Origin: Streptomyces venezuelae
Lineage (GTDB): Bacteria > Actinomycetota > Actinomycetes > Streptomycetales > Streptomycetaceae
Reading direction: 5' to 3'
DNA: 64,000 nt
Assembly (NCBI RefSeq): GCF_008642315.1
Contig: NZ_CP029192.1
Coordinates: 5,766,001 to 5,830,000 of the forward strand
Shown here: in pieces, positions 1-64,000 of the stretch
How positions within the stretch are numbered: the first letter of the stretch is position 1
Layout: each line of letters opens with the position of its first letter
The notes under the pieces: generated by a model
What the model was told of the DNA's origin: nothing
The model's database searches: none
The model's input: the letters and a program-made list of their open reading frames with translations, nothing else
Made by a program: the position numbers and the translations under genes

Positions 1-213
1 GTCGATGACGCCGCAGCGCTCCGCCATCACCGCGAGGACGTCCTGCTCGTCCGTCCAGCGGTCGCCGAGCTCAAGACCGAGCCAGTAGTGGCGGTCGCCG
101 TTCGCGAGCTTCCTGTAGTGGCTGAGGTTGTTGTCGCGGGGTGTGGCCACGTCGCCCGCGATGCGGGTGCGGACGAGGTGATCGACGAGCGCGGCGCGGC
201 TGGGTATCGGCAT
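1..213 (-). CDS. conserved protein of unknown function, N-terminal part only
   Basis: Only the first 71 codons are in the window; the gene continues beyond position 1 on the minus strand. The fragment begins MPIPSRAALVDHL and contains charged stretches such as NNLSHYRKL and WLGLELGDRW, with no stop in frame. An in-frame ATG nine bases upstream (222) is an alternative start. I have a weak memory of actinobacterial proteins with this N-terminus annotated as phosphatases, but no catalytic motif is visible here, so no function is assigned. It lies downstream of, and points the same way as, the PucR-type regulator gene, separated by a gap that carries a Streptomyces intergenic repeat. Confidence 0.6.
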   Translation of the reverse strand, partial: MPIPSRAALVDHLVRTRIAGDVATPRDNNLSHYRKLANGDRHYWLGLELGDRWTDEQDVLAVMAERCGVID

Positions 214-314
214 GTCTCCCATTCTGCGGGACGAGTGCGGGACGAGTGCTCTGCGCAGGGGGGCGGGTTTGCTCAGCCTGCGGCTGCGGCTGCGGTGCGG
301 GTCTGTGGGGGCTG

Positions 315-337
315 GTCGCGCAGTTCCCCGCGCTCCT
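315..337. repeat. GC-rich dispersed intergenic repeat, copy 1
   Basis: The stretch GTCGCGCAGTTCCCCGCGC followed by TCCT matches almost exactly a second copy at 7299-7321. It lies in the gap between the PucR gene and the partial gene at the left edge. Elements with this core are common in Streptomyces intergenic regions. This copy lacks the strong hairpin seen next to copy 2. Confidence 0.6.
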
Positions 338-353
338 TTGTCCGTACCTGCTC

Positions 354-1853
354 CTAGGTGGTCGTCCGGGTGAGGGCGAACCAGAGTTCCATGCGGATGT
401 CCGGGTCGTTCAGGTCGGAACCCAGGAGGGACTCGCAGCGGGTGATGCGTTGGCGGACCGTGTTGCGGTGGATTCCCAGGGCCACCGCCGTGCGGTCCCA
501 ACTGCCGTGCAGGGAGAGCCAGGTGCGCAGGGTCGACGTAAGGGCCTCGTTGTCCGTCAGCGGGGCGAGCAGCACGCGCGCGTGGGCGTCGGCCTCCTCG
601 GGGGCCATCAGGGCGGCGAGGCCGTTCGCGTGGTGGCGGACGAGGGGGGCTCGCGTGGCCTCCGCGCGGCGCAACGCGCGGGCCGCCTGCGCGTCGGCGG
701 CGGACAGGCCGGTGGCCGTGGCGGGTGCGGAGACGCCGAGGACCCAGCCGTCGGTGACGGCGGGTTCGCGGTCGGCGGGGACCAGGAGGCGTACCGCGCC
801 CTCGACGGAGTCGGCGGCGTCCGGCGGGTCCACCAGGGCGGTGCCGAGCGCCGCGGCGAGCGCGGCGGCCGCCAGTGGAGTGTGGCCCGCGACGAGGCCG
901 ACGCCCACGCGCGCGTGCACCACATGCCAGTGCCCGGCACCCAGCAGCGGCGCCACCTCCGCCGGGGCCGCGCCGACGAGCAGCCGCACGAGGGCCGCCG
1001 AGCGTGCCGCCTCGGAGGTGCTCTGGTGCTCCCCGGTGAGCAGCGAGAGCAGCACCACCGCGGCCCCCGCGATGGTGTGGTCCCCGGGCTCGCGGCGTTC
1101 GGTGGCGGTGGCGAGCACGAAGCCGCGGCCGCCGCCGAGCGCGTACGCCGCGAGGTGGACGTCCCCGGCCGTGTCGGCGGCGGACGCGGGCGTCCCGGGC
1201 TCGCCGCGCCCCACGACACCGGTCAGTCCCCGCAGCGCGTCCCGTGCCGTCTCCCGCGTGCGGCCCGCCGACTGCAGCTCGGTGCCGTCAGGGCCGTAGA
1301 GGACGGCGGTGCCGCCGAGGCGGGACGCCAGCTGACGCAGGACCGCCGGGACCGGGTCCGTCCTCGCCGCCGCCGTGGCGAGGCCCTGCTGCGCCTCCGT
1401 GACCCGGCGCAGCTCCGCGTGCCGCGCCTCCGCCATCAGCCGCCACACCGCGCGGGCGACTCCGCTGAACGTGGTCCGCCGCGGGACCTCGACGAGCGGC
1501 AGCCCGTGCCGGTCGCACGCCTCGGCCAGGGCGCGCGGCACCGTGTCGTGCACGGGCGCCACGCCGAAGCCGAGGGCCGCGCCGCCCGCGGCGACGATGC
1601 GGGAGACATACGCGTCGAGGTAGTCGCCGGCCGCGTCCGACGGGTCCGTGATGTGCACGCCCGCCGTGAGGAGCAGCTCGCCGCCGAGGAGGTACGGGTA
1701 GGGGTCCGCCATCTCCGAGGTGTGCACCCACTGCACGGCCGTGCCCGCCGCCCGCGCGTCGGGCCCGGCGAGCTGCCGCAGGCCCAGGTCCTCGCGGGCG
1801 AGCAGCGCGGCGAGCGGCACGGGCGGTGTGGGGGGTGCCGTGGGGTCGGCCAT
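354..1853 (-). CDS. PucR-family transcriptional regulator
   Basis: This 499-residue protein has the two-part PucR architecture. The N-terminal PucR domain (about residues 10-130) includes WVHTSEMADPYPYLLGGELLLTAG. The C-terminal helix-turn-helix, in the last 60 residues, includes HGSWDRTAVALGIHRNTVRQRI. The ATG at 1853 (MADPTAPP) was chosen because PucR homology begins a few residues later; the upstream extension looks like translated promoter. PucR proteins usually activate purine or other nitrogen catabolism when their ligand is present. The gene is divergent from the symporter-ureohydrolase-TPP cassette, and the 179-base gap holds imperfect inverted repeats (GGAAAG at 1880, CTTTCC at 1912). 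It most likely controls that cassette. The ligand is unknown. Confidence 0.9.
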   Translation of the reverse strand: MADPTAPPTPPVPLAALLAREDLGLRQLAGPDARAAGTAVQWVHTSEMADPYPYLLGGELLLTAGVHITDPSDAAGDYLDAYVSRIVAAGGAALGFGVAPVHDTVPRALAEACDRHGLPLVEVPRRTTFSGVARAVWRLMAEARHAELRRVTEAQQGLATAAARTDPVPAVLRQLASRLGGTAVLYGPDGTELQSAGRTRETARDALRGLTGVVGRGEPGTPASAADTAGDVHLAAYALGGGRGFVLATATERREPGDHTIAGAAVVLLSLLTGEHQSTSEAARSAALVRLLVGAAPAEVAPLLGAGHWHVVHARVGVGLVAGHTPLAAAALAAALGTALVDPPDAADSVEGAVRLLVPADREPAVTDGWVLGVSAPATATGLSAADAQAARALRRAEATRAPLVRHHANGLAALMAPEEADAHARVLLAPLTDNEALTSTLRTWLSLHGSWDRTAVALGIHRNTVRQRITRCESLLGSDLNDPDIRMELWFALTRTTT

Positions 1854-2032
1854 ATGGGCATTCCATCCGTACAGGGCGCGGAAAGTAGAGGAAACGTACA
1901 CTTCAGCGTTGCTTTCCGGCCACCTAAGGTCGTGCCGACCGGAGGCCGTGGGTACGGGCGGATGTCCCCGCGGCCGGTCCTCACTCCCATCTGCACGACA
2001 CGCCACCGAGGTGCGCGAAGGAGGCCCCCCAA

Positions 2033-3511
2033 ATGGCCGTCGACTACACAGTGATCGTCGTCTATCTCGCAGGGATGCTGGCCATGGGCTGGTGGGGCAT
2101 GCGCCGCGCCAAGTCCAAAGCCGAGTTCCTGGTCGCCGGGCGTCGCCTCGGGCCGTGGATGTACTCCGGGACCATGGCCGCGATCGTCCTCGGCGGTGCC
2201 TCCACCATCGGCGGCGTCGGCCTCGGCTACCAGTACGGGCTCTCCGGCGCCTGGATGGTGTTCACCATCGGCCTCGGTCTGCTCGCGCTGAGCGTGTTCT
2301 TCTCGGCCCGCATCGCGCGCCTGAAGGTCTACACCGTCTCCGAGATGCTCGACCTGCGCTACGGAGGGCGCGCGGGCGTCATCTCCGGAGTGGTCATGTG
2401 GGCGTACACGCTGATGCTCGCGGTCACCTCGACCATCGCGTACGCCACGATCTTCGACGTCCTCTTCGACCTGAACCGCACCGTGGCGATCATCATCGGC
2501 GGCGCGATCGTCGTCGCGTACTCCACGCTCGGCGGCATGTGGTCGATCACGCTCACCGACATGGTGCAGTTCGTGGTGAAGACCATCGGCGTGCTGCTGC
2601 TCCTGCTGCCCATCGCCGTCGTCAAGGCGGGCGGGTTCGGTGAGATGAAGGCCAAGCTGCCCACCGAGTACTTCGACCCGCTCGGCGTCGGCGGCGAGAC
2701 GATCTTCACGTACGTGCTGATCTACACGTTCGGCATGCTCATCGGTCAGGACATCTGGCAGCGCGTCTTCACCGCCCGCAGCGACAAGGTCGCCCGCTAC
2801 GGAGGCACCGTCGCCGGCACGTACTGCCTCGTGTACGCCATCGCGGGCGCCGTCATCGGCACCGCCGCCAAGGCCATGTACCCGAAGCTGCCGAGCGCCG
2901 ACGCGGCCTTCGCCACCATCGTCAAGGACGAGCTGCCCATGGGCGTGCGCGGCCTCGTCCTCGCCGCGGCGCTCGCCGCCGTGATGTCGACGTCCTCCGG
3001 CGCCCTCATCGCCTGCGCCACCGTCGCCAACAACGACATCTGGTCGCGGCTGCGCGGCGCGGTGGGGAAGCCGGCCGGCGAGGAGCACGACGAGGTCAAG
3101 GGCAACCGCGCCTTCATCCTCGTCATGGGCGTCGCCGTCATCGTCATCGCCATCGCGCTCAACGACGTCGTCGAGGCGCTGACCGTCGCGTACAACCTGC
3201 TCGTCGGCGGCCTCCTCGTGCCGATCCTCGGCGGACTGCTCTGGCGGCGCGGGACGGCGCCGGGCGCGCTCGCGGCGGTCGTCGCGGGCGGCCTGTCCGT
3301 GATCGGCCTGATGTGGTGGTACGGGATCCTCGCCAACGAGCCCGTCTACTACGGCCTGTTGACCTCCCTCGCCGTGTACGTCGTCGTCTCCCTCGCCACG
3401 AGGCCGACCGACGCCCGGGTCCTCGCGGCCTGGCGGGAGCGGCTCGCCGGACGCGGCGCCGGGCCCGGGGCGGAGCAGCCCGTGGCGGAACCGGCCCCCA
3501 CACCTCAGTAG
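2033..3511 (+). CDS. sodium:solute symporter (SSS family)
   Basis: This 492-residue integral membrane protein has about 13 hydrophobic segments and SSS-family features: an N-terminal segment MAVDYTVIVVYLAGMLAMGWWG, a loop KSKAEFLVAGRRLG, and the conserved region around FLVAGR and GGASTIGGVGLGY. It should import a small organic substrate together with Na+. The ATG is preceded by a good ribosome site (GGAGG, seven to eight bases upstream). It is the first gene of a co-directional set with an agmatinase-family enzyme and a TPP enzyme and is divergent from a PucR regulator. The substrate is therefore inferred to be a guanidino or ureido compound, not shown directly. Confidence 0.88.
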   Translation: MAVDYTVIVVYLAGMLAMGWWGMRRAKSKAEFLVAGRRLGPWMYSGTMAAIVLGGASTIGGVGLGYQYGLSGAWMVFTIGLGLLALSVFFSARIARLKVYTVSEMLDLRYGGRAGVISGVVMWAYTLMLAVTSTIAYATIFDVLFDLNRTVAIIIGGAIVVAYSTLGGMWSITLTDMVQFVVKTIGVLLLLLPIAVVKAGGFGEMKAKLPTEYFDPLGVGGETIFTYVLIYTFGMLIGQDIWQRVFTARSDKVARYGGTVAGTYCLVYAIAGAVIGTAAKAMYPKLPSADAAFATIVKDELPMGVRGLVLAAALAAVMSTSSGALIACATVANNDIWSRLRGAVGKPAGEEHDEVKGNRAFILVMGVAVIVIAIALNDVVEALTVAYNLLVGGLLVPILGGLLWRRGTAPGALAAVVAGGLSVIGLMWWYGILANEPVYYGLLTSLAVYVVVSLATRPTDARVLAAWRERLAGRGAGPGAEQPVAEPAPTPQ

Positions 3512-3562
3512 AGTCAGAAAGCGCCCACAAAGCGCATCGAAGCGTAAGAAGGAAGGCATTCC

Positions 3563-4546
3563 ATGAGCAGCAACGAGACGCCGCGCGGCCCCGTCGACTC
3601 CTCCCGCATCCCGCGGTATGCGGGCCCGGCGACGTACGCCCGGCTGCCCCGCCTCGACGAGGTCGGCGGCAGGACCGACATCGCGGTGGTCGGCGTGCCG
3701 TTCGACACCGGCGTCTCGTACCGGCCCGGCGCCCGCTTCGGCGGCAACGCGATCCGCGAGGCCTCCCGCCTGCTGCGCCCCTACAACCCGGCGCAGGACG
3801 CCTCGCCGTTCGCCCTCGCGCAGGTCGCCGACGCCGGCGACATAGCGGCCAACCCGTTCAACATCAACGAGGCCGTGGAGACCATCGAGGCCGCCGCCGA
3901 CGACCTCCTCGGCTCCGGCGCCCGCATGATGACTCTCGGCGGCGACCACACCATCGCGCTGCCGCTGCTCCGCTCGGTCGCCAAGAAGCACGGTCCCGTC
4001 GCGCTGCTCCACTTCGACGCGCACCTGGACACCTGGGACACGTACTTCGGTGCCGAGTACACGCACGGCACGCCGTTCCGCCGCGCCGTCGAGGAGGGCA
4101 TCCTCGACACCGAGGCGCTCTCCCACGTCGGCACGCGCGGCCCGCTGTACGGCAAGAAGGACCTCACCGACGACGAGAAGATGGGCTTCGGCATCGTCAC
4201 CTCGGCGGACATCTACCGCCGCGGCGCCGACGAGGTCGCCGACCAGCTCCGCCAGCGCATCGGCGACCGCCCCCTCTACATCTCCATCGACATCGACTGC
4301 CTCGACCCGGCCCACGCGCCCGGCACCGGCACCCCCGAGGCCGGCGGCATGACCTCCCGCGAGCTCCTGGAGATCCTGCGCGGCCTCGCCTCCTGCAACC
4401 TCGTCTCCGCCGACGTCGTCGAGGTCGCCCCGGCCTACGACCACGCGGAGATCACGGCCGTCGCCGCCTCCCACACGGCGTACGAACTGACGACGATCAT
4501 GAGCAGGCAGATCGCGGAGGCCCGCGGGACGGTGAGCGAGCGGTGA
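3563..4546 (+). CDS. agmatinase/ureohydrolase family enzyme
   Basis: This 327-residue enzyme carries the complete binuclear Mn site of the ureohydrolase (arginase/agmatinase) superfamily. It has GGDHT with H129, DAHLD with D152, H154 and D156, and SIDIDCLD with D243 and D245, followed by the typical [11 protein letters not shown]. Such enzymes hydrolyse a guanidino group to urea and an amine. Agmatinase, guanidinobutyrase and guanidinopropionase cannot be told apart from motifs alone. It starts 51 bases after the symporter stop and its stop overlaps the next start by four bases (GTGA), so it is translationally coupled to the TPP enzyme. This points to a shared pathway after uptake by the symporter. 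Confidence 0.9.
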
Positions 4547-6231
4547 GCCACGACCACGACATCGTCCTGCGCCCCACCGCCGCACAGACCGAGGCCGCTC
4601 TGAACCCGCCCGCCGGGCGCAACGGCGGCGACCTCGTCATGGAGACCCTCGCCGGACTCGGCGCGACCACCGTCTTCGGCCTGCCCGGCCAGCACGCGCT
4701 CGGCATGTTCGACGCGCTGCGGCGCTCCTCGCTCTCGTACGTCGGATTCCGCGTCGAGAACAACACGGGCTTCGCGGCGGACGCGTACGGCCGCATCACC
4801 GGCGAGGTCGCCCCGCTGCTCCTCTCCACCGGGCCCGGCGCGCTCACCTCGCTCGCCGCGCTCCAGGAGGCGGCCGCGGGCTCCTCGCCGGTCCTCGCCA
4901 TCGGCAGCCAGGTCCCGGTCGCCGGGCTCGGCGGCGGCCGCCACGGCTACCTGCACGAACTCCGCGACCAGCAGGCCTCGTTCAGGGACGTCGTGAAGTC
5001 CGTGCACACCGTCCGCACGGCCTCGCAGATCCCGTCCGCCGTCGCCGCCGCCTGGGAGTCCGCGCTCACCGCGCCGCACGGCCCGGTGTGGGTGGAGATC
5101 CCGCAGGACGTGCTGCTCGCCGAGACGACGCTGCCCGTCGTCACCGCGATGGACGCGACGCCCGAGGAGGTCGTGCCGCGCCCCGAGCTGACCGCGGTCG
5201 CCGCCGACCTGCTCCTCCGTGCCGAGCGCCCCGCGATCATCGCGGGCGGCGGCGTCGTGCGCTCGGACGCCTCCGGCAAGCTCCGCGCGCTCGCCGAGCT
5301 CGTGAACGCCCCCGTCGTCACGACCTTCGGCGGCAAGGGCGCCTTCCCCTGGGAGCACCCGCTCTCGCTCCAGTCCTGGCTTGAGGACCGCCACACCACG
5401 GACTTCCTGGAGGACGCGGACGTCCTGCTCGTCGTCGGCTCCGGCCTCGGCGAGCTCTCCTCGAACTACCACACGTTCGCGCCCCGCGGCCGGGTGATCC
5501 AGATCGAGGCGGACGCCGGGAAGCTGGAGTCCAACCACCCCGCGCTCGGCATCCACGCGGACGCGCGGACCGCGCTCTCGGCGCTTCTGGAGACCATCGA
5601 GGAGCCCAGGGAGGACCCCGAGGCCCCGGAGCGGGTGTCCGCCGTCCTCGCGAAGGTCCGCGAGCGCATCGACGCCCAGGACCTCACCCTGGAACAGCGG
5701 ATCCTCGCCGCCGTCCGCGAGGCCCTGCCGGACGCGTCACCGTCCTTCTGGGACATGACGATCCTCGCGTACTGGGCGTGGTCCGCGTTCGACGCGCGGC
5801 GCCCCAACACGATGCACTCGGCGCAGGGCGCGGGCGGCCTCGGCTACGGCTTCCCCGCCGCCCTCGGCGCGGCGGTCGCGGACCCCTCCCAGCCGGTGCT
5901 CGCCGTATCGGGTGACGGCGGCGCGATGTACTCGATCGCGGAGCTGGCGACGGCGCGGCAGTACGGGCTCAACGTGACCTGGCTGATCGTCGACGACGGC
6001 GGCTACGGCATCCTGCGCGAGTACATGTCCGAGGCCTTCGGCGAGGCGACGGCCACGGAGCTCGCGCGGCCGGACTTCGTGAAGCTCGCGGAGTCCTTCG
6101 GCGTGCCGGGCGTGCGGTCCTCCCCGGAGACGCTCCGGGACGACCTCGCGAAGGCGCTGGCCGAGCCGGGTCCTTCGGTCGTGGTGCTTCCTGCGCTGCT
6201 GCGGATGTTCGCTCCGACACATCTCGACTGA
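4543..6231 (+). CDS. thiamine-diphosphate-dependent enzyme, acetolactate-synthase-like
   Basis: This 562-residue protein has the three domains of the acetolactate synthase/benzoylformate decarboxylase superfamily. The Pyr domain carries the catalytic glutamate E72 in [16 protein letters not shown]; next come a middle domain and a PP domain starting near [16 protein letters not shown]. The cofactor motif GDGG is present, but the usual Asn-Asn at its end is replaced by Asp-Asp (VDDGGYGIL). The frame is open far upstream, but the GTG overlapping the ureohydrolase stop (GTGA) gives the correct domain start. It is probably a 2-oxo acid decarboxylase or carboligase acting on the ureohydrolase product or a related metabolite. 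Biosynthetic acetolactate synthase is less likely because no regulatory subunit gene is present. Confidence 0.82.
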
Positions 6232-6331
6232 TCGGCCCGGTTTCGTACAACCATTCACCCGTACCGGTGAGTCATGCGGGGTGAGTGCGCCGGGGGCGCA
6301 CTCGTTTCGCACACAGGGGATGGGAAGCTCC

Positions 6332-7270
6332 ATGACTCACCGGACATCCGGTATATCCAGGCGTGCCCGCGTGCTCTCGGCGGGACTCGCCGCCGGGGTG
6401 CTCGTGCCGCTCGGCGCGGTCGCGACCGCCGCGCCCGCCGTCGCCGCGCCCGCGCCGCAGGTCACCTGCAGCTCCGCGCAGGCCGGCCTGGCCGCCAAGC
6501 TCAAGAAGGACATCACGGCGGCGCTCAAGAACCGCAAGGGCACGGTCGCCGTCGGCCTCTACGACCGCACCACGAAGACGACCTGCACCCTGCGCGGGTC
6601 CACCGCCTTCGACTCCGCGAGCGTCGTCAAGGCGACCGTCCTCGCGGCGCTCCTGTGGGACGCGAAGAAGACCGAGCGGAAGCTGACCGAGCGCGAGTCG
6701 GACCTCGCGTACGCCATGATCACCAAGTCGGACAACGACGCGACCAGCAAGCTCTGGCGGCAGCTCGGCACGGGGAAGATCAACGCGTTCCTCAAGGCCG
6801 CGAAGATGACGAAGACCGTGCCCGGATCCGGCGGCTACTGGGGCCTGACCCGCATCAACGCCACCGACGAGCAGAAGCTCCTCGCGCTGATCACCGCGAA
6901 GAACTCCGTCCTGAGCGACAACGCGCGCGCCTACATCCTCAAGCTGATGGGCAAGGTCGTCTCCTCCCAGCGCTGGGGCACCCCCGCGGGCACGCCGTCC
7001 GGCGTCTCCATCCACGTCAAGAACGGCTGGCTGCAGCGGTCGACCCACGGGTGGCGCGTGCACAGCATCGGCGCGTTCAAGGGCGGCGGCCACGACTACA
7101 CGATCTCCGTGCTCACGCACGGGAACAGCACGATGAACTATGGCGTCGCCACGATTCAGGGGGTGGCCAAGGCCATCCACAAGGATCTGGCGCCCAGGGC
7201 CTCGGCGGTCAGCACGTACGCCCCGACCACCACGCCGAAGGAAGCGTTCGTGGCTGTGCCCAGCAGCTGA
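6332..7270 (+). CDS. exported class A beta-lactamase-like serine hydrolase
   Basis: This 312-residue precursor starts with a Tat- or Sec-like signal peptide: an RR-containing n-region, then a hydrophobic stretch and the AVAAPAP region. The mature part has penicillin-recognising enzyme motifs: S97-V-V-K100 (SxxK), S133-D-N135 (SDN), and K230-N-G232 in the KTG position. The exact class A general base loop could not be placed. The ATG at 6332 was chosen for its upstream GGGAAG; in-frame starts at 6281 and 6320 also exist. It may bind or cleave peptidoglycan-like amides or be a weak beta-lactamase. It stands alone between the TPP gene and an ABC exporter. Confidence 0.78.
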   Translation: MTHRTSGISRRARVLSAGLAAGVLVPLGAVATAAPAVAAPAPQVTCSSAQAGLAAKLKKDITAALKNRKGTVAVGLYDRTTKTTCTLRGSTAFDSASVVKATVLAALLWDAKKTERKLTERESDLAYAMITKSDNDATSKLWRQLGTGKINAFLKAAKMTKTVPGSGGYWGLTRINATDEQKLLALITAKNSVLSDNARAYILKLMGKVVSSQRWGTPAGTPSGVSIHVKNGWLQRSTHGWRVHSIGAFKGGGHDYTISVLTHGNSTMNYGVATIQGVAKAIHKDLAPRASAVSTYAPTTTPKEAFVAVPSS

Positions 7271-7298
7271 GTCATTCGCTGCGGGCGCGTCGTGGCTT

Positions 7299-7331
7299 GT
7301 CGCGCAGTTCCCCGCGCCCCTTGGGGGCGCG
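7299..7331. terminator. repeat copy 2 with terminator-like hairpin
   Basis: This is the second copy of the intergenic repeat seen at 315-337 (shared core 7299-7321). It is extended by an 8-bp perfect hairpin: CGCGCCCC at 7313-7320, loop TTG, GGGGCGCG at 7324-7331, followed by GTTTGTT. It lies just after the serine hydrolase and before the ABC exporter, where a terminator would be expected. Confidence 0.5.
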
Positions 7332-7408
7332 GTTTGTTGCGGCGGGATGAAAACCGCTCGTCACGGTGTTGGTGCCTTCCGGCAGGACAGACGACCGGGA
7401 GGCACCGA

Positions 7409-10400
7409 GTGGCAGAGCAACGGGGATGGGCACGACGACTCACCGGGTACGCGTGGCGGTACCCCAAGGACGTCGTGCTCGCGCTCGGCTCCTCGCTCGG
7501 CGGCATGGCCGTCATGGCGCTCGTACCGCTGATCACCAAGGTGATCATCGATGACGTCATAGGCCAGGACGGGGAGGGTGGCACCCGCTCCATGGGGCCC
7601 TGGGCGGGCGCCCTCATCGGCGCCGCCCTCGTCGTGTACGTCCTCACCTACATCCGCCGCTACTACGGCGGCCGCCTCGCCCTCGACGTCCAGCACGACC
7701 TGCGGACCGAGATGTACGGGACGATCACGAAGCTCGACGGGCGGCGCCAGGACGAGCTGTCCACCGGGCAGGTCGTCGGCCGCGCCACCAGCGACCTCCA
7801 GCTCATCCAGGGCCTGCTCTTCATGTTGCCGATGACCATCGGCAACATCCTGCTCTTCGTGATCTCTCTCGTGATCATGGCGTGGCTCTCCCTGCCGCTC
7901 ACCCTCGTCGCCCTCGCCGTCGCCCCCGCCCTCTGGGTCATCGCCCGCCGCTCCCGCTCCCGGCTGCACCCCGCCACCTGGTACGCGCAGGCCCAGGCCG
8001 CCGCCGTCGCCGGAGTGGTCGACGGCGCCGTCAGCGGCGTACGCGTGGTGAAGGGCTTCGGGCAGGAGGAGCAGGAGACCGGGAAGCTCAGGGAAGTCGG
8101 GCGGAAGCTGTTCGCCGGGCGGCTGCGGACCATCCGCCTCAACTCCCGCTACACCCCCGCGCTCCAGGCCGTCCCCATGCTCGGCCAGGTCGCCATGCTC
8201 GCCGTCGGCGGCTGGCTCGCCGTCGAGGGCGACATCACCCTCGGCACCTTCGTCGCCTTCTCCACGTATCTCGCCCAGCTCGTCGGGCCCGTGCGCATGC
8301 TCGCCATGGTCCTCACCGTCGGCCAGCAGGCCCGCGCCGGCGTGGAGCGCGTCCTCGAGCTCATCGACACCGAGCCGAGCATGGCGGACGGCCGCAAGGA
8401 GCTGCCCGCCGACGCCCCGGCCACGGTCGAGTTCGACGACGTGAGCTTCGCGTACGAGGACGACCGCCCGGTCCTCGACGGGCTCTCCTTCGAGATCCGC
8501 CCCGGCGAGACCCTCGCCGTCGTCGGCTCCTCCGGCAGCGGCAAGTCGACCGTCTCGCTGCTCCTGCCGCGCTTCTACGACGTGACGCACGGCGCCGTCC
8601 TCATCGGCGGCCACGATGTGCGCGAGCTGACCCTCGACTCCCTGCGCTCCGCCATCGGGCTCGTCCCCGAGGACTCCTTCCTCTTCTCCGACACCGTCGG
8701 CGCCAACATCGCCTACGGCCACCCGGAGGCCACCCGCGAGCAGATCGAGACCGCCGCGCGCGCCGCCCAGGCCCACGGCTTCATATCCGAGCTGCCCGAG
8801 GGGTACGACACCAAGGTCGGCGAGCAGGGCCTCACCCTCTCCGGCGGTCAGCGCCAGCGCATCGCGCTCGCCCGCGCCATCCTCACCGACCCCCGCCTCC
8901 TCGTCCTCGACGACGCCACATCGGCCGTCGACGCGCGCGTGGAGCACGAGATCCACGAAGCCCTGCGGGGCGTGATGGCGGGGCGGACCACCCTGCTCAT
9001 CGCCCACCGCCGCTCCACCCTCGGCCTCGCCGACCGCATCGCCGTCCTCGACGAAGGACGCCTCGCCGACCTCGGCACGCACGCGGAACTGGAGGAGCGC
9101 TCCGCCCTCTACCGGCGGCTGCTCACCGACCCCGACGAGCTCGGCGGCGTCTCCCCGGGCCACGCCCTCCCCGCCGACCTTCCCGAGGACACCTCCGTAC
9201 GCGACGAGCTCGACGCCGAGTTCGACGCGGAGCGCGGCATCACGCCCGCCCTGTGGACCGGCGACCGGGACGCGAGAAGCGCCAAGGACCCCGCCCTCGC
9301 CGGGATGCCGTCCACGCCCGAGCTCCTCGCCCAGGTCGACGCGCTGCCCCCGGCCACCGACACCCCCGGCATCGACGAGGCGCGGGCCGTCACGCCCGAG
9401 GAGTCGTACGGACTGCGCAGGCTGCTCGCCGGATTCGGCGTGCCGCTGCTGTTCAGCCTGCTCCTCGTCGCCGTCGACGCGGGCATGGGGCTGCTGCTGC
9501 CCGTCCTGATCCGGCACGGCATCGACGAGGGCGTCTCCGACCTCGCGCTCGGCGCCGTCTGGACCGCGTCGGGGCTCGCGCTCGTCGCCGTCGTCGTGCA
9601 GTGGGCGGCGCAGACCGGCGAGACGCGCATGACCGGACGCACCGGCGAGCGGGTCCTGTACTCGCTCCGGCTCAAGATCTTCTCGCAGCTCCAGAGGCTC
9701 GGGCTCGACTACTACGAGCGGGAGCTCACCGGTCGCATCATGACTCGGATGACGACCGACGTAGACGCGTTGTCGACGTTCCTGCAGACCGGGCTCGTCA
9801 CCGCGTTCGTCTCCGTCGTCACCTTCTTCGGCATCATGGTCGCCCTGCTCGTCATCGACGTGGAGCTCGCCCTCGTCGTCTTCGCGACGCTGCCGCCGCT
9901 GATCGTCGGCACGTACTTCTTCCGCAAGTCCAGCGTGAAGGCGTACGAGCTGGCGCGCGAGCGCGTGTCCGTCGTCAACGCCGACCTCCAGGAGTCCGTC
10001 GCCGGGCTGCGCATCGTGCAGGCCTTCCGGCGCGAGCGCGCGGGCGCCGAGCGGTTCGCCGAGAACAGCGACAGCTACCGCCAGGCCCGTATCCGCGGCC
10101 AGTGGCTCATCTCCGTGTACTTCCCGTTCGTGCAGCTCCTGTCCTCCGTAGCCGTCGTCGCCGTGCTGATCGTCGGCGCGGGCCGGGTCGAGGCGGGCAC
10201 CCTGACGACCGGCGCGCTCGTCGCGTACCTCCTCTACATCGACCTGTTCTTCGCGCCCGTGCAGCAGCTCTCCCAGGTCTTCGACGGCTACCAGCAGGCG
10301 TCCGTCTCGCTCGGCCGCATCCAGGAACTGCTCCAGGAGCCCACGTCGACGAAGGCCGCCGACGAGCCCCTCGAGGTGCTCTCCCTGCGCGGCGAGATCG

Positions 10401-11146
10401 CCTTCGAGGACGTCGACTTCGCGTACGCGGCCACGGGCGAGGGCGACCCCGAGGAGGCGCTCAGCGACGTACGCCTGCGGATACCCGCCGGACAGACCGT
10501 CGCGTTCGTCGGCGAGACCGGCGCGGGCAAGTCGACGCTCGTGAAGCTCGTCGCCCGCTTCTACGACCCCACGGGCGGCCGCGTCACGGTCGACGGCACG
10601 GACCTGCGCTCCCTCGACCTCACCTCGTACCGCCACCGCCTCGGGGTCGTCCCGCAGGAGGCGTACCTCTTCGCGGGCACCGTCCGCGACGCCATCGCCT
10701 ACGGCCGCCCCGACGCCACCGACGCCCAGGTCGAGGCCGCCGCCCGCGCGGTCGGCGCCCACGACATGATCGCCACCCTGGACGGCGGCTACCTCCACGA
10801 GGTCAGCGAGCGGGGCCGCAACCTCTCCGCGGGACAGCGCCAGCTGATCGCGCTGGCCCGCGCCGAACTGGTCGACCCCGACATCCTGCTCCTCGACGAG
10901 GCGACGGCCGCCCTCGACCTCGCCACGGAGGCGCAGGTCAACCAGGCCACCGACCGCATCGCGGGCAAGCGCACCACGCTCGTCGTCGCGCACCGCCTCA
11001 CCACGGCCGCCCGCGCCGACCGCGTCGTCGTGATGGACCACGGCCGGGTCGCCGAGGACGGCACGCACGACGAGCTCCTCGCGCTGGACGGGCGGTACGC
11101 GCGCCTGTGGCGGACGTTCGTGGGGGAGCCGGTCGAGGCGGCCTGA
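7409..11146 (+). CDS. fused tandem ABC exporter (TMD-NBD-TMD-NBD)
   Basis: This 1245-residue protein is two half-transporters in one chain, each an exporter membrane domain followed by a nucleotide-binding domain. NBD1 has Walker A GSSGSGKS (about 373), signature LSGGQRQ (about 476) and Walker B LVLDDAT (about 500), with Asp instead of the catalytic Glu. NBD2 has GETGAGKS (about 1034), a variant signature LSAGQRQ (about 1138) and canonical LLLDEAT (about 1161). Both H-loops (IAHR, VAHR) are present. One composite ATP site is thus degenerate and one canonical, as in heterodimeric exporters of the TM287/288 type. The GTG at 7409 has GGGAGG five bases upstream. The substrate is unknown; drug or lipid export is the family norm. 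Confidence 0.93.
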   Translation: MAEQRGWARRLTGYAWRYPKDVVLALGSSLGGMAVMALVPLITKVIIDDVIGQDGEGGTRSMGPWAGALIGAALVVYVLTYIRRYYGGRLALDVQHDLRTEMYGTITKLDGRRQDELSTGQVVGRATSDLQLIQGLLFMLPMTIGNILLFVISLVIMAWLSLPLTLVALAVAPALWVIARRSRSRLHPATWYAQAQAAAVAGVVDGAVSGVRVVKGFGQEEQETGKLREVGRKLFAGRLRTIRLNSRYTPALQAVPMLGQVAMLAVGGWLAVEGDITLGTFVAFSTYLAQLVGPVRMLAMVLTVGQQARAGVERVLELIDTEPSMADGRKELPADAPATVEFDDVSFAYEDDRPVLDGLSFEIRPGETLAVVGSSGSGKSTVSLLLPRFYDVTHGAVLIGGHDVRELTLDSLRSAIGLVPEDSFLFSDTVGANIAYGHPEATREQIETAARAAQAHGFISELPEGYDTKVGEQGLTLSGGQRQRIALARAILTDPRLLVLDDATSAVDARVEHEIHEALRGVMAGRTTLLIAHRRSTLGLADRIAVLDEGRLADLGTHAELEERSALYRRLLTDPDELGGVSPGHALPADLPEDTSVRDELDAEFDAERGITPALWTGDRDARSAKDPALAGMPSTPELLAQVDALPPATDTPGIDEARAVTPEESYGLRRLLAGFGVPLLFSLLLVAVDAGMGLLLPVLIRHGIDEGVSDLALGAVWTASGLALVAVVVQWAAQTGETRMTGRTGERVLYSLRLKIFSQLQRLGLDYYERELTGRIMTRMTTDVDALSTFLQTGLVTAFVSVVTFFGIMVALLVIDVELALVVFATLPPLIVGTYFFRKSSVKAYELARERVSVVNADLQESVAGLRIVQAFRRERAGAERFAENSDSYRQARIRGQWLISVYFPFVQLLSSVAVVAVLIVGAGRVEAGTLTTGALVAYLLYIDLFFAPVQQLSQVFDGYQQASVSLGRIQELLQEPTSTKAADEPLEVLSLRGEIAFEDVDFAYAATGEGDPEEALSDVRLRIPAGQTVAFVGETGAGKSTLVKLVARFYDPTGGRVTVDGTDLRSLDLTSYRHRLGVVPQEAYLFAGTVRDAIAYGRPDATDAQVEAAARAVGAHDMIATLDGGYLHEVSERGRNLSAGQRQLIALARAELVDPDILLLDEATAALDLATEAQVNQATDRIAGKRTTLVVAHRLTTAARADRVVVMDHGRVAEDGTHDELLALDGRYARLWRTFVGEPVEAA

Positions 11147-11246
11147 GGAAAGGCGCCGAAAAAGACGCGGCGCCCCGCAACCGCGCGGGCCGCGGTCTGC
11201 GTCCGTACCTCATAACGTCGAGGCAGGAGTGGTGGGAGGGGCGATC

Positions 11247-11654
11247 GTGAGCAGTGGGCGAGGCAGTGGCCGGATACGACGGCGGCTGACGCTCGGCACC
11301 GCCGTGCTCGCGGCCGCCGTACTCCTCGCCCTCGCGGGCCCCGGCACCTCGTCCGCCCAGGCCGTCGACGGCCTCTGCGCGGGCCGCAAGGTGCGCACCC
11401 TCCCCTTCAGCACCGGCCGCGTCGACGTCTTCAAGTCCCGCGGCTACGTCTGCGCCGTGGCCGTCGCCAAGCGCACCGGCGCCCGCAAGTCGATGTCCGT
11501 CAGCGTCAAGGCACGCGGCGGCCGCCCCGCCCGCGACAAGGGCCACTACAGCCACCACGCGGGCCCGGTGACCGTCCACGCGGGCCACCGCTGTGTGTGG
11601 GTGAAGGGCAGGATCAGCGGTCGCGGGGTCAGTTCGGGCTGGATTCTCTGCTGA
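11247..11654 (+). CDS. small exported protein with four cysteines
   Basis: This 135-residue precursor has a basic n-region (GRIRRRLTLG), a hydrophobic core and a likely cleavage site after TSSAQA. The mature part is basic and contains four Cys (DGLCAG, YVCAVA, HRCVWV and the C-terminal WILC), which could form two disulfides. The GTG at 11247 was preferred over the GTG at 11229 because GGGAGGGG lies about five bases upstream. I recognise no family. It follows the ABC exporter by 100 bases and could be a separate transcription unit. Confidence 0.65.
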   Translation: MSSGRGSGRIRRRLTLGTAVLAAAVLLALAGPGTSSAQAVDGLCAGRKVRTLPFSTGRVDVFKSRGYVCAVAVAKRTGARKSMSVSVKARGGRPARDKGHYSHHAGPVTVHAGHRCVWVKGRISGRGVSSGWILC

Positions 11655-11780
11655 CGTCCGGTCTGTGACCGCATGGTGCCCCGCATTCCCGATGTCCCGA
11701 TACCCCCATAACTCCCCCTGGTGCGGACCCAGTTGCTCCGTTAGGTTCCGGGGCATTGCTGTGTCGACAGGGGAGGGTGC

Positions 11781-13238
11781 ATGCGCAAGGCGCTCAGATG
11801 GGTGCTGTCGCTCGTGGTGCTGATAGGCACCGTGGGCGTGGCCGGGGCGACGACCGGAACGGCGACGGCCGCGGACCGCACGAGGAGCAGCACGGATCGT
11901 GCTGACAGCACCGACATCGCCGATATCGCCGACATCAAGGACAGGCTGCTCGCCATACCCGGCATGAGCCTGATCGAGGAGAAGCCGTATCCCGGCTACC
12001 GATTCTTCGTCCTCAACTACACCCAGCCGGTGGACCACCGGCACCCGTCCAAGGGCACCTTCAAGCAGCGCCTGACCGTGCTGCACAAGGACACCAGCCG
12101 GCCGACGGTCTTCTACACCAGCGGCTACGGCGTCTCCACGGCCCCCAGCCGCCGCGAGCCGACGCAGATCGTCGACGGCAACCAGGTCTCCATGGAGTAC
12201 CGCTACTTCACGCCCTCGCGCCCCCAGCCCGCCGACTGGTCCAAGCTCGACATCTGGCAGGCCGCGAGCGACCAGCACCGCATCCACAAGGCACTGAAGT
12301 CGATCTACGGCAAGAAGTGGCTGGCCACCGGCGGCTCGAAGGGCGGCATGACCGCCACGTACTACGAGCGCTTCTACCCGCGTGACATGGACGGCGTCGT
12401 CGCCTACGTCGCCCCCAACGACGTGGTCGACAAGGAGGACTCGGCGTACGACAAGTTCCTCGCCGGCGTCGGACCGCGCGAGTGCCGCACCCGGATCCAG
12501 GACGTGCAGCGCGAGGCGCTGGTGCGCAGGGAGCCGCTGTCCGCGAAGCTCGCCGCCTACGCCGAGGCCGAGGGCTACACCTTCAAGACCGTCGGCACGC
12601 TCGACAAGGCCTTCGAGGCCGTCGTCATGGACCTCGTGTGGGGCTTCTGGCAGTACCAGCCGGCCGCCACCGCCTGCGGCACGATCCCGGACGCGGCCGC
12701 CGCGACCGACCAGGAGATCTTCGACTACGTCGACTCGGTGGGCGGCTGGTCCTCCTACACCGACCAGGGCCTGGAGCCCTACACGCCGTACTACTACCAG
12801 GCGGGCACGGAACTCGGCGCGCCCACCATCGGCCAGCCCTGGCTCGGCGACCTCAGCCGCTACGGCTACCAGCCGCCGCGCAACTTCGTGCCGCGCGACA
12901 TCCCGATGAAGTTCAAGCCGCAGGCCATGCGGGACGTCGACCGCTGGGTGCGGCACAACGCGCACCGGATGATGTACGTGTACGGCGAGTACGACCCGTG
13001 GGGCGCCGAGCCGTTCCGGCCCGCCCGGGGAGCCAAGCACGACACGCACGTCTTCACGGCGCCCGGCGCCAACCACGGCGCGAACGTGGCGCAGCTCGTC
13101 GCCGCCGACAAGGCGAAGGCGACGCAGCGCATCCAGGCGTGGGCCGGAGTGTCCTCCTCCGCGGGCAAACCGCTCGCCGCGTACGACAAGAAGCTCGACC
13201 GGCGCGACGTGCGCAAGGAGCAGACGCTGCGGCCGTGA
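11781..13238 (+). CDS. secreted S37-family peptidase (tripeptidyl aminopeptidase-like)
   Basis: This 485-residue precursor has a signal peptide (about residues 1-31, ending GTATAA) and then an alpha/beta-hydrolase peptidase resembling family S37 (Streptomyces PS-10). The likely catalytic triad is S186 in TGGSKGGMT, D405 in YGEYDPWG and H432 in GANHGANV. A start at the ATG with GGGGAGG just upstream gives a complete signal peptide. Family members remove N-terminal peptides from extracellular proteins in streptomycetes, for example during maturation of secreted enzymes. The gene is convergent with the lipoprotein gene at 13320, and a strong hairpin lies between them. Confidence 0.85.
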   Translation: MRKALRWVLSLVVLIGTVGVAGATTGTATAADRTRSSTDRADSTDIADIADIKDRLLAIPGMSLIEEKPYPGYRFFVLNYTQPVDHRHPSKGTFKQRLTVLHKDTSRPTVFYTSGYGVSTAPSRREPTQIVDGNQVSMEYRYFTPSRPQPADWSKLDIWQAASDQHRIHKALKSIYGKKWLATGGSKGGMTATYYERFYPRDMDGVVAYVAPNDVVDKEDSAYDKFLAGVGPRECRTRIQDVQREALVRREPLSAKLAAYAEAEGYTFKTVGTLDKAFEAVVMDLVWGFWQYQPAATACGTIPDAAAATDQEIFDYVDSVGGWSSYTDQGLEPYTPYYYQAGTELGAPTIGQPWLGDLSRYGYQPPRNFVPRDIPMKFKPQAMRDVDRWVRHNAHRMMYVYGEYDPWGAEPFRPARGAKHDTHVFTAPGANHGANVAQLVAADKAKATQRIQAWAGVSSSAGKPLAAYDKKLDRRDVRKEQTLRP

Positions 13239-13262
13239 GGCGGTAGCGGGCGGTGACAGATG

Positions 13263-13303
13263 GCGGGCGGTGCGGGGACCGATCGGGTTCCCGCACCGCC
13301 CGC
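13263..13303. terminator. bidirectional hairpin terminator
   Basis: A perfect 14-bp inverted repeat (GCGGGCGGTGCGGG at 13263-13276 and its complement at 13290-13303) with a 13-base loop sits between the convergent S37 peptidase and lipoprotein genes. There is no clear T-run, as is common in streptomycetes. It could serve both directions. Confidence 0.6.
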
Positions 13304-13319
13304 GGTGCACGTCGGCACT

Positions 13320-13946
13320 TCACATCCGCACCGCGCACCCCACCGGACGCGTACCGCCCAGCGTCACGTAAAGCCGCGTGGCGGCGGGGCACTCCGCCCG
13401 CTCACGCACCGCCGACGACACCAGGTACTCCGGTGCCCGCTCGCCGGAACCGTCGCAAGCCGTCTCCCGCACCTCGCCGCGCCCCGCGCCGTACACGCAG
13501 TCACCGACGACCGTCCGCGGGCCGCCGCCGCGCCCGGGGTCGCCCGGATGCGGCGCCTCCAGATTCCGCATGCAGGCGTACCCCTGGGGCACCTCGCCGT
13601 CACCGTCCTCGTCGACGGCCGGCCTGCTCTCGCTGATGTGCAGCACGAAGTCGGTACGGGCGGGGCAGGCGGGGCCCTGCCTGACCTTGCCGTCGTAGCG
13701 CGCGATGACCCGCGCGGCGGCCCGCTCGCTGCCGCAGGGCACCTCCGTGAACGACGCGCGCCCCCGCGAACTGCACTCGTCCACGGCAAAGAAGCCGGTG
13801 CTGGTGCCGGAGGGTTGGGAGGGCTTGGGGGAGGACTCGGATCCGGGCGACTTCTGACAGCCGGTCAGTGTCGCGGTGACGGCGAGCAGGAGGGCGCAGA
13901 CGGCTCGCCCGGCCGTACGCGGCCATCCCGAGTCGCAGGCAATCAT
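13320..13946 (-). CDS. probable lipoprotein, function unknown
   Basis: This 208-residue protein begins MIACDSGW, followed by a hydrophobic segment ending in the lipobox LTGC, then a flexible Ser/Pro linker (KSPGSESSPKPSQPSG). The rest contains several Cys (DECSS, VPCGS, PACPA, ACMRN, GDCVYG, TACDG, AECPA, VGCAV), suggesting a disulfide-rich extracellular domain. The ATG at 13946 was chosen because a G-run (13953-13958) is spaced as a ribosome site; an ATG two codons upstream is too close to it. I do not recognise the domain. The next gene on this strand, GH3, lies just upstream. Confidence 0.7.
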   Translation of the reverse strand: MIACDSGWPRTAGRAVCALLLAVTATLTGCQKSPGSESSPKPSQPSGTSTGFFAVDECSSRGRASFTEVPCGSERAAARVIARYDGKVRQGPACPARTDFVLHISESRPAVDEDGDGEVPQGYACMRNLEAPHPGDPGRGGGPRTVVGDCVYGAGRGEVRETACDGSGERAPEYLVSSAVRERAECPAATRLYVTLGGTRPVGCAVRM

Positions 13947-14024
13947 GGCCATCCCCCCGATACGTGCACCCAGCGTGACCCGGCGCTGCGGGCGCACGCC
14001 AGGCGTGCGGGGGCTTTGGGGCTC

Positions 14025-15863
14025 TCAGTACGTCAGTCCGTGCCCGATCGGATACAGCACCTGAGCGGGATCGTCCGCCCGCCGCACCGGCACGGGAAGC
14101 CGCCCCTGCGGGACGGTCCGGCCCGCGATCACCCGTGCGGCGGCGCGCAGTTCGACGTCCGTCCAGCAGTACGAGGCGAGGGCGGCGTCGACGGGCGGCA
14201 GGTGCGCCACGTCGTAGGGGTTGCGGATCGCGAGGGCGATGACGGGGAGGCCGGTGGCCTTGAGGGCGGTGACGAGGCGGGTCTGTCCGGTGGCGGTGTC
14301 GTCGCCCGGGTCCGTCGCGCGGTGCGCGCGGGCGTGCGGGCCCGGAGTCTGGTCGAGGGCGGTGTTCGCCGCCTGGGTGTTGTCCTTCGTGGTCGTGTGC
14401 GTGGTGATGTTGTACGTGGCCACGAGGACGGCGTCCCGGCCCTGGGCGTCGGCCACCGCCTTCTCGATGGCCGCCTCGTCGGGCGCGGTGCCGGTGGGCA
14501 GCGCGACGGCCTGGAAACCGAGGCTGTTGAGGGCGCCCGCGAGGACGGTGGTCGGCGGTCCCGTGGTGCCCGACGGCGAACGGGGGTCCGCGCCGACGAC
14601 CAGGACGCGCGGGTGGGTGGCGGGGGAGAGGGGGAGGAGCGCGTCGGTGTTGACCAGGAGGGTGGTCGTGGCGTCGGCGATGTGGTCGGCGGCGACGAGG
14701 TGGGCGGGGGTGCCGACGGTGGCGTCGACGGAGAGGGCGGGGGTGGGGGCGTGTGGTGCCGGCGCTCCTGGTGCCCCCTCCAACACCTGGTCCAGGAGGC
14801 CGACCCGCGCCTTCATGCGGAGCACGCGGAGGACGGACGCGTCGATGCGTTCCTCCGTCAGCTCGCCGTTCCGGACGGCCTCGATCACGGCGTGCCAGGC
14901 GATGTCGGGGCGGGGTGGGTTGAGGAGCTGGTCGGCGCCCGCCTTGAGGGCGAGGACGGCCACGCGGTCGTCGCCGTACTTCGTGCGGACACCGCGCATG
15001 GCGAGGGAGTCGGTGGAGATGACGCCGTCGTAGCCGAGCTCCTCTCGGAGGATGCCGGTGAGGATCGGGTGGGACAGCGTGGCGGGATCGCCCGAGGGGT
15101 CCAGGGCGGGCACCACGATGTGCGCGGTCATCACGGAGTCGACGCCCGCGGCGATCGCGGCGCGGAAGGGGGGCGCGTCGTAGCGGTCCCACTCCTCGCG
15201 GGTGTGGTGGATGTGCGGCAGCTCGGTGTGGCTGTCGTCGGTGGTGTCGCCGTGGCCGGGGAAGTGCTTGGCGGCGGTGGCGATGCCCGCGCTCCGATAC
15301 CCCTCGATCTGGGCGGTGACGAATCCGGCGACGGCGTCGGGGTCGGCACCGAAGGACCGGATGCCGATGACGGGGTTGGCCGGGTCGACGTTCACGTCGG
15401 CGTCCGGGGCGTGGTCCTGGCGGATGCCGAGGGCGCGGAGTTCGGTGCCGGCGATCCGGGCGGCCTCGCGGGCGTGCTCGTGCGAGCCGGAGGCGCCGAG
15501 GGCCATGGCGCCGGGGAGGAGGGTTGCGGGGGCGCCGATGCGGGCGACGGCGCCGTGCTCCTGGTCGACGGAGATCAGGACGGGGATGGTGGGGGAGGCC
15601 TTCTGGATACCCTCGGAGAGCTCGGCGATCTGGTGCGGGGAGCGGGTGTTGTGGGCCCAGCCGAAGTAGATGACGCCGCCGAGCCGGTACCGGGCGATGA
15701 GCTCGGCGGCGTCGCGCACGCCGAGCTCCTTGAGGTTGGTGTCGACGTCCGCCTGGTCGGGGTCGGTGGCGGTGTGCCCGTACACGTGCATCACGAAGAG
15801 CTGGCCGACCTTGTCCTCCAGGGACATGGCGCGGATGAGGGCGCGGAGGGGGCGGTCGGACAA
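14025..15863 (-). CDS. glycoside hydrolase family 3, N-acetylglucosaminidase-like
   Basis: This 612-residue protein has the NagZ-type GH3 signature: K199-H-F-P-G-H-G-TTD-D-S-H with the His/Asp dyad (H212, D210), and the predicted nucleophile D285 in ISTDSLAM. A C-terminal domain after about residue 390 resembles the second GH3 domain. It should remove terminal N-acetylglucosamine, for example in cell-wall recycling or chitin breakdown. No signal peptide is seen, so it is probably cytoplasmic. The start is a TTG with AGGAG six bases upstream; no ATG or GTG is suitably placed. An inverted CTGAA-N7-TTCAG lies 20 bases upstream of the start and may be regulatory. Confidence 0.87.
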   Translation of the reverse strand: MSDRPLRALIRAMSLEDKVGQLFVMHVYGHTATDPDQADVDTNLKELGVRDAAELIARYRLGGVIYFGWAHNTRSPHQIAELSEGIQKASPTIPVLISVDQEHGAVARIGAPATLLPGAMALGASGSHEHAREAARIAGTELRALGIRQDHAPDADVNVDPANPVIGIRSFGADPDAVAGFVTAQIEGYRSAGIATAAKHFPGHGDTTDDSHTELPHIHHTREEWDRYDAPPFRAAIAAGVDSVMTAHIVVPALDPSGDPATLSHPILTGILREELGYDGVISTDSLAMRGVRTKYGDDRVAVLALKAGADQLLNPPRPDIAWHAVIEAVRNGELTEERIDASVLRVLRMKARVGLLDQVLEGAPGAPAPHAPTPALSVDATVGTPAHLVAADHIADATTTLLVNTDALLPLSPATHPRVLVVGADPRSPSGTTGPPTTVLAGALNSLGFQAVALPTGTAPDEAAIEKAVADAQGRDAVLVATYNITTHTTTKDNTQAANTALDQTPGPHARAHRATDPGDDTATGQTRLVTALKATGLPVIALAIRNPYDVAHLPPVDAALASYCWTDVELRAAARVIAGRTVPQGRLPVPVRRADDPAQVLYPIGHGLTY

Positions 15864-16506
15864 GTGATGCTCCTGCGGCTCGGCTGAAGGTTTGTTTCAG
15901 GAGCAACGGATATCCCGAAGATTTCTGCCGGTCAAGGGTGGCGGGTGGGTGGCGGGTGTGGGGGCCGTCACCGGCGCTGTTGGAGGGGGGCGCACCGGTG
16001 ACGGCGGGCTGCCGGCCGCGGGCGGCGGAGAGGGTGGTCAGCGTTCGCAGCCAGCAGCGATGCCGACACCGCCGTGCGGAGACTCACCGACAGCGTGCCG
16101 CTTGGACGAACGAAGCGGGCGGGGGGTTCCCTTGGGCTGGGGTCGGCGCCTATTGCCCGTCTGTGGGTGCGGGGCCGCGGGGGTATGTCCGTACTCGCCA
16201 TCCCTGCGCCGCGCCCGACGTTTCCGGCCGCTATGGCTGGCTCGGTGCTCCGTGCGCACATACCCCCACGTCCCCTCCGGCGCGTGGGCGCCTGCGGCTG
16301 GGTGGGGGCCCTGGGCCCCTACTCCCACTGGACGGTGCGGGGCAAACGGGCGGGTGGGTGGGGACCATCCGCCGCGAAGCGGCGGGTTCGGCGCCCCTAC
16401 CCGGAAAGGGCGGTGCGGGGTGAACGGGCGGGTGGGTGGGAGTGATCCGCCGCGAAGCGGCGGGGTCGGTGCTCCTACTCCCGCGGGGCGGTGCGGGGCG
16501 CGCTCA
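15864..16506. other. 643-base gap without a convincing gene
   Basis: This stretch lies between the starts and ends of the minus-strand GH3 and LysR genes. Several open frames cross it on both strands, but they lack family resemblance, have poor starts and overlap each other. The right part holds the 78-bp tandem repeat. The left part includes the GH3 promoter region and a G-rich stretch; nothing else is recognised. Confidence 0.6.
16333..16506. repeat. 78-bp tandem repeat with internal hairpins
   Basis: Units beginning CGGTGCGGGG start at 16333, 16411 and 16489, an exact 78-base period; the third is cut short at the LysR gene end. Each full unit includes a perfect hairpin CCGCCGC-GAA-GCGGCGG (16369-16385 and 16447-16463). 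A diverged partial unit is visible just upstream. It may act as a terminator for the LysR transcript, which runs into it. Confidence 0.75.
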
Positions 16507-17403
16507 CTACGGAGCCCAGTGCAACTGCAACGTGCGGACCGTCTCGGCGATCGCAGGCCGCCGAGACGCCCCCGCCCGCCACAGGGCGTAGAGCCGCCGC
16601 ACGGGAACGGGCGCGAGCGGCACCGTGACCGCCCCGGACGGGATCGGCCCGCGCCCGAGGCGCGGGATGAGCGCGACCCCGAGCCCCGCCGCGACCAGCG
16701 CGACCAAGGTCGGGTTCTCCTCCGCCTGATGGGCGATGTCCGGCTCGCACCCCGCCTCCCTAAGCGTCCGGATGAGCCACTCGTGGCAGACGAGCCCGGG
16801 AGGCTGCGTGATCCACCGCTCGGACTTGAGCTCTTCGCGCCGCACGGATGCCCGCCCCGCGAGCCGGTGGTCGTGAGGGACGACCAGGTCGCAGAAGTCG
16901 TCGCCGATGACGGCCTGTTCGACCCCCGGCGGCGTCGGGATCGGCGCGATGTCCCAGTCGTGGGCGACGGCCATGTCGACCGCCCCCTTGGCCACGAGGT
17001 CGATGGACAGATGCGGATCGATCTCCGTCATACGGGTGTCGAGCGAAGGATGACGCCGTGCCAGGTCCGCCAGGACCGACGGCATGAGCCCGCGCGCCGC
17101 CGAAGCGAACGCCGCGATGGTGAGCCGCCCCGCCGGCACCCCGCGCCGCTCCTCCAGCTCGGTCTCGGCGCGTTCGACGATGGCCAGCAACTGCTGTGCC
17201 GTATCGGCGAGATGGAGCGCCTCTTCGGTGAGGGCGACCCCGCGTCCCCGCCGTTCGAGCAGCGTCGTCCGCGTCTCGCGCTCCAGCTTGGCGATCTGCT
17301 GGGAGACGGCGGAGGGCGTGTAGCCGAGCGCGGTGGCGGCCGCCCCGACCGTGCCGTGGACGGAGACGGCGTGCAGCGCGCGGAGCCGGCCGAGATCGAG
17401 CAC
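16507..17403 (-). CDS. LysR-family transcriptional regulator
   Basis: This 298-residue protein has an N-terminal winged helix (LDLGRLRALHAVSVHGTVGAAATALGY then TPSAVSQQIAKLE) and a C-terminal periplasmic-binding-like effector domain. The GTG at 17403 is the first codon of the conserved LDLGRLRAL start, and AGGGGG lies seven bases upstream. It is divergent from an EamA exporter gene across 99 bases. In that gap GTTGCTTGATTCAAC looks like its binding site. The usual arrangement is that such a LysR protein controls the divergent transporter. Confidence 0.9.
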   Translation of the reverse strand: MLDLGRLRALHAVSVHGTVGAAATALGYTPSAVSQQIAKLERETRTTLLERRGRGVALTEEALHLADTAQQLLAIVERAETELEERRGVPAGRLTIAAFASAARGLMPSVLADLARRHPSLDTRMTEIDPHLSIDLVAKGAVDMAVAHDWDIAPIPTPPGVEQAVIGDDFCDLVVPHDHRLAGRASVRREELKSERWITQPPGLVCHEWLIRTLREAGCEPDIAHQAEENPTLVALVAAGLGVALIPRLGRGPIPSGAVTVPLAPVPVRRLYALWRAGASRRPAIAETVRTLQLHWAP

Positions 17404-17434
17404 GAGAGAACCCCCTGAGGTCCGACCATGTAGC

Positions 17435-17449
17435 GTTGCTTGATTCAAC
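17435..17449. promoter_or_regulatory. candidate LysR operator
   Basis: The sequence GTTGCTTGATTCAAC contains nested inverted repeats (GTTG-N7-CAAC and TTGA-T-TCAA). It lies 32 bases upstream of the LysR start and 54 bases upstream of the EamA start, where a divergent LysR box is expected. T-N11-A-type spacing is present. Confidence 0.45.
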
Positions 17450-17502
17450 CATGCAGACATTCGCGCTGGTGCTACACATTCCCGCCGGGTGATCCTCGAC
17501 GC

Positions 17503-18510
17503 ATGCGACCCGCACACATCTGCCTGGCCGTCCTCGTCGCCGCCGTATGGGGCGTCAACTTCGTCGTCATCGAAGTGGGACTCGGCCACTTCCCGCCGCT
17601 CCTCTTCTCCGCCCTCCGTTTCCTCGTCGCCGCCCTGCCCGCCGTCTTCTTCGTGGGACGCCCGAAGGTGGCGTGGAAGTGGATCGTCGGGGTGGGGCTC
17701 GTACTCGGCGTGGCCAAGTTCGGGCTGCTCTTCATCGGGATGGACGCCGGCATGCCCGCCGGGCTCTCGTCGCTGGTGTTGCAGGTCCAGGCGGTCTTCA
17801 CCGGGTTCTTCGCGTTTCTCGCGCTGGGGGAGCGGCCCGGCCGGCTGCGGGTGACGGGCATGGTGATCGCACTCGGCGGGATCGCCGTGGCCGCCGTCGA
17901 CGAGGGGGAGACCGGACCGCTGACCGCGTTCGCGCTGCTGATGGGCGCCGCGGCCTGCTGGGGCGTCTCCAATGTCCTCACCCGCAAGGCGGCCCCGACG
18001 GACTCCCTGAACTTCATGGTGTGGGTGAGCACGGTCCCGGTGCTGCCGCTGCTCGGGCTCTCCCTGCTCTTCGAGGGCCCGTCCCGTGACCTCGAAGCCG
18101 TGCGCTCCCTCGACTGGCAGGGCGCGGGCATCATCGTCTATGTCGCCTGGGTCACCACGGTCTTCGGCTTCGGCGCCTGGGGGTACCTGCTGCGCCGCCA
18201 CCCCGCGTCGACGGTCGCGCCCTTCTCGCTGCTCGTCCCCGTCTTCGGGATGTCGTCGGCCGCGCTGGTCCTGGACGAGTCGGTGAGCGGACTGCGGTGG
18301 TGCGCGGCGGCGCTGCTGGTGGGCGGGGTCGCGCTGGCGTCCTTCGCGAGAGCGGGCGCCGCCGCCCCGGCCCCGCTCAGCCGGAGCGGCTCACCAGCCG
18401 TGACAACAGTTCCCGCCCCGGCCCCAGCAGCTCCGGCAGCGGCGCCGCGTCCTCGTACCACCGCTTCTCGTACTCCCAGCACAGCCACCCCTCCCAGCTC
18501 TCCGCGCTGA
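17503..18510 (+). CDS. EamA-family (DMT) transporter
   Basis: This 335-residue membrane protein has about ten hydrophobic segments in two EamA repeats (first ICLAVLVAAVWGVNFV, second TAFALLMGAAACWG), typical of metabolite exporters such as RhtA/YedA-like proteins. The ATG (MRPAHICLA) begins directly before the first membrane segment. The conserved fold ends near residue 292. The last roughly 44 residues are a Pro/Ala/Thr/Ser-rich tail read from the antisense strand of the next gene, so the original stop seems to have been lost. The divergent LysR gene is its likely regulator. Confidence 0.87.
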   Translation: MRPAHICLAVLVAAVWGVNFVVIEVGLGHFPPLLFSALRFLVAALPAVFFVGRPKVAWKWIVGVGLVLGVAKFGLLFIGMDAGMPAGLSSLVLQVQAVFTGFFAFLALGERPGRLRVTGMVIALGGIAVAAVDEGETGPLTAFALLMGAAACWGVSNVLTRKAAPTDSLNFMVWVSTVPVLPLLGLSLLFEGPSRDLEAVRSLDWQGAGIIVYVAWVTTVFGFGAWGYLLRRHPASTVAPFSLLVPVFGMSSAALVLDESVSGLRWCAAALLVGGVALASFARAGAAAPAPLSRSGSPAVTTVPAPAPAAPAAAPRPRTTASRTPSTATPPSSPR

Positions 18511-19177
18511 GCCGCGCCACGCACTCCTCCAGCGGCAGGACTCCCGAGCCGAGGGCCAGGGGCGTCGTGTCGTCGGCCGAGGCGATGTCCTTCACCTGTA
18601 CGTAGCCGAGGTACGGGGAGAGGGCGGCGAAGGTCTCCGTGACGGACTCGCCGCCGAGCCAGGTGTGCATGAGGTCCCAGAGGGCGCCGACCTGGCGGTG
18701 CCCGACGGTGCCGAGGATGCGGGTGGCGTCGGCGCCGGTGCGGTGCGAGTCGTGGGTCTCCAGGAGGATGCGTACGCCCGCGTCGGCGGCGTACCCGGCC
18801 GCGGTGCCGAGCCGCCTCGCGGCCGTCGCGTCGGCCTCGGCCGCCCCCTGCTCGGTGCCGCCGCCGGGGAAGACGCGGACGAAGGGGGCGCCCAGGTCGC
18901 GGGCGAGCGAGACGAGGGAACGCACCTCGTCGAGCACGGGCCCGTCCTCGCCGGGCGCCGCCACGCGCGCGTACCCGGCGATGCCGAGGATCTCGACGCC
19001 GGCCGCCTTGAACTCGGCCGCCACATCGGCACGTTCGACGATGCCGAGGCCGGGATGGACCGGCTCCTCGGGGTGCGCGCGGAGCTCGACGCCGTGGTAG
19101 CCGTGGGTCGTGGCGAGCCGCAGCACATCGGGTACGGGCAGGCCGGGCACGCCGAGCGTGGAGAAGGCGAATCTCAT
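18377..19177 (-). CDS. TIM-barrel sugar phosphate isomerase/epimerase family protein
   Basis: This 266-residue protein has the xylose-isomerase-like TIM-barrel pattern: start MRFAFSTLGVPGLP, HGYHGVELR, LLETHDSH (metal-ligand region), ALWDLMHTW and CWEYEKRW near the end. Such proteins isomerise or epimerise sugars or sugar derivatives using a divalent metal. The ATG begins the first beta strand. Its 3' end overlaps the convergent EamA gene by 134 bases. It sits apart from the inositol cluster; its substrate is unknown. Confidence 0.8.
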   Translation of the reverse strand: MRFAFSTLGVPGLPVPDVLRLATTHGYHGVELRAHPEEPVHPGLGIVERADVAAEFKAAGVEILGIAGYARVAAPGEDGPVLDEVRSLVSLARDLGAPFVRVFPGGGTEQGAAEADATAARRLGTAAGYAADAGVRILLETHDSHRTGADATRILGTVGHRQVGALWDLMHTWLGGESVTETFAALSPYLGYVQVKDIASADDTTPLALGSGVLPLEECVARLSAESWEGWLCWEYEKRWYEDAAPLPELLGPGRELLSRLVSRSG

Positions 19178-19232
19178 GGTCCCGACAGTAGGCGGCGTGC
19201 GACCGTGGTCAACCCCGCCGCGGCGACGGGAC

Positions 19233-20195
19233 TCATGAGGGCCGCTCGTGCAGCGGGAGCAGCCAGTCCTGCCCGACGAGGTCGACGCCGAAGGAGCGGT
19301 GCGGCTTCTCCGCGACGAGGACGAAGCCGTGGCGCCGGTAGATGCCGCGGGCCGACTCCAGTACGTCATTGGTCCACAGCGTCAGCTCGCGGTAGCCGAC
19401 GCCCCGTGCGAACTCCACGCAGGAAGCGACCAGTTGATCGCCGATGCCGAGCCCCCGCGCGTCGGGCTCGACGAGCAGGAGGCGCAGCCTGGCCGTGCCG
19501 GGCGCCTCGTCCCGTACGCACATCACGCACCCCGCGGGACGCCCGTCGACCTCGGCGATCCAGACCCGCTCCAGATGCGGGTCGTGGTCCTGGGCGAAGT
19601 CGGCGACGATGCGGGCGACCAGGCCCTCGTAGTCCGTGTTCCAGCCGAACTCCGCCGCGTACAGGGCGGCGTTGCGCTGCACGATCCACCCGAGGTCGCC
19701 GGGTCCCGGCTCCCGCAGCGTCACGTCCGGGCGACGCTCGCGGCGGCGTCCCCGCCCCTGTCCGCGGCCGTTCTCCAGGATCTCCCGCACCGTGCGCATC
19801 GCCGACGCGAGCCGGGACCGCTCGGCGGGAGGCACGTCGGCCAGCAGGGAACCGACCGCTTCCCGTGACCGTTCGTCGAGCAGTTCGGCGGCGTCGCGCC
19901 CGCGCGCGGTGAGCGTGATGCGCTGGCGTCGCGAGTCGTCGGCGGACGGGGCCCGCTCGACGAGCCCGTCCCGCTCGAACTTGGCGAGGAGTCGGCTCAA
20001 ATAGCCCGCGTCGAGCGAGAGTTCGGTGCGGAGGTCGGCCGCGTCGGTGCGGGGCGAGCGGGCCAGTTCGTACAGGACGCGCGACTCGGTGAGGGTGTAC
20101 GGGACGTACAGGTGACGGCTGTAGTCGAGTGCGCCGATGAGGTTCGTGTAGAAGCGGTTGAAGGCGCGCATCTCGTGGATGGGTGTCGTCGCCAT
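19233..20195 (-). CDS. MarR regulator fused to GNAT acetyltransferase
   Basis: This 320-residue protein joins two domains. Residues about 1-140 are a MarR winged helix (FNRFYTNLIGALD, TESRVLYELA, LDAGYLSRLLAKFERDGLV, DSRRQRITLT). Residues about 155-315 are a GNAT acetyltransferase with the acetyl-CoA motif VEPDARGLGIGDQLV and the later YRRHGFVLVAEK. This fused arrangement recurs in actinobacteria; usually the regulator half senses a signal and the acetyltransferase half acts on an unknown amine. A perfect 13-bp palindrome 23 bases upstream of the ATG suggests self-regulation. Confidence 0.88.
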   Translation of the reverse strand: MATTPIHEMRAFNRFYTNLIGALDYSRHLYVPYTLTESRVLYELARSPRTDAADLRTELSLDAGYLSRLLAKFERDGLVERAPSADDSRRQRITLTARGRDAAELLDERSREAVGSLLADVPPAERSRLASAMRTVREILENGRGQGRGRRRERRPDVTLREPGPGDLGWIVQRNAALYAAEFGWNTDYEGLVARIVADFAQDHDPHLERVWIAEVDGRPAGCVMCVRDEAPGTARLRLLLVEPDARGLGIGDQLVASCVEFARGVGYRELTLWTNDVLESARGIYRRHGFVLVAEKPHRSFGVDLVGQDWLLPLHERPS

Positions 20196-20217
20196 GGCGC
20201 ATCACTCCGGGATACCT

Positions 20218-20230
20218 TTGACTGAGTCAA
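20218..20230. promoter_or_regulatory. palindromic operator upstream of the MarR-GNAT gene
   Basis: TTGACTGAGTCAA is a perfect 6-1-6 inverted repeat, 22 bases before the start codon of the MarR-GNAT gene and 14 bases past the end of the LysE gene. MarR dimers bind sites of this size and symmetry, so autoregulation is likely. Confidence 0.6.
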
Positions 20231-20244
20231 CAGTACGCTCGCTC

Positions 20245-20844
20245 TCAGAGGAAAGCCAGCCTCGCCCCCAGCGCCGCGAACGCCGCCGCGAAGACGCGGC
20301 GCAGCCGGGTCACCACGCGCGGGCGCGAGATGACGTGGTGGCGCATGGCCGCGGCGAACCTGCCGTACGCCACGAAGACCACGAACGTGATCAGCATGAA
20401 GCAGACGCTGAGCTCCGTCATGCGCAGAAGGGCGTACGGCTCGTCGGCGCTCACGAACTGCGGCAGGAACGCGAAGAAGAACAGCGTCAGCTTCGGGTTG
20501 AGGATGTTGATCAGTACGCCCGTCAGGATCGTGCGGCCCGCCGAGCGCGGCTCGCTCTCCCGCGCCGCGGTGAGCTCGCTCTTGTCCCGCCAGGTGCTCC
20601 ACGCCATGTACAGCAGGTAGGTCACGCCCAGGTACTTGAGCGTCTGGAAGGCGATGGCGCTGGTGTTCAGGAGCGCCGCGAGGCCGGTGATGGCGGCCGC
20701 CATGTGCGGGACGACGCCCAACGTGCAGCCGACGGCGGCGGTCACCGCGGCGCGGGTGCCGCGCGAGAGGCCGGCCGCGATCGTGAACAGGACGCCGGTG
20801 CCCGGGGTCACGCAGACGACGAGGGAGGTGAGGAGGAATTCCAT
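20245..20844 (-). CDS. LysE-family amino acid exporter
   Basis: This 199-residue membrane protein has about six hydrophobic segments and the LysE/RhtB pattern: start MEFLLTSLVVCVTPGTGVLF with the conserved TPG, KYLGVTYLLYMAW, and the middle motif LINILNPKLTLFFFAFLPQF. It should export amino acids or their analogues. The ATG has AGGAGG close upstream. It is divergent from a MocR-type regulator with only 29 bases between the annotated starts, a pairing that suggests MocR control. Confidence 0.88.
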   Translation of the reverse strand: MEFLLTSLVVCVTPGTGVLFTIAAGLSRGTRAAVTAAVGCTLGVVPHMAAAITGLAALLNTSAIAFQTLKYLGVTYLLYMAWSTWRDKSELTAARESEPRSAGRTILTGVLINILNPKLTLFFFAFLPQFVSADEPYALLRMTELSVCFMLITFVVFVAYGRFAAAMRHHVISRPRVVTRLRRVFAAAFAALGARLAFL

Positions 20845-20873
20845 GCCCCGACCCTGGCGTCCACAATGGCTCC

Positions 20874-22427
20874 ATGAACAGGTCCATTGGATCACCTCCC
20901 CACAGGTCCATAACGTCTGTTTCCACCGCACCGCCTGTTCCCGCCGCAACGTCTGTTCCCACTGCGGGAGGAGGCGGAGTCTCCGACTTCCTCCAGCTCG
21001 ACACCGGCGACGCCCCCAGGGGCGGCCTCGCCGACTGGCTCGCGCGCCGGATCAGGGATGCCATCGCCGACGGCCGCCTACCCGTCGGCGGCAGGCTCCC
21101 CGCCACCCGCACCCTCGCCGCCGACCTGCGCGTGTCCCGGGGCGTCGTCACCGAGGCCTACCGGCGGCTCACCGAGGACGGCCATGTCGCGGGCAGGGGG
21201 AGGGGCGGGACGGTGGTCGTGGCGGTACCGCATGCGCCGGGACCTGGGCCGGAAGCGTCAACTCCGCCCCGTACAGGCGCTCATGACGGGAATGTGGACC
21301 TCTTCGCTGCCCCGCACGACGACCTCGGCGTCTTCGACGCCATCCGTGCCGCGCCCGCCCGCATCGACCTCTCGCCGGGCCTGCCCGACCTCGCCGCCTT
21401 CCCGCGCGCGGCCTGGCTGCGCGCCGAACGCTCCGTGCTCGCCGGGCTCGCTCCGTCGGACTTCGGCTACGGCGATCCGCGCGGCACCCCGGCCCTGCGC
21501 ACGGCCGTCGCCCACTGGCTCTCCCGGAACCGCGGAATCCGCGCCGACCCGGGCGACGTGATGATCGTGAACGGCACGGCCCAGGCGCTGCGGCTCCTCG
21601 TCGACGTGCTGCACGCCGACGGGGTCCGCGAGGTGGCGGTGGAGGAGCCGGGGTCGCTCGGCGTGCGGCAGCACCTGCGGCCGCTCGGCACACCGCCCGT
21701 GCCGGTCGACGCCCACGGCGTGCGCGTCGACGCCCTGCGCGCGAGCGGGGCGCGCGCCGTGCTGCTCACCCCCGCCCACCAGTTCCCCACCGGCGTCGTC
21801 CTCGGCGGCGAACGGCGCCGCGAGCTCATGAAGTGGGCCCGCGACGGCGGCCTCGTCATCGAGGACGACTACGACGCCGAGCACCGCTACGACCGGCCCG
21901 CGGTCCCCGCCCTGCGCGCCCTGCTCCCGGAACACGTCTGCTACGCGGGCAGCGTCTCCAAGCTCCTCGCGCCCGCCCTGCGCCTGGGCTGGCTGCTCGC
22001 CCCGCCCGCGTACCGGGACGCGCTCCTCGACGCCAAACGCCTCACCGACCTCGGCACGGCCGCCCTGCCCCAACTCGTCCTGGCCCACCTGATGGAATCC
22101 GGCGACCTCGAACGCCACCTCCGCCTGATCCGCAGGCACCACCGCAGGCGCAGGGACGCGATGATCGCGGCGATCCGGACGCATCTGCCGACGGCGGTCG
22201 TGCACGGCGCGGCGGCGGGCCTGCACCTGACCATCACCTTCCGGGAGGGCGCGTACGAGGGCTCCGACGCCGCCCTCGCCACCGCCGCGCTCGAACAGGG
22301 CGTCAAGACACACCCCCTGTCCTGGCACACGCAACTCCCGCACGCCCCGGGCCTGGTCCTCGGCTACGCGGCGAGCACACCCACGGAGATCGCACAGGGC
22401 GTGTCGGTGCTGGGGGGACTGCTGTAG
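20874..22427 (+). CDS. MocR-family regulator (GntR HTH plus aminotransferase-like domain)
   Basis: The protein is 517 residues from the ATG at 20874. It has a GntR winged helix (GGLADWLARRIRDAIADGRLPVGGRLPATR, VSRGVVTEAYRRL) and a fold-I aminotransferase-like PLP domain. The Lys of GSVSKLLAPALRLGW is the probable Schiff-base residue. The first 35 residues are a low-complexity Pro/Ala/Thr/Ser stretch encoded by three 18-base units. Homology starts at SDFLQLDTG, where a strong GGGAGGAGG (20966-20974) precedes a GTC codon. The true start is therefore uncertain. It probably regulates the divergent LysE exporter in response to a PLP-reactive amino compound. Confidence 0.85.
   Translation: MNRSIGSPPHRSITSVSTAPPVPAATSVPTAGGGGVSDFLQLDTGDAPRGGLADWLARRIRDAIADGRLPVGGRLPATRTLAADLRVSRGVVTEAYRRLTEDGHVAGRGRGGTVVVAVPHAPGPGPEASTPPRTGAHDGNVDLFAAPHDDLGVFDAIRAAPARIDLSPGLPDLAAFPRAAWLRAERSVLAGLAPSDFGYGDPRGTPALRTAVAHWLSRNRGIRADPGDVMIVNGTAQALRLLVDVLHADGVREVAVEEPGSLGVRQHLRPLGTPPVPVDAHGVRVDALRASGARAVLLTPAHQFPTGVVLGGERRRELMKWARDGGLVIEDDYDAEHRYDRPAVPALRALLPEHVCYAGSVSKLLAPALRLGWLLAPPAYRDALLDAKRLTDLGTAALPQLVLAHLMESGDLERHLRLIRRHHRRRRDAMIAAIRTHLPTAVVHGAAAGLHLTITFREGAYEGSDAALATAALEQGVKTHPLSWHTQLPHAPGLVLGYAASTPTEIAQGVSVLGGLL
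20912..20965. repeat. three 18-bp direct repeats at the MocR gene 5' end
   Basis: Units beginning AACGTCTGTT occur at 20912 and 20948, with a diverged unit between; their shared CTGTT cores are at 20917, 20935 and 20953, an exact 18-base period. If translated they give a six-residue repeat (SVSTAP-like). MocR proteins often bind tandem direct repeats, so these may be operators rather than coding DNA. Confidence 0.55.
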
Positions 22428-22506
22428 GTGGCGGGTGGCGGGTGGCGGGCGTCGTCAGGCCTCGGGCCCCGTGCCACGGGCGTCGGCCATCGCGCCCGAG
22501 CGCACC

Positions 22507-23556
22507 TCAGGTGCCCCGAGGCCCCGCCGTCGATCCCCGCACCATGAGCTCCCCGTGCACCGTCGCCACACCGCCCGGCGGCGGCTTCTCCTTGCTCATC
22601 GCGATGCGGCCCGCCCGGGCACCCGCCTCGTGGAGCGGCAGGCGCACCGTCGTCAGCGCGGGCACCGCGTCGATGCTGAACGGCAGGTCGTCGAAGCCCG
22701 CCACCGACACGTCGGCCGGAATGCGCAGGCCCTTGTCGCGCAGGGCCGCGCACGCGCCGAGCGCCACCGTGTCGTTGGCGGCGACGACGGCCGTCAGATC
22801 GGGGGCCCGGCGCAGGAGTTCCTCCGTGGCGTCGTAGCCGGAGCGGCGGTCGTAGGGGCCGTGGACCGTCAGTGCCGGGTCGTCCGGGACGCCGCGGGCG
22901 GCGAGCGCGGCGCGGTGGCCCTCCAGGCGGTGGCGGGTGGTCGTGCGCTCCTCGGGTCCCGCGATGTAGCCGATGCGGCGGTGGCCGAGGCTCACGAGGT
23001 GCTCCGTCAGCTGCCGGCCGCCGCCGCGGTTGTCGAAGGTGAGCGCCACCGCGTCGGTGTCGGGCGACGGCGGCCTGCCGCACAGCACCACGCGCGTGCC
23101 CGCCTCCGTGAGGCGACGCAGCTTCCCGGAGATCGCCTCGGCGTGCTCGGCGTCCTCGATCGCGCCGCCGGTGAGGATCACGGCGGCGGCGCGTTGGCGC
23201 TGGAGGAGCGTGAGGTAGGTGAGTTCACGCTCCGGGGAGCCGCCCGTGTTGCAGACGACGGCCATCCGCTCGCCGCCCGCTCGTCCGCCGGGCCCGCCGA
23301 TCTCGGACTGCACGGCGCCCGCCATGATCCCGAAGAAGGGGTCCGCGATGTCGTTGACGAGGATGCCGACCAGGTCGGAGGTGGCGGCGGCGAGTGCGCT
23401 CGCGGGGCCGTTGAGGACGTAGTCGAGCTCGTCGACGGCGCGCAGGACGCGTTCGCGGGTGGCGGCCGCCACCGGGTAGTTGCCGTTCAGCACGCGGGAG
23501 ACGGTGGCGGGGGAGACCTGCGCGCGGGCCGCCACGTCCGCAAGGGTCACGGTCAT
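22507..23556 (-). CDS. LacI-family transcriptional regulator
   Basis: This 349-residue protein begins with the LacI helix-turn-helix (VTLADVAARAQVSPATVSRVLNGNYPV) and the hinge helix, followed by a sugar-binding periplasmic-like domain including IGYIAGPEE and VAGFDDLPFS. The ATG at 23556 begins the HTH directly. It is divergent from a three-gene oxidoreductase operon, with a LacI-type operator in the 134-base gap. It is most likely that operon's sugar- or polyol-responsive repressor. Confidence 0.93.
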   Translation of the reverse strand: MTVTLADVAARAQVSPATVSRVLNGNYPVAAATRERVLRAVDELDYVLNGPASALAAATSDLVGILVNDIADPFFGIMAGAVQSEIGGPGGRAGGERMAVVCNTGGSPERELTYLTLLQRQRAAAVILTGGAIEDAEHAEAISGKLRRLTEAGTRVVLCGRPPSPDTDAVALTFDNRGGGRQLTEHLVSLGHRRIGYIAGPEERTTTRHRLEGHRAALAARGVPDDPALTVHGPYDRRSGYDATEELLRRAPDLTAVVAANDTVALGACAALRDKGLRIPADVSVAGFDDLPFSIDAVPALTTVRLPLHEAGARAGRIAMSKEKPPPGGVATVHGELMVRGSTAGPRGT

Positions 23557-23614
23557 CTCATCGTCCTCCGGTCACCCGTTTGTCCCGCCCGGTCACCGCT
23601 CTCGACCGAGGCCC

Positions 23615-23644
23615 TTGTCCGAACCTTGTGCGGCAGGCTAGCTT
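23615..23644 (+). promoter_or_regulatory. candidate promoter of the oxidoreductase operon
   Basis: A possible -35 TTGTCC (23615-23620) and -10 TAGCTT (23639-23644) are 18 bases apart. The LacI-type operator begins 14 bases downstream of the -10, so a bound repressor would block initiation or early elongation. Confidence 0.4.
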
Positions 23645-23657
23645 GCCTCCAGGTAGA

Positions 23658-23665
23658 AAGCGCTT
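23658..23665. promoter_or_regulatory. LacI-family operator core
   Basis: AAGCGCTT is a perfect palindrome with the central CG typical of LacI/GalR-family operators, in the context GAAAGCGCTTGC. It lies 26 bases upstream of the oxidoreductase start and 102 bases upstream of the divergent LacI gene. Confidence 0.7.
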
Positions 23666-23690
23666 GCTACGCACCTACGGAGGGACTTTC

Positions 23691-24842
23691 GTGACACGTA
23701 AGACGGTGCGCATCGCCATGAACGGCGTCACCGGACGCATGGGCCACCACCAGCATCTGGTCCGCTCGATCCTGGCCCTCCGGGAACAAGGAGGCCTCGA
23801 TCTGGGCGACGGCACCGTGCTGTGGCCCGAGCCCGTCCTCGTCGGCCGCAGGGAGCACGCCCTGCGCGCCCTCGCCGAGCAGCACGGCCTGGACCAGTAC
23901 TCGACCGACCTCGACGCGGTCCTCGCCGACCCGGCCGTCGACATCTACTTCGACGCGCAGGTCACCTCCGCGCGCGAGGACGCACTCAAGCGCGCCATCG
24001 CCGCGGGCAAGCACATCTACACCGAGAAGCCGACCGCCACCGGGCTCGACGCGGCCCTCGGCCTCGCCCGCCTCGCCGAGGCGGCCGGCATCAAGCACGG
24101 CGTCGTACAGGACAAGCTCTTTCTGCCGGGCCTGCGCAAACTGAAGCGGCTCATCGACGGCGGCTTCTTCGGACGGATCCTGTCGGTGCGCGGCGAGTTC
24201 GGCTACTGGGTCTTCGAGGGCGACTGGCAGCCCGCCCAGCGCCCGTCCTGGAACTACCGCAGCGAGGACGGCGGAGGCATCGTCGTCGACATGTTCCCGC
24301 ACTGGGAGTACGTCCTGCACGAGCTGTTCGGCCGCGTGCGCACCGTCCAGGCGCTCACCGCCACACACGTCCCGCAGCGCTGGGACGAGCGGGGCAAGCC
24401 CTACGACGCCACCGCCGACGACGCGGCGTACGGCATCTTCGAGCTGGACGGCGGCGCCGTCGCACAGATCAACTCGTCGTGGACGGTGCGCGTCAACCGC
24501 GACGAGCTCGTGGAGTTCCAGGTCGACGGGACCGAGGGGTCCGCCGTCGCGGGGCTGCGCAACTGCCGCGTACAGCACCGCAGTACGACACCGAAGCCGG
24601 TCTGGAACCCGGACCTGCCCGCCACCCACTCCTTCCGTGACCAGTGGCAGGAAGTGCCCGACAACGGAGACTTCGACAACGGCTTCAAGGCCCAGTGGGA
24701 GCTCTTCCTCAAGCACGTCTACGCGGACGGCCCCTACCACTGGGACCTCCTCGCGGGCGCCCGCGGCGTGCAACTGGCCGAACTGGGGCTCAAGTCGTCC
24801 GCCGAGGGCCGGCGCATCGACGTACCGGAGATCGCGCTGTGA
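23691..24842 (+). CDS. Gfo/Idh/MocA-family oxidoreductase
   Basis: This 383-residue protein begins with an NAD(P)-binding Rossmann segment (VRIAMNGVTGRMGHHQHL) and carries the family motif HIYTEKPTATG, with the EKP lysine. A C-terminal sheet domain follows. Such enzymes oxidise or reduce sugars and polyols. The GTG at 23691 has GGAGGGA upstream and removes an upstream extension that is untranslated promoter. The stop overlaps the next start by four bases (GTGA), so it is coupled to the DUF993 gene. The substrate is unknown. Confidence 0.87.
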   Translation: MTRKTVRIAMNGVTGRMGHHQHLVRSILALREQGGLDLGDGTVLWPEPVLVGRREHALRALAEQHGLDQYSTDLDAVLADPAVDIYFDAQVTSAREDALKRAIAAGKHIYTEKPTATGLDAALGLARLAEAAGIKHGVVQDKLFLPGLRKLKRLIDGGFFGRILSVRGEFGYWVFEGDWQPAQRPSWNYRSEDGGGIVVDMFPHWEYVLHELFGRVRTVQALTATHVPQRWDERGKPYDATADDAAYGIFELDGGAVAQINSSWTVRVNRDELVEFQVDGTEGSAVAGLRNCRVQHRSTTPKPVWNPDLPATHSFRDQWQEVPDNGDFDNGFKAQWELFLKHVYADGPYHWDLLAGARGVQLAELGLKSSAEGRRIDVPEIAL

Positions 24843-25999
24843 CCACGCTCCTGCTCCCCGTCGCAGGCGGCGGCACGCGCGCGTACACCCCGTCCGCCGA
24901 ACCGCCGCCCACGGCCGTCGGCGGCCCCCCGCTCGCCTCGCGCACCGTCTTCTCCGCCGCGCACGTCGTCGCCGACCCGTTCGCCGACGTGTCCCCCGAC
25001 GGCCCTGCGGCCGTCGACTGGGATGCCACCCTCGCCTTCCGCCGCCACCTCTGGTCGCACGGCCTGGGCGTCGCCGAGGCCATGGACACCGCCCAGCGGG
25101 GCATGGGCCTGGACTGGGCGGGGGCGGCCGAGCTGATCCGGCGGTCGGCCGCGGAGGCGAAGGCCGCCGGGGGACGCATCGCCTGCGGCGTCGGCACCGA
25201 CCAACTCACGGGCCCCGCCAGCCTGCCGGAGGTCAGGAGCGCGTACGAGGAGCAGCTCGCCCTCGTCGACGCGGCCGGTGCCCAGCCGATCCTCATGGCG
25301 TCCCGCGCCCTGGCCGCCGCGGCCACGTCACCGGACGCCTACCTGGAGACGTACGGCCATCTCCTGCGCCAAGCCCGTGAACCCGTGATCCTGCACTGGC
25401 TCGGCCCCATGTTCGACCCCGCCCTGGAGGGCTACTGGGGCGCCGCGGACCTGGACGCGGCCACCGAGACCTTCCTTGAGGTCATCGCCGCCCACCCCGA
25501 CAAGGTCGACGGCATCAAGGTCTCGCTCCTGGACGCCGACCGCGAGATCGCCCTGCGCCGCCGCCTCCCCGACGGCGTGCGCTGCTACACGGGCGACGAC
25601 TTCAACTACCCCGAACTGATCGCCGGGGACGACCACGGCTTCAGCCACGCCCTGCTCGGCATCTTCGACCCCCTTGGCCCCCTCGCGGCGGAGGCGGTGC
25701 GAGCCCTGGACACCGGAGACGTGAAGCGGTTCCGTGCCCTCCTGGACCCCACCGTCGAGCTCTCCCGGCACCTCTTCCAGGCCCCTACCCGCTACTACAA
25801 GACCGGCGTCGTCCTGCTCGCCTGGCTCGCCGGGCACCAGACGCACTTCACGATGGTCGGCGGCCTCCAGTCGGCCCGCTCACTGCCCCACCTGGCCCGC
25901 GCCTACGAACTGGCCGACGGCCTCGGCCTGTTCCCCGACCCGGCCCTCGCCGCCCACCGCATGCGATCCCTGCTCACCGTCCACGGAGTGCCCCAATGA
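24839..25999 (+). CDS. DUF993 protein, dihydrodipicolinate-synthase-like TIM barrel
   Basis: This 386-residue protein matches my memory of the DUF993 family, which is distantly related to dihydrodipicolinate synthase/aldolase TIM barrels. Visible features are LASRTVFSAAHVVADPFAD, GGRIACGVGTDQ, LHWLGPMFDP and VDGIKVSLLDADREI; the Lys in DGIKVS is a plausible Schiff-base residue. It is coupled on both sides: GTGA overlap with the oxidoreductase and ATGA overlap with the next TIM-barrel gene. This suggests an aldolase or hydratase step in one pathway. No member's reaction is known to me. Confidence 0.78.
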   Translation: MTTLLLPVAGGGTRAYTPSAEPPPTAVGGPPLASRTVFSAAHVVADPFADVSPDGPAAVDWDATLAFRRHLWSHGLGVAEAMDTAQRGMGLDWAGAAELIRRSAAEAKAAGGRIACGVGTDQLTGPASLPEVRSAYEEQLALVDAAGAQPILMASRALAAAATSPDAYLETYGHLLRQAREPVILHWLGPMFDPALEGYWGAADLDAATETFLEVIAAHPDKVDGIKVSLLDADREIALRRRLPDGVRCYTGDDFNYPELIAGDDHGFSHALLGIFDPLGPLAAEAVRALDTGDVKRFRALLDPTVELSRHLFQAPTRYYKTGVVLLAWLAGHQTHFTMVGGLQSARSLPHLARAYELADGLGLFPDPALAAHRMRSLLTVHGVPQ

Positions 26000-26832
26000 C
26001 CGAGCAGGTGCCGTCGTCGCGGCTGAGCGTCAACCAGGAGACCATCAAGCAGTGGTCGCTCCCCGAACTCGCCGAGGGCTGCGCCAAGGAGGGCGTCGGG
26101 GCCGTCGGCCTGTGGCGCGCGCCCGTCCAGGAGCACGGCGTCGAGCGCACCGCCCGCCTCATGCGGGACACCGGCCTCACGGTGACGAGCCTGTGCAGGG
26201 GCGGCTTCCTCACGGACATCGACGAGGCGGCACGCGCGCGTGCCCTCGACGACAACCGCGCGGCGGTCGACGAGGCGGCGGCGCTCGGCACGGACACCCT
26301 GGTCCTGGTCTCGGGCGGCCTCCCGGCCGGCAGCAAGGACCTGGCGGGGGCGCGCGAGCGCATCGCGGACGCGCTCGCCGTCCTCGGGCCCTACGCCGAG
26401 GAGCGGGGCGTGCGCCTGGCCATCGAGCCGCTGCACCCGATGTTCGCCTCGGACCGCTGCGTCGTCTCCACCCTGGGCCAGGCTCTCGACCTCGCGGAAC
26501 GCTTCCCCGCGCACCAGGTCGGCGTGGTCGTGGACACGTACCACGTGTGGTGGGACGACCAGGCGCCCGCGCAGATCGCGAGGGCGGGCCGCGGCGGTCG
26601 TCTGCATGCCTTCCAACTCGCCGACTGGATCACGCCGTTGCCCGCGGGCGTGCTGCTGGGGCGGGGGCAAGTGGGGGACGGGTGCATCGACTTCAGGGCC
26701 TTCCGGGCGGCCGTGGACGGCGCCGGATACCGCGGCCCGATCGAGGTGGAGATCTTCAACGAGGAGCTGTGGGCGCGGGACGGGCGGGAGGTGTTGAGGG
26801 AGACGGCCGATCGGTTCCGCGCGCACGCGTGA
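25996..26832 (+). CDS. TIM-barrel sugar isomerase/epimerase family protein
   Basis: This 278-residue protein has the AP-endonuclease-2/xylose-isomerase-like barrel. It includes LSVNQETIKQWSLPE at the first strand, VTSLCRGGFL, AIEPLHPMFA with the metal-binding Glu and His, VVDTYHVWWD and IEVEIFNEELW near the end. It probably isomerises or epimerises a sugar acid or ketose. The ATG overlaps the DUF993 stop (ATGA). It is the last gene of the LacI-controlled operon and is convergent with the DUF937 gene 26 bases downstream. Confidence 0.83.
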   Translation: MTEQVPSSRLSVNQETIKQWSLPELAEGCAKEGVGAVGLWRAPVQEHGVERTARLMRDTGLTVTSLCRGGFLTDIDEAARARALDDNRAAVDEAAALGTDTLVLVSGGLPAGSKDLAGARERIADALAVLGPYAEERGVRLAIEPLHPMFASDRCVVSTLGQALDLAERFPAHQVGVVVDTYHVWWDDQAPAQIARAGRGGRLHAFQLADWITPLPAGVLLGRGQVGDGCIDFRAFRAAVDGAGYRGPIEVEIFNEELWARDGREVLRETADRFRAHA

Positions 26833-26858
26833 GGCACGTTCGTCGTCCCGGTGCCTGC

Positions 26859-27395
26859 CTACTTCTTGCCGCCCAGGATCTGGCCCAGCAGATCACCGAG
26901 GCCGCCGCCGGAGGAGGGCGCGGAGCCGCTCGGGGCGCCGCCGGGTCCCTTGGTCCGCGCCGCCCTCTTGGAGAGCACCGCGAGCACCACGGGGATCAGC
27001 ATCTCGATCACACGCGTGACCTTCGCCGCCGGAATGCCGGTCTTCTTGGAGACCGCGTTCGCCACCGGCCTGCTCATCTTCGCGAGCATGCCGGCCATCA
27101 TCCCGCCCCCGGCGAGCCCACCGAGGCCGCCGAGGGTGGCCACACCTTGCAGGGTCGGATCGGCGGGCCCGACCTCGTCGAAGGCCTGCCGCACCTCGTC
27201 GGCCTCCGCGGGGTCGGCGGCGCGGCCCTGGATGTCTCCGGAGAGCGCGGACACGGTCGTGCCCACGACGTCCTGCGCGCCGGACGCGTCCGTGTCGAGC
27301 AGGCCCGCGATCTCCTGGAGCCGGTCGTCGCCGAGCTCGTCCAGGACGTCCTGCTCGAAGGACCGGGGCTCAGAGGTCTGGGAATCATCGGTCAT
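26859..27395 (-). CDS. DUF937 protein
   Basis: This 178-residue protein has an acidic N-terminal half (MTDDSQTSEPRSFEQDVLDELGDD), then a glycine-rich and hydrophobic segment (GGLGGLAGGGMMAGML), a repeated VIEMLIPVVLAVLSKRA helix and a Gly/Ser-rich tail ending in LGQILGGKK. This matches DUF937/YidB-like proteins as I remember them; their function is not established. The ATG at 27395 was chosen because the upstream frame is untranslated, repetitive DNA. It is divergent from recD2. Confidence 0.72.
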   Translation of the reverse strand: MTDDSQTSEPRSFEQDVLDELGDDRLQEIAGLLDTDASGAQDVVGTTVSALSGDIQGRAADPAEADEVRQAFDEVGPADPTLQGVATLGGLGGLAGGGMMAGMLAKMSRPVANAVSKKTGIPAAKVTRVIEMLIPVVLAVLSKRAARTKGPGGAPSGSAPSSGGGLGDLLGQILGGKK

Positions 27396-27711
27396 GCGAC
27401 AAACGCTACGTCCGCCCCGCTTTGTCAGCACCTGGAGACGGTCTGGCGGCGGTCTGGAGACGGGCAAAAAAAGTTGGCAACACCGTGCAACCCTCCGGGC
27501 ACGAGGCGTGTCGTATATGGCGTCAGGGCTTATGAGGGGGGAACCAGGATCTGGGGGGATCCGGGGGTATCCGGGGGGATCGCGAGTTCTGACAGGGGAG
27601 GGAAAACCCGAAGGGGTCCGGCTGGGAGGCCGGGCCCCTTCGAAGTTCCCCGGGCCGTGCGGTTGTCCACAGGCGCGCCGCGCTGTCGGTGCCGGGCGGT
27701 AGCGTCGGATC
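27396..27711. other. 316-base divergent gap with repeats and a hairpin
   Basis: This region separates the DUF937 gene from recD2. It contains a short GGGGG-ATCC-type tandem (27551-27582, three units) and a 14-bp hairpin (27609-27642). The base composition is less GC-rich on the left. No gene is seen; promoters for both genes should lie here. Confidence 0.6.
27609..27642 (+). promoter_or_regulatory. long hairpin upstream of recD2
   Basis: CGAAGGGGTCCGGC (27609-27622) pairs with GCCGGGCCCCTTCG (27629-27642), with one G-U pair and a six-base loop. It lies 69 bases before the recD2 start, where it could terminate upstream transcription or act in the recD2 leader. Confidence 0.5.
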
Positions 27712-29979
27712 ATGTCGAGTCCAGCTGCGGCGACGGCGGTGCTCGAGGGGGTCCTCGAACGCATCACGTACGCCAACGAAGAGACGGGTTACACGGTCGC
27801 GCGCGTCGACACGGGCCGCGGCTCCGGTGACCTGCTCACCGTCGTCGGCGCGCTGCTCGGCGCCCAGGCGGGCGAATCGCTGCGGATGCACGGCCGCTGG
27901 GGCTCCCACCCGCAGTACGGCAAGCAGTTCACGGTCGAGAACTACACGACGGTGCTGCCCGCCACCATCCAGGGCATCCGCCGCTATCTCGGCTCCGGCC
28001 TCATCAAGGGCATCGGCCCGGTCATGGCCGACCGCATCACCACCCACTTCGGCGTCGACACCCTCGACATCATCGAGACGGCGCCGAAGCGCCTCGTCGA
28101 GGTGCCGGGCCTCGGCCCCAAGCGGACGAAGATGATCGCCGCCGCCTGGGAGGAGCAGAAGGCCATCAAGGAAGTCATGGTCTTCCTCCAGGGAGTCGGT
28201 GTCTCCACCTCGATCGCCGTGCGCATCTACAAGAAGTACGCGGACGCGTCGATCTCCGTGGTGAAGAACGAGCCCTACCGCCTCGCCGCGGACGTCTGGG
28301 GCATCGGTTTCCTCACCGCCGACCGCATCGCGCAGTCCGTGGGCATCCCGCACGACAGCCCGGAGCGCGTCAAGGCCGGTCTCCAGTACGCCCTTTCGCA
28401 ATCCACCGACCAGGGGAACTGCTACCTCCCCGAGGAGCGCCTCATCGCCGACGCGGTGAAGCTCCTCCAGGTCGACACGGGCCTGGTCATCGACTGCCTG
28501 GCCGAGCTCGCCGGGGAGGAGGAGGGCGTCGTCCGCGAGGCGCTGCCCGACCCGGACGGGGGCGACGACATCGCCGCCGTCTACCTCGTGCCGTTCCACC
28601 GCGCCGAACTGTCCCTGGCCGGACAGCTGTTGCGGCTCCTCAAGGCCGGCGACGACCGCATGCCCGCCTTCCGGGACGTCGCCTGGGACAAGGCGCTGGC
28701 CTGGCTCGCGGCCCGCACGGGCGCCGAGCTCGCGCCCGAGCAGAAGGAGGCGGTCAGGCTCGCCCTGACGCAGAAGGTCGCCGTCCTGACCGGCGGGCCC
28801 GGCTGCGGCAAGTCCTTCACGGTCCGCTCGGTCGTCGAGCTGGCCCGCGCGAAGAAGGCGAAGGTCGTCCTCGCCGCCCCGACCGGCCGCGCCGCCAAGC
28901 GCCTCGCCGAGCTCACCGGAGCCGAGGCCTCCACCGTGCACCGCCTGCTCGAACTGAAGCCCGGGGGAGACGCGGCGTACGACAAGGAGCGGCCGCTCGA
29001 CGCCGATCTGGTCGTCGTCGACGAGGCGTCGATGCTCGATCTGCTGCTCGCCAACAAACTGGTGAAGGCCGTCCCGCCCGGCGCCCACCTGCTCTTCGTG
29101 GGCGACGTGGACCAGCTGCCCAGCGTCGGCGCGGGAGAAGTGCTGCGCGACATGCTCAGCGACGAGAGCCCGATCCCCGCCGTCCGCCTCACCCGCATCT
29201 TCCGGCAGGCCCAGGAGTCGGGTGTCGTCACCAACGCCCACCGCATCAACTCCGGTGTCCCGCCCATCACCCAGGGCATGAAGGACTTCTTCCTCTTCGT
29301 CGAGGAGGAGACCGAGGACGCGGGTCGCGTGACGGTGGACGTCGCCGCGCACCGCATCCCCAAGAAGTTCGGCCTGGACCCGCGGCGCGATGTGCAGGTC
29401 CTCGCCCCGATGCACCGCGGTCCCGCCGGCGCGGGAAACCTCAACGGCCTCCTCCAGCAGGCCATCACACCCGCCCGGCCCGACCTGCCCGAGAAGCGGT
29501 TCGGCGGCCGGGTGTTCCGTGTGGGGGACAAGGTCACTCAAATCCGCAACAACTACGAAAAAGGGCAGAACGGCGTCTTCAACGGCACGGTCGGCGTCGT
29601 CACGGCCCTCGACGCCGACGAGCAGCGGCTCACCGTCCGGACGGACGAGGACGAGGAAGTTCCGTACGACTTCGACGAACTGGACGAGCTCGCCCACGCC
29701 TATGCGGTGACCATTCACCGCTCCCAGGGCAGTGAATATCCGGCGGTGGTGATCCCGGTCACCACCGGCGCGTGGATGATGCTGCAGCGCAACCTGCTCT
29801 ACACCGCCGTGACACGCGCCAAGAGGCTGGTCGTTCTGGTCGGTTCGCGCAAGGCTCTGGGGCAGGCAGTGCGCACGGTCTCCGCGGGCAGGCGCTGCAC
29901 GGCCCTGGACTTCCGGCTTTCCGGGCTTCCCGGGCGCCGCGGAGCAGGCCCTGGACGTTTTGATCGATCAAACGAGTAG
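27712..29979 (+). CDS. recD2: RecD2-type ATP-dependent DNA helicase
   Basis: This 755-residue protein has the RecD2 layout. An N-terminal extension carries helix-hairpin-helix elements (IKGIGPVMADRI, VPGLGPKRTKMI), followed by an SF1B helicase core. Walker A is GGPGCGKS (about 361-368), Walker B is VVDEAS (about 436), then FVGDVDQLPSVGAGE (motif III), and late motifs AVTIHRSQGSEY and LLYTAVTRAK. It unwinds DNA 5' to 3' in DNA repair, without needing RecBC. The ATG gives a full N-terminus. Its last codons cover a perfect TTTGATCGATCAAA palindrome. It stands alone upstream of citrate synthase. Confidence 0.95.
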   Translation: MSSPAAATAVLEGVLERITYANEETGYTVARVDTGRGSGDLLTVVGALLGAQAGESLRMHGRWGSHPQYGKQFTVENYTTVLPATIQGIRRYLGSGLIKGIGPVMADRITTHFGVDTLDIIETAPKRLVEVPGLGPKRTKMIAAAWEEQKAIKEVMVFLQGVGVSTSIAVRIYKKYADASISVVKNEPYRLAADVWGIGFLTADRIAQSVGIPHDSPERVKAGLQYALSQSTDQGNCYLPEERLIADAVKLLQVDTGLVIDCLAELAGEEEGVVREALPDPDGGDDIAAVYLVPFHRAELSLAGQLLRLLKAGDDRMPAFRDVAWDKALAWLAARTGAELAPEQKEAVRLALTQKVAVLTGGPGCGKSFTVRSVVELARAKKAKVVLAAPTGRAAKRLAELTGAEASTVHRLLELKPGGDAAYDKERPLDADLVVVDEASMLDLLLANKLVKAVPPGAHLLFVGDVDQLPSVGAGEVLRDMLSDESPIPAVRLTRIFRQAQESGVVTNAHRINSGVPPITQGMKDFFLFVEEETEDAGRVTVDVAAHRIPKKFGLDPRRDVQVLAPMHRGPAGAGNLNGLLQQAITPARPDLPEKRFGGRVFRVGDKVTQIRNNYEKGQNGVFNGTVGVVTALDADEQRLTVRTDEDEEVPYDFDELDELAHAYAVTIHRSQGSEYPAVVIPVTTGAWMMLQRNLLYTAVTRAKRLVVLVGSRKALGQAVRTVSAGRRCTALDFRLSGLPGRRGAGPGRFDRSNE
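29959..29972. promoter_or_regulatory. AT-rich 14-bp palindrome at the recD2 3' end
   Basis: TTTGATCGATCAAA is a perfect palindrome in otherwise very GC-rich DNA. It overlaps the last codons of recD2 and lies about 190 bases upstream of citrate synthase. Its symmetry and composition suggest a regulator binding site for the citrate synthase promoter, but this is inference. Confidence 0.4.
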
Positions 29980-30160
29980 GAAACCTCACACAGCACTTCC
30001 GGAACCGGGGCGAAGGGGGCAGGATGAGCAGGTTGGCGGCACTGAGTGCCGCCAATAGGCCCAATGGTCGACCCCGAGTGCACTCTCCAGGGCCAAATGG
30101 GGGATGGTAGAGACAGTCAGGGCACCTCGAAGAAGAGGCACAACGTCGGTGAGGGATGAC

Positions 30161-31459
30161 GTGAGCGAGAACGCTAACAACGGTGTAGTACTGCGGTACG
30201 GCGACGACGAGTACACCTACCCGGTGATCGAGTCGACCGTGGGCGACAAGGGCTTCGACATCGGGAAGCTCCGCGCCCAGACCGGTCTGGTGACCCTGGA
30301 CAGCGGCTATGGCAACACCGCCGCCTATAAATCCGCCATCACCTATCTCGACGGCGAACAGGGCATCCTCCGGTACCGCGGCTACCCGATCGAGCAGCTG
30401 GCCGAGCGCTCCACCTTCACCGAGGTGGCGTACCTCCTGATCAACGGCGAGCTGCCGAAGGTCGACGAGCTGGCCACCTTCAAGAACGAGATCACGCAGC
30501 ACACCCTGCTGCACGAGGACGTCAAGCGGTTCTACGACGGCTTCCCGCGCGACGCCCACCCGATGGCGATGCTGTCGTCCGTGGTCAGCGCGCTGTCGAC
30601 GTTCTACCAGGACAGCCACAACCCGTTCGACGAGAAGCAGCGTCACCTCTCGACGATCCGCCTTCTCGCCAAGCTTCCGACGATCGCGGCCTACGCGTAC
30701 AAGAAGTCGCAGGGCCACCCGGTCGTCTACCCGCGCAACGACCTCGGCTACGTCGAGAACTTCCTGCGCATGACGTTCTCGGTGCCCGCCGCCGAGTACG
30801 AGCTGGACCCGGTCGTGGTCAACGCTCTCGACAAGCTCCTGATCCTGCACGCGGACCACGAGCAGAACTGTTCGACGTCCACCGTGCGTCTGGTCGGCTC
30901 CTCGCAGGCGAACATGTTCGCCTCGATCTCCGCCGGCATCTCGGCTCTGTGGGGCCCGCTGCACGGCGGCGCCAACCAGTCGGTCCTGGAGATGCTCGAG
31001 GGCATCCAGGCCTCCGGCGGCGACGTCGACACCTTCATCCGCAAGGTGAAGAACAAGGAAGACGGCGTGAAGCTCATGGGCTTCGGGCACCGCGTCTACA
31101 AGAACTTCGACCCCCGGGCGAAGATCATCAAGGCGGCGGCGCACGACGTCCTCTCGGCGCTCGGCAAGTCCGACGAGCTGCTCGACATCGCGCTGAAGCT
31201 GGAAGAGCACGCGCTGGCCGACGACTACTTCGTCGAGCGCAAGCTCTACCCGAACGTCGACTTCTACACGGGCCTCATCTACCGCGCGATGGGCTTCCCG
31301 ACCGAGATGTTCACGGTCCTGTTCGCCCTCGGCCGGCTGCCGGGCTGGATCGCCCAGTGGCACGAGATGATCAAGGAGCCGGGTTCGCGCATCGGCCGCC
31401 CGCGCCAGATCTACACGGGTGAGGTCCTCCGCGACTTCGTCCCCGTCGAGGGTCGCTGA
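30161..31459 (+). CDS. citA: citrate synthase
   Basis: This 432-residue enzyme has citrate synthase motifs: LHADHEQNCSTSTVRLVGSS with the first catalytic His, GPLHGGANQ with the second His, and GFGHRVYKNFDPRA with the catalytic Asp. It condenses acetyl-CoA and oxaloacetate in the TCA cycle. The GTG at 30161 (VSENANNGVVLRYGD) was chosen because homology to streptomycete citrate synthase begins there and GAGGGA lies just upstream; a GTG 12 bases earlier is possible. A rho-independent-like terminator follows. Confidence 0.96.
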   Translation: MSENANNGVVLRYGDDEYTYPVIESTVGDKGFDIGKLRAQTGLVTLDSGYGNTAAYKSAITYLDGEQGILRYRGYPIEQLAERSTFTEVAYLLINGELPKVDELATFKNEITQHTLLHEDVKRFYDGFPRDAHPMAMLSSVVSALSTFYQDSHNPFDEKQRHLSTIRLLAKLPTIAAYAYKKSQGHPVVYPRNDLGYVENFLRMTFSVPAAEYELDPVVVNALDKLLILHADHEQNCSTSTVRLVGSSQANMFASISAGISALWGPLHGGANQSVLEMLEGIQASGGDVDTFIRKVKNKEDGVKLMGFGHRVYKNFDPRAKIIKAAAHDVLSALGKSDELLDIALKLEEHALADDYFVERKLYPNVDFYTGLIYRAMGFPTEMFTVLFALGRLPGWIAQWHEMIKEPGSRIGRPRQIYTGEVLRDFVPVEGR

Positions 31460-31910
31460 CCCTCCGGTCGCACCTCGGCTCTCCGCAGAGCGGAAAGCGC
31501 CCCGCCATCGATCCCCCCACGGGTCGACGGTCGGGGCGCTTCCCTTTTTCCCGGTGCGGATTCCCCCCACGGGATCCGGCCGGGCGTCTGTGGCGTGCCC
31601 TGCGGTCTGCCGGGACGCGTACGTACGGGAGGGCCGCTCAAAGCTCCCCGGTGCACGTGCCCCGGCAACGCAATATCCAGGAACATCCCCCAAGATGTCC
31701 CTCGATGTCAGGAAGACGTCCCCCAAGACATCTTCCTGCATCGCCCCATTAGACTCGCGACCCCCCTCAATGGTTACGTTCCAAACACTGTGATCTGCGT
31801 CTCCTGCATATGTCCAGTAGATGCGCAAGATCCCCGATATGTGGATCTCGGGAATCGGGTGAAGGTGCTGAAACGACCTTGTGAAGACGGTATGTGAACG
31901 TCCGCGATCG
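31460..31910. other. 451-base low-GC structured gap between convergent genes
   Basis: After the citA terminator this stretch is visibly richer in A/T than its neighbours and contains ordered repeats. These are an imperfect ~29-bp direct repeat with CCCCCAAGA cores (31681-31738), the inverted pair CAGGAAGA/TCTTCCTG (31709-31716, 31731-31738), AGATCC-N9-GGATCT (31828-31848) and TGAACGTCC twice (31895, 31916). The flanking genes end here, so promoters are not expected. No convincing protein frame is seen. Confidence 0.65.
31495..31550 (+). terminator. citrate synthase terminator
   Basis: AAGCGCCCCG (31495-31504) pairs with CGGGGCGCTT (31532-31541), followed directly by TCCCTTTTTC. The 10-bp stem and T-run downstream of the citA stop make this a good intrinsic terminator despite the long loop. 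Confidence 0.8.
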
Positions 31911-34184
31911 TTATCTGAACGTCCTCAACCGAAGACTGTTGGTGACCACGAAGACCGACGAGAAGGCCATCGCGGCCCCCGCGATCATCGGATTGAGGAG
32001 ACCGGCGGCGGCGAGCGGCAGTGCGGCGACGTTGTAGCCGAAGGCCCAGAAGAGATTGCCCTTGATGGTGGCGAGGGTCTTCCGGGAGAGCCTGATGGCG
32101 TCGGCCGCGACCCGCAAGTCCCCGCGCACCAACGTCAGGTCGCTCGCCTCGATCGCCGAGTCCGTGCCGGTGCCCATCGCGAGGCCCAGATCGGCGGTGG
32201 CGAGCGCGGCCGCGTCGTTCACACCGTCCCCGACCATCGCCACGACCTTGCCCTCCCCCTGAAGTCGCCGTACTACATCGACCTTGTCCTGCGGCAGCAC
32301 CTCCGCGAACACCGCGTCCGGCGCGATCCCCACCGCGTCGGCGACCGTCCGGGCGACGGCCTTGTTGTCGCCCGTGAGCAGCACCGGCGTCAGGCCGAGC
32401 GACCGCAGCTCGCCCACCGCCTCCGCACTGGTCTCCTTCACGGCGTCCGCGACGGCCAGGACGCCGCGTGCGGCGCCGTCCCAGGCGACCAGGACGGCCG
32501 TGCGCCCGGCGGCCTCCGCGTCGTCCCGCAGCTTGGCCACGGCCTCCAGGCCCGTCACCCCGGCCTCCGCCAGGAGCCGTTCGCGCCCGGCGACCACCTC
32601 GTGCCCGTCCACCGTGCCGCGCACCCCGGCCCCGGCGACGTTCTCGAACCGCTCCGGTACCGGCAGCTCGCCGGCGTCGAGGCCGAGGCGCTCGGCGGCG
32701 CCCGCCGTGACGGCGCGGGCCACCGGATGCTCGGAGGCGTGCTCCAGGGCGCCCGCGAGGCGGAGCAGCAGCTGCTCCTGGGTGTCCCCGACGACGTGGA
32801 CGTCCGTCAGCTCCATCCGGCCCGTCGTCACCGTCCCCGTCTTGTCCAGGACGACGGTGTCGACGCGGCGCGTGGACTCCAGGACCTCGGGGCCCTTGAT
32901 GAGGATGCCGAGTTGGGCACCCCGGCCGGTGCCGACCATGAGGGCGGTCGGTGTGGCGAGGCCGAGCGCGCAGGGGCAGGCGATGATCAGGACGGCGACG
33001 GCGGCGGTGAACGCGGCGGTCGCGTCGCCCGTGGCGCCGAGCCAGCCGCCGAGCGTGCCGACGGCGATGAGGAGCACCGTGGGCACGAAGACGCCGGCGA
33101 TCCGGTCGGCGAGGCGCTGGACCCGCGCCTTGCCGGTCTGTGCGTCCTCCACGAGCCGCGCCATCCGCGCGAGTTGGGTGTCGGAGCCGACGCGGGTCGC
33201 CCGGACGACGAGGCGCCCGGAGACGTTCACGGTGCCTCCGGTCACGGCGGCGCCGACGCCCACGTCGACGGGCACGGACTCGCCGGTCAGCATGGAGGCG
33301 TCGACGGCTGAGGCGCCCTCGTCGACGGTGCCGTCGGTCGCGACGGTCTCCCCGGGACGTACGACGAACCGGTCCCCGACCGCCAGTTGCCCCACCGGCA
33401 CGCGCCGCTCCGTGCCGTCCCGCAGGACCGCCACGTCCTTGGCGCCCAGTTCGAGCAGGGCGCGCAGCGCGGAGCCCGCCTTCCGCTTGGAGCGGGCCTC
33501 CAGCCAGCGGCCGAGCAGGATGAACGTGACGACGCCCGCGGCGACTTCGAGGTAGACGGTCGAGGCGCCGTCGCCCGGCGAGGCCGTGAAGTCGAAGCCG
33601 TGCCGCATCCCGGGCATCCCCGCGTCCCCGACGAACAGCGCCCACAGTGACCAGCCGAACGCGGCGAGCGTGCCGACGGAGACCAGCGTGTCCATCGTCG
33701 CGGCCCCGTGCCGCAGGTTGGTGAACGCGGCGCGGTGGAAGGGCAGTCCGCCCCACACGACCACCGGCGCGGCCAGCGTCAGCGAGAGCCACTGCCAGAA
33801 GTCGAACTGCAGGGCGGGGACCATCGCGAGCAGCACGACGGGCAGCGACAGGACCGCGGAGACGATCAGGCGCTGCCGCAGGGTGTCGGGCTCGGTGATG
33901 TCGGCGGTGGTGGGGGCCGGGCCGCCGTCGGGGGCGGCGTCGAGGGGCTCCGGCGGGGGCGGCACGATCTCCTCGGCCGTGTAGCCGAGCTTCTCGACCA
34001 GTGCGATCAGCTGGGCGACCTCGACCGCCGCGCCGTCCTCGGTCTCGCCGAACGAGACCTTCGCCTTCTCCGTGGCGAGATTGACCGTGGCGGTCACGCC
34101 CTCCATGCGGTTCAGCTTCTTCTCGATGCGCGACGAGCAGGAGGCGCAGGTCATCCCGCCGACGGCGAGTTCGACTTCGTTCAT
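31911..34184 (-). CDS. copA: copper-translocating P1B-type ATPase
   Basis: This 757-residue pump has one N-terminal heavy-metal domain (GMTCASC, C13 and C16), about eight membrane segments and the P1B-1 translocation motif C403-P-C405. The phosphorylation site is D447-KTGT, with TGES (in MLTGESVPV), and the hinge motif is MVGDGVNDA. It should export Cu+ from the cytoplasm. It lies downstream of copZ on the same strand, separated by a 119-base gap with a strong hairpin; the CsoR-type promoter upstream of copZ probably drives both. Confidence 0.95.
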   Translation of the reverse strand: MNEVELAVGGMTCASCSSRIEKKLNRMEGVTATVNLATEKAKVSFGETEDGAAVEVAQLIALVEKLGYTAEEIVPPPPEPLDAAPDGGPAPTTADITEPDTLRQRLIVSAVLSLPVVLLAMVPALQFDFWQWLSLTLAAPVVVWGGLPFHRAAFTNLRHGAATMDTLVSVGTLAAFGWSLWALFVGDAGMPGMRHGFDFTASPGDGASTVYLEVAAGVVTFILLGRWLEARSKRKAGSALRALLELGAKDVAVLRDGTERRVPVGQLAVGDRFVVRPGETVATDGTVDEGASAVDASMLTGESVPVDVGVGAAVTGGTVNVSGRLVVRATRVGSDTQLARMARLVEDAQTGKARVQRLADRIAGVFVPTVLLIAVGTLGGWLGATGDATAAFTAAVAVLIIACPCALGLATPTALMVGTGRGAQLGILIKGPEVLESTRRVDTVVLDKTGTVTTGRMELTDVHVVGDTQEQLLLRLAGALEHASEHPVARAVTAGAAERLGLDAGELPVPERFENVAGAGVRGTVDGHEVVAGRERLLAEAGVTGLEAVAKLRDDAEAAGRTAVLVAWDGAARGVLAVADAVKETSAEAVGELRSLGLTPVLLTGDNKAVARTVADAVGIAPDAVFAEVLPQDKVDVVRRLQGEGKVVAMVGDGVNDAAALATADLGLAMGTGTDSAIEASDLTLVRGDLRVAADAIRLSRKTLATIKGNLFWAFGYNVAALPLAAAGLLNPMIAGAAMAFSSVFVVTNSLRLRTFR

Positions 34185-34222
34185 GACTCTTTCGTACTGC
34201 TTCCGGGATCGTGGGACGGCTG

Positions 34223-34260
34223 CGGGCCCTGTGGTGTCGGTGTCGACACCACAGGGCCCG
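34223..34260 (-). promoter_or_regulatory. strong intercistronic hairpin between copZ and copA
   Basis: CGGGCCCTGTGGTGTC (34223-34238) is perfectly complementary to GACACCACAGGGCCCG (34245-34260) with a six-base loop, a 16-bp stem. It lies after copZ and before copA on the minus strand. It may act as a partial terminator or transcript stabiliser that sets a copZ-over-copA expression ratio. Confidence 0.65.
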
Positions 34261-34303
34261 GGTACCCGGCAGGCCGCCGGTCGTGCGGCGCGGCCCGGCA
34301 GGC

Positions 34304-34624
34304 TCAGGCCTTGACGCCGGCCAGCTCGTAGCCCGCCTCGTCGACGGCGGCGCGCACCGCGGCCTCGTCCAGCGGGGCCTCGGAGTCCACGGTGACCAGG
34401 CCCGTGGCGGCGACCGCCTTGACGGAGGTGACGCCCGCGATCTCCGAGATCTCGGCGGACACCGCGCCCTCGCAGTGCCCACAGGTCATGCCCGTCACCT
34501 CGTACACGGTGGTGACGGCGCCCTGCGGAGCGGCGGCGTCGTCGGAGTGGCAGGACCCGCTGGGGGAGCAGCAGGACCCGTTCGTCTCGGAAGCGGCCTG
34601 CGGGAGCTCGGTGTGGGCGCTCAT
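34304..34624 (-). CDS. copZ: copper chaperone with Cys-rich N-terminal extension
   Basis: This 106-residue protein has a C-terminal HMA domain with the Cu-binding motif GMTCGHC (C48, C51). It also has an unusual N-terminal extension SCCSPSGSCHSDD with three more Cys (18, 19, 25) and a His, giving a possible second copper site. It should carry Cu+ to CopA. The ATG (MSAHTELP) lies 87 bases downstream of the -10 of a CsoR-boxed promoter. Canonical CopZ proteins are about 70 residues, so the extension is notable. Confidence 0.92.
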   Translation of the reverse strand: MSAHTELPQAASETNGSCCSPSGSCHSDDAAAPQGAVTTVYEVTGMTCGHCEGAVSAEISEIAGVTSVKAVAATGLVTVDSEAPLDEAAVRAAVDEAGYELAGVKA

Positions 34625-34710
34625 GTCGTTCTCCTCGGGGGTGTGTACGTATGCGGCGTAGCGTGCTTGAGGGGGCCCGGGAACCCCGGCGACCTCCTGA
34701 CGCACTCGAG

Positions 34711-34738
34711 ACTATACCCCTAGGGGGTATTTTCTCAA
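34711..34738 (-). promoter_or_regulatory. copZ-copA promoter with CsoR-type operator
   Basis: On the minus strand, -35 TTGAGA (34738-34733) and -10 TATAGT (34716-34711) are 16 bases apart. The palindrome ATACCCC-TAG-GGGGTAT (34714-34730), matching the known CsoR Cu-box pattern, covers the spacer and part of the -10. A copper-free CsoR bound here would block RNA polymerase; Cu+ would release it. The csoR gene itself is not in the window. Confidence 0.85.
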
Positions 34739-34771
34739 CGGAGTGGGGTCGCGTGCGGCGGGGTCGCGTGG

Positions 34772-34969
34772 TCAGCCCCTGCGTCCCCGGTTGCCGGGCC
34801 TGGCCGCCACCCAGGCGCGGACGGTGTCCGCGTACCAGTAGGGCTTGCCGCCCTCGACGTGGTCGGGGTCGGGCAGCAGCCCGTGCTTGCGGTACGAGCG
34901 GACCGTGTCGGGCTGCACACGGATGTGCGCGGCGATCTCCTTGTACGACCAGAGCCTGCGGTCGGTCAT
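34772..34969 (-). CDS. very small HTH DNA-binding protein
   Basis: This 65-residue protein is a MerR/excisionase-like helix-turn-helix: MTDRRLWSYKEIAAHIRVQPDTVRSYRKHGLLP, then a basic tail ending in RPGNRGRRG. The ATG at 34969 has GGGAGGTG seven bases upstream, which supports it over a longer frame. It ends 33 bases upstream of the copZ promoter and is read in the same direction. Its targets are unknown; control of copper genes is only suggested by position. Confidence 0.8.
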   Translation of the reverse strand: MTDRRLWSYKEIAAHIRVQPDTVRSYRKHGLLPDPDHVEGGKPYWYADTVRAWVAARPGNRGRRG

Positions 34970-35083
34970 CGGTGGCACCTCCCTGCGTGCGCCCAGGGCG
35001 GCCGGAGAGGCCGACGGGGGAGCTGGGCGCGACGCGCGGCGATCACTCAGCCTGTGCCCGGTGAACGACGCAGAGTGACCGCC

Positions 35084-35104
35084 GGGAGGCAGCTGTCGCC
35101 TCCC
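35084..35104. terminator. hairpin after the inosose dehydratase-like gene
   Basis: GGGAGGC (35084-35090) and GCCTCCC (35098-35104) form a 7-bp stem with a seven-base loop. It lies about 80 bases past the stop of the minus-strand gene at 35181 and so may end that transcript; there is no T-run. Confidence 0.4.
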
Positions 35105-35180
35105 TGTGACGCAAGACCCGCGTACGTGAGACATGTGTGACAGGACGGGATTGTTTGTGACAGAAGAGACGCATGCGGGT

Positions 35181-36080
35181 CTACGCGCCGCAGGACCTCA
35201 GGAACGAGCGGGTGCGGCGGGCGATCGGCAGCGGCTTGCCGGGGTCGCACGGGTACATGTCCTGCTCCACGATGGCGAAGAGCTCGACCCCCAGCTTCTG
35301 CGCCGCGGCGAGGACGGGCTCCAGGGCGGGCACCCCGGCGGGCGGCTCGCACATCACCCCGCGCGCCACCGCGGGCCCGAACGGCACCTCCTCGGCCCGC
35401 ACCTCGGCGAGCACCGCCGGGTCGACCTGCTTGAGGTGCAGATAGCCGATCCGCTCGCCGTACGTCTCGATGAGCTTGACGCTGTCGCCCCCGCAGTACG
35501 CGTAGTGCCCGGTGTCCAGGCAGAGCGAGACGAGGTCCGCATCGGTGGCGTCGAGGAAACGGGTGACGTTCTCCTCGGTGTCGATGTGCGTGTCCGCGTG
35601 CGGGTGGACCACGACCCGCAGGCCGTAGCGCTCGCGGACCTCGTGGGCCAGGCGCTCGGTCTGGGTGGTCAGTTCGCGCCATTGCGCGGGCGTGAGGACG
35701 CGGTCCTCCAGGACCTCGCCGCTCTTGTCGTCGCGCCAGAAGGACGGGATGACGACGAGGTGCTCGGCGCCCATGGCCTGCGCGAGCGCCGCGTTGTCCG
35801 CCACGTGCGCCCAGGTCCTGTCCCAGACGGCGGGCCCGTGGTGCAGCCCCGTGAAGACCGTGCCCGCGGACACCTTGAGGCCGCGGCGCGCCGTCTCGGC
35901 GGTCAGTTCGGCCGGGTCGGTCGGCAGATAGCCGTACGGTCCGAGCTCGATCCACTCGTACCCGGACTCGGCGACCTCGTCGAGGAAGCGCCGCCACGGG
36001 ACCTGTCGCGGGTCCTCGGGAAACCACACGCCCCACGAGTCGGGCGCCGAACCGATCCGGATGCGAGACAGCGTCGTCAT
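35181..36080 (-). CDS. iolE: IolE-like inosose dehydratase (TIM barrel)
   Basis: This 299-residue protein begins with the family-typical RIRIGSAPDSWGVWFPEDP and has VVHPHADTHIDTEENVTRFLD and SLCLDTGHYAYCGGD, the metal-site region of IolE/IolI-type TIM barrels. It should dehydrate scyllo-inosose in myo-inositol breakdown. It is divergent from iolC across 137 bases. Its isomerase-family fold means IolI or IolH functions cannot be excluded, but the start motif and the gene neighbourhood favour IolE. Confidence 0.82.
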   Translation of the reverse strand: MTTLSRIRIGSAPDSWGVWFPEDPRQVPWRRFLDEVAESGYEWIELGPYGYLPTDPAELTAETARRGLKVSAGTVFTGLHHGPAVWDRTWAHVADNAALAQAMGAEHLVVIPSFWRDDKSGEVLEDRVLTPAQWRELTTQTERLAHEVRERYGLRVVVHPHADTHIDTEENVTRFLDATDADLVSLCLDTGHYAYCGGDSVKLIETYGERIGYLHLKQVDPAVLAEVRAEEVPFGPAVARGVMCEPPAGVPALEPVLAAAQKLGVELFAIVEQDMYPCDPGKPLPIARRTRSFLRSCGA

Positions 36081-36145
36081 GGCAGCCAGCGTCCAGGCCG
36101 CCTCGGAAGAGTGTCAAGCAGTGGTCCGAATGTAAGGACAAAATG

Positions 36146-36174
36146 TTGACAGGGTTCCGGGAGCGGGATTAGAC
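36146..36174 (+). promoter_or_regulatory. iolC operon promoter
   Basis: A consensus -35 TTGACA (36146-36151) and -10 TTAGAC (36169-36174) with a 17-base spacer lie 44 bases upstream of the iolC start. An inverted GTCC-N8-GGAC at 36124-36139, directly upstream, may bind a GntR-type repressor of the iol genes. Confidence 0.65.
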
Positions 36175-36217
36175 CTGGGGGCACACGATCGTCGGGTCCG
36201 GCGAAGGGACGCACAGG

Positions 36218-37180
36218 GTGAGTGGTCCGTACGACGTCATCACGATGGGGCGGATCGGGGTGGACCTGTACCCCCTGCAGAGCGGGGTGCCCCTCGCCGA
36301 GGTGACCGCGTTCGGGAAGTTCCTCGGCGGATCGGCCGGCAACGTCGCGGTCGCCGCGGCCCGCCTCGGCCGCCGCGTCGCCGTCATCACCCGTACCGGT
36401 GAGGACCCCTTCGGGGAGTACCTGCACGGCGCGCTGCGCGACTTCGGCGTCGACGACCGCTGGGTGACCCCGGTCGCGGGCCTGCCGACGCCGGTGACGT
36501 TCTGCGAGATCTTCCCGCCGGACGACTTCCCGCTGTACTTCTACCGGCTGCCGAAGGCGCCCGACCTGGAGATCCACGAGAGCGAGCTGGACCTCGACGC
36601 GGTCGCCGCGGCGCGGATCTTCTGGGTGACGGGGACGGGGCTGTGCGCGGAGCCCAGCCGCACGGCGACGCTGGCGGCGCTCGCGCACCGGGCCCGGAAC
36701 GGGACCACGGTCTTCGACCTGGACTGGCGGCCCATGTTCTGGAACGGCGAGGACCCGGGCGAGGCGCGGCCCCACTACGAGGCGGCCCTCGCGCACGCCA
36801 CCGTCGCCGTCGGCAACCTCGACGAGGTGGAGGTCGCGACCGGGGTGCGCGAACCGCGCGCGGCGGCACGGGCGTTGCTCGACGCGGGCGTCGAACTCGC
36901 CGTCGTCAAACAGGGGCCCGAGGGAGTGCTCGCCATGAACCGGGCGGGGGAGGCGGCACGGGTCCCGCCCCTGCCGGTCAAGGTCCTCAACGGGCTCGGC
37001 GCGGGCGACGCGTTCGGCGGGGCGCTCTGCCACGGGCTGCTCGCGGGCTGGGACCTCGAACGGATCATGCGGTACGCCAACGCGGCGGGGGCGATTGTCG
37101 CCTCTCGGCTGGAGTGTTCGTCCGCCATGCCGTTTGCTGGCGAGGTCGCCTCGGTGGTGGAAGCGGGGGTCGTCACGTGA
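36218..37180 (+). CDS. iolC: 5-dehydro-2-deoxygluconokinase (PfkB family)
   Basis: This 320-residue PfkB kinase has the N-terminal GRIGVDLYPLQSGV, the substrate-side GGSAGNVAVAAARLG and the anion-hole/catalytic motif GAGDAFGG with D264. It phosphorylates 5-dehydro-2-deoxygluconate (the IolB product) in inositol breakdown. The GTG start has GCACAGGG just upstream. It heads the plus-strand iol genes. Its TGA overlaps an in-frame GTG of the aldolase frame (GTGA), before an inserted repeat. Confidence 0.9.
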   Translation: MSGPYDVITMGRIGVDLYPLQSGVPLAEVTAFGKFLGGSAGNVAVAAARLGRRVAVITRTGEDPFGEYLHGALRDFGVDDRWVTPVAGLPTPVTFCEIFPPDDFPLYFYRLPKAPDLEIHESELDLDAVAAARIFWVTGTGLCAEPSRTATLAALAHRARNGTTVFDLDWRPMFWNGEDPGEARPHYEAALAHATVAVGNLDEVEVATGVREPRAAARALLDAGVELAVVKQGPEGVLAMNRAGEAARVPPLPVKVLNGLGAGDAFGGALCHGLLAGWDLERIMRYANAAGAIVASRLECSSAMPFAGEVASVVEAGVVT

Positions 37181-37204
37181 GGGTGCACGCCCGACGGGGG
37201 CACC

Positions 37205-37258
37205 GTTCTCGGGGCTCCGCCCCGGGCCCCGCTCCCCAAACGCCGGAGGGGCTGGATC
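37205..37258. repeat. Streptomyces intergenic repeat between iolC and the aldolase
   Basis: The stretch with GTTCTCGGGGCTCCGCCCC and AAACGCCGGAGGGGCTGGAT matches a repeat family common between Streptomyces genes as I remember it. It fills the 80-base gap between iolC and the aldolase gene, whose co-directional neighbours otherwise nearly touch. Its GGAGGGG (37245-37251) is placed as the ribosome site of the downstream GTG. Confidence 0.65.
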
Positions 37259-37260
37259 CA

Positions 37261-38136
37261 GTGGACATCGGTGCGCTCGTCCGGACCCGCGTCCGGCGCC
37301 CCGAAGCCATCGCCGAAGCCGCCTCTCGGCGAGTGCGGCGGGAGTTGGTCGGGGACAGTGGGCGGCTCATGATCGTCGCCGCTGATCATCCCGCCCGGGG
37401 GTCCCTCGGCGTGGGACGGGACCCGCTCGCCATGGCCAACCGGGCCGACCTCCTCGAACGGCTCTGTCTCGCGCTGTCGCGGCCCGGGGTCGACGGCGTG
37501 CTCGCCAGCGCCGACGTACTCGACGACCTGCTGCTCCTCGGCGCCCTCGACGGCAAGGTCGTCATGGGATCCATGAACCGGGGCGGGCTCGCCGGTGCCG
37601 CCTTCGAGCTGGACGACCGGTTCACCGGGTACCGGCCCGAGGACATCGGGCGCCTCGGCTTCGACGCGGGCAAGCTGCTGCTCCGCGTCGACTACGAGGA
37701 CCCGGGCTCGCTGCGCACCCTGCACTCCGCCGCCCGCGTCGTCGACGCCATGGCCGAACGCGGGCTGCCCGTCTTCGTCGAGCCGTTCCTGACCGCGCGC
37801 GACGGCACGGGCCCGCCCCGCAACGACCTGAGCGCCGAGGCCGTCATCCGCTCCATCGCCATCGCCTCCGGGCTCGCCGGCACCTCCGCGTACACCTGGC
37901 TGAAGGTCCCCGTCACCGAGAACCCCGACGACATGGCCCGCGTCATGGAGACCTCGACGCTCCCCGCCGTCCTGCTGGGCGGCGACACGGGGGGCGACCA
38001 GGAGGCGGCGTACGAGAAGTGGCGCGGCGCCCTGCAACTGCCCACCGTGCAGGGGCTCGTCGTGGGCAGGGCGCTGCTGTACCCGCCCGACGGCGACGTG
38101 GCGGGGGCGGTCGACACCGCCGTGGGACTGTTGTAG
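37261..38136 (+). CDS. TIM-barrel aldolase of the iol cluster (Cgl0159/DeoC-LacD-like)
   Basis: This 291-residue protein resembles class I aldolase barrels of the Cgl0159 type found in actinobacterial iol clusters: LMIVAADHPARGSLGVG, KLLLRVDYEDPGS and AYTWLKVPVTENPD with a possible Schiff-base Lys, then LLGGDTGGDQEAAY. It probably cleaves 2-deoxy-5-keto-gluconate 6-phosphate to DHAP and malonate semialdehyde, the step done by IolJ elsewhere. The GTG at 37261 is preferred because conserved residues begin there. A GTG at 37177, overlapping the iolC stop, would give 28 extra residues read through the repeat. Confidence 0.8.
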   Translation: MDIGALVRTRVRRPEAIAEAASRRVRRELVGDSGRLMIVAADHPARGSLGVGRDPLAMANRADLLERLCLALSRPGVDGVLASADVLDDLLLLGALDGKVVMGSMNRGGLAGAAFELDDRFTGYRPEDIGRLGFDAGKLLLRVDYEDPGSLRTLHSAARVVDAMAERGLPVFVEPFLTARDGTGPPRNDLSAEAVIRSIAIASGLAGTSAYTWLKVPVTENPDDMARVMETSTLPAVLLGGDTGGDQEAAYEKWRGALQLPTVQGLVVGRALLYPPDGDVAGAVDTAVGLL

Positions 38137-38187
38137 ACGAGCTCAGGACCGTTGCAGGCGAGACGGATCAGGCCCGGGAGGCCCCAC

Positions 38188-39000
38188 ATGACGTACGTAC
38201 CGAAAGGCAGTGCGGCCGACGGCCCGTACGCCCTCGCCATCGATCCGAAACGGGCCGGTTGGAGCTATTCGCAGCTGCGCGTCGTCGAGCTCGAACCGGG
38301 CGGCACCCACTCCTTCACCACCGGAGAGAGTGAATGGATCGTGCTCCCGCTGACCGGCGGCTGTACGGTGCAGACAGCAGACGGGATCATCGAACTGCTG
38401 GGCCGCGACAGCGTGTTCAGCGGAGTCTCCGACTTCGCTTACGTGCCGCGTGACGCCCGGATCCAGATCGCCTCCGGCGCGGGAGGCCGCTTCGCCCTGG
38501 CAGGAGCGAAGTGCGAGCGTCGACTCCCCGCCCGCTACGGCTCCGCGCCGGAGGTACCAGTCGAGAACCGCGGCAGCGGCGGCTGCGCACGCGAGGTGCG
38601 GGGCTTCGCGGCAGCGGACGCCTTCGACTGCGACCGGCTCATCGCCGTCGAGGTGATCACGCCCGGCGGCAACTGGTCCTCGTACCCGCCGCACAAGCAC
38701 GACGAGCACCGGCCCGGCATCGAGGCGGAGCTGGAGGAGATCTACTACTTCGAGATCGAGGCGCACGGCGACCGCGAAGGGTTTGGATACCAGCGGGTCT
38801 CTCCGTCCAGGGAGGGCGGCACCGACGTCCTCGCCGAGGTCCGGACGGGGGACGCCGTGCTGGTGCCCGACGGCTGGCACGGCCCGTCCGTCGCCCAGCC
38901 CGGACACGCGATGTACTACCTGAACGTGATGGCGGGGCCGGGGCAGGAGAGGGAGTGGCGGATCTGCTTCCACCCGGACCACACGGAGGGATATCGATGA
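38188..39000 (+). CDS. iolB: 5-deoxy-glucuronate isomerase
   Basis: This 270-residue cupin protein has the IolB pattern: TGESEWIVLPLTGGCTVQ, SSYPPHKHDEHRPGIEAELEEIYYFEI with the metal-binding His and Glu residues, and VLVPDGWHGPSVAQPGHAMYYLNVMAG. It isomerises 5-deoxy-glucuronate to 5-dehydro-2-deoxygluconate in inositol catabolism. The ATG has GGGAG about seven bases upstream. Its stop overlaps the iolD start by four bases (ATGA). Confidence 0.95.
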   Translation: MTYVPKGSAADGPYALAIDPKRAGWSYSQLRVVELEPGGTHSFTTGESEWIVLPLTGGCTVQTADGIIELLGRDSVFSGVSDFAYVPRDARIQIASGAGGRFALAGAKCERRLPARYGSAPEVPVENRGSGGCAREVRGFAAADAFDCDRLIAVEVITPGGNWSSYPPHKHDEHRPGIEAELEEIYYFEIEAHGDREGFGYQRVSPSREGGTDVLAEVRTGDAVLVPDGWHGPSVAQPGHAMYYLNVMAGPGQEREWRICFHPDHTEGYR

Positions 39001-40865
39001 CCCGGCTCACCACGGCCCAGGCCCTGGTCCGTTTCCTGGCGCGGCAGTACACCGAGCGGGACGGCACGCGGCAGCGGCTCATCGGCGCGACCTGGGGCAT
39101 CTTCGGACACGGCAACGTGGCGGGCGTCGGCCAGGCCCTGGTCGAGTACGCCGACGAGATGCCCTTCCACCAGGGCCGCAACGAACAGGCCATGGTGCAC
39201 GCCGCCGTCGGGTACGCCCGGCAGAGCGGCCGCCTCTCCACCCACGCCGTCACCACCTCCATCGGCCCCGGCGCCACCAACCTCGTCACCGGCGCCGCGC
39301 TCGCCACCGTCAACCGGCTGCCCGTCCTCCTGCTGCCCGGCGACATCTTCGCGGCCCGGCCCGCCGACCCCGTCCTCCAGCAGCTCGAAGTCCCGTACGC
39401 CGGAGACATGTCGGTCAACGACTGCCTGCGCCCCGTGTCGAAGTACTTCGACCGCGTGACCCGCCCCGAGGCGCTGATCCCCGCCGCGCTCGCCGCGACG
39501 CGCGTCCTCACCGACCCCGCGGAGACCGGCGCCGTCACGCTCGCCCTGCCGCAGGACGTGCAGGCGGAGGCGTACGACTGGCCGGAGGAGTTCTTCGCCG
39601 AGCGGACGTGGACCGTACGCAGGCCCGCCCCCGACCCCCGCGAACTGGCCGCCGCCGCGGACGCCGTGCGCGCGGCCCGGCGCCCCCTGATCGTCGCGGG
39701 CGGCGGCGTCCACCACAGCGCTGCCGAGGAGGCGCTGCGGGAGTTCGTGGACGCGACCGGCATCCCCGTCGCCTGTACTCAAGCCGGCAAGGGCTCGCTG
39801 CGCCACGACCATCCGGCGGACATCGGCGGCATCGGGCACACCGGCACGGCGACCGCCGACGCGCTGGCCCGCACCGCCGACCTCGTGATCGGCGTCGGCA
39901 CCCGCTACAGCGACTTCACCACCGCCTCCGGCACCCTCTTCGAAGCGCCGGGCGTGCGCTTCCTCAACCTCAACATCGCCCCCTTCGACGGCCACAAGAT
40001 GGCGGGCGCGACGCTGATCGCCGACGCGCGCGCCGGGCTCGAAGCACTCGCGGAGGCGCTGCGGGGGTACGGGGTGGAGCCCGCGTACGTCGTCGAGTAC
40101 GGGGGTGGGAAAGAGCGGTGGGAGCGGCGCGTCGAGGCCGCGCTCCGGGCCGACGACGAGGACGCGCGCCCCACGCAGACGCAGGTCCTCGGCCTCCTGG
40201 ACGAGCTGGTGACGGACGACGACGTCCTGATCAACGCCGCCGGTTCGCTCCCCGGTGACCTGCACAAACTGTGGCGGGCGCGGTCGCCGCGGCAGTACCA
40301 CGTCGAGTACGGCTACTCCTGCATGGGATACGAGATCCCCGCGTCCATCGGCGTCGCGCTGGCCGCCCCTGAGCGGCCCGTGTGGGCGCTGGTCGGCGAC
40401 GGCACGTACCTGATGAACCCGACGGAGATCGTCACCGCCGTCCAGGAGAACCTGCCCATCAAGGTCGTCATCCTCCAGAACCACGGGTACGCCTCCATCG
40501 GCGGCCTCTCCGAGTCCGTGGGCGGCGAGCGGTTCGGCACCGCGTACCGCTTCCGGGCGGCCGACGGGTCGTACACCGAGGGCCCGCTGCCCGTCGACCT
40601 CGCCGCGAACGCGGCCTCGCTCGGCATGCGGGTGCTGCGCGCCGGGACCGTCCGCGACCTGCGCGGGGCGCTGCGCGAGGCACGCGACGCAGACCGTCCC
40701 ACATGTGTCTATGTGGAGACGGAAACGGCAGACACAGTGTCGGGCCCGCCCCCGGCACAGGCGTGGTGGGATGTGCCCGTGGCCGAGACCGCGACCCGGG
40801 TGTCCGCGGTCGAGGCCAGGGAAGAGTACGACCGGCACGTCACTGCCCGACGCCGCCACCTGTGA
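38997..40865 (+). CDS. iolD: THcHDO hydrolase, TPP-dependent
   Basis: This 622-residue TPP enzyme opens the ring of 3D-(3,5/4)-trihydroxycyclohexane-1,2-dione. It has the N-terminal FHQGRNEQAMVHAAVGYAR with the catalytic Glu, LPGDIFAARPADPVLQQLE, and the cofactor motif GDGTYLMNPTEIV ending in ILQNHGYASIGGL. The start ATG overlaps the iolB stop. The length is normal for IolD. It sits in the expected order of the inositol pathway. Confidence 0.95.
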   Translation: MTRLTTAQALVRFLARQYTERDGTRQRLIGATWGIFGHGNVAGVGQALVEYADEMPFHQGRNEQAMVHAAVGYARQSGRLSTHAVTTSIGPGATNLVTGAALATVNRLPVLLLPGDIFAARPADPVLQQLEVPYAGDMSVNDCLRPVSKYFDRVTRPEALIPAALAATRVLTDPAETGAVTLALPQDVQAEAYDWPEEFFAERTWTVRRPAPDPRELAAAADAVRAARRPLIVAGGGVHHSAAEEALREFVDATGIPVACTQAGKGSLRHDHPADIGGIGHTGTATADALARTADLVIGVGTRYSDFTTASGTLFEAPGVRFLNLNIAPFDGHKMAGATLIADARAGLEALAEALRGYGVEPAYVVEYGGGKERWERRVEAALRADDEDARPTQTQVLGLLDELVTDDDVLINAAGSLPGDLHKLWRARSPRQYHVEYGYSCMGYEIPASIGVALAAPERPVWALVGDGTYLMNPTEIVTAVQENLPIKVVILQNHGYASIGGLSESVGGERFGTAYRFRAADGSYTEGPLPVDLAANAASLGMRVLRAGTVRDLRGALREARDADRPTCVYVETETADTVSGPPPAQAWWDVPVAETATRVSAVEAREEYDRHVTARRRHL

Positions 40866-40882
40866 GAAGAGGGATGCTTGTC

Positions 40883-42394
40883 ATGACGAAGACCGTGAAC
40901 CACTGGATCGGTGGAAAGTCCGTCGAACAAGCTGCGGGCGCGTCCGGAACGTACGGCCAGGTCACCGATCCGGCGACCGGCGCCGTCACGACGCAGGTCG
41001 CCTTCGCGGACGTCGCCGACGTGGACGCGGCCGTCGCCGCCGCCCGTGAGGCCTTCGCGACCTGGGGCACGTCGTCGCTCGCCAAGCGCACCGCGGTCCT
41101 CTTCAAGTTCCGCGCGCTGCTCGACGCCAACCGTGATGCGATCGCCGAGCTGATCGTCGCCGAGCACGGCAAGGTGCACTCGGACGCGCTCGGCGAGGTC
41201 GCCCGCGGTCTGGAGATCGTCGACCTGGCGTGCGGCATCACGGTGCAGCTGAAGGGCGAGCTGTCGACGGAGGTGGCGTCCCGCGTGGACGTCTCGTCCA
41301 TCCGCCAGCCGCTGGGCGTCGTCGCCGGCATCACGCCGTTCAACTTCCCTGCCATGGTGCCGATGTGGATGTTCCCGCTGGCCATCGCCTGCGGCAACAC
41401 CTTCGTGCTCAAGCCGAGCGAGAAGGACCCGTCCGCGTCGATGAAGATCGCGGAGCTGCTGAGCGAGGCCGGCCTGCCGGACGGCGTCTTCAACGTCCTG
41501 CACGGCGACAAGGTGGCCGTGGACCGCCTCCTGGAGCACCCGGACGTGGCCGCCGTCTCCTTCGTCGGCTCGACGCCCATCGCCCGCCACATCCACACCA
41601 CCGCCTCCGCCAACGGCAAGCGCGTGCAGGCCCTCGGCGGCGCCAAGAACCACATGCTGGTCCTGCCGGACGCCGACCTGGACGCGGCCGCCGACGCCGC
41701 CGTCTCCGCGGCCTACGGCTCGGCGGGCGAGCGCTGCATGGCCATCTCGGCGGTCGTCGCGGTCGGTTCGATCGCCGACGAGCTGGTCGGCAAGATCAAG
41801 GAGCGCGCCGAGAAGATCAAGATCGGTCCCGGCAACGACCCGACGTCGGAGATGGGCCCGCTCATCACGGCCGCCCACCGCGACAAGGTCGCCTCGTACG
41901 TGACGGGCGCCGCGGCCGAGGGCTGCGAGGTCGTCCTCGACGGCACCGGCTACACCGTGGAGGGTTACGAGGACGGGCACTGGATCGGCCTGTCGCTGCT
42001 CGACCGCGTGCCGACCACGGCCAAGGCCTACCAGGACGAGATCTTCGGCCCGGTCCTGTGCGTGCTGCGCGTCGACACGTACGAGGAGGGCGTGGCCCTC
42101 ATGAACGCCTCGCCGTTCGGCAACGGCACCGCGATCTTCACCCGGGACGGCGGCGCGGCCCGCCGCTTCCAGCTGGAGATCGAGGCGGGCATGGTCGGCG
42201 TGAACGTGCCGATCCCGGTGCCGGTGGGCTACCACTCCTTCGGCGGCTGGAAGGACTCGCTCTTCGGCGACCACCACATCTACGGCAACGACGGCACGCA
42301 CTTCTACACCCGCGGCAAGGTCGTGACCACGCGCTGGCCCGACCCCTCGGACGCGCCGTCCGGCGTGGACCTCGGGTTCCCGCGCAACCACTGA
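40883..42394 (+). CDS. mmsA: (methyl)malonate-semialdehyde dehydrogenase, CoA-acylating
   Basis: This 503-residue aldehyde dehydrogenase has the CoA-acylating MMSDH pattern: start KTVNHWIGGKSVEQ, VAGITPFNFPAMVPMWMFPLAIACGN, KNHMLVLPDADLDAA and catalytic C285 in GSAGERCMAIS. It converts malonate semialdehyde from the aldolase step to acetyl-CoA and CO2. The ATG at 40883 has GAGGG nine bases upstream; an ATG nine bases earlier lacks room for a ribosome site. It is the last gene of the iol set, followed by two hairpins. Confidence 0.94.
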   Translation: MTKTVNHWIGGKSVEQAAGASGTYGQVTDPATGAVTTQVAFADVADVDAAVAAAREAFATWGTSSLAKRTAVLFKFRALLDANRDAIAELIVAEHGKVHSDALGEVARGLEIVDLACGITVQLKGELSTEVASRVDVSSIRQPLGVVAGITPFNFPAMVPMWMFPLAIACGNTFVLKPSEKDPSASMKIAELLSEAGLPDGVFNVLHGDKVAVDRLLEHPDVAAVSFVGSTPIARHIHTTASANGKRVQALGGAKNHMLVLPDADLDAAADAAVSAAYGSAGERCMAISAVVAVGSIADELVGKIKERAEKIKIGPGNDPTSEMGPLITAAHRDKVASYVTGAAAEGCEVVLDGTGYTVEGYEDGHWIGLSLLDRVPTTAKAYQDEIFGPVLCVLRVDTYEEGVALMNASPFGNGTAIFTRDGGAARRFQLEIEAGMVGVNVPIPVPVGYHSFGGWKDSLFGDHHIYGNDGTHFYTRGKVVTTRWPDPSDAPSGVDLGFPRNH

Positions 42395-42448
42395 GCCGAT
42401 CTCCCCCCATCGGCTCCAGAGCCCCCGGCCGCGTCGGCCGGGGGCTCT
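42393..42448 (+). terminator. double hairpin terminator of the iol operon
   Basis: Two hairpins follow the mmsA stop: GAGCCGAT (42393-42400) with ATCGGCTC (42409-42416), then a 14-bp perfect stem AGAGCCCCCGGCCG (42418-42431) with its complement (42435-42448), loop CGT. The second is a strong Streptomyces-type terminator. Confidence 0.8.
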
Positions 42449-42501
42449 GCCGTTGGTTCACCGTTCTACGATGTGTGTGCACTACATGGAAGGCCGTGAG
42501 C

Positions 42502-42846
42502 ATGCCGCACATCGACATCGACTACGCCGACACCCTGTCCGGCGCCCTGGATCTGCCCGCCCTGGTGGCGGAGCTGCATCCCCTGGTCGTGGAGCGGGTG
42601 GACTCGGTCGGGGTGGGGAAGACGTTCTGCCGTCCGGCGGCGGCCTTCGTGGACGGCAGGCCCGGAGCGCCCTTCCTGCACGTCACGGTGGGGATCCTCG
42701 CGGGGCGTACACAGGGCGTGAAGGCGGCGCTCTCCGAGGACGTGCTCGCGCTGCTCGGCAAGCACCTGTCCGGGGTCGAGGGCGCGACGTACTCCGTGGA
42801 GGTCCGCGACCTCGACCCTTCGTACCGGCTGTACCCGACGCACTGA
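42502..42846 (+). CDS. 5-carboxymethyl-2-hydroxymuconate isomerase-like tautomerase
   Basis: This 114-residue protein resembles CHMI of the tautomerase superfamily. It begins Met-Pro (MPHIDIDYADTL), so Pro-1 can be the catalytic base after Met removal, and has FLHVTVGILAGRTQGVKAALSEDV. CHMI acts in homoprotocatechuate breakdown, but no other gene of that path is nearby. GGAAGG lies about nine bases upstream of the ATG. Its stop codon lies in the first unit of an 18-bp tandem repeat. Confidence 0.78.
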   Translation: MPHIDIDYADTLSGALDLPALVAELHPLVVERVDSVGVGKTFCRPAAAFVDGRPGAPFLHVTVGILAGRTQGVKAALSEDVLALLGKHLSGVEGATYSVEVRDLDPSYRLYPTH

Positions 42847-42890
42847 CGGGAGCCGACGCACTGACGGGAGCCGACGCACTGACGGGAGCC
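42837..42890. repeat. three perfect 18-bp tandem repeats across a stop codon
   Basis: GACGCACTGACGGGAGCC is repeated exactly at 42837, 42855 and 42873. The first unit contains the stop of the tautomerase gene (CAC TGA). The 18-base period keeps frame. Confidence 0.95.
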
Positions 42891-43269
42891 GCTCCGTCAC
42901 CGAGTGTGGAGCAGGGCCGTCCGGATTCCGGACGGCCCTGATTCTTTTTTGGCGCCGCCCTTGCGGTTCCCGTGCACACGGCGCAATTCGGGCACCTAAT
43001 GCCCCCGAGTTCATATGCCTGCAATATCAAGGTCATTCTCGCCGTAGGCATGTTCATTGCGACCCATGGGGGCAAACTCTTGGGAAAGTGAGGCGACTTG
43101 GAGACCTCCGCCGCTGCGGATTCCGTAGGTAAATGACCGTTGACGTTCCGGTTGCCGCCGGGGTTCGATGACGCGCCGGGAGCCACAGAAAGACGCAGCT
43201 CAACTGCCTTCGGAGGCGATAGCGCTCCCGCCGTACTCCTGCCGCACGAGTCGATCGGAACCGCGCTCC
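42847..43269. other. 423-base gap between tautomerase and APC permease
   Basis: This region holds the tail of the 18-bp repeats, a strong terminator (42912-42950) and then 300 bases that are less GC-rich than the genes. A small inverted GGGCA/TGCCC (42991-43005) is visible. No gene is supported; the permease promoter must lie here. Confidence 0.6.
42912..42950 (+). terminator. tautomerase gene terminator
   Basis: CAGGGCCGTCCGGA (42912-42925) pairs with TCCGGACGGCCCTG (42927-42940), followed by ATTCTTTTTT. A long GC-rich stem and a T-run make this a textbook intrinsic terminator. Confidence 0.9.
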
Positions 43270-44694
43270 ATGACCGATACGCTTCGCCCGCTCCAGTCCG
43301 CGGCCACCGGGGAACCCCCGGCGCCGGCGGCCGTCCCGGGCGACCCCCAGAAGCTCAAGCGCTCCATCGGCGTCGTCGGCGGCACCCTCCTCACGCTGTC
43401 GTGCGTGACGCCCGCCTCCACGCTCTTCGTCGTCGTCCCCGACCTCTTCTCCTCCCTCGGCACCGCCACCGCGCTCACCATCGCGATCGGCTCGCTGCTC
43501 TGCGTGGGCGTCGCGTTCTGCTACTCGGAGCTCGGCACGCTCATCCCCAGCGCGGGCGGCGAGTACGCGATGGTCTCGACGATGGCGGGACGCCTGGCCG
43601 GCTGGCTCGTCTTCGTGCTGTCCCTGCTGGTCGTGATGATCGTGCCGCCCGTGATCGCCATGGGCACGGCCGACTATCTGGCGCCGGTCATGCACCTCGA
43701 CCCGTCCTACGCGGGCGCGGGCGTCATGATCTGCGCCACCCTCGCAGGACTGCTCGACCTGCGGGCCAACGCGTGGATCACCGGCATCTTCCTGGTCCTG
43801 GAGGTCGTGGCGGCAGGCGTCGTGGCCGTCCTCGGCTTCGCGCACGCCGAGCGCGGCCCCGGCAGCCTGGTGGACCTCACGGTGGCGTCCGGGTCCGGGT
43901 CCGGCTCCGGCGGCGTCGACACGGTCACCGCGATGCTGATCGTCTCCGGCCTCGCCATCGCCCTCTTCGTCACGCAGGGCTTCTCCACGGCGGTCTACCT
44001 CTCCGAGGAGATGGAGAACCCGCGCCGCAACGTCGCCCGCACCGTCCTCGCCACCCTCGCCATCTCCTCCGTGATCATCCTGGTGCCGGTCGTCGCGATC
44101 ACCACGGGCGCCGAGAGCCTGACCGCCCTCACGGAGGGCGACATCAGCGCCATGGTGACGGCCTGGTCGAACTCGGCGGTCGGTACGTTCGTCAGCCTCT
44201 GCGTGGCCCTCGCGATCATCAACGCGGGCATCGTCATGGTCATCCAGAACTCCCGCGTCCTGTTCGCCTCGGCCCGTGACAAGGCCTGGCCCTCCCCGGT
44301 CAACAAGGCCCTGTCCAAGCTCGGCGCGTCCGGCGCCCCCTGGGTGGCGACGCTCCTCGTCGGCGTCCCCGGCGCGCTCCTGTGCTTCGTGAACCTGGAC
44401 ACCCTGTACGGCGTCACCGGCGTCTCCGTGACCGGCATGTACCTGCTGGTGGCGGTCGCCGCCCTGCTGGCCCGCCGCGGCTCCCACGGCACCGGTCCCG
44501 CGTGGCGGATGCCGCTGTGGCCCGCGGTGCCGGTCGTCCTGATCGCGGTCCTCGGATACGTACTCAGCCAGCAGGAACTGCCCTACCTCGGCTGGACCGG
44601 CGGCATCGTGGTCGCCGCGACCCTGTACTGGGCGCTGTACCTGCGGCCGCGGCGCGAGACGCGGTGGCTGGTGAGCGTGCCGGAGGAGTCCTGA
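43270..44694 (+). CDS. APC-family amino acid/polyamine permease
   Basis: This 474-residue membrane protein (from MTDTLRPLQ) has about 12 hydrophobic segments and the APC start KLKRSIGVVGGTLLTLSCVTPAS, then AGGEYAMVSTMAG and the YLSEEMENPRRNVARTVLATL loop. It should import amino acids or amines. An earlier in-frame ATG (43168) would add 34 residues without visible homology and was rejected, though neither start has a strong ribosome site. It is convergent with the response regulator gene. Confidence 0.88.
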   Translation: MTDTLRPLQSAATGEPPAPAAVPGDPQKLKRSIGVVGGTLLTLSCVTPASTLFVVVPDLFSSLGTATALTIAIGSLLCVGVAFCYSELGTLIPSAGGEYAMVSTMAGRLAGWLVFVLSLLVVMIVPPVIAMGTADYLAPVMHLDPSYAGAGVMICATLAGLLDLRANAWITGIFLVLEVVAAGVVAVLGFAHAERGPGSLVDLTVASGSGSGSGGVDTVTAMLIVSGLAIALFVTQGFSTAVYLSEEMENPRRNVARTVLATLAISSVIILVPVVAITTGAESLTALTEGDISAMVTAWSNSAVGTFVSLCVALAIINAGIVMVIQNSRVLFASARDKAWPSPVNKALSKLGASGAPWVATLLVGVPGALLCFVNLDTLYGVTGVSVTGMYLLVAVAALLARRGSHGTGPAWRMPLWPAVPVVLIAVLGYVLSQQELPYLGWTGGIVVAATLYWALYLRPRRETRWLVSVPEES

Positions 44695-44706
44695 GGGCCC
44701 GCTTCC

Positions 44707-45360
44707 TCAGCCGGAGGTCGCGTTCAGATAGGCGAGGACGGCCAGGACACGGCGGTTGCCGTCGTCGTCATCTCCGATGCCCAGCTTGCCGAACATCGAG
44801 GTCGTGTACTTGCTGATCGCGCTCTCGCTGAGGAACAGACGGCGGCCGACGGCCTGGTTGGACAGGCCCTCGGCCATCAGGGCCAGCACGGACCGCTCGC
44901 GCTCGGTGAGCCGGTCAAGACCCCGCCCGGCGGAACCCGCGGACAGCAGCTTCGCGATGACCGCCGGATCCATGGCCGTCCCGCCGCCCGCGACGCGCTC
45001 CAGCGCGCCGATGAACTGGTCGGCGTCGAACACGCTCTCCTTCAGGAGATAGCCGACGGCGCCGGCCCCATCGGCCAGGAGCTCCCTGGCGTACAACTGC
45101 TCGACGTGCTGGGAGAGCACGAGGACCGGCAGGCCGGGCATCTCGCGGCGGGCCGCGAGGGCCGCGCGCAGCCCTTCGTCCGACTGGGTCGGCGGCATCC
45201 GCACATCGATGACGGACACGTCGGGACGCCACGTCCGCAGCACGTCGAGCGTCTCGGGCCCGGTCGCGGCGGTCGCCACCACCTCGTGCCCGCACGCCTC
45301 GATCAGGCGGACCATCCCGTCGCGCAGGAGGTAGAGGTCTTCGGCTACGACGATTCGCAT
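44707..45360 (-). CDS. NarL/FixJ-type response regulator
   Basis: This 217-residue protein has a receiver domain with phospho-acceptor D52 (VIDVRMPP) and acidic residues E7/D8, and a C-terminal LuxR helix-turn-helix (LTERERSVLALMAEGLSNQAVGRRLFLSESAI). It overlaps the kinase gene by 16 bases, so the two are translated together. The kinase is expected to phosphorylate D52 and the regulator to bind DNA at unknown targets. The small membrane protein gene divergent from the kinase and the hydrolase-ABC operon beyond it are plausible targets. Confidence 0.93.
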   Translation of the reverse strand: MRIVVAEDLYLLRDGMVRLIEACGHEVVATAATGPETLDVLRTWRPDVSVIDVRMPPTQSDEGLRAALAARREMPGLPVLVLSQHVEQLYARELLADGAGAVGYLLKESVFDADQFIGALERVAGGGTAMDPAVIAKLLSAGSAGRGLDRLTERERSVLALMAEGLSNQAVGRRLFLSESAISKYTTSMFGKLGIGDDDDGNRRVLAVLAYLNATSG

Positions 45361-46604
45361 GGCACCGCCATCCTCACACGCGTCGGACCGCCCGCCGGAC
45401 TCGTGATCTCCACCGTCCCGTCGAAAACGGCGATCCTGCGGCGCAGCCCCGCGAGCCCGCCGCCGTCCCGCGCCCCGGCCCCGCCCCGGCCGTCGTCCTC
45501 CACCTCGACGACGATGCCGACGCCGTCGTGGTGGAGGCGGACGTGCGCCCGGGAGGCGTGGGCGTGCCGGACCGTGTTGGTGAGCAGCTCACAGACGCCG
45601 AAGTAGAGGGCCGCCTCGACCGGCGGGTCCAGGCGCAGCCCGTCATCGGCGTCGACGCCCACATCGAGCGGGACGTCCAGGGCGAGCGCGCGGACGGCGT
45701 CGACGAGTCCCCGCTCGGTGAGCACCGGCGGGCTGATCCCCTGGACCAGCTCGCGGAGTTCGGCCAGCGAGGCGGCCGCGCCTGCCCGCGCCTCCCGCAT
45801 CAGCGTCCGGGCCTGTTCGGGGTCGGACGCCAGCAGCTTCTCGGCGGTCGCGAGGGAGAGCCCGAGACCCACCAGGCGGGCCTGCGCCCCGTCGTGCAGG
45901 TCGCGTTCGATGCGGCGGATCTCGGCGGCCTGCGCGACCGTCGCGTCCGCGCGCTGGGCCGTCAGCTCGTCCACCCGGTCGGCCAGCGCCATCGCGGGCG
46001 ACGGGCGCAGGAAACGTACCGCCACCGGCTCCAACGGCCGCCAGGCGTACGGCGCGCAGCCGACGGCCAGCACCGCGCCGAGCACCCCCGTCAGGCGCGG
46101 GGCGAGCCCCGGCTGGAGGAGTCCGACGACCGCCGCGGCCACACCCGCCGGCGGCAGACAGGCGACCAGGCCCGCGGTGAACGGCACGACCGCGGTGAAG
46201 CGCAGATCGCGCCAGTTGGCGGGATCGCCCCACCGGACCCGCCACTTCTGGTCGAGGAGCGCGTCGCGGCTCGTGCGTTCGTAGCCGAAGCCGTTCCACC
46301 AGTACCCGGTGGACATCCGCGTCACCGGACCGGCCCGCCGGTACCCGTCGGGGATCACGGTGCCCGTCCAGTCCGCGACGACACGTCGCACCGTCCGGCA
46401 CACCGGCCTGGCGAGCACCGGCGTGCCCACACACACCAGCACGAGCGGCGCGAGCCACGACCACGGATTGCCGGGACCCCACCGGATCCCGAGCGCCACG
46501 GCCGCGGCCCACACGGCGGGGATCAGCATGCCGACGACCGCCACGACACACGCCCGCACGAACCCCGTGCCGACGCGCCCCACCCAAGACCCCACCTGTC
46601 GCAT
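45345..46604 (-). CDS. sensor histidine kinase (HisKA_3/DesK-type)
   Basis: This 419-residue protein has N-terminal membrane segments (about 17-40 and 50-66), more hydrophobic segments around 140-185, and the HisKA_3 phospho-acceptor motif ERDLHDGAQARLV with H237. A HATPase domain (ELLTNTVRHAHASRA, DDGRGG, GGGLAGLRRRI) follows. It senses an unknown envelope signal. Such kinases next to ABC transporter genes are often envelope-stress sensors. It is divergent from the gene at 46762. Confidence 0.92.
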   Translation of the reverse strand: MRQVGSWVGRVGTGFVRACVVAVVGMLIPAVWAAAVALGIRWGPGNPWSWLAPLVLVCVGTPVLARPVCRTVRRVVADWTGTVIPDGYRRAGPVTRMSTGYWWNGFGYERTSRDALLDQKWRVRWGDPANWRDLRFTAVVPFTAGLVACLPPAGVAAAVVGLLQPGLAPRLTGVLGAVLAVGCAPYAWRPLEPVAVRFLRPSPAMALADRVDELTAQRADATVAQAAEIRRIERDLHDGAQARLVGLGLSLATAEKLLASDPEQARTLMREARAGAAASLAELRELVQGISPPVLTERGLVDAVRALALDVPLDVGVDADDGLRLDPPVEAALYFGVCELLTNTVRHAHASRAHVRLHHDGVGIVVEVEDDGRGGAGARDGGGLAGLRRRIAVFDGTVEITSPAGGPTRVRMAVPCESS

Positions 46605-46761
46605 GCCTCTTCCTCCGCCGGTCGCGCCGTACTCCGTGCCTCAACCCTGTACCGCACGAACCCTGCCGCGGCCCCGGCCCGCAGGGGAGTGGGGCTGGCC
46701 CCACCCTTGTGTACGTCCAGCCGCATACCGGCCCCGGTGGTCCCTCCATAGCGTCGACGTC

Positions 46762-47145
46762 ATGGAAACCCGAACAGCTTTCAGCAGGTCCGAGAAGAGC
46801 ATCAAGGCCTACGTCGTGCTCAGCGCCTGCGCCCTCGTGGCGGTCGTCGCGGTCGCGAGCGCCGGGCAGCCGGTGAACACGTTCATGTGGGTCCGCGCGG
46901 TGCTGCTGCCCGCGGTCGCCGTGCTGATGCACCGCATGACCGTCGCCGCCGTCCGCGGCAGCCGGCGGGCCGCCGAGCGGGTGCGCGCCCTCGCCGTCGT
47001 GATGCCGGTCGCCATCGTCGGCGTCGACCTGATCCCGGGCGTCTGCCCGCCCTGGTACACGGCGGCGCAGATCGTCTGCATGCTCCCCGTCGTCCGCGTG
47101 GCGTTCCTCACCCGGACCGCGGCGCCGTGCGCGGAGCACGGCTGA
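46762..47145 (+). CDS. small membrane protein
   Basis: This 127-residue protein (METRTAFSRSEKSIKAYVVL) has four hydrophobic segments: KAYVVLSACALVAVVAVA, FMWVRAVLLPAVAVLM, ALAVVMPVAIVGVDLI and an AAQIVCMLPVV segment. I recognise no family. It is divergent from the histidine kinase and precedes the hydrolase-ABC gene by 130 bases, so it may be a target or accessory of the two-component system. Confidence 0.7.
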   Translation: METRTAFSRSEKSIKAYVVLSACALVAVVAVASAGQPVNTFMWVRAVLLPAVAVLMHRMTVAAVRGSRRAAERVRALAVVMPVAIVGVDLIPGVCPPWYTAAQIVCMLPVVRVAFLTRTAAPCAEHG

Positions 47146-47275
47146 CCGTCACGGACCGGCCGACCCGCGTACCACGGTCGCCGTACGCGGGCGCGGAGTC
47201 TACTCCCGGGGGAGGCGTACGGGTTCAGACCGGCGGCTGCCCCGGTTGTCGGCGGTCGCCCGTACCTTTGACGGT

Positions 47276-49939
47276 ATGGATCTACGACTGCCCAGGCCAA
47301 GGTTGTCCGTGCCGAGCGGTCCGCGCAGGCTGATCGCCGCCGTGGCCGCCGTCGCGGTGCTCGCCGGTGTGGGCACGTGGTCGGCGGTCGCCTCGGAGGA
47401 CGGCGGGCCCGCCGTGCGGCGCACCGACCGCATGATGGACACCGGCGGCGCCCGGATCGACACCTCGTACTTCACGGCGGGCGACCCGGACACCAAACGC
47501 CCCGCGATCCTCATCGGGCACGGCTTCGGCGGCAGCAAGGCCGACGTCCGCAAGCAGGCGGAGGACCTGGCCCAGGACGGGTACGCGGTCCTGACCTGGT
47601 CCGCGCGCGGCTTCGGGAAGTCCACCGGCAGGATCGGGCTCAACGACCCGAAGGGCGAGGTCGCCGACGCCCGCAAGCTCATCGACTGGCTGGCGACCCG
47701 CCCCGAGGTGCAGCTCGACAAGGACGGCGACCCGCGCGTGGGCATGACCGGCGCCTCGTACGCGGGAGCGGTGTCCCTGCTCACCGCCGGGTACGACCGG
47801 CGGGTGGACGCCGTCGCCCCCCAGATCACGTACTGGAACCTCGCCGACGCCCTGTTCCCCGACGGCGTCTTCAAGAAGCTGTGGGCCGGCCTCTTCATCA
47901 ACACCGGTGGCGGCTGCGAGAAGTTCGAGAAGCGGCTGTGCGCCATGTACGAGCGGGTCGCCGAGGCCGGCAAGCCGGACGCGGAGGCACGCGAGATGCT
48001 CGCCGAGCGCAGCCCGGCCGCCGTCGGCGACCGCATCAAGGTGCCGACGTTCCTCGCCCAGGGTCAGACCGACTCCCTCTTCCCGCTCGGCCAGGGCGAC
48101 GCCATCGCCAAGGCGGTCCGCGCGAACGGCGCGCCCGTCTCCGTCGACTGGATCGCGGGCGGCCACGACGGCGGCGACCGCGAACAGGACCGCGTCGAAG
48201 GCCGCGTCGACGACTGGTTCGACCGCTACCTGAAGGACGACAAGAGCGCCGACACGGGCCCCGCGTTCCGCGTCACCCGCACCGGAGGCGTCGACTCCAC
48301 CGACGGCGCGGCCCGCAAGCGCGGTGCGAGCGCCGACGCGTACCCGGGCCTGGAGAGCGGCACGCGCGCGATCCCGCTGCGCGGCCGCGAGCAGACCTTC
48401 GACAACCCGGCGGGCGCCAGCCCGCCCGCCATCTCCGGGCTCCCCGGCGTCGGCGGCAGCCGCCTCTCCCAGTTCGCCTCGCTCGGCGTCGGCATCTCCG
48501 TGGACTTCCCCGGACAGTTCGCCAAGTTCGACTCGGCGCCCGTCCGCGACGACCTCCGCATCACCGGCTCGCCGACCGTCCGCGCCCACGTGAAGTCCTC
48601 CGGCGACGACGCGGTGCTCTTCGCGAAGGTGTACGACGTCAGCCCCGACGGCAAGCAGCAGGTCCTGCCCTCGCAGCTCGTCTCGCCCCTCCGCGTCACG
48701 GACGCCCGGCAGGGCAAGGACGTCGAACTGCGGCTGCCCGCCGTCGACCACAAGGTGCAGAAGGGCCACCACCTGCGCCTCGCCCTCTCCTCGACCGACT
48801 TCGGCTACGCGTCGCCGAACACACCCGCCAAGTACACCGTCTCCCTGAACGGCGACCTGAAGGTGCCGACCGCGCCCGGCGTGGACACCGCGGCCGCGCC
48901 GCTGCCCGCCTGGGTCTGGTGGCTGCCCGCCGCCGGCGCCGCGCTCGCCCTCGGCCTGCTCGTCACCGCACGCAGGCGCACCACCGCGCCCGCCCCCGAC
49001 CCGGCCCTCGCGGAAGTCCCGCTCCGGATCACCGACTTGAGCAAGCGCTACGCCAAGTCCACCGACCGGTACGCGGTCCGTGATGTCTCCTTCACCGTCG
49101 AGAAGGGCCAGGTGCTCGGCCTCCTGGGACCGAACGGCGCGGGCAAGACGACGACCCTGCGCATGCTCATGGGCCTCATCCGCCCCGACGCGGGCGAGAT
49201 CCGCGTCTTCGGGCAGGCCATCAGGCCCGGCGCGCCCGTCCTCTCCCGCGTCGGCGCGTTCGTCGAGGGAGCGGGCTTCCTGCCGCACCTCTCCGGCCGC
49301 GAGAACCTGGAGCTGTACTGGAAGGCGACCGGCCGCCCCGCCGAGGACGCCCACCTGGAAGAGGCCCTGGAGATCGCGGGCCTCGGCGACGCGCTCGCCC
49401 GCGCCGTGCGGACGTACTCCCAGGGCATGCGGCAGCGCCTCGCCATCGCCCAGGCCATGCTCGGCCTGCCGGACCTGCTGATCCTCGACGAACCGACCAA
49501 CGGCCTCGACCCGCCCCAGATCCGCGAGATGCGCGAGGTCATCATCCGGTACGCGCGCGGCGGCCGCACCGTCATCGTCTCCAGCCACCTCCTCGCCGAG
49601 GTCGAGCAGTCCTGCACGCACCTGGTCGTCATGGACCGCGGCCGACTCGTCCAGGCGGGCCCGGTCGCCGAGATCGTCGGCTCCGGGGACACGCTCCTCG
49701 TCGGACTCGCGGAGGACATCCCCGACCCGCTGGTGGAGAAGGTCGCCGCACTGCCCGGCGTCGCGTCGGCGGTCCGCGCGGACGACGGCCTCCTGGTGCG
49801 GCTCGACGGCACCGAGCACGCGAGCGCCGTACGCCTGCTGCCCGAACTGGTCCGCCTCGACGTACCGGTGGAGTCCATGGGCCCGCACCGCCGCCTGGAG
49901 GATGCGTTCCTCACCCTGATCGGAGGCACCACCGCATGA
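47276..49939 (+). CDS. S15/CocE-like hydrolase fused to ABC transporter ATPase
   Basis: This 887-residue protein has three parts. After an N-terminal membrane anchor (about 18-38), a large alpha/beta hydrolase resembles the S15 X-Pro dipeptidyl-peptidase/CocE group, with predicted triad S161 (GASYAG), D266 (GQTDSLFP) and H297 (GGHDGG), and a C-terminal jelly-roll-like domain (about 400-530). A second membrane helix (about 545-565) follows. A complete ABC ATPase (about 582-887) then has Walker A GPNGAGKT (618-625), signature YSQGMRQ, Walker B LLILDEP (E739) and H771. The topology puts the hydrolase outside and the ATPase inside. The ATG overlaps the permease start at its end (ATGA). Confidence 0.9.
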   Translation: MDLRLPRPRLSVPSGPRRLIAAVAAVAVLAGVGTWSAVASEDGGPAVRRTDRMMDTGGARIDTSYFTAGDPDTKRPAILIGHGFGGSKADVRKQAEDLAQDGYAVLTWSARGFGKSTGRIGLNDPKGEVADARKLIDWLATRPEVQLDKDGDPRVGMTGASYAGAVSLLTAGYDRRVDAVAPQITYWNLADALFPDGVFKKLWAGLFINTGGGCEKFEKRLCAMYERVAEAGKPDAEAREMLAERSPAAVGDRIKVPTFLAQGQTDSLFPLGQGDAIAKAVRANGAPVSVDWIAGGHDGGDREQDRVEGRVDDWFDRYLKDDKSADTGPAFRVTRTGGVDSTDGAARKRGASADAYPGLESGTRAIPLRGREQTFDNPAGASPPAISGLPGVGGSRLSQFASLGVGISVDFPGQFAKFDSAPVRDDLRITGSPTVRAHVKSSGDDAVLFAKVYDVSPDGKQQVLPSQLVSPLRVTDARQGKDVELRLPAVDHKVQKGHHLRLALSSTDFGYASPNTPAKYTVSLNGDLKVPTAPGVDTAAAPLPAWVWWLPAAGAALALGLLVTARRRTTAPAPDPALAEVPLRITDLSKRYAKSTDRYAVRDVSFTVEKGQVLGLLGPNGAGKTTTLRMLMGLIRPDAGEIRVFGQAIRPGAPVLSRVGAFVEGAGFLPHLSGRENLELYWKATGRPAEDAHLEEALEIAGLGDALARAVRTYSQGMRQRLAIAQAMLGLPDLLILDEPTNGLDPPQIREMREVIIRYARGGRTVIVSSHLLAEVEQSCTHLVVMDRGRLVQAGPVAEIVGSGDTLLVGLAEDIPDPLVEKVAALPGVASAVRADDGLLVRLDGTEHASAVRLLPELVRLDVPVESMGPHRRLEDAFLTLIGGTTA

Positions 49940-50799
49940 GCGCCACCCTGGAGCGCCCGACCGCGCCCGGCTACCGCGCGCGGCGGACCCTGCCCCTGCG
50001 CGTCGAGGCGGTCCGCCAGCTGAAGCGCCGCCGCACGCTCGTCATGGGCGGCATCATGGCGCTCCTGCCGATCGTGCTCGTCATCGCGTTCGCCGTCGCG
50101 GGCGGCTCACCCGGCTCCCGCAACGGCGACGTGACCCTCATGGACACGGCCACGGCATCGGCGGCCAACTTCGCCGCGACGTGCCTGTTCGTCTCGGCGG
50201 GCTTCCTGCTCGTCATCCCCGTCGCGCTGTTCTGCGGCGACACCGTGGCCTCCGAGGCGAGCTGGTCCTCGCTGCGCTACCTGCTGGCCGCGCCCGTGCC
50301 GCGGGCCCGGCTGCTCTGGTCCAAGATGGCCGTCGCCCTCGGCATGAGCGCCGCCGCGATGGTGCTGCTGCCGCTCGTCGCGCTGGCGGTCGGCACGGTG
50401 GCGTACGGCTGGGGACCGCTGGACATCCCGACCGGCGGCACGCTCCCCGCGGGCACGGCGACCCGGCGCCTGCTCGTCGTCGTCGCGTACATCTTCGTCT
50501 CCCAACTGGTCACCGCCGGCCTCGCGTTCTGGCTGTCCACGAAGACGGACGCGCCGCTCGGCGCGGTCGGCGGCGCGGTAGGCCTGACCATCGTCGGCAA
50601 CGTCCTGGACGCGGTGACGGCGCTCGGCGACTGGCGCGACTTCCTCCCCGCGCACTGGCAGTTCGCCTGGGCCGACGCGATCCAGCCGCAGGCGGAATGG
50701 GGCGGCATGATCCAGGGCTCGGCGATCTCGGTGTCGTACGCGCTGGTGCTGTTCGCGCTGGCTTTCCGGGGGTTCGCGCGGAAGGACGTGGTGTCCTGA
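49936..50799 (+). CDS. ABC-2 type permease, partner of the hydrolase-ABC protein
   Basis: This 287-residue membrane protein has six hydrophobic segments (for example GGIMALLPIVLVIAFAVAGG and FAATCLFVSAGFLLVIPVALF) and the ABC-2 pattern WSSLRYLLAAPVPRARLLWSKM. Its ATG overlaps the stop of the fusion gene by four bases, so the two proteins are made together and probably form one transporter with the ATPase domain. The direction and substrate of transport are unknown; ABC-2 systems usually export. Confidence 0.9.
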   Translation: MSATLERPTAPGYRARRTLPLRVEAVRQLKRRRTLVMGGIMALLPIVLVIAFAVAGGSPGSRNGDVTLMDTATASAANFAATCLFVSAGFLLVIPVALFCGDTVASEASWSSLRYLLAAPVPRARLLWSKMAVALGMSAAAMVLLPLVALAVGTVAYGWGPLDIPTGGTLPAGTATRRLLVVVAYIFVSQLVTAGLAFWLSTKTDAPLGAVGGAVGLTIVGNVLDAVTALGDWRDFLPAHWQFAWADAIQPQAEWGGMIQGSAISVSYALVLFALAFRGFARKDVVS

Positions 50800-50921
50800 G
50801 GGCAGGGCCGGGCCCAGCGGGCCCGTAGCCGCATCGAGACGCTTCCGCAACGGTTCCGAGCGATCGTTCGAAGCCCCTCCGGCGTCACAGTCATGTGAGC
50901 GGACGACGCGAGGGGGACCGG

Positions 50922-52520
50922 ATGGGGACTCGGCGGAGCGGACGGGCCGGAAGGATGCGGCAAGGGGTGCTCGCCATGGCCGTGGCGGGCGGCCTCGCAC
51001 TGGCCGGCTGCGTCGGCGGCGACGCGGACCGGACCAGCGGCGACGGCGGCGAGAAGCGTGACAGCGCGCCGATGCCCGCCCCCGCGCCCGCCCTGCCGAA
51101 CGGCGGCGCGAGCCAGGCGCCCGGCGAGCAACAGGGCCAGGACCAGCGGGAGTTCGCACCCGACCACCTCTCCACGTTCGCCCTGGACGTCGACACCGCC
51201 TCGTACGGCTTCGCGCGCCGCACCCTCGCCGAAGGACGCCTGCCCGATCCGTCGACGGTCCGGCCCGAGGAGTTCGTCAACAGCTTCCGGCAGGACTACC
51301 CGCGGCCCGACGGCGACGGCTTCTCCGTGAGCGTGGACGGCGCCCGTACGGGCGACGACGGCTGGTCACTGGTCCGGGTCGGCCTCGCCACCCGCGGCGA
51401 ATCCGCGGACACCGAACGTCCGCCCGCCGCCCTCACCTTCGTCATCGACGTGTCCGGCTCCATGGCGGAGCCGGGCCGCCTCGACCTCGTGAAGCGGTCG
51501 CTCGGCCTCATGACCGACCGGCTGCGCCCCGACGACTCAATCGCCCTGGTCACCTTCAGCGACACGGCGAAGACGGTGCTGCCGATGACGCGCCTGGGGG
51601 AGAGCGGGGACGACGGGGCGGGCCGTACGCGCGTGCACCGGGCCGTCGAGGGCCTGGAGCCCATCCAGTCCACCAACCTCGAAGCGGGCATCACCACCGG
51701 CTACGACACGGCGGTGCGCGGCAGGAAGGAAGGCGCCACCAACCGGGTCGTCCTGCTCTCCGACGCCCTCGCCAACACGGGGGCGACCAGCGCGGACGGC
51801 ATCCTGGACCGCATCTCGGACGCCCGCAGGCAGCACGGCATCACTCTCTTCGGCGTCGGCGTCGGCAGCGACTACGGAGACGCCCTGATGGAGCGGCTCG
51901 CCGACAAGGGTGACGGCCACACGACGTACGTGTCGAACGAGGAGGACGCGCGCGAGGTGTTCTGCGAACAGCTTCCCGCCCACATCGAGCTGCGCGCCCG
52001 CGACGCGAAGGCGCAGGTGTCCTTCGACCCGGCGACGGTCGAACAGTTCCGGCTCATCGGGTACGACAACCGGCAGGTCGCCGACGACGACTTCCGCGAC
52101 GACTCCGTGGACGGCGGGGAGATCGGCCCCGGCCACACAGTGACGGCGCTGTACGCGGTGCGGACCGAGCCGGGCGCCGGCGGTCACCTGGCCACGGCGA
52201 GCGTGCGCTGGCTCGACCCCGACAGCCGGGCGCCGCACGAGGAGTCGGGCCGTATCGAGGCGGCCGACCTCGACGGGTCGCTCCGGGAGGCGGACGCGGG
52301 CCTCCAGGTCACCGCGGTGGCGGCGTACTTCGCGGACGGCCTGCGCGCGGCCGTCCCGCCCGGCGCCCCCGTGGACCGTGACCTGCCCGAACCGGCCCCC
52401 GCCACGCCGTCCCTCACGGAACTCTCCGAACGGGCCCACGCGCTGCCGGTCCGCACGAAGCAGGTCCGCGAACTGACGTCGTCCATCGACGAGGCGGCGC
52501 GCTTGAGCGGGGACTTCTGA
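50922..52520 (+). CDS. vWA-domain lipoprotein (YfbK-like)
   Basis: This 532-residue precursor has a lipobox LAGC (Cys about 30) and a Pro/Ala/Gly-rich linker. Next comes the vWF N-terminal domain (FALDVDTASYGFARRTL, FVNSFRQDYP), then a vWA domain with an intact MIDAS DVSGS (D176, S178, S180), and a C-terminal DUF3520-like region. It is probably on the outer face of the membrane and binds a protein partner through Mg2+. The ATG at 50922 has AGGGGG five bases upstream; a GTG at 50895 is less likely. Confidence 0.87.
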   Translation: MGTRRSGRAGRMRQGVLAMAVAGGLALAGCVGGDADRTSGDGGEKRDSAPMPAPAPALPNGGASQAPGEQQGQDQREFAPDHLSTFALDVDTASYGFARRTLAEGRLPDPSTVRPEEFVNSFRQDYPRPDGDGFSVSVDGARTGDDGWSLVRVGLATRGESADTERPPAALTFVIDVSGSMAEPGRLDLVKRSLGLMTDRLRPDDSIALVTFSDTAKTVLPMTRLGESGDDGAGRTRVHRAVEGLEPIQSTNLEAGITTGYDTAVRGRKEGATNRVVLLSDALANTGATSADGILDRISDARRQHGITLFGVGVGSDYGDALMERLADKGDGHTTYVSNEEDAREVFCEQLPAHIELRARDAKAQVSFDPATVEQFRLIGYDNRQVADDDFRDDSVDGGEIGPGHTVTALYAVRTEPGAGGHLATASVRWLDPDSRAPHEESGRIEAADLDGSLREADAGLQVTAVAAYFADGLRAAVPPGAPVDRDLPEPAPATPSLTELSERAHALPVRTKQVRELTSSIDEAARLSGDF

Positions 52521-52528
52521 GGCGGGCC

Positions 52529-54313
52529 CTAGCGCCCGCACAACTCCTTCTCCGCCCGCACCGGATCAGTCGGGAAACGGAACGACGTGCGCTCCACCGA
52601 CCCCGTCAGGTTCCGCCAGAAACGGCCGACGGTCAGGGGCGCGCGGGTGGCGGCCCGCAGTTCCGCGAGCGGCCCGCAGCGCAGGGCCCGGCGGGCGGCC
52701 TCGACCCGGGCGGGGTCGAGGCCCTCGGGCACGTCGGCGGCGCCGCGTTCGGCGACGATCCACTCGTCGGGCAGCCGCTTGTCGTGTCCCACGCGGCCGT
52801 TGACCAGTCCCTCGGAGTGGGCCGCCAGTGGATAGGCCAGCCCGATGGGGTCGAGGGCCGCACCGGAAAGCGGAACGACGGACCCGCTGAAGCCGAGCGT
52901 GTTGTAGACCCCCGTCACCCCGGGCACACCGCCCGCCACGGGCGTCTGGGCGAGGAGCAGGGCCGGGGCGCCGCTCCGGGCCCGCTCCCGTACGAGGGCG
53001 GCGTACGCACGGTTTCCCGGCTGGCCCGCGAAGTCGTGGTGGAGGGGGTGAGGGGCGGCGTTCTGCCGCACGTACACGCCTCGCTCGTCCGCGATCCCGC
53101 CCGCGCCGATCCGCCCCTCGTACGGCACGCGCCACATGCCCGCGCACGCGACGGCCCACACGCCGACCACCACCGCGGCGACGCCCCACGCGCGCGTGAG
53201 CGGAACCAGGAAGACGGGCAGCAGCATCAGGAGCAGCCCCGGCAGGAACATCCGCCCGTGCATGAAGTCGCCGCCGACCTTGATGACGTAGAGCCAGCAG
53301 AGGGCACCGGCGAGGACGGGGGCGACGACGGGGGCGGAGTCCCGCGTGACGCCCGGGTCGCGTACTTGTCGTACGCCGAACCTCCCCGCGTGAGCGGCGA
53401 CCGCGCCCACCGACACCATCGCCACCACCGGCACCCACAGCGCGTACGGCTCCGTGAAGTCCCGGAGGTAGTCGAACCCGCGCCCCCACAGGCTCCGTGA
53501 GGCCTCCTTGGTGATGCCGGGCAGCGGCACCAGATGCCCGTAGTACCCCATGCGGAAGATCTCGTACGCGACGGGAAGCGCCCCGGCGACGCCCGCTCCG
53601 GCGAGCGCCCCGCGCCACGAGGGCCGTGCCGTCACCCACTGCGCGGCCAGGAAGACCACCGACACCAGCGTGAGGTCGGGCCGCACGAGGGGCCCGAGCC
53701 CGAGCACGGCGCAGGTCACGAGCGAACGGGGGCGTGCCACGAGCGCGAGCCAGGCGCCCGCGATCCAGCAGGTGGCGAGCCCCGTCTCCAGCCCGGAGGT
53801 GGCGAAGTCCCAGACGGGCGGGAGGGCGAGCAGGACGAGGGCGCCGCAGGGGACGAGGAGCCCGCGTCCGGCGCTCTCACCGCCTCCCCGCAGCGACAGC
53901 GGCAGGTGCTGGCGCTGGCGCAGCCGCATCGCCCCGACCCCGGCGAGCGCGAACCCGACGGCGGTGAAAAGGAGTCCCCCGTACATCGCCACGGTCGCCA
54001 CATCGGCCCCCGTGGCCCCGCCCGCCACCAGCAGCCACTGCCACAGGGTGCCGGTGGACGACTCCGCGCGTTCGCCCGCGTTGAAGACGGGCCCGTGGCC
54101 GGCGAGGACCTGCCGGACCGTACGGACGTAGATGTGCCCGTCGTCGGACATCCACCGCCGCTGGAAGCCGGCGAAGCCGATGACGAGCGCGGGCAGCAGG
54201 CAGGCCCCGAGGCGGACGCGGTCCCGCCATCCGCCGGGCGCTCCCGCTCCCGGGGAGGGCCCGGCGACGGCGGCTTCGGGGTCACGGAGGGAAGTGTGCG
54301 CGGACGTCGTCAT
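52529..54313 (-). CDS. AftB-like GT-C membrane glycosyltransferase
   Basis: This 594-residue protein has about nine to ten membrane segments and the GT-C acidic motif in its first outer loop (RRWMSDDGHIYVR, D57 and D58), then VLAGHGPVFNAGERAESSTGTLWQWLL, resembling mycobacterial AftB and actinobacterial proteins named ZomB. AftB adds terminal arabinofuranose from a polyprenyl phosphate donor. Streptomycetes lack mycobacterial arabinogalactan, so the acceptor here is unknown. The ATG at 54313 was preferred to a GTG two codons earlier. It is convergent with the vWA gene. Confidence 0.75.
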   Translation of the reverse strand: MTTSAHTSLRDPEAAVAGPSPGAGAPGGWRDRVRLGACLLPALVIGFAGFQRRWMSDDGHIYVRTVRQVLAGHGPVFNAGERAESSTGTLWQWLLVAGGATGADVATVAMYGGLLFTAVGFALAGVGAMRLRQRQHLPLSLRGGGESAGRGLLVPCGALVLLALPPVWDFATSGLETGLATCWIAGAWLALVARPRSLVTCAVLGLGPLVRPDLTLVSVVFLAAQWVTARPSWRGALAGAGVAGALPVAYEIFRMGYYGHLVPLPGITKEASRSLWGRGFDYLRDFTEPYALWVPVVAMVSVGAVAAHAGRFGVRQVRDPGVTRDSAPVVAPVLAGALCWLYVIKVGGDFMHGRMFLPGLLLMLLPVFLVPLTRAWGVAAVVVGVWAVACAGMWRVPYEGRIGAGGIADERGVYVRQNAAPHPLHHDFAGQPGNRAYAALVRERARSGAPALLLAQTPVAGGVPGVTGVYNTLGFSGSVVPLSGAALDPIGLAYPLAAHSEGLVNGRVGHDKRLPDEWIVAERGAADVPEGLDPARVEAARRALRCGPLAELRAATRAPLTVGRFWRNLTGSVERTSFRFPTDPVRAEKELCGR

Positions 54314-54385
54314 GATCACTACATCGGCGCGGCCCGACGACGGCTTGAGAGAGCCGGAAGCAGGGGACCTCGGTGACGGGACGCG

Positions 54386-54856
54386 TCAGACCTTGGGAAT
54401 GTCGAAGTACCGGGTGAGCCCCGCGGCCAGCGCCACATCACCCACGACCCGTACCTTGCGCATCATGAACAGCGCGACGGGACCCACGTTCCCGGACACC
54501 AGTTTGAGGAACTCGGCGTCGGCCAGCACGAGCGTGACCCGCGGCTTCGCCTCTGACTGGCCCTCGCGCACGACACACGTGCCGTCGGCGATGTCCGTCT
54601 CGTACACCACGTCTTCGTTGCCGCCGCTGCCGGTGATCTTCCAACGGATGAGCGCGGTCACGGATGCCGCGGCCTCGGGCTTGAACTGTCGTTCCATCCG
54701 CCCGAAGACTTCCTGGAGGATGCGTCCGCGCAACGTGCCGTCCTCGGCGAGTCGGGTGAACTGCTTGCTGGAGAGCCCCTTCACGATGCGCGCGAACTCC
54801 TCGGGCGTGACGCCGGCGAAGTCGAGTTCGGCGATCTTGCTGATGTCGTCCGCCAC
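54386..54856 (-). CDS. SCP2 sterol-carrier domain protein
   Basis: This 156-residue protein (VADDISKIAELDFAGVTPEEF) has an SCP2-like lipid-binding domain: FGRMERQFKPEAAASVTALIRWKITG, then VVREGQSEAKPRVTLVLADAEFLKLVSGNVGPVALFMMRKVRVVGD. It should bind acyl-CoAs or other lipids in the cytoplasm. The GTG at 54856 has AAGGAG about six to seven bases upstream. It is divergent from a TetR regulator, with two TTAC-N6-GTAA sites in the 69-base gap; coupling to acyl-CoA metabolism is likely. Confidence 0.85.
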   Translation of the reverse strand: MADDISKIAELDFAGVTPEEFARIVKGLSSKQFTRLAEDGTLRGRILQEVFGRMERQFKPEAAASVTALIRWKITGSGGNEDVVYETDIADGTCVVREGQSEAKPRVTLVLADAEFLKLVSGNVGPVALFMMRKVRVVGDVALAAGLTRYFDIPKV

Positions 54857-54866
54857 GTCAATCTCC

Positions 54867-54880
54867 TTACTCTGGAGTAA
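54867..54880. promoter_or_regulatory. TTAC-N6-GTAA operator, site A
   Basis: TTACTCTGGAGTAA fits TTAC-N6-GTAA and is a full 6-2-6 palindrome. It lies just upstream of the SCP2 gene's ribosome site and downstream of that gene's candidate promoter (-35 TTGTCA 54923-54918, -10 TACCTT 54900-54895, minus strand). It is the clearest of three such sites around the TetR gene. Confidence 0.65.
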
Positions 54881-54882
54881 AC

Positions 54883-54896
54883 TTACTAAACGGTAA
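54883..54896. promoter_or_regulatory. TTAC-N6-GTAA operator, site B
   Basis: TTACTAAACGGTAA has the same TTAC-N6-GTAA form as site A, centred 16 bases from it, and overlaps the candidate -10 of the SCP2 promoter. A TetR dimer here could repress SCP2 and the regulator's own gene. Confidence 0.65.
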
Positions 54897-54925
54897 GGTA
54901 ATCGTCGCCAGGGAGGCTGACAAGG

Positions 54926-55612
54926 GTGAGCGGCACATCCGAAGACGCACCGGAAGCGAAGGGTGCGCGGACCCCGCGCAGGCGCCGCGTGCCGCGCCGC
55001 GAGCGGGAGCGGCAGATCGTCGATGTGGCGGTGCGGGTCTTCGCCAAGCGCGGCTATCACGGCGCGTCGGTGGATGAGATCGCCGAACTGGCGGGCATCT
55101 CCAAGCCGATGGTGTATCTGTACCTGGACTCCAAGGAGGGGCTCTTCCTCGCCTGCCTGCGGCGCGAGGCGGACCGCCTGGTCGGCGCCTTCCAGGGCGC
55201 GGCGACGGCGAGCGGCGCGGCCCCCGAACTCCGGCTGTACGCGGGGCTGCTCGCGTTCTTCGCGTTCGTCGCCGAGCACCGCGACAGCTGGGTGGTCCTG
55301 CACCGCCAGGCGTCGGAGCTGAGCGAGGCCATCGCGGCGGCCGTCGCCGAGGCCCGTGTCGCGGTGATGGCGGAGGTGGCGGGACTGGTGCGGGCGGGCA
55401 TCGCGGAGGCGGGCCCCACCGCGCAACTCTGCGACGAGGACGCGGATTTCGTGGCGCACGCGCTGGTCGGCGCGGCGGACTCGCTGACGGACTGGATGGC
55501 CCGGCACCCCGACCAGTCGCCGGAGGGCGTGACGCTCCGGCTGATGAACATGGTGTGGGTCGGGATGGGCCGGGTGCTGGAGGGCGAGGCGTGGAAGCCG
55601 GCGACGGACTGA
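54926..55612 (+). CDS. TetR-family transcriptional regulator
   Basis: This 228-residue protein has an N-terminal TetR helix-turn-helix (ERERQIVDVAVRVFAKRGYHGASVDEIAELAGISKPMVYLYL) and a C-terminal ligand domain. GGGAGG precedes the GTG. Three TTAC-N6-GTAA sites flank the gene, two upstream toward SCP2 and one downstream before an acyl-CoA ligase gene. It is probably a FadR-like regulator responding to fatty acyl-CoA, as is common for TetR proteins beside such genes. Confidence 0.92.
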   Translation: MSGTSEDAPEAKGARTPRRRRVPRRERERQIVDVAVRVFAKRGYHGASVDEIAELAGISKPMVYLYLDSKEGLFLACLRREADRLVGAFQGAATASGAAPELRLYAGLLAFFAFVAEHRDSWVVLHRQASELSEAIAAAVAEARVAVMAEVAGLVRAGIAEAGPTAQLCDEDADFVAHALVGAADSLTDWMARHPDQSPEGVTLRLMNMVWVGMGRVLEGEAWKPATD

Positions 55613-55626
55613 GTGCACGCTTCCCC

Positions 55627-55654
55627 TTGAAAATTCGTTACGTGCCAGTAAGTT
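55627..55654 (+). promoter_or_regulatory. acyl-CoA ligase promoter with TTAC-N6-GTAA site C
   Basis: -35 TTGAAA (55627-55632) and -10 TAAGTT (55649-55654) are 16 bases apart. Site C, TTACGTGCCAGTAA (55638-55651), fills the spacer and overlaps the -10, so a bound TetR protein would block RNA polymerase. It has the same form as sites A and B. Confidence 0.6.
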
Positions 55655-55754
55655 GACCCCCGAGTAAGTACGCGCGCCGAACGCCTGCGCATGCGCACAA
55701 CAGCGCATGCGCACATCAGCACATCAGCCGGGAACCGGAAGCCGGGGAGCCGTC

Positions 55755-57677
55755 ATGGGCGTACGCAAGGATCTGAAGAGGGCACAGCGCCACAGCGACC
55801 TGGCGGGCCGCGCCGAGGTCGAACTCATCAAGGACGAGCACGGCACGGTACGGGAAGCGCGTACCGCCCCCCTCGTGCCCCGCGCCACCGCGGGCAGCAC
55901 CGCCGACATCCCCTTCACCAACGCGGTCGAGGCCCCCGACACCGTGGTCCTGCGCCGCAAGCGGGCCGGCCAGTGGCACCCCGTCACCGCCGCGGCCTTC
56001 GCGCGCGAGGTGACGGAGACGGCGAAGGGCCTCATCGCGGACGGCCTGGAACCGGGCGGCCGCGTCGCCCTCATGTCCCGTACGCGCTACGAGTGGGCCG
56101 TCCTGGACTTCGCGATCTGGGCGGCGGGCGGCCAGACCGTCCCCATCTACGCGACGTCGTCGGTGGAGCAGATCGAGTGGATCGTCCGCGACTCGGGCGC
56201 ACGCCTGCTCATCGCCGAGACGGCGGAGAACGCGACGACGGCGGCAGAGGCCGTGACCGAGCCGGCGGACCAACCGCGCATCCGCACCATCGACGGCGGA
56301 GCGATGGCGGAACTCGCCGCACTCGGCAGGGACTTGTCGGACGAGGAGGTCACGAAACGCAGGTCCGCGCTCACCCCGGACTCCATCGCGACCCTCTGCT
56401 ACACCTCGGGCACCACGGGCCGCCCCAAGGGTTGCGTCCTCACGCACGGCAACCTGCACGCGGAGGCGGCGAACACCGTCGACCTGCTCCACCCCGTCTT
56501 CAAAGAGATCACGGGACAGGTCGCCTCCACGCTCCTCTTCCTGCCGCTCGCCCACATCCTGGGCCGCAGCATCCAGATCGCCTGCATGATGGCGCGCATC
56601 GAACTCGGCCACTGCCCGAGCATCAAGCCGGACGAACTGCGCCCGGAGCTGCGGGCGTTCAGGCCGACGTTCGTCGTCGGCGTCCCGTACCTCTTCGAGA
56701 AGATCCACGAGACGGGACGGGCGACGGCGGAGAAGATCGGCCGCGCCTCGTCGTTCGACCGGGCCGAGCGGACAGCGGTGCGCTTCGGCGAGGCGTACCT
56801 GAACAAGTTCCTGGACAGCAGCGGCCCGGGCCCTTCCCTCGGCCTGCGCGCGGGCTGGGCGCTCTACGAACTCCTCGTCTACCGCCGCATCCGCAAGGAG
56901 GTCGGCGGCCGCCTGCGCTACGCGATCAGCGGCGGCTCCCCCCTGGACCGCGACCTCAACCTCTTCTTCTACGCCGCGGGGATCATCATCTACGAGGGGT
57001 ACGGCCTGACCGAGACCACGGCAGCCGCCACCATCACCCCGCCGCTCAGGCCCCGCCCCGGAACGGTCGGGCTGCCCGTGCCGGGTACGTCGGTGCGTAT
57101 CGCGGACGACGGCGAGGTGCTCATCAAGGGCGGCATCGTCTTCGGCTCGTACTGGAACAATCCGGCGGCGACGGACGCCGTACTGACCAACGAGTGGTTC
57201 GCGACGGGCGACTTGGGCGCCCTGGACGGTGAGGGCTACCTCACGATCACCGGCCGCAAGAAGGACATCCTCGTCACCTCCGGCGGCAAGAACGTCTCAC
57301 CCGCGGTCCTGGAGGACAGACTGCGCAGCCGCGCACCGGTCGGCCAGTGCATCGTCGTGGGCGACAACCGCTCCTACGTGGCCGCGCTGGTGACCCTCGA
57401 CCCCGAGGCGGTCACCCACTGGCTCACCGTACGAAAACGCCCGAAGGACACGCCGCTCGCGGAACTGGCGAGGGACCCCAAGATGATCGCGGAGGTCCAG
57501 AAGGCGGTGGACTACGCGAACGCGGCGGTCTCCAAGGCGGAGTCGATCCGCAAATTCGCCATAGTCGGCGGCGAGTTCACCGAGGACAACGGCCTGCTCA
57601 CCCCCTCCCTGAAGATCAAACGCCACGCGGTGACGGAGGCGTACGCGACGGAGATCGAGGACTTGTACGGCGCGTAG
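55755..57677 (+). CDS. long-chain fatty acyl-CoA ligase (AMP-dependent)
   Basis: This 640-residue enzyme has the adenylate-forming motifs: the P-loop-like YTSGTTGRPKG (about 216), the acyl-adenylate motif YEGYGLTETT, TGDLGALDGEGYL, and the KNVSPAVLEDRL region. It activates fatty acids to acyl-CoA. GGGGAG lies about six bases upstream of the ATG. A TTAC-N6-GTAA site sits in its promoter, linking it to the TetR and SCP2 genes as a small lipid regulon. Confidence 0.92.
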   Translation: MGVRKDLKRAQRHSDLAGRAEVELIKDEHGTVREARTAPLVPRATAGSTADIPFTNAVEAPDTVVLRRKRAGQWHPVTAAAFAREVTETAKGLIADGLEPGGRVALMSRTRYEWAVLDFAIWAAGGQTVPIYATSSVEQIEWIVRDSGARLLIAETAENATTAAEAVTEPADQPRIRTIDGGAMAELAALGRDLSDEEVTKRRSALTPDSIATLCYTSGTTGRPKGCVLTHGNLHAEAANTVDLLHPVFKEITGQVASTLLFLPLAHILGRSIQIACMMARIELGHCPSIKPDELRPELRAFRPTFVVGVPYLFEKIHETGRATAEKIGRASSFDRAERTAVRFGEAYLNKFLDSSGPGPSLGLRAGWALYELLVYRRIRKEVGGRLRYAISGGSPLDRDLNLFFYAAGIIIYEGYGLTETTAAATITPPLRPRPGTVGLPVPGTSVRIADDGEVLIKGGIVFGSYWNNPAATDAVLTNEWFATGDLGALDGEGYLTITGRKKDILVTSGGKNVSPAVLEDRLRSRAPVGQCIVVGDNRSYVAALVTLDPEAVTHWLTVRKRPKDTPLAELARDPKMIAEVQKAVDYANAAVSKAESIRKFAIVGGEFTEDNGLLTPSLKIKRHAVTEAYATEIEDLYGA

Positions 57678-57799
57678 GCGACGCGGGCCGACTCGTACCG
57701 CGCGCAGGCGGTGAGGGTCGGCCCGGCGGTGCGGGCCGGTTCCCGAGGGCGGGACCAAAGTCCCTCCTCGAACTTCTACACATATGTAAAAGTATGGGC

Positions 57800-57841
57800 G
57801 GCACCCCGGGCGGGGATCCTCTTGCGAGGGCTCGGGGTGCC
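57800..57841 (+). promoter_or_regulatory. hairpin in the leader of the exported protein gene
   Basis: GGCACCCCGGGC (57800-57811) pairs with GCTCGGGGTGCC (57830-57841), one G-U pair and an 18-base loop. A short AT-rich stretch with ACATATGT lies just upstream. It may end the acyl-CoA ligase transcript or act in the leader of the next gene. Confidence 0.45.
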
Positions 57842-57870
57842 TTCGTATGCGCACAAACGGGAGGGACCCC

Positions 57871-58857
57871 ATGAAGGCCGAGACCATGAAGAGCAGCGCG
57901 CGCAAGGCGACGAGACGTGTGACGGGCGGCTTCGTCGCGACGGTGACGGCGGGCGCCGTCCTCGGAACGATGGCCCCCGCGGCCGTCGCCGACGAGGTGC
58001 CGTCCCCGTCGGCGGCACGCGCCGCCCAGGTCGTGGAGAAGGCGACCGGAGTCGCGGACCTGACGAAGCTCGACGGCCGCCGGGGCAGCGGACAGACGGA
58101 CGAGGGGAAAGTGACGGTCACGGCGCCGGCGACGGCGGACGGCGACGTACTGCTGGACGCGCCGAACGCCGACGTCGCCCTCGGCCTCCCGGAGACGAAG
58201 GGCATCGCGGGCGTCGCGGCCGGCGCGGGCACGGTTGTCTACCCCGACGCCGCCCCGTCGACGGACATCGCCGTGCAGCCCACGACGGACGGCGCGGCCC
58301 GCACGCTGGTGACGCTGAAGGACGCGAAGGCGCCGACGAAGCACGAGTTCGAGGTCAAGCTCCCTGAGGGGGCGGCCCTGACGGAGGACGGCGAGAACGG
58401 CTTCCTGATCACCAAGGCGCACGGTGAGCGCACGGAGGTCCTCGGCGCGATCGACGCCCCGTGGGCGAAGGACGCCAACGGCAAGCCGGTGGCGACGAGC
58501 TACCACCTGTCCGGCGACAAGCTGACGCAGACCATAGACGCCACCGCCGACACGGCGTTCCCGGTGGTGGCCGACCCGAAGGTCTCGCTTGGCTGGTCCA
58601 TCTACCTCCGCTTCAGCAAGAAGGAGGTGAAGGACATGGCCAAGACCCCGATGTACCACTTCGCGGCGACGGCGACGGTCATGGCCTGCGCCAAGATCCC
58701 CAACGCCGTGGCCGCGGCGGGCTGCGGCGCCGCCTTGACGGCCCAGGCGAGCTCCCTGCGGGGCCAGATGCAGGACGCGGCGAAGGCGAACCAGTGCGTG
58801 GAGTGGAAGGTCAGCTACGTGGGCGTGATCACGAACTGGAAGCGCTACAAGTGCTGA
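57871..58857 (+). CDS. exported protein of unknown function
   Basis: This 328-residue precursor has a signal peptide (KSSARKATRRVTGGFVATVTAGAVLG, ending AAVADE). The mature middle is repetitive in Thr, Ala and Asp with sheet-like segments, including VVADPKVSLGWSIYLRFSKKEVKDM. The C-terminal 70 residues contain three Cys (ACAKI, GCGAA, QCVEW) and end in WKRYKC. I recognise no enzyme motif. GGGAGGG precedes the ATG. A 58-codon membrane protein gene follows after 29 bases. Confidence 0.75.
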   Translation: MKAETMKSSARKATRRVTGGFVATVTAGAVLGTMAPAAVADEVPSPSAARAAQVVEKATGVADLTKLDGRRGSGQTDEGKVTVTAPATADGDVLLDAPNADVALGLPETKGIAGVAAGAGTVVYPDAAPSTDIAVQPTTDGAARTLVTLKDAKAPTKHEFEVKLPEGAALTEDGENGFLITKAHGERTEVLGAIDAPWAKDANGKPVATSYHLSGDKLTQTIDATADTAFPVVADPKVSLGWSIYLRFSKKEVKDMAKTPMYHFAATATVMACAKIPNAVAAAGCGAALTAQASSLRGQMQDAAKANQCVEWKVSYVGVITNWKRYKC

Positions 58858-58886
58858 AGACGGACAAGAGCCAACAGGCAGGGAAC

Positions 58887-59063
58887 ATGAGCAAGAAGAA
58901 GGACCTCGCGCTCCTCACGGTCACGTACCTGGCGCTGGTGCTGGTGGCGGGAACACTGATGGGCTGGTCGACGGCCCGCTGGATGCTTCTGCTGCTCCCG
59001 GTCCTCGTGGCGACCCGGGTGTTGGCCTTCCGGGGCAAGGGTTCGTGCGGGCCCCGGAAGTGA
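58887..59063 (+). CDS. small membrane protein, 58 residues
   Basis: This short protein (MSKKKDLALLTVTYLALVLVAGTLMGWSTARWMLLLLPVLVATRVLAF) has two hydrophobic segments and a basic tail. CAGGGA lies upstream of the ATG. It follows the exported protein gene closely and is probably in the same transcript. No family is recognised. Confidence 0.65.
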   Translation: MSKKKDLALLTVTYLALVLVAGTLMGWSTARWMLLLLPVLVATRVLAFRGKGSCGPRK

Positions 59064-59144
59064 CGAGACGGCGCTCGTAGGGGTGAGGCGGGTGCAATAA
59101 GCCGGGCCACGAGTCGTGTCGCCAGTCGCGCCATCACTCGGCCA

Positions 59145-59573
59145 TCAGTCGATACAGAACTCGTTGCCCTCGATGTCCTGCATCGGGATGCAAGCGTCAT
59201 GGCCGTCGTACAGCGTTTGCACGTACACGGCGCCGAGCGGGACCAACCGGTCCCGCTCGGCCTCGAGCGCGGCGAGCCGTTCCTCACCAACGAGCCCCGT
59301 GCCGACCCGCACGTCAAGATGGACCCGGTTCTTGACGACCTTCCCCTCGGGAACCCGCTGGAAGAACAGCCGTGGCCCGACGCCCGAGGGATCGACACAG
59401 GCGAACCAGGAATCCCGCCGCTCGGGCGGCTGCGCCTGCCGGAAGACGTCCCACGTGGCGTACCCGTCCGGCGGCGGTGGTACGACGTAACCCAACACCT
59501 CGCACCAGAACCGAGCGAGGCGTTCGGGTTCCGCGCAGTCGAAGGTGACTTGGAACGTCTTGATCGTCGTCAT
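59145..59573 (-). CDS. VOC (glyoxalase/bleomycin resistance) family protein
   Basis: This 142-residue protein has the VOC pattern: TFQVTFDCAEPERLARFWCEVLGY, then a second half with RVHLDVRVG and a C-terminal MQDIEGNEFCID. Metal-ligand residues (H and E) are in the expected strands, but no partner gene gives a substrate. The ATG at 59573 begins the first strand. It could be a lyase, a dioxygenase or an antibiotic-binding protein. Confidence 0.8.
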   Translation of the reverse strand: MTTIKTFQVTFDCAEPERLARFWCEVLGYVVPPPPDGYATWDVFRQAQPPERRDSWFACVDPSGVGPRLFFQRVPEGKVVKNRVHLDVRVGTGLVGEERLAALEAERDRLVPLGAVYVQTLYDGHDACIPMQDIEGNEFCID

Positions 59574-59724
59574 CCGATCACGGTACGAGCGCACAGCGCT
59601 TCCCGAAACCCCGATACGGCGCAAGCCCTCGGCCGCCGCTCGCCGACCTGCTGGACGGGGAGCGTTGACGCAGGAGTTCCGGTGGAAGTTGCGGCGATAT
59701 GCGTATGCGACGGGGAAGTCACTG

Positions 59725-60198
59725 TCACGCCGACGGCAGCTTGTCCGTGCGCATGTCGAGGCGCATCGCGGCGCGCACGGCGGACAGCGCGTCCATGACC
59801 TCCTCGAAGATGAGGTCATGCTCCGGATCGCCGGGCGCCACGCCGCGTATGGCTGCCTCCCGCGCCCGACGGACACTGAGGAAGTAGGCGAGTGCGGGTT
59901 CGACCACTGCTCTCGGTGCAAAGATCTCTATCTGGTAGCGCGTTTCGTAGCACTGCGCGAAGCATCGCCTCGCGGCGGATCTCCGCTCGGCTTCCGGCAT
60001 CCCTCGATTGAGGAAGATGAGGTTGAGTTCGCTGCGCGCCGCGGCCAGCGCTCCGAGGTAGGCGCCGTACAACTCGCGCTTGCTGCGCGTCTGTTCTGCC
60101 GTCGTCTCGCGACGGTCCTTCCGGAACTCGACCAGCAGCGCGGACCCGGTGGCGATGACGGCACCCAGAAGGGTGGCCAGAAGTGGGGTCCAGCTCAT
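59725..60198 (-). CDS. membrane-anchored protein of unknown function
   Basis: This 157-residue protein has one N-terminal membrane segment (WTPLLATLLGAVIATGSALLV). It is followed by a charged, probably cytoplasmic helical domain (EFRKDRRETTAEQTRSKRELYGAYLGALAAARSELNLIF) with several Arg/Glu-rich helices. I recognise no family. The ATG at 60198 directly precedes the membrane segment. It stands alone. Confidence 0.62.
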   Translation of the reverse strand: MSWTPLLATLLGAVIATGSALLVEFRKDRRETTAEQTRSKRELYGAYLGALAAARSELNLIFLNRGMPEAERRSAARRCFAQCYETRYQIEIFAPRAVVEPALAYFLSVRRAREAAIRGVAPGDPEHDLIFEEVMDALSAVRAAMRLDMRTDKLPSA

Positions 60199-60424
60199 AC
60201 CCACAAGGTATGAGCGAGCGACACGCGTGAACAGGCTCGATCGGCTCCACGCGCGCGTGGGGACGGCATTCCGGCGGGTTCGGCCTTCTCCCGGAGCGAG
60301 TACGTGGATCACGCTGAGTGATCATTAGCGGCCCCGTGCCGGGCAAAAGCGCTTGGCCTCAGCGTGATGTGCGACCGGGCGAAAGGGAACCCCTCACGCG
60401 TTTCCGCGGGTGAGAGGCTGTTTG

Positions 60425-60497
60425 CGCCCCCGGCAGGACTCGAACCTGCGGCCAAGCGCTTAGAAGGCGCCTGCTCTATCCACTGAGCTACGGGGGC
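60425..60497 (-). tRNA. tRNA-Arg (anticodon UCU)
   Basis: Read on the minus strand, the gene folds as a full cloverleaf. It has acceptor GCCCCCG/CGGGGGC, D-stem GCTC/GAGC, anticodon stem GGCGC/GCGCT with loop CTTCTAA (anticodon TCT), variable TGGCC, and T-arm GCAGG-TTCGAGT-CCTGC. The discriminator base is G; CCA is not encoded. It reads AGA, a rare codon in GC-rich genomes. Confidence 0.95.
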
Positions 60498-60805
60498 CGG
60501 GTGTGGCCGGGTGGCACGGAGCCGGATGTGGGGGTGATCCGTGACCTTGCCGGGGACAAGGATAGGGCTCCCGGGTCCCTGTCCCTGGTGCTTCGCCTCC
60601 GCGCCGTGATGTGGAGGTTCGGTGAAGCGATCCTGATAATCGCAGGCAGGTGCGAATCTCGCATCGCTTTTGGCGTCTCACGCCCCGGGTGTTGTGCACT
60701 CGTTATGCCTGCGCCCCGGTCGTCCCTTCCCTCACCTGCGTCCGATCGGCGCGCAGAGACGTCCATATGCTTCAGAAAGGCGCCAAAATTGGGCATTCTT
60801 CGCAT
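60498..60805. other. 308-base gap upstream of the dynamin pair
   Basis: This stretch separates the tRNA-Arg from dynA. It contains the tRNA promoter (minus strand) and the dynA promoter region, including TGATAAT near 60634 as a possible -10. No gene is supported. Confidence 0.55.
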
Positions 60806-62455
60806 GTGGTGACCTTGGACGTACGGCCTCAGTTGCTTGACGCACTCTCCGCCCTGCGCGAGCGTGTCGCCGCCGCACGCTTTCCGCTCCCCCTGCCAGG
60901 GGCGCCACGCGCGCGTGCCAACCGGGACGAGTTGCTGGCGCAGCTCGATGACTATCTCGTGCCCCGGCTCAAGGCCCCCGAAGCGCCTCTTCTCGCCGTC
61001 GTCGGCGGATCCACCGGGGCCGGCAAGTCCACTCTCGTGAACTCCCTCGTGGGGCGACAGGTCAGTGAGGCGGGTGTGCTGCGGCCCACCACCCGCACGC
61101 CGGTGCTCGTCTGCCATCCGGACGACCACCACTGGTTCTCCGGGATGCGGATCCTGCCCGACCTCACGCGCGTGTGGGTGCCCCGACAGGACCCCGGGGA
61201 GGGCGGAGGCGAGGGGGAGCAGGAGGAGAGCGGGGACATGGCGGCCGTCGTCGGCGAGGAGGAGCGCGCGCTGCGTATCGAGACCGCCCCCAGCCTCCCG
61301 CGCGGACTCGCCCTCCTCGACGCACCCGACATCGACTCCCTCGTCGCCGACAACCGCGTCCTGGCCGCCGAACTGATCTCCGCGGCCGACGTATGGGTGA
61401 TGGTCACCACCGCGTCGCGGTACGCCGACGCCGTCCCCTGGCACCTGCTGCGCACCGCCAAGGAGCACGACGCCACCCTCGTCACCGTCCTCGACCGGGT
61501 GCCGCACCAGGTGGTGACCGAGGTGTCACGGCAGTACGGCGCGCTGCTCGCCAAGGCCGGGCTCGGCGACGTACCCCGCTTCACCGTGCCCGAACTGCCC
61601 GAGTCCGCGGGCGGCGGCGGACTGCTCCCCGCCACCGCCGTCGCACCCCTGCGCGCCTGGCTCACCCACCACGTCCAGGAACCCGCCGTCCGCGCCCGGG
61701 CCGTCGCCCGTACCGCCCTGGGGGTCATCCGGTCCCTCGACTCGCGCATGCCGGAGCTGGCGGGCGCCGTCGCCGCCCAGTACGCCGCCGCGCTGCGGCT
61801 CACCTCCGCCGTCGACGAGGCGTACGAGAACGAGCACGCGCGCGTGGGGAGGCGTTTGCGGGCGGGCGGGGTGCTGGCCGGCGGTGCCTTGAAGCGCTGG
61901 CGCAGCTACCCGCTCGACTGCGGGGCCGGTGAGCTGCTCGACGCCATCGCCGAGAGCCTGGAAGCGCTGCTGCTGTGCGCCGTCACCGCCGCGGACGAGC
62001 GCATCGACGAGGCCTGGCGGCGCGAACCCGCCGCCGGAGCCCCCACCCTGACCGGCCGCGACCCGGAGGTCGAGTCCGCCGAGCACCGCATCGGGATGGC
62101 CGTCCGCAGGTGGCGGCGCGAACTGGAGGAGTACGCCGAGGACGAGGTGCGCTGCCTCGAACGGGTCGACAAGAACGGCCTGCCCGACCCCGAGGTCGTC
62201 GCCGCCCTGCTCGCCACGGGACTGCTCGGCGGGCGCCGGGCGCGCGCGGCAGGGGAGGTCCTCGCCGAGCGGATCGGCGCCCAGGCCGCCGTCCGACTGC
62301 GCGACCGGGGCGGACGCCTGCTGACCGACTACCTGGAGAGGGTCCTCAACGCCGAGCGTGAGCGCAGGCTCGCCCCCTTGGACGCCCTCGAAGTGCATCC
62401 CGAACCCCAGGCCGAGCTGATCGCCGCCCTGTCCGTACTGCAGAAGGAGAGGTGA
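60806..62455 (+). CDS. dynA: dynamin-like GTPase, first of a pair
   Basis: This 549-residue protein has a dynamin/GBP-like GTPase domain: P-loop [10 protein letters not shown] with K74, switch region RPTTRTPV and a G3-like [10 protein letters not shown]. The usual NKxD is not seen; VLDRVPHQ lies in its place. The rest is helical and may form the stalk. No membrane segment is evident. It matches the Streptomyces DynA protein as I recall it, which works with DynB at sporulation septa with FtsZ. The GTG at 60806 was chosen over an upstream ATG at 60767 from homology ([16 protein letters not shown]); no clear ribosome site is visible. Confidence 0.82.
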
Positions 62456-62460
62456 CCGCG

Positions 62461-64000
62461 GTGACCGCCGTCACTGATCACACCGATCCCGCCGACCCCA
62501 CCGATCCCGCCGGCCGGGTACATCACAAGGACCGGGACCGCAGCCGCAGCGCATCCGACGTCGACGCCTCCCGCGCCGACGCTTCCCGCCCCGACACCCC
62601 CCGCGCGAGCCACCCCGAACCTACCGACGGCCGTTCCGGGCGCGCCTGGGACGACGGCCTCATCGCCCGCCGCGTTGAGGACGCGCAACGACCCCCGGGC
62701 GGCGGGGGCGCAGACCTGGACATCAGTGGCGGAGCCCGCTCGTACGCCCCCGCCCCCTCCACGGCCCTCAGCCCCTCCTACGAAGGCCCCCTGCGCACCC
62801 GCCTCGACGCCCTGCGCGAACTCGTCGGGCTCTCCCGCACCCGCCTCGACAGCGGCACGCTCGCCGAGGCCGGCCGCGTCCTGGACGAGGCCGCCGCCCG
62901 GCGCAGGCTCTCCGAACGGCACACCGTCGTCGCCATCGCCGGGGCCACCGGCAGCGGCAAGTCGACGCTTTTCAACGCGCTCGCCGGAGTGATGATCTCG
63001 GAGACCGGTGTGCGCAGGCCGACCACCGCCGCGCCCATCGGGTGCAGCTGGACGGACGGCGCGGCGGGCCTCCTCGACCGGCTGGGAATCCCCGGACGCC
63101 TGCGCCGCCGCCCGCTCCAGGGACCCGGCGCCGACGAACTCCAAGGGCTCGTCCTCATCGATCTGCCCGACCACGACTCGGCGGTCGGCGAGCACCGCGA
63201 GCACGTCGACCGCATCCTGGCCCTCGTCGACGCCGTCATCTGGGTCGTCGACCCGGAGAAGTACGCCGACGCGATGCTCCACGAACGCTATCTGCGCCCC
63301 ATGGCCGGCCACGCCGAAGTCACCTTCGTGGTGCTCAACCAGATCGACCGGCTGCCCGGAGACGCCGCCGACCAGGTACTCGACGATCTGCGGCGGCTCC
63401 TCGACGACGACGGCGTCGCCCTCGGCGAGCACGGGGAGCCGGGCGCCACGGTGCTCGCGATCTCCGCGCTGACGGGCGAGGGCATCGCCGAACTGCGCGA
63501 AGCACTGGGGCAGTTCACGCAGGAGCGGGGCGCCGCGGCCCGCCGTATCTCCGCGGACGTGGACGCCGCCGCGGAACGCCTGCGTCCGGTGTACGTCGAG
63601 GGGGCGCACTCCGGCCGCAACCGCGGGCGGATCGGGCTCAGCGAGGAAGCCCGTGAGGAGTTCGCCGACCGGCTCGCGGACGCCGTGGGCGCGGCGGCCG
63701 CCGGGGACGCCGCCGAGCGGGCCTGGCGCAGGCACGCGGGCAAGGCGTGCGGGGATCCGTGGTTCAGGCTGTGGCGCTGGTACGAGGCGCGGCGCTTCTC
63801 GCAGGGCGTGCCGACGCCGGTCGCCCTCGCGCCCGTGGACGAGGAGGTGACGGCGCGCCAGCGGGTGGAGCACGCCGTGCGCACGGTGGCCGACGAGGCG
63901 GCGAGGGGGCTGCCTCTGCCCTGGGGGCAGGCCGTGCGGGAGGCCGCGGTGCGCGGCGCCGAGGGACTTCCCGAGGCGCTCGACGAGCTGGCGGTGACGG
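62461..64000 (+). CDS. dynB: dynamin-like GTPase, second of a pair (3' end missing)
   Basis: The first 513 codons are in the window; the gene runs on past 64000. After a low-complexity Asp/Ser/Arg-rich N-terminal region (about 1-110) comes a GTPase domain: P-loop GATGSGKST with K167, switch RPTTAAP, LIDLPDHDS (G3) and VLNQIDRLP (G4). In the Streptomyces pair, DynB carries the membrane segments, which would lie in the missing part. The GTG at 62461, six bases after the dynA stop with AGGAG upstream, is preferred over the GTG overlapping that stop. Confidence 0.82.
   Translation, partial: MTAVTDHTDPADPTDPAGRVHHKDRDRSRSASDVDASRADASRPDTPRASHPEPTDGRSGRAWDDGLIARRVEDAQRPPGGGGADLDISGGARSYAPAPSTALSPSYEGPLRTRLDALRELVGLSRTRLDSGTLAEAGRVLDEAAARRRLSERHTVVAIAGATGSGKSTLFNALAGVMISETGVRRPTTAAPIGCSWTDGAAGLLDRLGIPGRLRRRPLQGPGADELQGLVLIDLPDHDSAVGEHREHVDRILALVDAVIWVVDPEKYADAMLHERYLRPMAGHAEVTFVVLNQIDRLPGDAADQVLDDLRRLLDDDGVALGEHGEPGATVLAISALTGEGIAELREALGQFTQERGAAARRISADVDAAAERLRPVYVEGAHSGRNRGRIGLSEEAREEFADRLADAVGAAAAGDAAERAWRRHAGKACGDPWFRLWRWYEARRFSQGVPTPVALAPVDEEVTARQRVEHAVRTVADEAARGLPLPWGQAVREAAVRGAEGLPEALDELAVT

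Follow-up and report, generated by a model that had tools for sequence, protein, structure and literature searches.

Does one polypeptide place a hydrolytic enzyme on the outer face of the membrane and the motor of a transporter on the inner face and, if it does, are the two activities linked? The question is raised by a gene of the window, as we call the whole 64,000-nucleotide stretch of Streptomyces venezuelae DNA analysed here. The gene (47276..49939, + strand) encodes an 887-residue protein made up of an S15/CocE-type hydrolase, predicted to lie outside, a membrane helix and an ABC ATPase; the next gene (49936..50799, +), whose start overlaps the end of the fusion gene by 4 bp (ATGA), codes for an ABC-2 permease of 287 residues. 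The Pfam matches and the 4-bp overlap bear out the original prediction of a hydrolase and an ABC ATPase in one chain with an adjoining permease. Our tentative reading, with a probability of about 0.4, is that the pair forms an ABC-2 exporter with a serine hydrolase built into the ATPase chain and facing outward, in which the hydrolysis of amphiphilic esters or acyl compounds outside the cell is coupled to their export.

Integrity of the fusion gene

The fusion reading frame opens with an ATG and is free of stops through all 887 residues in the window sequence. Pfam Peptidase_S15 matches residues 72-255 (70.9 bits against a cut-off of 23), PepX_C residues 418-522 (61.5 bits; cut-off 22.5) and ABC_tran residues 602-742 (112.6 bits; cut-off 25), and the cut-off of the NCBIfam model CocE_NonD is passed as well (100.2 against 66.3 bits). 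Conservation was followed in an alignment of 149 fused open reading frames, reduced to 131 non-identical rows, the window protein and 130 rows from relatives; the count includes one row (L141) that is a partial copy of another (L176), and one row cut short by a contig end (L030) leaves 130 rows on which the catalytic triad was scored. An origin of the fusion in sequencing or assembly errors, or in gene decay, is effectively refuted because the same fusion, with whole motifs, recurs throughout the 131-row alignment, which draws on many assemblies. Nothing in the window speaks for an artefact; two relatives (L019 and L083) are locally shifted at Walker B and could carry assembly errors there. 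Moreover, relatives from many genomes read in a single frame across residues 570-580, where a stop or an error had been considered, and the catalytic motifs are whole in both halves, as the argument against decay had held. By its sequence, the fusion is neither artefact nor decay. A structure model of the protein, built from 39 alignment rows, has a pLDDT of 84.5 and a pTM of 0.60, a value at which the placement of the domains relative to one another is unsure; it supersedes an earlier model from 16 rows (pLDDT 64.8).

A -10-like hexamer, TACCTT (47263..47268, +), lies 13 nt ahead of the start codon. A TANNNT motif 12-14 nt upstream of the start recurs at 55 of the 56 loci at which a start could be placed (80 loci were tried), and an SD-like motif precedes the fusion start at 1 of these 56. 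Five relatives (L004, L005, L006, L010 and L011) have an open frame that starts just one codon ahead of the position aligned with M1; the ATG is supported by these five frames together with the conserved upstream TANNNT. A TANNNT just upstream without an SD motif is the layout typical of a leaderless transcript, and by this layout the fusion transcript would be of the leaderless type.

The hydrolase half

The alpha/beta hydrolase domain, with a helical lid, extends over about residues 43-330 (47402..48265, +); the fold match begins at residue 43-44, and the border with the C-terminal domain is an estimate from the elements of the structure model. The C-terminal domain includes a PepX_C jelly roll (Pfam match at residues 418-522; 48527..48841, +). 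The predicted triad, Ser161 in a GASYAG motif (47756..47758, +), Asp266 (48071..48073, +) and His297 (48164..48166, +), is kept in all 130 rows with letters at these positions, and with the Peptidase_S15, PepX_C and CocE_NonD profiles it gives this half both the catalytic residues and the profile matches of the S15/CocE-NonD hydrolases. Cys214 and Cys222 (GCxxFxxxLC; 47915..47941, +), each present in 128 of the 131 rows, are likely to form a disulphide: the hydrolase half has exactly two cysteines in 127 of the 131 rows, and the two are lost together in two rows (L118 and L121). An oxidised pair would fit the predicted outside location of the hydrolase.

What might this enzyme cleave? One answer is a peptide, in which case the system would be a processing exporter whose outer domain takes an X-Pro or another short unit off an exported peptide. 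The S15-type fold, which the original prediction had joined to X-Pro substrates, stands, and the substrate idea itself is weakened. The solved structure nearest to this half, by sequence and by fold, is that of the PaL lipase, and both PaL and cocaine esterase (CocE) are better structure matches than the X-Pro peptidase. PepX is defined by an additional domain N-terminal to the hydrolase fold; in the fusion protein just 42 residues come ahead of that fold, and the solved PepX (6nff) aligns solely from its residue 158 onward, so that identity with PepX was rejected. "X-Pro" is merely the name of the Pfam family matched. Together with the lack of a third gene in common at the fusion loci (see below), these comparisons make peptide processing quite improbable. 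Cleavage of an ester or acyl bond is favoured over that of an X-Pro peptide by the structural comparison, with the proviso that a fold in common with a lipase does not imply ester specificity.

The ATPase half, the permease and the membrane tethers

The ABC ATPase half spans residues 580-887 (49013..49936, +), as placed by Pfam and by the fold match. Its Walker A motif, GPNGAGKT from residue 618 (49127..49150, +), has G618, G623, K624 and T625 in all 131 rows; the signature YSQGM from residue 714 (49415..49429, +) is equally constant at Y714, S715 and G717, with residue 716 being Q in 117 rows and H in 14. Walker B, LLILDE from residue 734 (49475..49492, +), has D738 and E739 in 129 of the 131 rows, and the two exceptions are the rows with a brief shifted stretch there. 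An SSH motif follows at residue 769. In sequence and in fold this half matches NosF and the ABCA-type cassettes. The permease passes the cut-off of ABC2_membrane_4 (39.5 against 27 bits), and with ABC_tran and ABC2 permease profiles both above their cut-offs in adjoining genes the system is of the ABC-2 type. Among the 25 of 194 NCBIfam families listed, the ABC models stay under their own cut-offs for the fusion protein. The best ABC match among the families listed is drrA; the daunorubicin-resistance ATPase DrrA was rejected as an identity, TIGR01188 scoring 177 bits against a cut-off of 312.45.

Hydropathy peaks at residues 20-38 and 547-565 of the fusion protein. The first peak falls within a membrane helix or signal peptide at the N terminus (residues 17-40; 47324..47395, +), modelled at low pLDDT, with K/R enriched ahead of it in 127 of 130 rows. 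In 106 of 130 rows this helix is followed by an A-x-A motif, which few of the distant members listed have; within the genus of the window the helix may serve as a cleavable signal peptide. The second helix (residues 545-565; 48908..48970, +) is predicted by the model to run from outside to inside, and K/R residues are more numerous after than before it in all 131 rows. The topology signals uphold the two-helix arrangement originally proposed, with the correction that in the genus the first helix is perhaps a cleavable signal peptide.

The distances on both sides of the second helix vary little. Between D508 and the helix, 128 of the 131 rows have 35-43 residues, and between the helix and Q612 the median is 49, a single row (L032) exceeding 70. 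These tethers are near-constant, while the loop ahead of C214, which has no extra residues in 100 rows, is extended by up to 92 in the rest. To us this is weak evidence that the distance between hydrolase and membrane is kept fixed; a mechanical link between processing and transport, as first suggested for this protein, is plausible from the tether lengths.

Near-constant tethers would also suit an outer enzyme switched by ATP, in which there is little or no cargo and ATP cycling moves the second helix so as to open, lift or present the hydrolase to a substrate in the envelope or the environment. The proximity of the ATPase half to NosF is in keeping with such a switch, as is TagC of Dictyostelium, the nearest precedent, whose protease domain depends on ABC activity for its presentation at the cell surface (PMC3743828). 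Such a dependence of protease presentation on transport suits a switch better than it suits export-coupled cleavage. The ordinary ABC-2 type of the permease argues against a switch, as does the existence of unfused ABC-permease relatives in these genomes, from which the core probably began as a transporter. On balance, the switch is the main rival to our reading, possible but doubtful. Equally speculative is the wider proposal of an ATP-powered outer esterase, in which opening or positioning the hydrolase would be the main output of the ABC-2 core across actinobacterial families; if it were true, the energy state of the cell would set the rate of extracellular cleavage.

Distribution and gene neighbourhood

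All distribution searches were made within Actinomycetota. When 61 genomes were searched with the full-length protein, the fusion was present in 36 of 37 from the same genus, that of the window included, and in 5 of 24 others; one genome of the genus lacked it (G031), and in another (G008) the match was interrupted by a contig end. In a larger sample of the genus (151 genomes, completeness at least 95%), 137 genomes matched the hydrolase with an E of at most 1e-130, and 14, G008 among them, did not. With the fused state judged by the length of the open frame, 136 of these 137 matches reach at least 854 residues, and the exception (G525) runs into a contig end. A phylum sample of 396 genomes gave 47 matches at E 1e-60, spread over 42 genomes; the ATPase half lies in the same open reading frame in 24, in each of which it was observed, and is lacking from that of 22, and one match is cut by a contig end (G383). 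The fused cases belong to four families outside the class of the window and to further families within it, and among the 30 matches listed in a plasmid search the fusion occurs in two, from Tsukamurella and Nonomuraea. By sequence, the fusion is near-constant in the genus and patchy elsewhere. One annotated relative is named just "alpha/beta fold hydrolase"; a near-constant gene of the genus can thereby be hidden by hydrolase-only annotation, and naming by the first domain can drop an ABC transporter from genome surveys.

The permease follows on the same strand at all 117 loci in which the fusion was called: 80 of 80 in named genomes (78 titled Streptomyces; the best 80 of 546 confirmed relatives in the genome-contig search), 18 of 18 among relatives and 19 of 19 distant ones. 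The gap between the two genes is -4 at 68 of the 80, 14 of the 18 and 13 of the 19, respectively. At a further distant locus (L173), gene calling missed the fusion and the permease lies downstream nonetheless. Clustering the genes of 21 distant loci placed the fusion in every locus and the permease in 20, the exception being contig-cut (L177); no further cluster reached more than 4 of the 21. An aldehyde dehydrogenase is common to 64 and a VWA-type protein to 53 of the 80 named-genome loci, which we take as local synteny. A two-component pair at 44707-46604 was weighed as a further component of the system and dismissed: 2 of the 80 named-genome loci have a response-regulator match, at about 38% identity, and none has a match to the kinase. 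Since the fusion-permease pair is not accompanied by biosynthetic genes, a general role in the envelope or in detoxification is favoured over the export of a single antibiotic.

Origin of the fusion and possible coupling of its halves

Might homologues mostly be two separate genes, as the original prediction had considered? No split-gene version was found among 20 of the 22 unfused phylum matches (all except G121 and G235). No related permease above 50 bits lies near the unfused matches in the 20 stretches, some of them shortened by contig ends; an ABC open reading frame is nearby in three (L145, L150 and L158), and the arrangement of the fusion in none. In a tree of 67 hydrolase domains, 46 fused rows form one group (SH-aLRT 98), and the sole row labelled unfused within it is the contig-cut L177. 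A single branch separates fused from unfused rows in the ABC tree (28 fused, 15 unfused; SH-aLRT 99) and in the permease tree (28 fused, 8 unfused; SH-aLRT 100). The trees are quick ones, the unfused ABC and permease rows being the top matches and those present in the loci retrieved, and several long branches were flagged. With unfused rows few and several branches long, the trees are consistent with a single old fusion. Since unfused ABC-permease pairs of the same kind occur in these genomes, we infer that the gene of a secreted hydrolase was joined to the 5' end of the ATPase gene of an ordinary exporter.

The retention of the whole pairing in distant actinobacteria suggests mutual dependence of the two activities. 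Alternatively, exporter and hydrolase may merely share a chain, dealing with the same kind of compound in separate, uncoupled steps. The relationship of the hydrolase to free-standing, secreted-type hydrolases and the full motif set of each half would agree with such independence, which we nevertheless consider unlikely in the face of the near-constant tethers and of the lack of a split version in the unfused matches inspected.

In our preferred reading, export-coupled hydrolysis, we infer export, delivery, cleavage and their coupling to be the joint work of fusion and permease. Two fusion and two permease chains would assemble, and ATP would drive the permease to bring a small amphiphilic ester or acyl substrate to the outer face. 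There, the hydrolase above the permease exit would cleave it, so that the product could not return or would be set free in an active or harmless form.

Comparison with known systems

PaL (PDB 8yzn, 8yzo) and CocE (1ju3) have the same fold as the hydrolase half over residues 43-535 and, in the alignment, the same Ser-Asp-His arrangement, with identities of 26% and 20%, respectively; "lipase" is the word of the PDB depositors of PaL. Unlike the fusion, these chains have 505-587 residues and no ABC half was seen in them. The ATPase half, in turn, matches NosF of NosDFY, ABCA4 and Thermotoga TM0544 (1vpl), and no hydrolase is named on these chains. NosD is a protein separate from NosF, and in NosDFY ATP cycling acts on an outer partner protein and is not known to move cargo. 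ABC-2 exporters of the DrrAB and NatAB kind, like the present system, pair an ATPase with a separate permease of the six-helix type; to our knowledge DrrA has no outer hydrolase.

Cleavage and export are joined in one chain in the PCATs, which carry a cytosolic C39 cysteine peptidase and a fused membrane domain. The fusion was rejected as a PCAT: its Pfam result contains no C39 family, its permease is separate and its enzyme is a predicted outer serine hydrolase. The Tag proteins of Dictyostelium carry a protease of the subtilisin type together with a membrane domain of their own. TagA, TagB and TagC, which belong to the ABCB family, resemble the fusion in that one polypeptide unites an ABC transporter with a serine hydrolase (PMC3743828). 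A Tag-type protease-ABC fusion was likewise rejected, the hydrolase here being S15-type, the transporter ABC-2 type and the permease gene separate. The open-access literature as searched yielded no paper in which an S15/CocE-type enzyme on the outer face is fused to the ATPase of a two-gene ABC-2 system, and no described function for the gene. The joining of an enzyme to an ABC transporter is known from the PCATs and from TagC (PMC3743828), and as a principle it is not new. If the coupling is real, the present system would add a bacterial enzyme and a pump motor in one transmembrane chain, and thus a simple system for the control of chemistry outside the cell by ATP inside it.

The TANNNT hexamer lies at a strongly conserved spacing from the start codon of the fusion gene (window positions 47263-47275), and because this spacing is kept in 55 of the 56 loci with a placed start, the upstream sequence suggests that the fusion transcript is leaderless. 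Two fused relatives, at loci L019 and L083, depart from the rest in their Walker B, which is replaced by a similar short out-of-register stretch in both, with the correct frame on either side; this shift may reflect an assembly error or a real change.

The neighbourhood was compared among 80 loci from named genomes, the best 80 of 546 confirmed relatives. Directly 3' of the permease gene lies a gene for a VWA/YfbK-type protein (50895-52520, forward strand) with a lipoprotein-like N-terminus, and a counterpart of it accompanies the fusion at 53 of these loci and at none of 20 distant ones. It is followed on the reverse strand by a gene for a hydrophobic-looking protein of 596 residues (52529-54319), for which a Pfam search returned zero matches and which has a relative in a single locus (1/80). 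The histidine kinase and LuxR-type response regulator pair, divergent from the fusion gene (44707-46604, reverse strand), is not a conserved neighbour: a match to the regulator is present in 2/80 loci, and none to the kinase. In the window, a forward-strand run (36218-42394) encoding a PfkB kinase, KduI/IolB, an IolD-like TPP enzyme and an aldehyde dehydrogenase resembles a gene set for myo-inositol use. Of these, the aldehyde dehydrogenase gene is close to the fusion in 60-64 of the 80 loci.

The genome also carries an unfused S15-type relative (locus L191, 5778-7643; C1:1495780-1497414), a 621-residue open frame with a single N-terminal helix, and no ABC or permease relative was found around it in a 13-kb stretch. 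In two other loci, L160 (3790-8208) and L161 (6310-9273), the S15-type domain lies in open frames of 1472 and 987 residues, respectively, each with two hydrophobic helices and no ABC match; these are possibly other membrane-linked arrangements of an S15-type hydrolase.
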